IMG/VR virus record: IMGVR_UViG_3300049432_000082
Coordinates: 1-21,909 of that record
Origin: a virus
Direction: 5' to 3' (one strand)
DNA: 21,909 bases
Part shown: positions 1 through 21,909 of the stretch, in pieces
How positions within the stretch are numbered: the first letter of the stretch is position 1
Layout of the letters: each line of letters starts with the position of its first letter
The notes under the pieces: generated by a model
Told to the model about the DNA's origin: nothing
Databases searched by the model: none
The model's input: the letters and a program-made list of their open reading frames with translations, nothing else
Made by a program: the position numbers and the translations under genes

Positions 1-34
1 GCCGGTACCGGGCGAGGCCCGGGTCGGCGCTCAC
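1..34 (-). CDS. Partial coding region running off the left edge
   Basis: A GTG start at 34-32 overlaps the TGA stop of the preceding gene (GTGA), which is the junction style used throughout this operon. Only 11 codons are visible (VSADPGLARYR), so no function can be assigned. It is kept because the overlap and the open frame to the edge fit the tightly packed early operon. Confidence 0.45.
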   Translation of the reverse strand, partial: MSADPGLARYR

Positions 35-195
35 GTGGGTGACCCGTTCCACGCGGAGCCGACCCACGCCTCGAGCGCGGCGGCCTCGGCTTCGACGGCG
101 GCGAGCTGCGCGGCGCGGATGTCCGCACCGTGCTCGGCCCAGAGGTCGTCGTAGATGCGCGGCAGCACGAGGTCGACGTCGACGTAGGTGCCCAT
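31..195 (-). CDS. Small hypothetical phage protein (54 aa)
   Basis: This 54-residue open frame starts at ATG 195-193, which shares one base with the stop of the upstream gene (TGATG), and ends in TGA at 33-31. The next gene starts inside that stop. The protein is acidic and rich in Ala and Glu, with a likely helix from about residue 24 to 46 (DIRAAQLAAVEAEAAALEAW). I recognise no family. The seamless spacing on both sides is the main reason to call it real. Confidence 0.6.
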   Translation of the reverse strand: MGTYVDVDLVLPRIYDDLWAEHGADIRAAQLAAVEAEAAALEAWVGSAWNGSPT

Positions 196-695
196 CAGGC
201 CTTGCCGTCCATCTCGAGCTGCTCGCCACGCAGCGCCGCGGCGAGACGGGCCTGGACCTTGTCGAGGGCCTTGCGCAGGTCCGCCTCACGGAGGCTGGTA
301 TTCGCGGTCGCCTCGTGCAGGGCGGTCGCGGTCCAGTCGAGGACGGCCCGGACGCGGGCGACCTCGGTGCCGCCAGCGAGGCCCGCGGCCTGGGCGATGG
401 TCTGCTTGGACAGCTTCACCTCACCGGCGTCGTCGAGGGTCCCCTGGGCGGTGCGCTGCAGGTACAGGGCGCGGTGCAGGGATCGGACGTGCTGTTCCTG
501 CTCGCCGGGGTTCGCGACCTCCAGCTTCACTGCGCGGCACTTCACCTCGTCGGCGAGCTCGAGGCGGGAGGTGTGGCGGAACTCCACGACGGCGACGAAC
601 GTCGACCCGGGCCGGTCGTAGATCCGCTCGATGTGGGGGGCGAGGGCGTCGCTGACGTCGCCGTTGAGTCGGTAGTCGAGCTTCATGACGGTCAT
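195..695 (-). CDS. Hypothetical early phage protein (166 aa)
   Basis: ATG at 695-693 overlaps the TGA of the ParB-like gene (ATGA), so translation is probably coupled to it. The 166-residue soluble protein has a beta-rich N-terminal half (FVAVVEFRHTSRLELADEVK) and a helical C-terminal half (about 115-166) with many Ala, Arg and Leu residues. There are no membrane segments and no cysteine motif. A second ATG lies at codon 4. I do not recognise the family. Its place at the distal end of the early operon suggests an accessory role in replication or host takeover, but that is only inference. Confidence 0.75.
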   Translation of the reverse strand: MTVMKLDYRLNGDVSDALAPHIERIYDRPGSTFVAVVEFRHTSRLELADEVKCRAVKLEVANPGEQEQHVRSLHRALYLQRTAQGTLDDAGEVKLSKQTIAQAAGLAGGTEVARVRAVLDWTATALHEATANTSLREADLRKALDKVQARLAAALRGEQLEMDGKA

Positions 696-1867
696 GCGGT
701 GGCCTCTCGCAGGGGGGTGGGTGGCTCGGTGGCCATGGGGGTGTCGCAGATCGCGCACGCGCCAGTGCGGCCCGAGTGGGCATGCAGACGCTGACGCTCG
801 TCGGAGCGGATGACCGCCTCCCAGCACTCGCCGCAGGAGATCCCGCCGACGCCCTTGCCCTTGCCGCGGGTGTGTTTCGGATCCACGGCGGCGATCTGCA
901 GGCACCGGGCCTTCGCCCTGTTCGCGAGGGGGTGCGACGCGGCGAGGTGCCCGATCGCGGAGCGCCCGACGCCGGGGCCGATGCGCCCGGACGCGAGCCG
1001 GGCGCGGTCGCGGGCCTCGGTGATGCTCATCTCTCCGCGCCGGATCTCCTCCTGCTCCTCGATGGGGAGCGAGAGGAGCATGAGGCGGGCGGACACGTGG
1101 GCCTGGTGGCGTCCGACGCGGCGGGCGAGCGCGGCGTCGGAGAGGTCGAGTTGGCCTTTGAGGCGGGCGAGGCCGCGGGCCTCCTCGATGGCGTCGAGGT
1201 CCTTGCGGTGGGAGTTCTCGACGAGCATCGCGGCGAGGACGTCGTCGGGGCGCATATCGCGGCGGACGATGACCTGCACGTGGGTCCACCCGGCGAGGCG
1301 GGCGGCGGCGTGGCGGCGGTGCCCGGCGACGATGAGGAGCGACCCGCTGGTGGTGCGGCGCACGATGAGGGGCTGCAGCAGCCCGACGGACAGCAGCGAC
1401 GCGGCGAGTTCGGTGACGTCGCCGATGTCGGTGCGGGGGTTGTCGGGGTCGGGGTGGACCTGGTCGATGCGGACGCGGAGCAGCTCGTCGCCGCCGGCGG
1501 CCCGGGTCGGGGGCGGTGCCGGCGCTGGCCGTGACGCTGCGATCGTCACGGGCGTGGGCTTAACCCTCACGGGCGGCGCGGGGCGTTGCGAATGCGGGAA
1601 ACTTCCCGGATCGACCCGCGGGATCGGCGGAACTTTCACCGAAGCCGGCTCACGCACGGCGATCGCGGGGGCGCTCGCCTGCAGGAGCTCCGCGGCGGCA
1701 TACCCGGCCGCGGTGTAGTCGACCTCGCCGTTGGCCACGAGGCAGCCGTGACGCTTCGCGATGTCGAGGACCTGGGCGGGGTACAGCTTGTTCGCCGTCG
1801 CGACCCACTGCACCCGGCGGCGCGCGGCGAGCTGCTTCAGCACGGTCAGCTCGGTGGTGTCGGTCAT
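692..1867 (-). CDS. ParB-like DNA-binding protein with N-terminal helical domain and C-terminal zinc ribbon
   Basis: The 391-residue protein starts at ATG 1867-1865, overlapping the WhiB stop (ATGA). Residues 1-66 form a small helical domain. A Pro-rich linker (80-125) follows, then a ParB/Spo0J N-terminal domain (about 130-235) with the GHRR motif at 182-185 and an ENS-RKDL helix at 217-224, close to the ParB consensus ENxQRxDL. A helix-turn-helix follows (about 242-262, DAALARRVGRHQAHVSARL). The C-terminus carries a CGEC (345-348) and CAIC (371-374) pair typical of a zinc ribbon. ParB-domain proteins bind CTP and centromere-like sites, but no ParA gene is visible, so a regulatory or nuclease-like role is as likely as partition. 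An open frame extends further upstream, but it overlaps the WhiB and neighbouring genes and was not used. Confidence 0.85.
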   Translation of the reverse strand: MTDTTELTVLKQLAARRRVQWVATANKLYPAQVLDIAKRHGCLVANGEVDYTAAGYAAAELLQASAPAIAVREPASVKVPPIPRVDPGSFPHSQRPAPPVRVKPTPVTIAASRPAPAPPPTRAAGGDELLRVRIDQVHPDPDNPRTDIGDVTELAASLLSVGLLQPLIVRRTTSGSLLIVAGHRRHAAARLAGWTHVQVIVRRDMRPDDVLAAMLVENSHRKDLDAIEEARGLARLKGQLDLSDAALARRVGRHQAHVSARLMLLSLPIEEQEEIRRGEMSITEARDRARLASGRIGPGVGRSAIGHLAASHPLANRAKARCLQIAAVDPKHTRGKGKGVGGISCGECWEAVIRSDERQRLHAHSGRTGACAICDTPMATEPPTPLREATA

Positions 1868-2250
1868 GCCGCTCCCTCCAGGTCGTCGGCGTCGTCGAGG
1901 CGGAGCAGCCTGCGACGCTCGCGTTCGGACGCGCCGCCGTAGATCCCGAACCGCTGCCCGGTCTCCAGGGCGTAGTCGAGGCACTCGGCGCGGACGTCGC
2001 ACTGCCGGCAGACGCTCTTGGCCGCCCTCGTCGAGCCGCCCTTCTCGGGGAAGAAGAGCTCCGTGTCGACCTCGGCGCACAGCGCGTCGACCTGCCACCG
2101 GAGATCGACCGCGGGCACACTCGGCAGGCTCGCGACGCGGGCGAACTCGTCGGTGGTCCCGGCCTCGCGGTTGGCGGGGTAGCAGGTGTGGCACAGCCCG
2201 ATGGCGTCGATCTCGCGCAGGTCGCCGCAGTCCGCGCACACGGCGATCAC
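1864..2250 (-). CDS. WhiB-family Fe-S transcription factor with N-terminal zinc ribbon
   Basis: This 128-residue protein starts at GTG 2250-2248 (GTGA overlap with the upstream stop). The WhiB core is clear: C58, C81, C84 and C90 (C-x22-C-x2-C-x5-C) would ligate a [4Fe-4S] cluster, followed by GIYGG at 102-106 in place of the usual G[VI]WGG turn, and a basic Arg-rich tail (109-117) that would contact DNA. In front lies a second four-cysteine module, C5-x2-C8 and C20-x2-C23, which looks like a zinc ribbon. Phage WhiB proteins are known to act on host WhiB regulons and affect septation and superinfection (mycobacteriophage TM4 WhiB). Whether this one does so is inference. Its presence marks the host as actinobacterial. 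Confidence 0.9.
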   Translation of the reverse strand: MIAVCADCGDLREIDAIGLCHTCYPANREAGTTDEFARVASLPSVPAVDLRWQVDALCAEVDTELFFPEKGGSTRAAKSVCRQCDVRAECLDYALETGQRFGIYGGASERERRRLLRLDDADDLEGAA

Positions 2251-2426
2251 AGGGCACCGCCGGTGAGCGCGACGGTCTCCACGGGGCGCCACAGGCAGGA
2301 CGGGCGGATCGACCCGAGGTCCCCTCGGTGCCACAGTCGGCGGGGCCGGAACTCCTCGTCGAGCTCGTACTCACCGCCGCCGTACATCTCGGCGTAGAGC
2401 TCCAGCGCGAGCTGCTCGTCCGTCAT
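2247..2426 (-). CDS. Small hypothetical protein between RusA and WhiB (59 aa)
   Basis: ATG 2426-2424 overlaps the RusA stop (ATGA), and the TGA at 2249-2247 overlaps the GTG of the WhiB gene (GTGA). The 59-residue product begins MTDEQLALELYAEMYGGG, is acidic in its first half (ELDEEF) and basic and Trp-containing in the second (RPRRLWHRGD). No family is recognised. Exact stop-start overlaps at both ends make it a convincing gene despite its size. Confidence 0.65.
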   Translation of the reverse strand: MTDEQLALELYAEMYGGGEYELDEEFRPRRLWHRGDLGSIRPSCLWRPVETVALTGGAL

Positions 2427-2983
2427 GGCGCGACCGCCCGGATCCGGATGACGGCGCCGGGAACCGTCAACGCGTCCTGGTGCCCGCCCGGATACACCTT
2501 CGCGGCCTCCGTGACCCTGGAGACCTGCTTGTCGTCATCCCAGATCCCGGAGGACGTGATGGCGTCGAGGCACCCGCGGATCGCCTTGTCGATATCGGGG
2601 TAGCCGAGGTGCTCCGCGGGCGCGCTGGCCTTGAGCACGCTCGCGTTCCGCCCGGTCCCGAAGTGCGAGCCGGGGCGCTTGAACGTGAACACCAGCGAGA
2701 CGTGCACCGGTGTCCCGCGAGCGAACAGGGGCCGCGCGACGCCGGGGTGCATCTCCGCCACCGCCGACGCGGCCGCGTCTCGTACGGACTGCCGCCAGGG
2801 CCGGAGCCGCTTGTCGTTGTCGTCGATGAACCGGTTCCCGGGGACCATCTTCTTCGATCCCTGGCCGATGACCTGGCCCTCGACGACGATGACGAGGTGG
2901 TCGCGGATCCCGACCTCGGCCGCGGCCTCGGGGATGGGCATGACCCCGAGGTCCGGGTCGAGCGCGTCCTGATGCGCGTTCAT
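2423..2983 (-). CDS. RusA-like Holliday junction resolvase
   Basis: The 186-residue protein is assigned to the RusA/crossover junction endodeoxyribonuclease family from its metal-binding signature: YPDIDKAIRGCLDAI (128-142) with Asp130 and Asp132, then GIWDDDKQV (146-154) with Asp149-Asp151. The N-terminal beta strand with VIGQGSKKM (38-46) and the central VHVSLVFTFKRP (93-103) also fit. RusA cleaves four-way junctions made during phage recombination and replication. The start at ATG 2983 overlaps the preceding stop (ATGA). Longer upstream starts would run through the preceding gene in another frame. It works naturally with the RecE/RecT-like pair encoded just upstream. Confidence 0.88.
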   Translation of the reverse strand: MNAHQDALDPDLGVMPIPEAAAEVGIRDHLVIVVEGQVIGQGSKKMVPGNRFIDDNDKRLRPWRQSVRDAAASAVAEMHPGVARPLFARGTPVHVSLVFTFKRPGSHFGTGRNASVLKASAPAEHLGYPDIDKAIRGCLDAITSSGIWDDDKQVSRVTEAAKVYPGGHQDALTVPGAVIRIRAVAP

Positions 2984-3165
2984 CGGCGGGCCTTGCAGAG
3001 CAGGCATTCGGCGCGGCCCGGGTCGGGTTCGCCGAGGAAGCGCGCGGTCGTCTCGTGGCCGAGCAGCAGGTGCAGTTGCCGGATGAACACGGCGGCCGGG
3101 TGGCGGTCGGTGAGCATCGAGTAGCCCTCGTCGCCTGGCACGAGGGCGTCCTGATGGGCCGTCAC
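2980..3165 (-). CDS. Small hypothetical protein with C-terminal CxxC (61 aa)
   Basis: GTG 3165-3163 overlaps the upstream stop (GTGA), and the stop overlaps the RusA start (ATGA). The 61-residue product has a helical middle (AAVFIRQLHLLLGHETTARFL broken at the Gly) and ends in CLLCKARR, a single CxxC that may bind metal on dimerisation. Its first eight residues (M/V-TAHQDAL) nearly repeat those of RusA (MNAHQDAL), a small duplication described in the findings. Family unknown. Confidence 0.65.
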   Translation of the reverse strand: MTAHQDALVPGDEGYSMLTDRHPAAVFIRQLHLLLGHETTARFLGEPDPGRAECLLCKARR

Positions 3166-3353
3166 GACAGGTACTCGTCCGCTGTGCGGGCAACGTCGGT
3201 GAGCGCGATCGCGGCGAGGCGGTACGCCTCCGCCTGCGCGCTCATGCCCATGCGCATCGACGTCGCGGACGCGCGGCGGTGCTCGGTGGCCTTACCGCGG
3301 AGCCACTCGGCGACCGGCGGGGGGTCGACGACGATCTGGATAGGGTCCGTCAC
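3162..3353 (-). CDS. Small hypothetical protein (63 aa)
   Basis: GTG 3353-3351 overlaps the stop of the RecT-like gene (GTGA), and its own TGA overlaps the next GTG. The 63-residue product starts with a short strand (IQIVVDPPPVAEWL) and continues as one long amphipathic helix rich in Ala, Arg and Met up to EYLS. There are no cysteines or membrane segments. I do not recognise the family; it is supported by position and overlaps. Confidence 0.62.
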   Translation of the reverse strand: MTDPIQIVVDPPPVAEWLRGKATEHRRASATSMRMGMSAQAEAYRLAAIALTDVARTADEYLS

Positions 3354-4270
3354 GACGTCGTCTCCTGCGGTGGCGCCCAGTGGGAGTTGACCTCCGGGTC
3401 GGGGTCCTCGACTGCGACGGCTTGCTCGGCGGCCGGGCCCGGGGTGGAAGACCCGGCCGCCTGCTTGGTGGTCTTGCCGCTGATCTCCGCGACGGTGACG
3501 CGCTCCTGCGGGAACTCGTCCTCGACGCGGACCTCACCGCGCTGCAGCGACTTGTAGATGACGGTCAACTGCGCGACGTCGTGCTCGGTCCACTTCGCGG
3601 TCTGCCGCGAGATCCGCTGCTCGAGCTGGTCCGCGGTGACCCCGAGGGCGGCGAACGCGTCGACGGCCTTTGAGATCCGTTGCGGGAGGGGAATCCCGCC
3701 GCCGTCCTTCAACGTCTGCGTGCACAGGTCGACGGCCTCGTCGACGAGCCACGGCGGGAGGATCGCCCAGATGGCCTGACGGAGCCGTCGCGCGCCCTGG
3801 TTGGTGTTGTTCTCGTACACGTCGCGAAGGTCGACCAGGCGCTTCGGCCCGGTCTTCGTGTCCCGGGAGTGGGGGACGATGAAGATCTGCGACGAGCGGG
3901 TGTTCGTCTGCAGGTCCCACGCGTAGGCCTGCATCTCCGACTGGCCGTGCCCGTCGTCGCGGGCCATTTCGGAGATCCCGTAGGTGACGTTCCCCCAGAT
4001 CCGGGCGAGCTCGCGGGCGAGGTGCACGGTCGGGCCGGAGACCTGCTGGCCGCCGCGGGTGAACCGGTAGAACGCCCGCTCCGCGAGGCGCATCTGACGG
4101 CACGACTCGCGCATGGCGCGCAACGCGGTCTGCTCGTCGCGGGGGCACTGCTGCGCGACGACGAGCTGGCCGTAGACCTCCGCGGCGGCGCGTGACTGCT
4201 CGACGGCGGTGGCCTGGCCCACCCGTACCGGTGCGGCCGCGGGGGTGGGCAGGTCGAGGTCAGTCGTCAT
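3350..4270 (-). CDS. Probable RecT-like single-strand annealing protein (306 aa)
   Basis: ATG 4270 lies 11 bases inside the end of the RecE-like nuclease gene, so the two are almost certainly co-translated. The protein has a Pro/Ala-rich start, then a conserved-looking core (about 25-230). The core contains FYRFTRGGQQVSGPTVHLAR (67-86) and an aromatic/acidic stretch SEMQAYAWDLQTN that resembles proteins paired with RecE-like nucleases in actinophages. The C-terminal 70 residues are acidic and low in complexity. In such pairs the exonuclease makes 3' single strands and this protein anneals them. I assign function mainly from the pairing and from overall resemblance, since no short catalytic motif decides it. 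An unrelated early phage protein cannot be excluded. Confidence 0.65.
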   Translation of the reverse strand: MTTDLDLPTPAAAPVRVGQATAVEQSRAAAEVYGQLVVAQQCPRDEQTALRAMRESCRQMRLAERAFYRFTRGGQQVSGPTVHLARELARIWGNVTYGISEMARDDGHGQSEMQAYAWDLQTNTRSSQIFIVPHSRDTKTGPKRLVDLRDVYENNTNQGARRLRQAIWAILPPWLVDEAVDLCTQTLKDGGGIPLPQRISKAVDAFAALGVTADQLEQRISRQTAKWTEHDVAQLTVIYKSLQRGEVRVEDEFPQERVTVAEISGKTTKQAAGSSTPGPAAEQAVAVEDPDPEVNSHWAPPQETTS

Positions 4271-5159
4271 CGTCCATCTCCAGGGTGAGGCGGTTCTCCA
4301 GCCAGGCGGGCAGCGCGAGGTTGAGGACCTCGTCGGAGTAGCCGGGCCACCGCCCGGACGCCCGGCAGCGGCGGTACACGTTCAGGGCGCGGGTGTTGCG
4401 CGCGCGCCCGAGCTGCATCGAGATGGTGCTCAGTTGAGCGACCGTCACGACGTAGGGCGCGTCCTTCTCCTGGAAGACGAAGACGAACACCGGGGGCTGG
4501 TCGAGGTCGAGGAGCGCCTCGATCGCGTCGAGGTTCCACGCGGCCTGCATGTAGTACCCGAACCGGCCGACGGAGGCCTCGATGTCGTCGGGGGCCGCGG
4601 ACGCGCACGTCTTGTACTCGGGCACGATCAGCCGCCGGCCGGGAACGGCCGCGGGGAGCCAGTCGGGCCGGGAGCGGCGCATCACCCGCTGCTCGCCTTG
4701 GCCGTCCCACCAGAACAGCGACCGCTCCGCGACACCGGTGCCGGGGGCGAAGAGCTTCCCCGTGATCGGATGCGCCCGCAGCGCCTCCGCCATCGGGAGC
4801 ACGACCTCGTCGTACTCGCGACGCAGGATGGGGGCCTTCGCCGCCGCGTACGCCTCATCGCGGGCGACCTGCGCGGCCTTCGTCCGGTAGTCCGAGGCCT
4901 CGATCACGACGACGTCCTCACCGTCGCCGAGGACCTCACGGTGCGCGCAGTGCCCGAAGTCGTAGTGCCGTTTCTCGGGGCGCCCGTGCTCCTGCTCCCA
5001 CCGGAACTTCGCGGGGCACCCGGGCGGGAGGAGCCGGCGGGCACCGGTCGAGGACAGCGACCCGCCGGGGAAGGGGTCGCGGTGGTAGTCCGCGGACGGG
5101 ATGTCGTAGATCCCGGGCTCGGTGATGACGAGCGGCTCGACGAGGGTCTCGGCGGTCAT
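4260..5159 (-). CDS. RecE-like PD-(D/E)XK exonuclease
   Basis: The 299-residue protein matches the RecE/exodeoxyribonuclease VIII C-terminal nuclease family (PDDEXK, DUF3799 type). Visible family marks in order are YH near 25, SLSSTGARRLL (34-44), CPAKFRWE (48-55), YDFGHCAHREVL (66-77), RTKAAQVARDEA (92-103) and E145. The catalytic D166-WLP and EYK (181-183) follow, with GYYMQAAWNLD (201-211) and FQEKDAPYVV (229-238). The usual DYK is EYK here, which still keeps the lysine. It would degrade the 5' strand at double-strand ends to feed the RecT-like partner. The start overlaps the upstream stop (ATGA). The protein ends in an acidic run. Confidence 0.88.
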   Translation of the reverse strand: MTAETLVEPLVITEPGIYDIPSADYHRDPFPGGSLSSTGARRLLPPGCPAKFRWEQEHGRPEKRHYDFGHCAHREVLGDGEDVVVIEASDYRTKAAQVARDEAYAAAKAPILRREYDEVVLPMAEALRAHPITGKLFAPGTGVAERSLFWWDGQGEQRVMRRSRPDWLPAAVPGRRLIVPEYKTCASAAPDDIEASVGRFGYYMQAAWNLDAIEALLDLDQPPVFVFVFQEKDAPYVVTVAQLSTISMQLGRARNTRALNVYRRCRASGRWPGYSDEVLNLALPAWLENRLTLEMDDDD

Positions 5160-5365
5160 CCGAGCACCTGGGCCCAGGCCGCGGCGGTGTCGTCCAGCTC
5201 GAGGTAGGGCTCCATGGCGGCGGCGGCCTGCGCCGCGGCGTGCGCGAGGGTCGCGTGCGCCTGGGCCTGCGCGATCCGCAGGGCGTACATCGCGACGGGA
5301 ACACTGCCCTCACCGACGGCGGCGAGGAGCCGGGCGGCCTCGAGGTAGTGCTCCGGGCCCGTCAC
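5156..5365 (-). CDS. Small helical hypothetical protein (69 aa)
   Basis: GTG 5365-5363 overlaps the stop of the CopG-like gene (GTGA), and its stop overlaps the RecE-like start (ATGA). The 69-residue product starts TGPEHYLEAARLLAA and is nearly all helix, with an Ala-rich central run (about 32-51) rich in Gln and His. It ends DDTAAAWAQVLG. Small helical proteins of this sort are frequent in actinophage early operons, but I know of no function. Confidence 0.65.
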   Translation of the reverse strand: MTGPEHYLEAARLLAAVGEGSVPVAMYALRIAQAQAHATLAHAAAQAAAAMEPYLELDDTAAAWAQVLG

Positions 5366-5598
5366 AGCCCATCTCGCATGGCGTCGCGGCGCGCGTCGCG
5401 CCTGTCGTCGTCGTCATCGGATGCAAGCTCGTGCCACGGCCTGGTCTGCGGGTACGTGCATGGGCTCGTGTACGCCTCGATCGCCCGGATCGCGGCGGTC
5501 GTGACGTCGATCCCGTTGATCTGAGCGGTCATCTGCAGCCGGGTGTGGAGGCTCTCAGGGAGTCGGAGGCTGAGGACCTTCGCCGCGGACGTGCTCAT
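5362..5598 (-). CDS. Ribbon-helix-helix (CopG/Arc-like) protein (78 aa)
   Basis: ATG 5598-5596 overlaps the DUF3846 stop (ATGA). Residues 7-45 read as a ribbon-helix-helix fold: a strand (KVLSLRLPESL, with alternating residues for DNA contact), helix A (SLHTRLQMTAQING) and helix B (DVTTAAIRAIEAYT). The C-terminal 30 residues hold a DDDDD run followed by Arg-Asp repeats. Such proteins usually act as dimeric repressors. No toxin gene accompanies it, so I read it as a stand-alone regulator rather than an antitoxin. Confidence 0.7.
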   Translation of the reverse strand: MSTSAAKVLSLRLPESLHTRLQMTAQINGIDVTTAAIRAIEAYTSPCTYPQTRPWHELASDDDDDRRDARRDAMRDGL

Positions 5599-5978
5599 CG
5601 GGCGCTCCGCTCGGCCGGCCCGCCGTGGGGGATCCCGGCCTCCGCGGCCAGGCGCACGATCAGGTCCCAGATCCGGGTCGGGCAGTGGGTCTCGTCCCCG
5701 GTGCTGGTGAACCCGGCGAACACGGCGTCCCCGAGCAGCACGATCACCCCGGCGGTCTCCGGGCGGAGCGCGTGCAGCGCATGGGTCGCGAGCTCGTTCA
5801 GCGGGCGCCCGTCGAGCAGCCCGGACTCGTTGACCATCACGTGCGTGGACCCGTCCAGATGGACGGACTCCACGAACCCGTCGACGAGGCTCTGCAGCGC
5901 GGACAGCCCGCGCGCGACCTCGGTGTAGGTGTGCTCGCCGTTCGCGCGGACCACGACGACTCGGACGGGGCCCTTCAC
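5595..5978 (-). CDS. DUF3846-family protein (127 aa)
   Basis: GTG 5978-5976 overlaps the upstream stop (GTGA). The 127-residue protein opens with a strand (VRVVVVRANGE), then a helix (ALQSLVDGFVESVHL). The motif VNESGLLDGRPLN (49-61) is followed by VIVLLGDAVFAGF, the arrangement typical of DUF3846 (a Val-Asn-Glu-x-Gly-Leu-Leu turn, then hydrophobic strands). DUF3846 proteins are common in actinobacterial phages and mobile elements next to replication and anti-defence genes. Their activity is not established to my knowledge. Confidence 0.75.
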   Translation of the reverse strand: MKGPVRVVVVRANGEHTYTEVARGLSALQSLVDGFVESVHLDGSTHVMVNESGLLDGRPLNELATHALHALRPETAGVIVLLGDAVFAGFTSTGDETHCPTRIWDLIVRLAAEAGIPHGGPAERSAR

Positions 5979-6409
5979 GGAGCGTCCCGCTCGGCGAGCA
6001 CGTCACGCAGCTCATCGTCGCCGTACTCGACCCGGCGGTCGGCCTCCAACGCCGCCGCCGCGGTCTCCCGCAGCTCACGCACGACCCGCAACGACGCCAT
6101 CCCGCAACCGCAGGGCTGGTCGTCGCCTTCGGGGTCGCTGTACAGCGCGGGGCACGGCTCGCCCGGGTGCGGCAGGTGGGGGCAGTCCCCGCAGCACGCG
6201 GACAGGAGCACCGTGGCCTTGGTGATCGCGTCGGCCATCGCGGTGGGGTCCTCGGTGGCGAGGATCAGCAGCGCGAGGTGGCGGTGCAGTTGCGCGAGCT
6301 CGATGAGTTCCGTGACGACCCGCACGGCGGCGGGGGTCGCGTGGGTCGCGTTGAAGATGTGCCGCAGGTACCGGCCGGGCCGGGTCTGCGCCTCGTGGAG
6401 GTCGGGCAT
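5975..6409 (-). CDS. Cysteine-containing hypothetical protein, first gene of the early operon (144 aa)
   Basis: ATG 6409-6407 is preceded by a strong GGGGGG ribosome-binding stretch (6415-6420 on this strand), and it is the first member of the overlapping gene run. The 144-residue protein has two long helices (about 24-70 and 104-128) that flank a loop with C72, C73, C76, C86, C100 and C102 plus His78 and His81, suggesting a metal site or disulfides. No family is recognised. Being promoter-proximal, it would be among the earliest and most abundant products. Confidence 0.72.
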   Translation of the reverse strand: MPDLHEAQTRPGRYLRHIFNATHATPAAVRVVTELIELAQLHRHLALLILATEDPTAMADAITKATVLLSACCGDCPHLPHPGEPCPALYSDPEGDDQPCGCGMASLRVVRELRETAAAALEADRRVEYGDDELRDVLAERDAP

Positions 6410-6472
6410 GGTGCCCCCCGTCTGAGTTGATGCGGAATGCCGGTGGGTGGGGGCAGACTGGAGATCCCCCGG

Positions 6473-6502
6473 AGCCGGGTCGCGCGCGAACGCGGCCCGG
6501 CT
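6473..6502. terminator. GC-rich hairpin between excisionase-like gene and early operon
   Basis: Arms 6473-6484 and 6491-6502 form a 12-bp stem with one T:G position and a CGCGAA loop. No clear T-tract follows on either strand. It could attenuate transcription between the HTH gene (stop at 6538) and the gene starting at 6409. The rest of this 128-base gap shows nothing beyond the ribosome-binding site. Confidence 0.35.
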
Positions 6503-6537
6503 GTTCTGCGCCTAGGGGCCGTGCTCGACGGCCGGCA

Positions 6538-6759
6538 TCACGCGACCGCGCCGTTCGCCGCGTCGCTGGATGTGGTCGCGGCCTGCCGCGCGACGCGGAG
6601 CGCCTCAACGGCCGACTGGTCGAACAGGAACGCGCCGTTCGGTCCGGGTAGCTGTTGGGCCGGCGCCAACTTGCCGTCTGCGACGAGTCGGTGGACGGTA
6701 CGCAGGCTGACCCCGAGATGCTGGGCGACCTGTGGCGACGTGATGAGCATGAATCGCAC
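6538..6759 (-). CDS. Excisionase-like / MerR-type HTH DNA-binding protein
   Basis: The 73-residue protein is a winged helix-turn-helix of the HTH_17/excisionase type: ITSPQVAQHLGVSLRTVHRL (6-25) is the HTH, and DGKLAPAQQ with FLFDQSAVEAL (44-54) is the usual wing and closing helix. It starts at GTG 6759, or at ATG 6750 three codons later. A GAGG lies about 13 bases before the GTG, so the start is uncertain. It is divergent from the repressor gene across a 90-base gap, the place where cro sits in BPs-like phages. It may therefore serve as recombination directionality factor, as Cro-like switch, or as both. Confidence 0.75.
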   Translation of the reverse strand: MRFMLITSPQVAQHLGVSLRTVHRLVADGKLAPAQQLPGPNGAFLFDQSAVEALRVARQAATTSSDAANGAVA

Positions 6760-6849
6760 ACTGACACAATTGCCTCATGACGCGCAATGCGACGTCAGCG
6801 TGTCCCTGAACCATGGCGCACGTGCGTCACGCCGTGGCATCATCGGCGC
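6760..6849. promoter_or_regulatory. Divergent repressor / HTH control region with TGACG-type half-sites
   Basis: This 90-base gap must hold both divergent promoters. It contains an inverted pair TGACG (6778-6782) and CGTCA (6793-6797) ten bases apart. A third related half-site, GCGTCA, lies at 6824-6829 (TGACGC on the minus strand). These look like operator half-sites for the repressor or its divergent neighbour. I cannot place the -10 and -35 boxes with confidence. The repressor ATG has no Shine-Dalgarno sequence, so its message may be leaderless. Confidence 0.45.
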
Positions 6850-7218
6850 ATGGTGACCACGGCAGTGATCCCGTCGCTACGGCGACGGTGGCGGTTGAAG
6901 ATTGCGATGGAGGACGCGCGGTTCACGTCCTCGGAGATTGCGGCCGAGCTCGGCGTCAGCCGCGCCACGGTGAGCCGCTGGTTGGCCAGCGACACCGTGC
7001 CGGTCCGCTCGGCGTACCTCAAACAGTGGGCAGCGGCCTGCGGCGTAGATGAGACCTGGTTGATCTACGGCCCGGCCTGCGAATGCTGCGGGTCCATGCC
7101 CGGCCCGGTGTCGAATCCGCACCCCGTCGACGAGTTGCTCGAGGCCGAGGGTAGTCCCCGGTATTACTGGCCAGTCGGCACGCACACGCCCACCATCGCA
7201 GCCGCAGCCGCCGCGTGA
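6850..7218 (+). CDS. Probable immunity repressor, HTH protein with alanine-rich C-terminal tail
   Basis: The 122-residue protein begins at ATG 6850. Residues 25-46 form a clear helix-turn-helix (RFTSSEIAAELGVSRATVSR), followed by WLAS and a helical extension (SAYLKQWAAACGVDETWLIYG) typical of small Cro/CI-type repressors. No peptidase domain for RecA-driven self-cleavage is present. A CECC cluster (77-80) follows, then a flexible tail ending THTPTIAAAAAA. The final alanines resemble an ssrA-type tag read by ClpXP. It lies upstream of, and in the same direction as, the integrase and is divergent from the HTH gene, as the repressor does in BPs-like phages. The alternative is a plain lysogeny-control or Cro-like regulator. 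Confidence 0.75.
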   Translation: MVTTAVIPSLRRRWRLKIAMEDARFTSSEIAAELGVSRATVSRWLASDTVPVRSAYLKQWAAACGVDETWLIYGPACECCGSMPGPVSNPHPVDELLEAEGSPRYYWPVGTHTPTIAAAAAA

Positions 7219-7225
7219 AGACCGC

Positions 7226-7262
7226 GGTGATCACCACATGTGGTAAGGGTTCTGTCTCCACA
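7226..7262. other. Overlapping palindromes between repressor and integrase, candidate attP core or control site
   Basis: Two perfect palindromes overlap: GGTGATCACC (7226-7235) and ACCACATGTGGT (7233-7244). A further CCACA at 7258-7262 makes TGTGG-N14-CCACA with the second. This density of inverted repeats just upstream of a tyrosine integrase fits core-type recombinase sites. A regulatory site for int is equally possible. No second attachment copy is in the window to test this. Confidence 0.35.
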
Positions 7263-7313
7263 AGATCGCCCGATCCGCGCGGCGCAGGCCGGCTTCGTCG
7301 GCATCCTGCCGCG

Positions 7314-8183
7314 ATGAACGATCACGTCACCCTTGACCCCGGTACGTCCGATCCCGACCCGACGGCGCTGCTCGACCGATGGGCCATGGCGATGCTCGCC
7401 GAGGGCCTCTCCCCGGCGACGGTGAAGATGCGCACCGGGGCCGTCCGCCGCGCCGCTCTGGCCACGGGGGAGTCGCCATTGCGGTTCACCCCCGACGGGC
7501 TGCGGTACTGGTTCGCCGGGCACACGAACGCGAACACCCGCTCGACGTACTACGCGAGCATCGTCGCGTGGCAGGCGTGGCTCCTCGTCGAGGGCCTCAC
7601 GGCGACGAACCCGACCGCGGTTATCCGCCGCCCACGGCGCCCGCAGGGCCTCCCACGGCCGTGCTCGACCCTCGGCCTGCACCAGGTCCTCGCGTTGCCG
7701 CTGACGACCCGTACCCGGGCGATGGTGATCCTCGCGGCGTACGCGGGGCTGCGGGCGCACGAGATCGCGAAGTTCCACGCGGAGGACCTCGACGTCGTCG
7801 AGGGGACGCTGCGGGTCACGGGTAAGGGCGGCCATGAGGCGGTCCTGCCGGCGCACCCGGAGGTGGTCGCGCTCGCCGCGGTGATGCCGGCGGCGGGGCT
7901 GTGGTTCGAGTCGCCGAAGAACGTCGGGCACCCGGTGTGGCCGAACACGGTGACGAACTCGGTCGGGGCGGCGATGAAGCGCGCGCACGTGCGGGGCGGG
8001 GCGCACTCGTTGCGGCACTGGTTCGCGACGTTCCTGCTCTCGGGCGGGGCGAACCTGCGCGAGGTGCAGGACCTGCTGCGGCACGCGAGCGTGTCGACGA
8101 CGCAGATCTACACGTTGGTGTGCCCGGACGCGTTGCGGGCCGCGGTGCTGCGCCTGCCCGGGGCGGCCGGGCCCGGCCGATGA
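7314..8183 (+). CDS. int: Tyrosine integrase
   Basis: The 289-residue protein has a SAM-like core-binding domain (about 15-105) and a catalytic domain. All catalytic positions are seen: R147 in AYAGLRAHE, K171 in VTGKGGHE, H231 and R234 in HSLRHWF, H257 in LLRHAS and the nucleophile Y266 in STTQIY. It would integrate and, with the excisionase-like protein, excise the phage. The start used is ATG 7314, which has no good ribosome-binding site. A GTG at 7215 overlapping the repressor stop (GTGA) would add 33 residues of atypical composition. No N-terminal arm-binding domain is obvious in the short form. It lies 95 bases after the repressor in the same direction. Confidence 0.93.
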   Translation: MNDHVTLDPGTSDPDPTALLDRWAMAMLAEGLSPATVKMRTGAVRRAALATGESPLRFTPDGLRYWFAGHTNANTRSTYYASIVAWQAWLLVEGLTATNPTAVIRRPRRPQGLPRPCSTLGLHQVLALPLTTRTRAMVILAAYAGLRAHEIAKFHAEDLDVVEGTLRVTGKGGHEAVLPAHPEVVALAAVMPAAGLWFESPKNVGHPVWPNTVTNSVGAAMKRAHVRGGAHSLRHWFATFLLSGGANLREVQDLLRHASVSTTQIYTLVCPDALRAAVLRLPGAAGPGR

Positions 8184-8443
8184 CCGCCGACGAGGACTTC
8201 TACTCCCCGCGTGAGCTGCTCGCCCGCGCGATCCTGGCCGCGCTCACGGAGCGGCAGCGGGACACGCTGCTGCTCTGCCTGCTCGACCACCAGCTGCACG
8301 ACGCGGCCGCCGAGGGTGAGGCCGGGGCGAGCGCCGCCGGTGGCCTGTTCGCCACGCTGGGCATCGTGGCCGGGGCGCCGTACCTGTTGTGCCACGGCCC
8401 CCTGTACGGCGCGGTCGTACCGACCGCCGACCCAGCATTATGA
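8180..8443 (+). CDS. Hypothetical protein coupled to integrase (87 aa)
   Basis: ATG 8180 overlaps the integrase stop (ATGA). The first half is helical and charged (SPRELLARAILAALTERQRD, then LLLCLLDHQLHD). The second half is Gly/Ala-rich and apolar (AGGLFATLGIVAGAPYLLC), possibly a membrane-associated helix. No family is recognised. Co-translation with int suggests a role in lysogeny or in controlling integration. Confidence 0.6.
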   Translation: MTADEDFYSPRELLARAILAALTERQRDTLLLCLLDHQLHDAAAEGEAGASAAGGLFATLGIVAGAPYLLCHGPLYGAVVPTADPAL

Positions 8444-8444
8444 A

Positions 8445-8485
8445 TGCATCGAAAAGCCTGCGCGGTACCTCGTTTGTAGTGCATC
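8445..8485. repeat. TGCATC direct repeats in an AT-richer patch after the int operon
   Basis: TGCATCGAAAAG (8445-8456) and TGCATCATTAAG (8480-8491) match at 9 of 12 positions and lie 35 bases apart, about three helical turns. A small inverted repeat GCATT-ATG-AATGC (8436-8448) overlaps the first copy. The patch is AT-rich for this genome and may hold a promoter or protein-binding sites. Confidence 0.35.
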
Positions 8486-8554
8486 ATTAAGGCACGCCGG
8501 AACGAGAAACGGAGGTGATGCGAAACGACCCGAGACGAAGCGGCCCTGTACCTG

Positions 8555-8632
8555 ATGGCCGCCAGCGTAGGCCTCCAGGCCTACACCATCTGGCGAGACC
8601 GGAAGCGCAGGGGACGTCACCGTAGAGGGTGA
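8555..8632 (+). CDS. Possible small membrane-like ORF with a misplaced start
   Basis: The frame from ATG 8555 gives 25 residues (MAASVGLQAYTIWRDRKR, then basic), which look like a short apolar helix with a basic end. The same frame is open back to 8519, with plausible coding sequence (TTRDEAALYL), but has no start there. A full-strength GGAGGTGATG lies at 8511-8520, with its ATG one base out of frame. Either the real gene begins at 8518 and the sequence has one extra base in the AAA at 8523-8525, or only the short form is made. The rest of the 8444-8717 gap holds the TGCATC repeats and a terminator. Confidence 0.25.
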   Translation: MAASVGLQAYTIWRDRKRRGRHRRG

Positions 8633-8636
8633 CTAA

Positions 8637-8669
8637 GGCCCCCTCCCCGAAGCAAGCGGGGAGGGGGCC
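8637..8669. terminator. Perfect 13-bp GC hairpin
   Basis: Arms 8637-8649 and 8657-8669 are perfectly complementary (GGCCCCCTCCCCG), with a 7-base loop AAGCAAG. No T-tract follows, as is common for actinobacterial terminators. It lies between the integrase gene group and the small membrane protein gene at 8718, so it probably ends the repressor-int transcript. Confidence 0.75.
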
Positions 8670-8717
8670 GACCGCCACATCATCTCGGATCGTCGCATCG
8701 CCGCAAGAGGAGGAACG

Positions 8718-8867
8718 ATGCAGATCACCCAGGGGATCCAGGCCAGCGCGGCGACCGCGGTCGTGCTCGCGGGCGGGAGCCTGATCCGCCCGGTTCCGTG
8801 GCCGCTGTGGGCGCTGTGGGCGGGGCTGACGGTCCTGGCCGTGGTGGATGCCCGGCAGGAGGCGTGA
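8718..8867 (+). CDS. Small two-helix membrane protein (49 aa)
   Basis: ATG 8718 has an excellent ribosome-binding site (AGAGGAGG ending six bases upstream). The 49 residues hold two apolar stretches (about 8-22 and 28-44, the second with WPLWALWAGLTVLAVV) separated by LIRPVP. A hairpin across the membrane is likely. The stop overlaps the GTG of the next gene (GTGA). No function is recognised. Confidence 0.6.
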   Translation: MQITQGIQASAATAVVLAGGSLIRPVPWPLWALWAGLTVLAVVDARQEA

Positions 8868-9076
8868 ACGGGGGCGAGCCGGTCCGGCGTGGCCGGGGGC
8901 GGCCGCCCGTGGGTCCGGAGGTCCGCGGTCTGCGCCTCGACGCGGGGGACCTGGCGGAGATCGAGGCACTGGCGGAGGCGCGGGGGGTGACGAGGTCGGT
9001 GGTGATCCGCGAGCTCGTCGGGGAGGCCCTCGAGGCGCGGCGCAGGAAGGTGGCACGGGCTCGGCCGAACGGTTGA
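8864..9076 (+). CDS. Ribbon-helix-helix DNA-binding protein with basic N-terminal arm (70 aa)
   Basis: GTG 8864 overlaps the preceding stop (GTGA), with GGAGG just before it. The N-terminus GGEPVRRGRGRPPVGPEV has an AT-hook-like RGRP core. A ribbon-helix-helix follows: strand VRGLRLDAGD, helix LAEIEALAEARG and helix VTRSVVIRELVGEALEAR. It ends in a basic tail. It would act as a dimeric transcription regulator and could control the lysogeny genes around it. The frame is open further upstream, but those starts would run through the membrane protein gene. Confidence 0.72.
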   Translation: MNGGEPVRRGRGRPPVGPEVRGLRLDAGDLAEIEALAEARGVTRSVVIRELVGEALEARRRKVARARPNG

Positions 9077-9096
9077 GTGCAGGCACGTCCGGTCAG

Positions 9097-9116
9097 GGTG
9101 CAACCAGTGGTTCACC
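9097..9116. promoter_or_regulatory. Operator-like dyad upstream of the lipoprotein gene
   Basis: GGTG(C)AACCA (9097-9106), one central G, and TGGTTCACC (9108-9116) form nine-base inverted arms with a single unpaired C. The dyad sits in the 78-base gap between the ribbon-helix-helix gene and the lipoprotein gene, about 40 bases before the lipoprotein start. It may be the binding site of that regulator. No clear -10/-35 pair is seen. Confidence 0.4.
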
Positions 9117-9154
9117 CCGGCCGTCCTAGTGATCAGATTCCAGGGGGGAACACC

Positions 9155-9601
9155 ATGAAGCGCATCATCACCGCGGCCCTCGCCGCGGCCGCGATCGTCG
9201 GCCTGTCCGGCTGCGCGGCCGCGAAGACCGACCAGGCCGCCGCCGCACCCGAGACGAAGCCCGCAGCCGCGGCATGCGAGACGCCGTCGAAGGCGCTGCT
9301 CACCACGATCGGGTCCGTCCTCGACTCCGGGGTGAAGCCCGGCCGCGCCGCCGCGGTCCGCTCGAGCGAGTTCGAGAAGGCCTGGTTCGTCGCCGTGAAG
9401 CTGAAGGGCGAGAGCATGGCCGACTCCGACCCCGCCGTCTTCGTCACGAACGACCTCGAGGGCCCCGGGACCATGTACGCCGTCGGTGGGATGTCGCACG
9501 AGTTCTCCGACCTCGGTCACGGTGAGGACACCGACGCGAAGTTCGCACAGACCTCCGCCGGCTACGCCGAGGCGATCGCGTGCACGAAGGCCGCGTCGTG
9601 A
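9155..9601 (+). CDS. Phage-encoded lipoprotein
   Basis: ATG 9155 follows AGGGGGG by about 8 bases. The protein (148 aa) has a classical lipoprotein signal peptide: basic MKR, an apolar core and the lipobox LSGC with C20 as the lipidated cysteine. An Ala/Pro-rich linker (21-40) leads to a globular domain (41-143) that begins and ends with a cysteine (C41 and C143), suggesting a disulfide. It would sit on the outer face of the membrane. Lipoproteins made from prophages can block infection by related phages (for example Llp of phage T5), but that role here is inference. It is co-translated with the next membrane-anchored gene. Confidence 0.8.
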   Translation: MKRIITAALAAAAIVGLSGCAAAKTDQAAAAPETKPAAAACETPSKALLTTIGSVLDSGVKPGRAAAVRSSEFEKAWFVAVKLKGESMADSDPAVFVTNDLEGPGTMYAVGGMSHEFSDLGHGEDTDAKFAQTSAGYAEAIACTKAAS

Positions 9602-10221
9602 AGCGCCCGATCAGCCTCGGCGGGTTCACCGCCGCGGGGGTCCTCGTCGTAGCCATCATGGGCGGCGCCGTCGGCGGGGCCGTCGTGATGAGCGGGCAGG
9701 GCGCGGCGACTACCGCGCCGAGTTCGGTGACCCTGCATCAGGTCGCCGACGAGGTCACCGCCGAGCCGACTATGGCGCCCGTGGTGGACGAGGATCCGGC
9801 GCCCGCCGCCGATGTCGTCCAGTCCGCCCCGGCGCCCGTCATGGCGCCGAGCGGTGGTTCCGGGGAGACTGCCTCCGAGGCCGCGGACCGTGCGGCCGCT
9901 GAGGCCGACCGGGCGAGCAGCGCCGCGGACCGCGCGGAGGACACCACCGCGCCGAAGCCGGCGCCCGTGCAGCCGGCCCCGGCGCCCGTCGCGACCGAGG
10001 AGGACACCGTGGCCAAGCCCACGACCCCCGCTCCCGAGTGCGAGGCCGGGCAGACCAGAGGCGTCCCCGCCCGGCCCGGCGAGTACTCGATCACGTATGC
10101 GTGCCAGGGCGGGAAGTGGGTCGAGTCCGGGCGGACGCTGGTGCCGGACCGGTCGAAGCAGGCCCCCGCCCCGTCCGCGCCGGTGACCGAGGTCATCGTG
10201 GTACCCCCCGCGGCTGGTTGA
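9598..10221 (+). CDS. Membrane-anchored Pro/Ala-rich extracellular protein (207 aa)
   Basis: GTG 9598 overlaps the lipoprotein stop (GTGA). A single membrane segment (about 9-32, FTAAGVLVVAIMGGAVGGAVV) is followed by a long low-complexity region (35-145) of Pro, Ala, Glu and Asp, including a helical AADRAAAEADRASSAADRAED run. A small domain with C148 and C169 (ECEAGQTRG to YACQGGKWVESG) follows, then a Pro/Val tail. This resembles a stalk that spans the cell wall and carries a small disulfide-bonded tip. Its pairing with the lipoprotein suggests a joint surface function during lysogeny. Confidence 0.75.
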   Translation: MKRPISLGGFTAAGVLVVAIMGGAVGGAVVMSGQGAATTAPSSVTLHQVADEVTAEPTMAPVVDEDPAPAADVVQSAPAPVMAPSGGSGETASEAADRAAAEADRASSAADRAEDTTAPKPAPVQPAPAPVATEEDTVAKPTTPAPECEAGQTRGVPARPGEYSITYACQGGKWVESGRTLVPDRSKQAPAPSAPVTEVIVVPPAAG

Positions 10222-10241
10222 CCCTCCCGGGCATACGAATG

Positions 10242-10274
10242 GCGCCCCACCCGCCTCGGACGCGGATGGGGCGC
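10242..10274. terminator. Bidirectional terminator between convergent operons
   Basis: Arms 10242-10254 (GCGCCCCACCCGC) and 10262-10274 (GCGGATGGGGCGC) pair over 13 positions with one C:A mismatch, which becomes G:U in the minus transcript. On the plus strand it is followed by TGTCGTTGTT. It occupies the 80-base gap where the plus-strand lysogeny genes meet the minus-strand lysis genes. Confidence 0.8.
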
Positions 10275-10301
10275 TGTCGTTGTTCCCGTGGCTTCGCCGG
10301 G

Positions 10302-10595
10302 TTACTCCGCCGGCTCCGGACCGGGCTCCGGCTCGGCGAGCACCGGACCCCACGTCGCAGGCCCGACCTCCCCCGTCTGCTTAAGCCCGCGCAGCCGCTG
10401 GTAGCGGCGGACCGCGGCGTCGGTCGCGTCGCCGAACCTCCCGTCATGGGGGACGTCGTCGAGGAACCGACCGAGGATGCCCTGCAGGTGCTTCACGTCG
10501 GTGCCGGCGTTGCCGAGCCGCAGGGTCCGCTCGCCGGGGTCGGCCTTGACTGGCTTCTCGAACGGGATGTCCGGTGCCTTCTCTCGGGTGCTCAT
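10302..10595 (-). CDS. Free-standing peptidoglycan-binding domain protein (97 aa)
   Basis: ATG 10595 overlaps the holin stop (ATGA). Residues 22-87 form a PG_binding_1 domain: LRLGNAGTDVKHLQGILGRF, then DGRFGDATDAAVRRYQRLRGL and GEVGPATWGPVL. The tail is Pro/Glu-rich. There is no catalytic domain and no signal peptide. It could help the endolysin hold on to the wall, or be a virion or structural lysis accessory. It is the last gene of the lysis operon. Confidence 0.82.
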   Translation of the reverse strand: MSTREKAPDIPFEKPVKADPGERTLRLGNAGTDVKHLQGILGRFLDDVPHDGRFGDATDAAVRRYQRLRGLKQTGEVGPATWGPVLAEPEPGPEPAE

Positions 10596-10957
10596 CCGTG
10601 CTTCCCTCCTCCGCTGGGTAGGACCTTCCCGATGGTGGCGTTGAGGACCTGGCCGAGGACGCCGGTGGTCCCGGCGACGATCCCGCCGGTCGCGGTCCCG
10701 GTGTCGGCGGTGATGGTCCCGAGCACCGTGCCCGTGTCGGACACGACGGTGGCGACGGTGACGGGTTCGTCGCCCGGGCCGGTCTCCACGGTCTGGGTGT
10801 TCTTCGTCTTGAACACCCCGAGGTAGGCGGTGAGCCCGGCCGCGATGATGACGCAGAACTTGCCGGGGCCGGTGTCGGCGAAGGTCCCGCCGACTGCGGC
10901 GCAGATGGCGATGACCGCGGACACGTACGCCTTCGTGGCGGTACTCGGCGGGTTCAC
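10592..10957 (-). CDS. Putative holin (121 aa)
   Basis: GTG 10957 overlaps the endolysin stop (GTGA). The 121-residue protein has a short cytoplasmic start with KAY, then two apolar helices (about 12-25 and 32-46, AVIAICAAVGG and FCVIIAAGLTAYLGV) and a KTKN turn. The C-terminal half is Gly/Thr/Val-rich. Two-helix actinophage holins have this form and lie directly after the endolysin. It would make the membrane lesions that release the endolysin and end the cycle. Assigned from topology and position. Confidence 0.75.
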   Translation of the reverse strand: MNPPSTATKAYVSAVIAICAAVGGTFADTGPGKFCVIIAAGLTAYLGVFKTKNTQTVETGPGDEPVTVATVVSDTGTVLGTITADTGTATGGIVAGTTGVLGQVLNATIGKVLPSGGGKHG

Positions 10958-11577
10958 TTTCCGGCCTTCAGCGCGGCGAGGACCCGGGATCCGGCGACGC
11001 CGTCCTGCGGCCACCCGTGGCGGTGCTTGTACCTGTTCACCGCGACCTCGGTCTTCGGCCCGAACTCCCCGTCGACCTTGACGCCCAACGACTTCTGCAG
11101 CGACCGAACCCGCGCGCCCGAGCTGCCACGCCGCAGCGCTGCGACCTTCGTCCGAGGTGGGGTGCCGCCGAGCCACCGGCCGGCCCACTTCGCCGCGGCG
11201 TCGGTCCCCACGATCGAGATGTGGACGTGGCCCTCGTGCGCGTTCGCGCCGATGTACCTGCGCGGCTTCCACCCGTGGGTCCGCGACCAGATCACCCCGT
11301 TGTGGATGACGTACCAGACCGCGGGGTGCCCGATCGCGGCCTTGAGGAGCGCCTTGACGTCGATGCCGTCCTTGTCGACGTCGATCGCCCGGACGATGCC
11401 CTTGTCGTCGGGGTTGTGCTGGGACACGCGGGCCTGGTGGGCGGGGTCGCCGAGCCACCCGTCGGTCTTGCGGTCCCGCTTCGGGTAGGCGGCGTTGACC
11501 TCGTTGAACAGGTTGTCGAGGCTCGTCGCGAGGCGGTACCGGCCGCCGGCCGCGGTCCTAACCATTGGTGTCGTCAC
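10954..11577 (-). CDS. Endolysin: M15-like peptidase with C-terminal peptidoglycan-binding domain
   Basis: The 207-residue protein starts at GTG 11577 (GAGG six bases upstream), overlapping the end of the acidic gene. A zinc peptidase domain (about 10-135) shows SQHNPDDKGIVRAIDVD (52-68), with H54 and D66/D68, and HEGHVHIS (114-121), with H117/H119. This is the His/Asp/His metal set of M15-type D-Ala-D-Ala or L-Ala-D-Glu peptidases. A PG_binding_1 domain (about 144-205) follows (LRRGSSGARVRSLQKSLG to DGEFGPKTEVAVNRYK). It would cut cell-wall cross-bridges or stem peptides at lysis. No LysB-type esterase is seen in the window. Confidence 0.88.
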   Translation of the reverse strand: MTTPMVRTAAGGRYRLATSLDNLFNEVNAAYPKRDRKTDGWLGDPAHQARVSQHNPDDKGIVRAIDVDKDGIDVKALLKAAIGHPAVWYVIHNGVIWSRTHGWKPRRYIGANAHEGHVHISIVGTDAAAKWAGRWLGGTPPRTKVAALRRGSSGARVRSLQKSLGVKVDGEFGPKTEVAVNRYKHRHGWPQDGVAGSRVLAALKAGK

Positions 11578-11773
11578 CGTCTGCCTCGTCGTCGAGGCCG
11601 TCGTCCTCGAGCTCCTCCCCGGCCAGGGCGTCGGCGTCGCCGTCCTCGGCGTGGTCGGGGTTCGTCAGGTCTTCAGCGGGCGCCGGATCGTCGAGTCCGG
11701 TGCTCTCCCCGGCGCCGCCGTCTGGGGGCGTGGGCTGCTCGTCGATGGCCGGGGCCTGGGGCTGCTCGGTCAT
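11558..11773 (-). CDS. Small acidic Pro-rich protein, first gene of the lysis operon (71 aa)
   Basis: ATG 11773 has GAGGGA about six bases upstream. The product is disordered and strongly acidic, with Pro/Gln-rich residues 1-20 and then Asp/Glu-dense stretches (EELEDDGLDDEADGDD). There are no cysteines or membrane segments. The stop (TAG) lies inside the endolysin gene, so the two are coupled. It might bind the very basic endolysin or hold it inactive. That is a guess from charge and position. Confidence 0.65.
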   Translation of the reverse strand: MTEQPQAPAIDEQPTPPDGGAGESTGLDDPAPAEDLTNPDHAEDGDADALAGEELEDDGLDDEADGDDTNG

Positions 11774-11937
11774 GATCGGTCCCTCATTTCGAGTCGGAAA
11801 ACGTGAAGCGGGCTGGGGGGCAACGCGGCCGAGCGCACCTATGAGCGGAGGCAGGCGTCAGGGGTCCGCGGGCTCGGCGGACATATGACCGACTTGAACG
11901 GGGGCCGCGAGCCGCTCGAGATGTTTGAGAAGAAGGG
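11774..11937. promoter_or_regulatory. Non-coding gap that should carry the lysis-operon promoter
   Basis: No convincing gene is seen in these 164 bases. They separate the tail-operon terminator from the acidic gene. A transcript for the lysis genes must either read through the hairpin or start here. I cannot identify a consensus promoter. Confidence 0.3.
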
Positions 11938-11971
11938 GTCCGCCGGTCGGAGGCGAGGATGACCGGCGGAC
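11938..11971 (-). terminator. Intrinsic terminator of the tail operon
   Basis: Perfect 11-bp arms GTCCGCCGGTC (11938-11948) and GACCGGCGGAC (11961-11971) flank a 12-base loop. On the minus strand the hairpin begins three bases after the stop of the cysteine-rich gene and is followed by CCCCTTCTTCTC, a pyrimidine tail suited to termination. Confidence 0.75.
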
Positions 11972-11973
11972 GA

Positions 11974-12129
11974 TCAGGGGCGGGCGCCGTTGCCCTCACC
12001 GCGGCGGCGGTGACACAGGCACAGGCACGGCTGCTCGCAGAACTTGCAGGTACGGCGGCACCGCCCGTGCAGGCCGTGCAGGCACGCCGTCGACAGGTAC
12101 GCGTGGGTGTCCTCGTACGGGTCCGTCAC
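11974..12129 (-). CDS. Small cysteine-rich zinc-finger-like protein (51 aa)
   Basis: GTG 12129 overlaps the stop of the collagen-like gene (GTGA). The 51 residues carry C16, C24, C28, C31, C35, C37, C39 and H40 in a pattern [27 protein letters not shown], which should bind one or two zinc ions. Very similar short Cys/His proteins are familiar from actinophages but have no known role. The tail is basic. It is the last gene before the terminator. Confidence 0.7.
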
Positions 12130-12686
12130 GGCGCGGGCGGTGGTGGTGCGGTGGTGCACGTCCACGGGTCCGTCGGGACCGCCGACGGCGAGCAGTACAC
12201 GGTCGTCGGGCTGGCGCCGTCGCGGCCGTCCTTGCCGTCCGCTCCCGGTTTCCCGTCCGCCCCCGCGGGGCCCGCGTCACCGTCACGCCCAGGCGGCCCC
12301 GGCACACCCTGCGGGCCCACCGCGCCGGGCAGCCCCGGGTCGCCCTGGGGACCGGGTGGGCCGGGCGCACCGTCGACACCCGGCGGGCCCTGAGGACCGC
12401 GGGGGCCAGTGGGACCGCTCAGCCCCACCGGGCCGCGTTCGCCGGGCGGGACGTTGATGACCGGCGCCGGCGCCGGTTTGATCCCCGCGCCCTTCAGCTG
12501 CTCGATGAGGCGCTCCGCGTAGGCGTCCTGGGTCGCGAACGCGTCCTCGAGCTTGTCGGCCCGCTCGGCGAGGCGGGACTGCCCCGCCGCGGCCCACACC
12601 GAGAACGCCGCAGCGAGGAACAACCCGCCGAGCACGACGCCCACCAGCACCCGCCAGTTCGGGCGGTGGGTCTGCTCAACGCTCAT
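12126..12686 (-). CDS. Membrane-anchored collagen-like protein (186 aa)
   Basis: ATG 12686 lies 11 bases inside the end of the preceding gene. The 186-residue protein has a short cytoplasmic start, one membrane helix (about 12-34), a coiled-coil-like segment (36-66), a Pro linker, and then 26 uninterrupted Gly-X-Y triplets (82-159) of collagen type. The last 27 residues carry two cysteines and a Pro run. Collagen repeats are common in tail fibres, where they trimerise, but fibres do not normally have a membrane anchor. The protein may therefore be displayed on the infected cell, or the N-terminal helix may serve another assembly role. Confidence 0.78.
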
Positions 12687-13026
12687 CGCCCCGGCCCTCC
12701 CGCTCGAGCTGCTCAACGTGCCTGGCGTAGCGGGCGTCGCCGGGGTTCGCGATCCGGGCGAGCTGCGACTCGAGCTCGGCGACCCGCGTGCGTGCGCGTT
12801 CCGCGTCGGCCTCCGCGACCCGGGCCCGCTCGTCCGCTCGCGACGACGCGGTCTCCTGCTGGCTGGCGAGCTGGCGCTTGAGTTCGTCGCGCTCCTGGCG
12901 CCACTCGTCACGCTCGACCTTGTGCTCGGCCTCGCGGGACGAGACGAACCGGAACATGTACCCGATCACCATCACCAGGGACCCGACGACGCCGAGGGAC
13001 GGGAGCAGGGTCGCGGCGTCGCCCAT
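12676..13026 (-). CDS. Membrane protein with coiled coil (116 aa)
   Basis: ATG 13026 is preceded by GGAGGAGGGCGAGG within about 25 bases. The protein has an N-terminal membrane helix (about 8-27, [18 protein letters not shown]) and then a long, highly charged coiled coil (30-98) rich in Arg, Glu and Ala ([19 protein letters not shown]). This is the topology of a single-pass inner-membrane protein with a cytoplasmic rod. It precedes and overlaps the collagen-like membrane protein gene, so the two probably act together. A class of holin or a lysis regulator is possible. I cannot decide. Confidence 0.7.
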
Positions 13027-13121
13027 GCGCGTGCACCTCGCCCTCCTCCGGGTCCCGCCGGGGCGGGCGTGACGATGTGGGCGGGTGGGTGATCGGGCCG
13101 GGTGGGTCGGTGCCCGTCCGC

Positions 13122-13847
13122 CTAGAAGAGCAGCTCGACGATCACGCGCCCGGCCCCGCCCGCGCCGCCCGCCTGCGCCGGCTGCGAGGCGATGGCGTAA
13201 GCGCCGCCCGCGCCGCCGCCCGGCGCAGCGCCCTGGGTCCCGACCCCGGCTACGGCGCCCCAATTGCTCGCGCCGCCCGTACCGCCCTGCGCGCCCACCC
13301 CGCCCATGCCCGCGAGAGTCACGCCGGCCGCGACGCGAACGGAATTCTGTCCGTTGGCGCCTTGCACAAGTAGATCCCCCACCGTGGCGCTACCGCCGCC
13401 GCCGCCCAGTGAGCTGGGTCCTACGGCGGCGCCCGTGGGGCCACCCTGCCCGCCCGCCCCTCCGCCGGCGGAGGCGTAGACCGTGCCCGCCCCGTTGTTC
13501 CCTGTGGCGCTGGAGACGTTCCCGTTGCCGCCGCTGCCGCCCGCAGCGCCCGCAGCGCCCGCAGCACCGACGACGATGGCCACGGGGAAAACGATCGACG
13601 ACACGGGCACGATCTTCTCCGCGTACCCGCCACCACCGCCGCCCGAGCCCGCCGCGCTCGCGCCCGCACCCGTGGCAGCGGAGCTGCCCGAGCCGCCGCC
13701 CGATCCCCACACTCGGAATCGGAGCCCACGGGCACCCGTGACGTCGGCGGCCTGCAGCGAACCGGACGCGTTGTAGACGATGGCGGGCGTCGTCCAGTAC
13801 TCCGGCGGGACGTCACTCGCGTAGATGATCTCGCCTGCCAGGGGCAT
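13122..13847 (-). CDS. Glycine-rich tail protein (241 aa)
   Basis: ATG 13847 follows GAGAGG by about 7 bases. The N-terminal 45 residues (PLAGEIIYASDVPPEYWTT) are the typical start of small actinophage tail proteins. The rest is a Gly/Ala-rich domain with many GGAGG and GGSGG runs, ending in AGRVIVELLF. That is the pattern of glycine-rich domains on tail tips and receptor-binding proteins, which fold as polyglycine-type sandwiches. It directly follows the large minor tail protein gene. It probably contributes to host recognition. Confidence 0.78.
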   Translation of the reverse strand: MPLAGEIIYASDVPPEYWTTPAIVYNASGSLQAADVTGARGLRFRVWGSGGGSGSSAATGAGASAAGSGGGGGGYAEKIVPVSSIVFPVAIVVGAAGAAGAAGGSGGNGNVSSATGNNGAGTVYASAGGGAGGQGGPTGAAVGPSSLGGGGGSATVGDLLVQGANGQNSVRVAAGVTLAGMGGVGAQGGTGGASNWGAVAGVGTQGAAPGGGAGGAYAIASQPAQAGGAGGAGRVIVELLF

Positions 13848-13862
13848 CTGGGGTCCTCTCGT

Positions 13863-16601
13863 TCAGAGCGCGTAGTAGGCCGGGCGGTAGAGCGCGACCG
13901 CGGCACCGGCGACCTGCGCCTTGCTGATCCCGTTGACCGCGCGGGTCACCGTGAACGCCTGCGGGGACGCCGCACCGGTGATCGCGGTGACGGTCATCCG
14001 TTCGCCGGCGACGACGATGTCGAAGGGGAACTCCGCAGGGTGGGTCGCGGTGCGGATCCACACCGGGCCCGATGGCGTCGCCACCGACAGCGCCGTCGCG
14101 GCCGCGGCCACACCAGCGGCCAGGGCCGACCCGTCTGAGGAGTACCGGGCCGCGGTCGAGTCCCACACCCCGACCCGGTAGGGCTCGCCGGGGGAGCAGT
14201 TCCCGGTGATGTCCCAGTCGATGGGGTGCCCGAGGGTCTCGGAGTAGCCCTCGAGTACCTGGTCGGTCGGCCCGGGAGGAACCCACGCGGGCAGGTTCGC
14301 CAACGTGAGGGGGTCACCGACGTCGGCCGCGGTCACGGCCCCGATCAGGGCCGGGTTCTTCGCCAGGTCGACGTGGACGCTCGGCCACCGCGCCTCGTCC
14401 CAGGTGCCTAGGTGCAGCTGCCAGGACGCCCGCTCCGGCAGTTGCGCGTCGGACTGGACGTTCAAGTCCACGGACGTGGCATAGCGGCCGATGCCCGCCG
14501 GCGGTGGGAGGACCGACAGCGGCCCGGACGTGAGCTCCGCCCGCGCGGACGACCCGCCCACCCGGGCGACGGTGACGTCGTTGACGATGCCCTGGTCGTC
14601 GTCGACGGGCTCGAACGGCGCGGAGATGTGCCCGCCGCTGTAGGACAGCGTGACCTCGGGTGTCTGGTTGTACCTGCCCACCCGGGGCCGGAACGCCAGG
14701 CCGAGGAAGCCTTTCGGTTCGTACAGGATCCCGCCGTCCGCGGTCTCGCATTCCTCGAGGAGCGCGCGGAGCTGACCCGGCCGCTGAGGCCCCATCGCCT
14801 CGGAGGCGGCGAACCCAGTGGCCGGTACCGGGACGTAGATCCGGATGCTCTCCTCCTGGCAGAGCCGCAGGACCCGCTCGTGGGCCTGCTCGCCGCTCCA
14901 TCCCACGAGGGACTGGTAGACCGACCCCGCGGCCATGAGCGCGGTGCTGCTCGACGCCGCGATCACGTGCCCGATCGAGGGATCCCCGGCGAGGTCGAGG
15001 TTCCCACCGACCCCGACCGAGAGGACCGCGCCGACGGTCTGGGCGAGGACGGTGTTGGAGTAGAAGGACTCCTCGAAGGAGTCGCCCTCGATCGCGACGT
15101 AGGTGAGCCGCCAGCTGATGTTCGCGCCGGATGCCGCGGCGGTGAGGTACAGGAAGAAGCGGGCGCCGGCCACGGTCGGGGTCCATGGCCCGATCGGGAC
15201 CTCCTGTACCTTCACCCCGGCGCTGTTGTAGACCTCGACCCGGAACCCTTGGCTGCCGGTGTCGTACTTGATCGTCCAGGTGCGGGCGGTCCCGCTGGTG
15301 GTGATGCCCAACAGCAGCGACTCGTCGACCATCCCCGTCGCCGGGATGTGGATCAGCGCCCCGACGGCGAACTGGTTCGTGGACGTGTGGGCCGGGACGG
15401 GGCCGTGCGCACCGGCGGCGTTGAACGTCGGGAGCGCCTCCGAGGCCGCGAACCCGGCGTCGGCGGAGGGCTGCGGGGAACCGATGAACATCATCGGGAC
15501 CCCGCCTATCGCGGACGCGAAGCCCGTCGCCCCGGAGGAGTCCTCCATCGGCCAGTACGCCGTGATCGCGTTGGCGAGGATCAGCTCCCGGTAGAGCGGG
15601 GATCGCAGCGGTGGGTTGTTCTGCCCGAGCCGCCGCCCGATCCCGGACGCCTCGACCGGCACCCACACGTCCCGCCCGGACAGGTCCCACTTCGGTGGCC
15701 AGGACGACACCTCGCCGGTGAACCGCGGGTAGTAGTCGCTCGCGCCGGCCAGCACGAACACCTGGCCGACGGTGTCGACCTGCACGGCCCGGGTGTCACC
15801 GTAGAAGTGGATCCTCTGGTCGCCGGTGACGGTGACCCGGCGGATGAAGGCCTTCAGCCGGGGGCCAGCGCTGGGTCCGGTGTCCGCGATCAGCATCCAT
15901 TCGCAGCCGCCGTCTGTGTCCGCGACGACGTTCATCCGGTCGTCGGGGTCCGCCGACCAGCCGTAGACCGCGAGCACGTACTGGCCTGCGGTCGCGGTCA
16001 CGGTGACCGGGACGTCGCCGGTGTCGGTCGCGATCGACGCCAGGGCGGCCGTCAGCGGCCCCGGGACGACCACGGCCATCGCGGCCGCGGCCGTCGCCGC
16101 GGTGGAGAACGTCGCGGTGGACGTGCCGGTCGCGCCGGGGGCGACGGCCTTCACCCCGCTGCGCATCGTGGAGTAGAGACCGTCGCTCTCGGTGGCCGCG
16201 GTGAACCCGACCGGGACCGTGAAGTCCCCGACGGGTGCGGCGAGCCAGGTCGCGAACAGCCACCCGGCGCTCTCCGCCACGACCGACGGGGCGGCCAGCG
16301 CCGTGCCCGCCAGGCCCGCGGATCCGGCGCCGACCGGTGGGATCCCGATGCCGGCCCGCAGCGGGGTGTTCCGACCCAGGACACCGAAGTACGGCGAGGT
16401 CGGGTTGCGCGGGGAGTACTTCCCCGAGGGGCTCTTAAACGAAAGGTTGCACTTCGAGGGCTCCACCTGTGACGCCTCGTCAGCACGCCCACGGGTGATC
16501 GTGATCTGGTCACGGGCGAGCGCGTCGGAGGTGACATCGGCCCACACCCCGGAGATCTGCAGGTCGACGCGGACCTGCAGCGGAGTCGCGGGGAACACCA
16601 T
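13863..16601 (-). CDS. Large minor tail protein with LamG-like domain (912 aa)
   Basis: ATG 16601 overlaps the tape-measure stop (ATGA). Residues 1-85 form the usual N-terminal tail-hub segment (VRVDLQISGVWADVTSDAL, KSPSGKYSPRNPTSP). An Ala/Val/Thr-rich inserted domain (about 90-285) follows. The hub motif then resumes (FTGEVSSWPPKWDLSGRD, 294-311). The stretch YWPMED at 349-354 opens a concanavalin/LamG-like sandwich (to about 560). The C-terminal third contains LEGYSETLGHPIDWDITGN, typical of actinophage distal tail proteins. It would sit at the tail tip and may bind carbohydrate. The length fits this family. Confidence 0.85.
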   Translation of the reverse strand: MVFPATPLQVRVDLQISGVWADVTSDALARDQITITRGRADEASQVEPSKCNLSFKSPSGKYSPRNPTSPYFGVLGRNTPLRAGIGIPPVGAGSAGLAGTALAAPSVVAESAGWLFATWLAAPVGDFTVPVGFTAATESDGLYSTMRSGVKAVAPGATGTSTATFSTAATAAAAMAVVVPGPLTAALASIATDTGDVPVTVTATAGQYVLAVYGWSADPDDRMNVVADTDGGCEWMLIADTGPSAGPRLKAFIRRVTVTGDQRIHFYGDTRAVQVDTVGQVFVLAGASDYYPRFTGEVSSWPPKWDLSGRDVWVPVEASGIGRRLGQNNPPLRSPLYRELILANAITAYWPMEDSSGATGFASAIGGVPMMFIGSPQPSADAGFAASEALPTFNAAGAHGPVPAHTSTNQFAVGALIHIPATGMVDESLLLGITTSGTARTWTIKYDTGSQGFRVEVYNSAGVKVQEVPIGPWTPTVAGARFFLYLTAAASGANISWRLTYVAIEGDSFEESFYSNTVLAQTVGAVLSVGVGGNLDLAGDPSIGHVIAASSSTALMAAGSVYQSLVGWSGEQAHERVLRLCQEESIRIYVPVPATGFAASEAMGPQRPGQLRALLEECETADGGILYEPKGFLGLAFRPRVGRYNQTPEVTLSYSGGHISAPFEPVDDDQGIVNDVTVARVGGSSARAELTSGPLSVLPPPAGIGRYATSVDLNVQSDAQLPERASWQLHLGTWDEARWPSVHVDLAKNPALIGAVTAADVGDPLTLANLPAWVPPGPTDQVLEGYSETLGHPIDWDITGNCSPGEPYRVGVWDSTAARYSSDGSALAAGVAAAATALSVATPSGPVWIRTATHPAEFPFDIVVAGERMTVTAITGAASPQAFTVTRAVNGISKAQVAGAAVALYRPAYYAL

Positions 16602-18382
16602 CAGGTCGTGCCGAGGACGCGCTGCACGTTGCCGCCCCTAGCCCGGATCTCCCGGCGGAGCAGCTGCACGAGGAAGTCGTTGCTGTTCCCTCGGACGTCG
16701 AGGACGTGCACGTGGGTCACGGTCCCGCCGGCGGCGCCGAGCGCGGTGCCCCCGCCGCGGCCGAGCCGGTCGTTCGGGGTGACGAACCCGGACGCGCCCA
16801 TCGTGACGATCTCCGGGCCGTCCTCGCCGACCATGTACGACGCGCCCCGGGTCACCGGGCCACCGCCCGCGCGCGCGGGCAGCTTCACCCCGATGCCCGG
16901 CGGCGGACCGGACGTCTTGATATCGATGGTCCACCCGGCGCCGTTCACCTGCCCCTTGAGCTCCCGGATCCGTGCGAGCGCAGCCGCGGTCTCGAGTTCG
17001 ACCTGCATCTTCTTCGTGGTCGGAAGCGCGTCGAGCTTGTCCTTCAGGGACTGCAGCCCGGAACGGATTCCCGCGACGGCGGCCGCTGCACCGTCCGCGA
17101 CGCCACCACCGAGCCATTTCGGCAGATGCCCGGCCGCGCGCAGCATTCCCTCGATGATCCCGAGGACTCCGTCCGCGAATTTCAAATAAACCCCGCCCAT
17201 TGTCTGGACGGCCTTGGTCATCGCGAATTTGATGGTGTCCCAGTTCCGGACGAGGAAGTCCTTGACCTTCCCGGCGGCGGCGGTGATGACGTCCCACACC
17301 GGTTGGGTAGCGGTCCTGATCCAATCCCACACGGCCTTGATCGCACCCCAGACCGCCCGGAACGCGGCGTCGACAGCGGTGCGGAACCAGGCGACCTTGT
17401 TGTAGGCCACGACGAGCGCGAGCCCGATGGCGATGATGATTCCCGCGATGATGAACACCGGGTTCGCCCACATCACCGTCGCGAGGAGCCGCCAGGCGGT
17501 CGCCTGCGCGGTCACGACGGCGGACACGATCCGCATCCCCACCGCCAAAGTGACGATCACCGCGGCCAGGCCGCCGATGACCGTCGCGAGCACCTTCGTC
17601 GTCGTCTGATTGCGGCCCATCCAGTCGAGCAGGCTATTGAAAGCACCCGCGACCTTCACGACGATCGGCAACAGCTTCGCGCCGATCTCCCCGCTCATAT
17701 CGCTCATCCGCGCCTGCAGGATCTTCGTCTGGTTCGCGAGTCCACCAGAGGTCCGCTCGAAGTCCCCCTGCGCCTTAGTCGTCGACCTCATGATGATGTT
17801 GTGCGAGAGCTGCTGCTTCTGGGCGGCCGTCCACGTGTCGCCCGACTTCTTCATCCCGATGCGCTGCGCCTCGAGCTTCATCGTCGAGTCGTTCACGACG
17901 ATTCCGTACTTCTTCAACATCTCGTACTCGCCTGAAAGCGCCCCCGTGAGCGCCTCCTGCACCTCCGCGCTGGACGCATTGTTGAACGACGCCAAGTCCG
18001 CCGACAGTTTCACGTACTCCAGGGACGTCTTGGCAGCCGCTTCCGCATTCGTGCCCATCGCGATCTGCACCGCGCCCATGGACCCGACCGCGCCGAGCGC
18101 CTCCAGCTTGCTCATGCCGTACGCCTCAGCGGACGACGCGGCGAACGCGTTCACAGACGCGGCCGACTTCCCGAACAGGGTCGCGACCTTCGACGCCGAC
18201 TCCGAGGTGTCCGACGCGATGGAGATCGCCTTCGCGCCGATCGCCGTCGCCGCGCCGAGGATCCCGATCGCGGCCATCGACGTGCGGGCCTTGAACTTAT
18301 CCATCCCCGACGAGGCCGAGTTCAGGCCGCCCGCCGTCTGATCCCGCGCGAGGATGTTGAACAGCAGGCTCACGTCCGCCAC
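16601..18382 (-). CDS. Tape measure protein (593 aa)
   Basis: GTG 18382 (about 8 bases after GGGGGG) begins VADVSLLFNILARDQTAGGLNS, the standard tape-measure start. The protein is largely helical. Residues about 1-255 form an N-terminal TMP domain with Ala/Ser-rich repeats. Hydrophobic segments lie at about 265-295 and 309-327. A Trp-rich stretch (AIKAVWDWIRTATQPVWDVI) and a Gly-rich C-terminal part with PEIVTMGASGFVTPNDR follow. It sets tail length; at roughly 1.5 angstrom per residue the tail would be near 90 nm. It overlaps the end of the G-T frame by 86 bases, as is normal next to frameshifted chaperones. Confidence 0.9.
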   Translation of the reverse strand: MADVSLLFNILARDQTAGGLNSASSGMDKFKARTSMAAIGILGAATAIGAKAISIASDTSESASKVATLFGKSAASVNAFAASSAEAYGMSKLEALGAVGSMGAVQIAMGTNAEAAAKTSLEYVKLSADLASFNNASSAEVQEALTGALSGEYEMLKKYGIVVNDSTMKLEAQRIGMKKSGDTWTAAQKQQLSHNIIMRSTTKAQGDFERTSGGLANQTKILQARMSDMSGEIGAKLLPIVVKVAGAFNSLLDWMGRNQTTTKVLATVIGGLAAVIVTLAVGMRIVSAVVTAQATAWRLLATVMWANPVFIIAGIIIAIGLALVVAYNKVAWFRTAVDAAFRAVWGAIKAVWDWIRTATQPVWDVITAAAGKVKDFLVRNWDTIKFAMTKAVQTMGGVYLKFADGVLGIIEGMLRAAGHLPKWLGGGVADGAAAAVAGIRSGLQSLKDKLDALPTTKKMQVELETAAALARIRELKGQVNGAGWTIDIKTSGPPPGIGVKLPARAGGGPVTRGASYMVGEDGPEIVTMGASGFVTPNDRLGRGGGTALGAAGGTVTHVHVLDVRGNSNDFLVQLLRREIRARGGNVQRVLGTT

Positions 18383-18952
18383 GGGAGTCGCCCCCCTTCG
18401 CGGCCTCTTCGGCCAGTCGGTTCACGGTGTCGATGTAGTCGCACGCCTCGAGCAGCTCGGCCCCGCTGAGGAGCTCACGCTGCTCCCACGGCCGGATCCC
18501 GAGGACCTCGCTGATCACCCAGACGTATCCGGCGGCCCGTTCCTCGAGGGCGCTTTTCCCGGCCCGTCGTCACCGAACTTCGCCCGCGCATCGGCGAGCT
18601 CGCGCTCGAACATCGCCATCACGTACGCGGCGTTCTCGTCGAGGTCGGGCCCGCCGGCCTTGATGTAGGAGTCGCGGTTCTCGATGAGCTCCGCGACGGA
18701 CTGCTCGACCAGGACCTCATCGTCGAACGGGTCGATGTCCTCCCACCGCACGTTGTGCCCGTCGCGGCGCATCAGGTGCCAGATCAACGCGCGGCGCGCG
18801 GGGCCGGGGCCCTTCTTCACCGCCGTCAGCCACTCGGTCCAGCTCAGGCCGGTGCGCTTCTCCATGATGGCCTGCTCAGAGGCCTTCACCCGCCCGGGCT
18901 TGAACTCCCACTCGCACTTGTCGCCCTCGTCGGGCGTGTAGGTGACGAACAC
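18297..18952 (-). CDS. Tail assembly chaperone G-T fusion made by -1 frameshift (218 aa)
   Basis: This is the frameshifted product: 133 codons of the G frame from GTG 18952 to the slippery site, then the -1 frame from 18554 down to TAA at 18297. The T part starts SALEERAAGYVWVISEVLG, adding 85 residues with RPWEQRELL and an acidic helix. The -1 frame has no start codon near its beginning that would give a full T domain and is open through the G stop, as expected. The G-T protein binds the tape measure during tail assembly, in a ratio set by the frameshift rate. Confidence 0.85.
18515..18952 (-). CDS. Tail assembly chaperone G (145 aa)
   Basis: GTG 18952 directly abuts the stop of the gp10-like gene (TGA GTG). 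The 145-residue protein starts with a strand pair (FVTYTPDEGDKCEWEFKPG), then helices (ASEQAIMEKRTGLSWTEWL, ARRALIWHLMRRDG) and the motif WEDIDPFDDEVLVEQS. It ends in a helix (DENAAYVMAMFERELADARA) and a disordered tail. This is the usual G-type chaperone placed immediately before the tape measure. Most ribosomes should stop at TGA 18515, giving this form, while a minority shift at 18554-18560. Confidence 0.85.
   Translation of the reverse strand: MFVTYTPDEGDKCEWEFKPGRVKASEQAIMEKRTGLSWTEWLTAVKKGPGPARRALIWHLMRRDGHNVRWEDIDPFDDEVLVEQSVAELIENRDSYIKAGGPDLDENAAYVMAMFERELADARAKFGDDGPGKAPSRNGPPDTSG
18554..18560 (-). promoter_or_regulatory. GGGAAAA slippery heptamer for -1 frameshift
   Basis: The minus strand reads G GGA AAA in the G frame (CCG GGA AAA GCG), a canonical X XXY YYZ site. 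It lies 36 bases before the G stop codon ends, and the -1 frame continues for 85 residues. The position is the expected one just upstream of the tape measure gene. Confidence 0.9.
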
Positions 18953-19459
18953 TCAGGACCCACTCCTCGCTCGGGCCGCCATCTGGTCGGCCATGGCCTG
19001 CACGGCGTCCAGGACGCTCGTGCGGAACTCGGCGCGGTGCGACCCCATCGTGGCGTCGAACCACATGTACTTGCCGTTCTGCGCGACCCACACCTGCCGG
19101 CCGTACACGCGGTGGCGGAACGACTTGCGGTTCGTCCGCTGCCCCGCCATCCCGAAGCCGCGCAGGTTCGGGGTCCGGCCGACCTGGATCGTCACCCCGG
19201 TTCGTTGCCCGGTCAGGCGCACCACCGGCTTGATCTGCCGCGCGATGCCCTGGCGCAACGATTCGCCCTGTGTGAGGCCTTGCGAGGGCATCGAGGCGAT
19301 CGCGGACTTCGCGTCCTTCACCGCCGGCGCGGCCGCGGCCTTGAGGTTGCGCAGCAGCTCGCGGCGCAGGTCCTTCGCCGCGGTGTCGGCCTTCATCGCC
19401 TTCGCGATGGCGGCGAGCTGCTGCTGGTCGACCGTCAGCTCGAGCGGGCGCGCGGGCAT
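18953..19459 (-). CDS. HK97 gp10-like tail completion protein (168 aa)
   Basis: The 168-residue basic protein begins MPARPLELTVDQQQLAAIAKAM and has a helical first half (DLRRELLRNLKAAAAPAVKDAKSAI), then strands with LRGFGMAGQ and SFRHRVYG. It ends FDATMGSHRAEFRTSVLDAVQAMADQM. This is the layout of the HK97-gp10 family that sits at the head-tail joint or completes the tail. In most phages the gene lies before the tail tube gene; here it follows both tail tube paralogs. ATG 19459 starts four bases after the preceding stop codon. Confidence 0.75.
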   Translation of the reverse strand: MPARPLELTVDQQQLAAIAKAMKADTAAKDLRRELLRNLKAAAAPAVKDAKSAIASMPSQGLTQGESLRQGIARQIKPVVRLTGQRTGVTIQVGRTPNLRGFGMAGQRTNRKSFRHRVYGRQVWVAQNGKYMWFDATMGSHRAEFRTSVLDAVQAMADQMAARARSGS

Positions 19460-19463
19460 CGGC

Positions 19464-19874
19464 TTAGGCGACGGCGCGGACGACGGGGCCTGAGGTCGGG
19501 AACGACAGGCCCTGGGTCGCCTCGTCCCCCACGGACCCGGAGATCGGATTCAGTTCCTTGATCAGAACGTTGCCGGTCCACTTCGGGTTCGAGGCACCCG
19601 CGACCGCGGACGTCGGCCGCACCTCGAACGTCACGACCGTCCCGAACAGCGGCCACAGGATCGAGTCCAACCCCGCAGCCGCGAAGTCCTGCAGGAAGTC
19701 ACACGACAGCTCCCCGGACTTGATCCCACCGAGGACCTCCTTCCAGCCACCGGAGGCGAAGTTCGTGACGTCCTTCTCGTCGACCTCGACGCCGACCTCG
19801 GCCTTCTTCGTGTACGCGGACAGGTTGTTCCCGGCGATGATCAGGGTCTCGGAGGTGAGCACCATGAACGGCAT
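19464..19874 (-). CDS. Second tail-tube (major tail) protein (136 aa)
   Basis: ATG 19874 has GGGGGC six bases upstream. Residues 18-55 share 27 identical positions, without gaps, with the preceding tail-tube gene product, including SGGWKEVLGG (41-50). The remainder holds strands (VVTFEVRPTSA, WTGNVLIKELNPISGSVGDEA, with the tail-tube ELNPISG-like turn) and no extra domain. This short form is the size of a plain tube subunit. It probably forms the tube, or mixes with the longer paralog. Confidence 0.78.
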   Translation of the reverse strand: MPFMVLTSETLIIAGNNLSAYTKKAEVGVEVDEKDVTNFASGGWKEVLGGIKSGELSCDFLQDFAAAGLDSILWPLFGTVVTFEVRPTSAVAGASNPKWTGNVLIKELNPISGSVGDEATQGLSFPTSGPVVRAVA

Positions 19875-19907
19875 TGGGTTGCCCCCTTCGGGCGGCGTGC
19901 AGGCGTG

Positions 19908-19934
19908 CCCGACCGGCCAGGACTGGCCGACGGG
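19908..19934 (-). terminator. Hairpin between the two tail-tube genes
   Basis: CCCG-AC-CGGCCAG and CTGGCCG-A-CGGG pair across a two-base centre, giving an 11-bp interrupted stem in the 82-base gap. The gap is unusual, since other late genes here overlap or nearly touch. The hairpin may attenuate or process the message so that the two tube paralogs are made in different amounts. Confidence 0.35.
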
Positions 19935-19956
19935 GTGTGACGGTGGATCAGGGTGG

Positions 19957-20694
19957 TCAGGGCCCGATGCCGAGCGCGCCGACGAACACGAAACTCGGGG
20001 CGGTCCCGGTGATCGTCCAGGCGAGCCGGAACCAGTCGTCGGTGATCGGCCCAGGGACGCGGATGACCTGCCCGCCGGGCACGGTCGCGGCGGTGAACGT
20101 CGCCACGGTCACCGGGGAGGGGAACCCCGTCGCGTTGTCCGACTCCACCCGGGCCGTGATCGTCGGGGTCCCGGTGCCGGCGACGGACAGAACGTGCAGG
20201 GCCGCGTGGAGTTGCCTGCCCGCAGGGACGGCGCCGAGCTGCACCGAGGACCCGACCCCGGTCACGGTCCGCGGGGTCGCGGGTGGGTGCGCGATCTGCC
20301 CGCGAACGACCGGCCACGCCGACTTCGCGTGCGCCTCGTACGGGGCGATGTCCCCGACGTCGCCGCCGAACTTGTAGTCGCCCTGCATCGCCTTCATGAA
20401 GTACGCGACCCCGCCGACGGTCGCCAGGCTCGGGCACACCGTCCACGAGGTCAGGCCACCGAGGCCGGCCCACGTGACGTCGTCGACCTTGTCCGCGCTC
20501 CCGGCCTCCCAGAACCCCGCGGCGTTGATCTCCCCCGACCCCAGGCCACCGAGGACCTCCTTCCACCCGCCCGAGGTGAAGACCGTCGAGTCCTTCTCCT
20601 CGACCTCCGCGCCGAGCTCCGCCTTGTTCGACCAGGCGGACAGGTCCGCGCCGCCGGTGAAGATGCGGCAGTCGATCAGGATCTGCTTGCCCAT
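19957..20694 (-). CDS. Tail-tube protein with extra C-terminal domain (245 aa)
   Basis: ATG 20694 overlaps the preceding stop (ATGA). Residues 1-120 are a tail-tube domain paralogous to the next gene (EEKDSTVFTSGGWKEVLGG at 32-50, MKAMQGDYKFGGDVGDIAP later). From about 140 to 245 comes a beta-rich domain (VGSSVQLGAVPAGRQLHAALHV, then PTITARVESDNATG, and DDWFRLAWTITG) like the decorating sandwich domains found on some tube subunits. Such domains project from the tail surface and may bind carbohydrate or the host surface. Confidence 0.78.
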   Translation of the reverse strand: MGKQILIDCRIFTGGADLSAWSNKAELGAEVEEKDSTVFTSGGWKEVLGGLGSGEINAAGFWEAGSADKVDDVTWAGLGGLTSWTVCPSLATVGGVAYFMKAMQGDYKFGGDVGDIAPYEAHAKSAWPVVRGQIAHPPATPRTVTGVGSSVQLGAVPAGRQLHAALHVLSVAGTGTPTITARVESDNATGFPSPVTVATFTAATVPGGQVIRVPGPITDDWFRLAWTITGTAPSFVFVGALGIGP

Positions 20695-21137
20695 CAGGTG
20701 CCTCCTGATCCGATGCAGCGGACGGCGAACTTCGCGCCGAGGAACTTCGTGCCGTCGCCGACGTCGTACCACTGGTAGGCCTCGACGCCGGTGACCTGCG
20801 CGTCGTGGCAGGAACCCCCGAACGTGACCCGCCCCGTGATCTCGCGTTCGGCCTCGACGGCGGCCTTCACCGACGCGGGCCCGGACCCGGAGATGTAGGC
20901 GTCGAGGAGCTCCTGGGCGCTGCGGTCGTCCGTGCGGGACACCAGCAGCATCAGCGACAGGTTCAGCTCGTCCGCGCCGCGGTGGAACGCGAGGTCGAAC
21001 TTGAACGGCTCGACTTGCACGTACATGCACGGCACCACGAACCCGGCCGGGACGTACGGCAGGCACTTCAGCGGCGGGTCGGACACGACCGCCGACGCGG
21101 CGTCCGCGAGGCCCTGGCGGACCAGCGAGACGCGCAT
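20694..21137 (-). CDS. Probable tail terminator / head-tail joining protein (147 aa)
   Basis: ATG 21137 overlaps the connector stop (ATGA). The 147-residue protein starts with a helix (RVSLVRQGLADAASAVV), followed by strands with FVVPCMYVQVEPFKFD and LNLSLMLLVSRTD. A helix-strand set (SAQELLDAYISG, VKAAVEAEREITG) leads to GAKFAVRCIGSG at the end. The alpha-beta pattern and the place between connector and tail tube fit the tail terminator family, which caps the tail before it joins the head. No short motif is decisive. Confidence 0.7.
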   Translation of the reverse strand: MRVSLVRQGLADAASAVVSDPPLKCLPYVPAGFVVPCMYVQVEPFKFDLAFHRGADELNLSLMLLVSRTDDRSAQELLDAYISGSGPASVKAAVEAEREITGRVTFGGSCHDAQVTGVEAYQWYDVGDGTKFLGAKFAVRCIGSGGT

Positions 21138-21727
21138 CAGGCCAGCACCATCCGAACGTAGGGGGTGAGGAGCTCACGGAAGTCCGGGTCGACCCGGGTC
21201 ATCCGGACCTGCCCCCACTCCGGTGAACCCACGTATCCCTCAGCGGAGTCCTTGCGCTTGAACAGCCGGATCGCCTGGATCATCGTCGCCGCGATCACGT
21301 CTTCCGGCGTCTCGGGCCAACCCCACCAGGCGGTGACCCGCAGCTGCTGCCCGCTCGAGGTCGTCCACCCGGCGGGGTTGTACAGGGACTCGATCGCGCG
21401 GCCTTCGGCGAGCGCGTTCCCCACGGTGGTGTCGAAGCCGGTCACGACGGTGAACCCGGCCGCGGTCCCCGACTCGACGGTGAGGTCCTCGACGGCGCCG
21501 ATGTCGTCGAGGTACACCGCGTTGTCGACGACCCGGCCCGCCAGGTCGAACACCCGCGTCGACGCCTCGGTCGCCAGGGCGAACGCACCACGGTTACGCC
21601 GGCAGAACGCGTCCACCTGCCGGGACGCCGCCCCGACCTTGCGGCCCAGGACAGCGTCCCGGGCGGAGTCGGTGATGCCCAGCTCGTCCTTGATCTCCTC
21701 GACGGACACGTACGGGTCGATCGCCAC
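21137..21727 (-). CDS. Head-tail connector protein (196 aa)
   Basis: GTG 21727 follows GAGGGGG by about 5 bases. It begins [29 protein letters not shown], with helices and then [11 protein letters not shown], the hallmark of phage head-tail connector (gp6-like) proteins. The middle is beta-rich ([19 protein letters not shown]). It continues with [30 protein letters not shown] and ends in a helix. It would form the ring below the portal. It is the first phage gene left of the right-end join, and the capsid genes expected next to it are missing. Confidence 0.82.
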
Positions 21728-21757
21728 GGCACCCCCTCACGAACGGACGGGCGACGT

Positions 21758-21814
21758 GGGGGGGGGGCGGGGGCCCGCCCCCCCCCGCCCCCCCCGGGCC
21801 GCCCCCCCCCCCCG
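21758..21814. repeat. G/C-only low-complexity stretch, probable artefact
   Basis: No A or T occurs in 57 bases. A run of ten G, a short GC mix and long C runs (up to 12-13) form a nearly self-complementary stretch. It abuts phage sequence on the left and an unrelated coding sequence on the right. Poly-G/poly-C of this type is typical of sequencing dropout or mis-joined reads. Confidence 0.8.
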
Positions 21815-21909
21815 ACGGGCGCGGCGCGACGCGGGCCATCCAGCACGCGCTGCGCGACGCCGGCCTGCTGCCCGAGGACGTCGACTACGTCAACGCGCAC
21901 GGGACCTCG
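21814..21909 (+). CDS. Fragment of a FabF-like beta-ketoacyl synthase (partial, 32 codons)
   Basis: The plus frame from GAC 21814 to the window edge encodes 32 residues including [18 protein letters not shown]. This is the ketosynthase signature that carries the first catalytic histidine (NAHGTS) of KAS-II or polyketide ketosynthase subunits. The family motif expected just before it is replaced by the C run, so the gene is cut off at the join rather than started here. It is probably host chromosomal (fatty-acid or polyketide synthesis) and not part of the phage. Confidence 0.85.

What the first reader, a model, noticed from the sequence alone, without database searches (positions are those of the whole stretch)
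6538..8183. Repressor-integrase cassette that may use integration-dependent immunity
The order excisionase/Cro-like HTH (divergent) - repressor - integrase matches phages such as BPs and Brujita. In those, attP lies in the repressor gene, and integration removes a C-terminal degradation tag so that only the prophage form is stable. Here the repressor has no self-cleavage domain, has a flexible tail after residue 80 and ends in TIAAAAAA, which resembles an ssrA-like ClpXP signal. The low similarity to known repressors could make it an independent example.
Basis: partly seen in the sequence, partly recalled or inferred. Interest (0 to 1): 0.8.

Follow-up and report, generated by a model that had tools for sequence, protein, structure and literature searches.

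The report
Phage switch probably triggered by integration
A bacterial virus carries a compact on/off switch of a known type, in which inserting into the host chromosome probably trims and stabilises its repressor; the insertion site itself could not be proven, so this is best seen as a divergent new member of a known kind.

Summary
The cassette is real: excisionase-like HTH gene (6538-6759, -), HTH repressor (6850-7218, +, 122 aa), tyrosine integrase (7314-8183, +). The repressor has no cleavage-domain hit, a tail predicted disordered from residue 81, and ends TIAAAAAA. Both proteins are homologous to known integration-dependent immunity systems (integrase 42-45% to the listed best phage hits), so this is no independent invention. 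In 9 of 12 relatives checked, a reverse-complement tRNA T-arm lies in the repressor tail. Two integrated prophages (integrases 45% and 41%) have repressors truncated at tRNA-Arg; in one the detached tail ending LRLAAA lies beside the integrase. In the window and its one close relative L002 (88%), the corresponding stretch, 7076-7134, keeps an SNPxP relic and is the cassette's longest identical run, but conservation statistics are weak and it is no tRNA arm. No attB was found. attP inside the repressor is likely but unproven; a conserved block between repressor and integrase is the main rival. Non-tRNA sites and untagged integrases are already published for such systems (PMC8092301).

The parts
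6538..6759 (-). Excisionase/Cro-like HTH gene, 73 aa, divergent from the repressor
   Evidence: HTH_17; PHROG 66
6760..6849 (.). Divergent control region between HTH gene and repressor; 44 nt (6762-6805) identical in L002
   Evidence: regulatory role inferred
6850..7218 (+). Repressor, 122 aa; HTH domain about residues 12-73, disordered tail from 81
7076..7134 (+). Block A, candidate attP core inside the repressor: 59 nt identical in L002; encodes VSNPHPVDEL, with the T-loop-like TCGAA in the same frame as in relatives with tRNA cores
   Evidence: role inferred
7192..7215 (+). C-terminal TIAAAAAA, candidate degradation signal
   Evidence: function inferred
7228..7280 (+). Block B, conserved stretch after the repressor stop (2 differences in 53 nt), with imperfect inverted repeat TGTGG..CCACA; rival attP or integrase control element
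7314..8183 (+). Tyrosine integrase, 289 aa from ATG 7314 (frame open from GTG 7215), catalytic residues R147 K171 H231 R234 H257 Y266 present, no -AA end
   Evidence: catalytic role of these positions recalled

Best explanation
An integration-dependent immunity cassette of the BPs/Brujita/cluster P kind. Inferred course: in the virion form repressor and integrase are made together and the full-length repressor is degraded through its alanine-rich end. The integrase recombines attP, most likely within 7076-7134 in the repressor tail, with a host site; the repressor gene is thereby cut somewhere between codons 76 and 95. The trimmed repressor keeps its HTH domain, loses the tail, is stable, represses the divergent excisionase/early genes and confers immunity. 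The host site of this lineage is probably not an intact tRNA arm. Shown here: gene order, homology, predicted disordered tail, AAA ends in window and L002, and truncation at both ends in two more distant prophages. Inferred: attP position, degradation, stability and immunity in this phage.
For: Same gene order as BigNuz, Babsiella, Fishburne. PHROG 2328 repressor and about 43% integrases. Rc tRNA T-arm inside the repressor tail in 9 of 12 relatives checked. In G223 the repressor ends ..RDSNPQPSDP inside an intact tRNA-Arg(ACG), 40.5 kb from the core copy on the integrase side; in G111 attL ends ..RRDSNPQPSDP and attR carries the same core plus YVGAFGGLRLAAA before the integrase. Window VSNPHPVDELL aligns with GRU3 DSNPEPADELL; permuted tails hold SNPxP with P 0.0016 (window) and 0.0020 (L002). 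Block A is the longest identical run (59 nt) between window and L002; 0 of 10 four-fold sites changed against 16 of 47 in the rest of the repressor, P 0.026, chosen after the fact. HTH domain ends before block A.
Against: No attB and no integrated copy of this lineage found. Statistics for block A are weak: a run of 57 nt or more in permutations P 0.12; longest unchanged four-fold run in the repressor P 0.29; A against integrase P 0.10. Block A forms no T-arm and lies 18 residues after the conserved W against 22-28 in nine relatives. Block B is about as conserved. L013 (Nyceirae), L014 (Cole) and L002 lack a T-arm in the repressor. The integrase lacks the -AA end that 40 of 80 relatives have.
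Confidence: 0.6

Rival explanations
1. attP is block B (7228-7280), just behind the repressor stop. Integration leaves the repressor whole and only separates the integrase from the repressor promoter; the alanine tail sets repressor turnover but is never removed.
For: 2 differences in 53 nt between window and L002; imperfect inverted repeat around a short spacer; read as integrase codons, changes do not favour third positions.
Against: In the two resolved prophages and in the 9 relatives with a T-arm the core is in the repressor tail. Block B could equally be an integrase control element. No attB for it in 296 genomes.
Confidence: 0.22
2. Ordinary repressor and integrase with attP farther away, for instance in the conserved non-coding block 9062-9160.
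For: 99 nt at 93% identity to L002, in front of different genes in the two phages. Some relatives (L050, L067, L071) have an intact tRNA-Lys close behind the integrase.
Against: The block ends at a start codon and reads like a promoter/ribosome-site region; two prophage relatives have the core at the repressor. No convincing attB in 246 genomes.
Confidence: 0.12
3. A decayed system: the core has lost its target and the phage no longer integrates by this route.
For: Block A keeps a T-loop relic but no stem.
Against: Catalytic residues are present, block A is unchanged in L002, and codon changes in the integrase favour third positions (12, 7, 29 and 14, 10, 23 by position).
Confidence: 0.06

Closest known systems
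Integration-dependent immunity of mycobacteriophages BPs (cluster G), Brujita/Babsiella (cluster I) and cluster P (BigNuz, Fishburne)
   Same: HTH/excisionase divergent from repressor, repressor followed by a short tyrosine integrase; 42-44% integrase identity; AA-type repressor ends
   Different: Known members checked here have a tRNA T-arm in the repressor and integrases ending in AA; the window has neither
Gordonia phages GRU3, Emperor, Wizard/Bakery type
   Same: Closest repressor hits; SNPxP-DEL stretch shared with GRU3; published as integration-dependent (PMC5559632, passages, for GRU3 and Wizard)
   Different: tRNA cores; GRU3 attP is a 37-bp tRNA-Lys core in that paper
M. abscessus prophages MabB (GD34-2) and the non-tRNA systems MabC/H/N/O
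   Same: GD34-2: 42% integrase, excise-repressor-integrase region. The paper reports systems with non-tRNA attB and with untagged integrases (PMC8092301, passages, section 10)
   Different: GD34-2 has two genes between repressor and integrase and a tRNA core; the non-tRNA systems were not compared by sequence here

Membership tests
Integration-dependent immunity (BPs/Brujita kind) | Repressor and integrase adjacent and co-directional, Cro/Xis-like gene divergent | tested here: met
Integration-dependent immunity (BPs/Brujita kind) | attP core inside the repressor gene | tested here: inconclusive
   Block A suggestive; no attB; no T-arm
Integration-dependent immunity (BPs/Brujita kind) | Repressor of the virion form ends in an ssrA-like -AA signal | tested here: met
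   TIAAAAAA, and SAAA in L002; by sequence only
Integration-dependent immunity (BPs/Brujita kind) | Full-length form degraded, truncated form stable, active and immunising | not testable with these tools
   needs experiment; truncation seen by sequence in relatives G111 and G223 only
Integration-dependent immunity (BPs/Brujita kind) | Short integrase without arm-binding domain, no arm-type sites | tested here: inconclusive
   289 aa from ATG 7314; homology to relatives of similar length; arm sites not searched specifically
Integration-dependent immunity (BPs/Brujita kind) | Integrase ends in -AA (common, not universal) | tested here: not met
   GPGR and GGAR; 40 of 80 relatives end AA; untagged integrases are published
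LexA-type self-cleaving phage repressors | C-terminal self-cleavage (S24) domain | tested here: not met
   no such family among the hits shown; tail disordered

The most novel reading that the evidence does not exclude
A lineage whose attP core inside the repressor descends from a tRNA T-arm but has been rewritten for a non-tRNA host site, keeping the truncation switch while changing the target, with the degradation signal on the repressor only and not on the integrase.
Probability: 0.35. Interest if true: 0.5.

Novelty: new member of a known kind. Interest (0 to 1): 0.34.

Why it matters
It extends a compact lysogeny switch to an uncultured phage lineage of unknown host. If attP is confirmed in block A, it would be a case in which a tRNA-derived core was retargeted without losing the switch, and the window/L002 pair would make the steps of that change testable.

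Tried and rejected
attB searches by DNA (samples overlap): block A, 296 genomes, 271 with some match at E up to 1; block B, 296, 21 at 0.001; 9062-9160, 246, 2 at 0.001; A plus B, 376, 5 at 1e-4; A, 13, none, and 189, one at 5e-5. Of these I read 16 stretches, 6, both, all 5 and the one. They lie in unrelated, mostly open reading frames (HATPase-like DTGPG motifs, NarG-like and others; names recalled from motifs); no tRNA overlaps any of them (one tRNA-Trp lies about 700 nt from the match in L132). I judge them chance. The rest and 15 genomes were not read.

Rfam found no tRNA in the cassette, but among ten loci with relatives of the cassette it reported a tRNA in only one (L044, E 0.87), so it is a weak test; the T-arm pattern is better. 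20- and 21-letter pieces of block A and a 21-letter piece of block B occur in viral contigs only in L002's contig; a piece of 9062-9160 in none. The genome-contig scan gave one relative at 39%. No block A match in E. coli genomes and only short weak ones in plasmids and phages. A tmRNA or tRNA-Gly reading of block A was considered by eye and dropped. Of five genomes found with the integrase, G048 and G120 gave no recognisable core, and G001 keeps repressor and integrase together.

Full report
The window is a virus record of 21,909 bases. The cassette lies between tail and lysis-type genes and a recombination gene group, both mostly on the minus strand. One search gives an HTH gene at 6538-6759 (-), a repressor ORF ending at 7218 (+; likely start ATG 6850, 122 aa) and an integrase ORF ending at 8183 (+; ATG 7314, frame open from GTG 7215). 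Family searches support the names. AlphaFold on 13 aligned sequences predicts helices in residues 12-73 and pLDDT below 50 in 81-122.

Both proteins belong to a known family. The integrase has matches in 535 phage records, all below 60% identity; the 60 listed are M. abscessus prophages and mycobacteriophages at 42-45%. The repressor matches 156 records, all below 60%; the 40 listed are Gordonia and Arthrobacter phages at 32-45% over part of its length. BigNuz, Babsiella and Fishburne have the same gene order. Integration-dependent immunity is described for mycobacteriophage clusters G, I, N and P (PMC4557955, passages; PMC9635641, passages), Gordonia phages (PMC5559632, passages), Bifidobacterium prophages (PMC6109161, passages) and M. 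abscessus prophages (PMC8092301, passages and section 10; PMC9934374, passages). The founding paper is not held.

I checked 12 relatives for a reverse-complement tRNA T-arm in the repressor tail. Nine have it (GRU3, phiGD34-2, BigNuz, Emperor, Bakery, Babsiella, Fishburne, L003/L005/L018, L004); three do not (L002, Nyceirae L013, Cole L014). Of these, 63 have at least 150 nt before the integrase match; 33 of the 63 carry a T-arm 130-300 nt upstream (12 distinct arm sequences, so not independent), whereas 3 carry one 301-900 nt upstream. With a profile from 11 repressors, 27 of the 80 have a repressor hit on the integrase strand, and in 16 of the 27 the arm lies inside that ORF; the 11 without include L002's record (L031), L050, L064 and the L095/L099/L107 group.

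With the window integrase, 5 of 394 genomes passed 1e-45. In G223 (41%) two copies of the core lie 40.5 kb apart. One is in an intact tRNA-Arg(ACG) next to a repressor ORF ending ..RATRDSNPQPSDP, with a divergent gene that looks excisionase-like by eye; the other is on the integrase side. In G111 (45%) contig C86 has a repressor ending ..WRARRDSNPQPSDP in a tRNA-Arg(ACG), and contig C83 has the same core followed by YVGAFGGLRLAAA and the integrase. Integration there removes 13 residues ending LAAA. Of the other three, G048 and G120 showed no recognisable core and G001 has repressor and integrase together.

The window has one close relative, L002 (IMGVR_UViG_3300048596_000027): 88% over 6538-8161, exactly the three genes, with weaker blocks elsewhere. 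The repressor tails diverge with indels over about 7168-7227, yet both end in AAA. The longest identical run is 7076-7134, 59 nt. Permutation gives P 0.12 for 57 or more. Four-fold sites: 0 of 10 changed there, 16 of 47 in the rest of the repressor up to 7170 (P 0.026, chosen after the fact), 35 of 166 in the integrase (P 0.10); the longest unchanged four-fold run in the repressor is unremarkable (P 0.29). The stretch encodes VSNPHPVDELL, aligned with GRU3 DSNPEPADELL, with TCGAA in the same frame as the T-loop of relatives. Permuted tails contain SNPxP with P 0.0016 and 0.0020. This suggests descent from a tRNA-type core; but it forms no T-arm.

Against this reading, 7228-7280 differs at only 2 of 53 positions and holds an imperfect inverted repeat found in no other record among the loci held. 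Read as integrase codons its changes avoid third positions. It may be attP or an integrase control element. A third block, 9062-9160, is 93% identical and precedes different genes in the two phages. attB searches gave only matches that I judge chance (readings). The host is unknown and published non-tRNA cores can be 3-25 bp (PMC8092301), so this absence says little.

The integrases of window and L002 end GPGR and GGAR, while 40 of the 80 relatives end in AA. Published systems include untagged integrases and non-tRNA sites, so these departures lie within known variation.

Verdict: by homology and architecture a divergent member of a known kind of switch; the defining attP position is likely but unproven.

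Noticed in passing
window 9062-9160; L002 7071-7168: Non-coding block 93% identical in the two phages, directly in front of different genes; may be a conserved promoter or regulatory site.
   Followed up: partly
L008 (Gordonia phage GRU3) 2740-2894: A 78-nt stretch holding the tRNA core and the repressor's 3' end occurs twice in tandem (starts 2740 and 2817), so the virion genome has two core copies.
   Followed up: partly
L095, L099, L106, L107 (about 2150-2565), L104 from 1: Repressor-like ORFs with different HTH halves (L106 against the others) share one tail plus integrase start, with no T-arm; looks like reassortment at a non-tRNA att site.
   Followed up: partly
L050 3336-3409; L067 and L071 3333-3406: An intact tRNA-Lys(TTT) lies close behind the integrase in three relatives whose repressor region has no T-arm.
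   Followed up: no
window 12126-12911 (-): ORF with long collagen-like Gly-X-Y runs, among the tail and lysis genes (by eye).
   Followed up: no
window 2426-5159 (-): RusA-like resolvase, PHROG 3657 protein (named ssDNA binding in Gordonia phage Mutzi) and exonuclease VIII-like protein form a recombination group.
   Followed up: no

What the first reader, a model, noticed from the sequence alone, without database searches (positions are those of the whole stretch)
8718..10221. Surface-protein module in the lysogeny region: membrane hairpin, RHH regulator, lipoprotein, wall-spanning stalk
Four genes in two coupled pairs lie between int and the lysis genes, on the same strand as the repressor, with a regulator and an operator-like dyad. 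The lipoprotein and the stalk protein would both face outward. Prophage-expressed genes in this position often block superinfection. I know of no described system with this pairing.
Basis: inference. Interest (0 to 1): 0.7.

Follow-up and report, generated by a model that had tools for sequence, protein, structure and literature searches.

The report
Prophage cassette with swappable surface protein
Next to its integrase, this bacterial virus carries a gene for a surface lipoprotein and a gene for a membrane-anchored stalk; in sister viruses the stalk is kept while the lipoprotein is swapped for unrelated proteins, one of which shares a domain with a protein known to keep a rival virus's DNA out, so this is probably an exchangeable anti-rival-virus shield.

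Summary
The four genes are real, but they are two independent units. Unit 1 is a membrane hairpin plus an RHH protein. It is absent from both sister phages (L002, L005), lies behind a strong RNA hairpin, and has a hairpin+HTH counterpart in Gordonia Getalongvirus. Unit 2 is a lipoprotein plus a stalk, behind a 99-bp block that contains the dyad. Both sisters keep this block although they lack an RHH gene, so the RHH protein is probably not the dyad's regulator.

Unit 2 is a mosaic cassette. The stalk is conserved (72-75% aa; 93% DNA between the sisters) while its partner gene is replaced: lipoprotein (window), the same leader on a coiled coil plus Rv1352/Rv1906c domain (L005), an unrelated TM protein (L002). 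The L005 domain is also that of Charlie gp32 (NF053833, phrog_17706), which blocks Che9c infection from the same int-lysis slot. The window lipoprotein itself has no characterised relative.

Best explanation: a prophage-expressed exclusion cassette with a constant scaffold and an exchangeable, specificity-giving surface protein (about 0.5). The slot and exported cargo in it are known; a constant stalk with swapped partners was not found described. New variant of a known kind.

The parts
7215..8183 (+). tyrosine integrase; upstream border of the cargo slot
   Evidence: Pfam Phage_integrase 75 bits; 86% identical to L002 int
8637..8669 (+). perfect 13-bp G+C-rich hairpin, probable terminator (no T-run) separating the int region from unit 1
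   Evidence: fold -33.4 kcal/mol, z -5.8, 0 of 200 shuffles as good; no T-tailed terminator found
8718..8867 (+). unit 1: 49-aa two-TM membrane hairpin
   Evidence: phrog_34830 1.3e-5; Gordonia Getalongvirus homologues 45-47% identity; absent in sister records
8864..9076 (+). unit 1: ribbon-helix-helix (CopG-type) DNA-binding protein, 4-nt overlap with the hairpin gene
   Evidence: RHH_1 28.8 bits, cut-off 20.5; no RHH_1 in the sister records G001, G002
9062..9160 (+). conserved 99-bp block upstream of the partner gene: probable promoter/regulatory region and RBS
   Evidence: 93% identical in L002, 89% over a longer stretch in L007, with the upstream genes unrelated and, for L002, the downstream gene too
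9090..9123 (+). extended imperfect inverted repeat (core AACCAGTGGTT), operator dyad or RNA hairpin
   Evidence: z -3.8 in the window, -2.9 in the sisters' version; single occurrence in the window
9155..9601 (+). unit 2, variable partner ('payload'): 148-aa lipoprotein, lipobox LSGC, mature alpha/beta domain with 2 further Cys
   Evidence: homologues in Microbacterium phages Gretchen gp56 and UtzChips gp55
9155..9273 (+). constant leader of the payload (signal peptide, lipobox, Ala-rich spacer), shared with L005 while the rest is swapped
   Evidence: blastn block to 9273; leader alignment score 139 against 35 +/- 6 shuffled, mature parts not above shuffles
9598..10221 (+). unit 2, constant scaffold ('stalk'): 207 aa, N-terminal TM, Pro/Ala-rich linker, 24-aa helix, C-terminal beta tip
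   Evidence: 72-75% identical in two sisters; codon-position pattern 37/26/67; model
10036..10143 (+). folded beta tip of the stalk (residues about 147-182, conserved Cys148 and Cys169)
   Evidence: pLDDT >90 in the A3-based model; Cys invariant in A3
10240..10275 (+). G+C-rich hairpin at the convergent junction with the lysis genes; probable terminator of unit 2
   Evidence: fold z -3.35 in the window, -3.7 in L005 at the same place

Best explanation
Unit 2 (9062-10275) is a prophage-expressed superinfection-exclusion cassette. Its own regulatory block drives two translationally coupled exported proteins. The first is a lipoprotein on the outer face of the cytoplasmic membrane; it is the specificity-giving part and is exchanged between related phages. 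The second is a conserved membrane-anchored scaffold that reaches into or through the wall with a small folded tip. In a lysogen the pair would interfere with genome entry of particular rival phages, and swapping the payload would change which rivals are excluded. Shown: gene structure, export signals, constant scaffold with exchanged partner, slot position, and the shared domain between the L005 partner and Charlie gp32. Inferred: expression in the lysogen, physical partnership of the two proteins, exclusion activity. Unit 1 (hairpin + RHH) is a separate small accessory unit inserted beside it.
For: Same slot and strand as lysogenically expressed defence genes of cluster N phages (PMC9262239, PMC6426606, PMC7542560). 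The partner gene of sister L005 carries NF053833 (5.3e-30) and matches phrog_17706 (4.5e-7). Charlie gp32, reported to exclude Che9c and probably block DNA injection, carries the same domain (4.8e-10, 39.6 bits against cut-off 25) and belongs to phrog_17706. Payload exchange around a constant leader and stalk is what an arms-race specificity module predicts. The stalk is under purifying selection. An unrelated lipoprotein sits alone in the same slot of the more distant prophage L003. The Streptococcus exclusion lipoprotein Ltp also lies directly beside int on the repressor strand (PMC3952083).
Against: The window's own lipoprotein matches no exclusion family and its low-confidence model has no significant PDB match. 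Charlie gp32 is reported to act alone, so a stalk is not generally needed. No sigma70-type promoter was found. No expression data. Only three phages with this cassette are known, two of them from one metagenome. The same slot also carries non-defence cargo (polymorphic toxins).
Confidence: 0.5

Rival explanations
1. Lysogenic conversion for the host, unrelated to other phages: the exported proteins alter the cell surface (adhesion, wall, nutrient or stress traits) and help the lysogen.
For: The slot also carries polymorphic toxin cassettes in M. abscessus prophages that are lysogenically expressed (PMC8092301). The Rv1352/Rv1906c domain is named after M. tuberculosis proteins, i.e. it also occurs in cellular genomes.
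Against: The only characterised phage relative of any payload, Charlie gp32, works in phage exclusion (PMC9262239). Replacement of the payload beside a constant scaffold fits an arms race better.
Confidence: 0.25
2. Spanin-like lysis pair: a lipoprotein plus a TM protein with an extended region, placed beside the endolysin genes, acting at lysis.
For: Lipoprotein + N-terminal TM coupled pair; adjacency to lysis genes; phrog_456 'Rz-like spanin' gives only a 0.17 signal-peptide hit.
Against: Opposite strand to, and converging on, the lysis genes with a hairpin between them; same strand as repressor and int; the payload is replaced by unrelated proteins, which an obligate lysis partner would hardly tolerate.
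Confidence: 0.06
3. Immunity lipoprotein left over from, or paired with, an exported polymorphic toxin.
For: Some immunity proteins in M. abscessus prophages are predicted lipoproteins in the same slot (PMC8092301).
Against: No WXG100 or toxin gene among the ORFs and family hits of this slot in the window, L002 or L005.
Confidence: 0.05
4. The first reader's single four-gene module in which the RHH protein regulates the surface pair through the dyad.
For: Contiguity on one strand; a dyad directly follows the RHH gene.
Against: Dyad and stalk persist in two sister phages that lack both unit-1 genes; the hairpin gene is coupled to an unrelated HTH gene in Gordonia phages.
Confidence: 0.1

Closest known systems
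Charlie gp32 heterotypic exclusion system (cluster N mycobacteriophages; phrog_17706, NF053833)
   Same: Exported protein encoded between lysis genes and int on the repressor strand; its domain is found in the payload of sister phage L005 from the same cassette.
   Different: Acts alone, no stalk gene; the window's payload lacks the domain.
Ltp-type superinfection-exclusion lipoproteins (Streptococcus phage TP-J34)
   Same: About 145-aa lipoprotein gene beside int, transcribed with the lysogeny module.
   Different: No Ltp family hit in Pfam for the window lipoprotein; no coupled stalk partner in the paper read.
Polymorphic toxin-immunity cassettes of M. abscessus prophages
   Same: Cargo in the same int-lysis slot, adjacent to attachment junctions, lysogenically expressed, with constant and variable parts.
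   Different: WXG100/type VII export and a toxin; none here.
Butters gp30/gp31, Sbash gp30/31, CarolAnn gp43/44
   Same: Two-gene prophage defence units in the central variable region or beside the repressor, with a membrane component.
   Different: Sensor plus multi-TM membrane protein, abortive-infection type; here both proteins are exported and single-anchored.
Gordonia Getalongvirus gp41-gp40 pair
   Same: Same hairpin family followed, with overlap, by a small DNA-binding gene between tail genes and int.
   Different: The DNA-binding partner is HTH, not RHH.

Membership tests
Charlie gp32-type exclusion proteins (NF053833 / phrog_17706) | Rv1352/Rv1906c domain above curated cut-off | tested here: not met
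   The window lipoprotein has no NF053833 hit; sister L005 payload 103.6 bits and Charlie gp32 39.6 bits pass the cut-off of 25
Charlie gp32-type exclusion proteins (NF053833 / phrog_17706) | Encoded between lysis genes and int on the repressor strand | tested here: met
Charlie gp32-type exclusion proteins (NF053833 / phrog_17706) | Prevents infection by a heterotypic phage | not testable with these tools
   needs plating assays
Ltp superinfection-exclusion lipoproteins | Lipoprotein signal with lipobox | tested here: met
   LSGC at residues 17-20
Ltp superinfection-exclusion lipoproteins | Ltp (host cell surface-exposed lipoprotein) domain | tested here: not met
   no such Pfam hit at E <= 1
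Spanins (Rz/Rz1) | Same transcription unit as the lysis genes | tested here: not met
   opposite strand, convergent
M. abscessus-type polymorphic toxin cassette | WXG100 toxin and partner genes | tested here: not met
   no such family hits for the module proteins
CopG/RHH DNA-binding proteins | RHH_1 domain above gathering score | tested here: met
   28.8 bits against 20.5
phrog_34830 membrane hairpin (Getalongvirus gp41) | sequence similarity over the whole protein and coupling to a DNA-binding gene | tested here: met
   45-47% identity, GIQAS and WAxWAGxTV motifs; the downstream gene is HTH there
Known anti-phage defence systems in PADLOC | any PADLOC model hit | tested here: not met
   none at E <= 0.1

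The most novel reading that the evidence does not exclude
A two-part, modular superinfection-exclusion apparatus of actinophages: a constant wall-reaching membrane scaffold shared by many specificities, and an interchangeable surface protein (sometimes exchanged just behind a constant lipoprotein leader) that decides which rival phage is blocked, so that phages re-target their shield by swapping one gene.
Probability: 0.28. Interest if true: 0.7.

Novelty: new variant of a known kind. Interest (0 to 1): 0.55.

Why it matters
Prophage surface exclusion is known mainly as single proteins with narrow, unpredictable targets. A cassette with a fixed scaffold and naturally swapped partner proteins would let one ask directly which part decides target specificity, using three natural payloads on one scaffold. 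It also turns a group of unannotated exported actinophage genes into testable candidates, and links the Rv1352/Rv1906c domain, named after M. tuberculosis proteins, to phage exclusion.

Tried and rejected
Direct homologues of the window lipoprotein or stalk: none in 50,697 phages, lipoprotein none in plasmids, none in GTDB genome contigs; in IMG/VR only the two sister contigs for the stalk and none for the lipoprotein. The stalk tip alone finds nothing. PDB sequence search empty for the lipoprotein and the L005 payload; Foldseek to PDB not significant for either model. The best BFVD structural neighbour of the lipoprotein, Carcharodon gp34 from the same cluster N slot (prob 0.96, TM 0.49, E 0.12), was not confirmed by sequence or profile, so it is only a lead resting on a single-sequence model. 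A tRNA-type attP in the repressor gene was looked for by eye and not established. No Rfam family in the window. Kin genomes cannot be drawn for a virus record. The L005 payload finds no further IMG/VR relatives and the L002 payload only a Microcystis phage protein.

Full report
The window is an IMG/VR virus contig (G000) of 72% GC. Early genes run left on the - strand, repressor and integrase right on the + strand, and structural then lysis genes come back on the - strand. The finding lies at the end of the + strand block, between int and the convergent lysis genes.

Observation. All four genes exist with 4-nt overlaps inside each pair. The 49-aa hairpin belongs to phrog_34830 and has 45-47% identical relatives in Gordonia Getalongvirus phages. 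The 70-aa protein is an RHH protein above the Pfam cut-off. The 148-aa protein has a clean lipobox (LSGC). The 207-aa protein has one N-terminal TM segment, a disordered Pro/Ala-rich region, a 24-residue helix and a small confident beta domain with two conserved cysteines.

Two units, not one. The closest relatives are two IMG/VR contigs from one metagenome, 3300048596_000027 (L002; int 86% identical) and 3300048596_000042 (L005/L007). DNA comparison of window and L002 gives a block over xis-repressor-int (6538-8161, 88%), a 99-bp block at 9062-9160 (93%), and the stalk (9603-10125, 78%), with nothing between. L007 matches at 9062-9273 (89%) and 9589-10125 (79%). Hairpin and RHH genes are absent from both sister records. 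A 13-bp perfect hairpin (z -5.8) separates unit 1 from the int region, and another hairpin closes unit 2 at the convergent junction, also in L005. Since the dyad, part of the 99-bp block, persists without the RHH gene, the RHH protein is probably not its regulator. In Getalongvirus the same hairpin gene is coupled to an unrelated HTH gene, so unit 1 is itself a known kind of pair with an exchanged DNA-binding partner.

Unit 2 is a cassette with a constant and a variable part. The stalk is 72-75% identical in protein between window and sisters and 92.6% identical in DNA between the two sisters, with changes concentrated in third codon positions. Its upstream, translationally coupled partner differs each time. 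Window: lipoprotein with a mature domain distantly related to Microbacterium phage Gretchen gp56 and UtzChips gp55, themselves near a serine integrase. L005: the same signal peptide and Ala-rich leader (score 139 against 35 +/- 6 shuffled), then a predicted coiled coil (by eye) and an Rv1352/Rv1906c domain (NF053833, 5.3e-30). L002: an unrelated TM-anchored protein of phrog_13160 (3e-19). The mature parts are not similar above shuffled controls for window/L005 and L002/L005 (45 and 141 of 300 shuffles as good); window/L002 shows a weak score (7 of 300 shuffles as good) that I read as shared low complexity. This is exchange of one gene, or of the part of a gene behind its leader, beside a fixed partner.

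The slot. In Charlie (cluster N) genes 31-33 lie between lysis genes and int on the repressor strand. Cluster N central genes are lysogenically expressed and give defence (PMC6426596, PMC9262239, PMC7542560). Charlie gp32, a predicted membrane protein, defends against Che9c and likely prevents DNA injection (PMC9262239; PMC6426606). M. abscessus phiGD21-1 has a polymorphic toxin cassette there (PMC8092301), Arib1 nothing, and the distant prophage L003 a lone unrelated lipoprotein. Streptococcus phage TP-J34 places its exclusion lipoprotein Ltp beside int (PMC3952083).

The link to function. Charlie gp32 carries NF053833 above its cut-off (39.6 bits, cut-off 25) and belongs to phrog_17706 (1.9e-70). 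The L005 partner hits both (103.6 bits; 4.5e-7), and the two proteins align at 7e-7 for the single comparison. So one natural occupant of this cassette is a relative of an experimentally characterised exclusion protein. This is the strongest functional evidence, and it concerns the sister, not the window's own lipoprotein.

Mechanism proposed. Shown: export signals, coupling, constant scaffold, exchanged partner, slot, shared domain in the sister. Inferred: lysogenic expression from 9062-9154, partnership of lipoprotein and scaffold, interference with rival DNA entry, specificity from the exchanged protein. Charlie gp32 works without a stalk, so the stalk's role (positioning, wall binding, or broadening) is open.

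Novelty. The RHH/hairpin unit, the slot and exported cargo in it are known. A constant scaffold with swapped payloads in this slot was not found in the family libraries, the phage collection or the papers searched; only three examples exist here, so the inference of modular exchange rests on a small sample.

Noticed in passing
window 6787-7218 and 7215-7316: Repressor ends in -IAAAAAA and overlaps int, as in integration-dependent immunity systems where the virion form of the repressor carries an ssrA-like tag (PMC8092301); L002 has a similar layout (-LSAAA). attP was not located.
   Followed up: partly
L019:3983-4376; L018, L020: Gordonia Getalongvirus phages carry the same hairpin gene overlapping a small HTH gene instead of an RHH gene: a constant hairpin with an exchanged DNA-binding partner.
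   Followed up: partly
L003:6315-6728: A more distant prophage (int 39% identical) has a lone, unrelated 137-aa lipoprotein in the same int-lysis slot, without a stalk.
   Followed up: partly
L022:5012-5679: Carcharodon (cluster N) gp34-gp33, an overlapping pair in the same slot; gp34 (phrog_16337, moron/membrane protein) is the best viral structural neighbour of the window lipoprotein, unconfirmed by sequence.
   Followed up: partly
L002:8757-9275: Directly behind the stalk L002 has a - strand ORF that looks by eye like an HNH endonuclease, where the window has the stalk's closing hairpin and lysis genes.
   Followed up: no
window 8523-8634: A possible tiny membrane peptide (..EAALYLMAASVGLQAYTIWRDRKRRGRHRRG) between int and the 8637-8669 hairpin, no clear start codon.
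   Followed up: no
window 12126-12911 (-): Collagen-like GPxGxx-repeat protein beside the tail genes.
   Followed up: no
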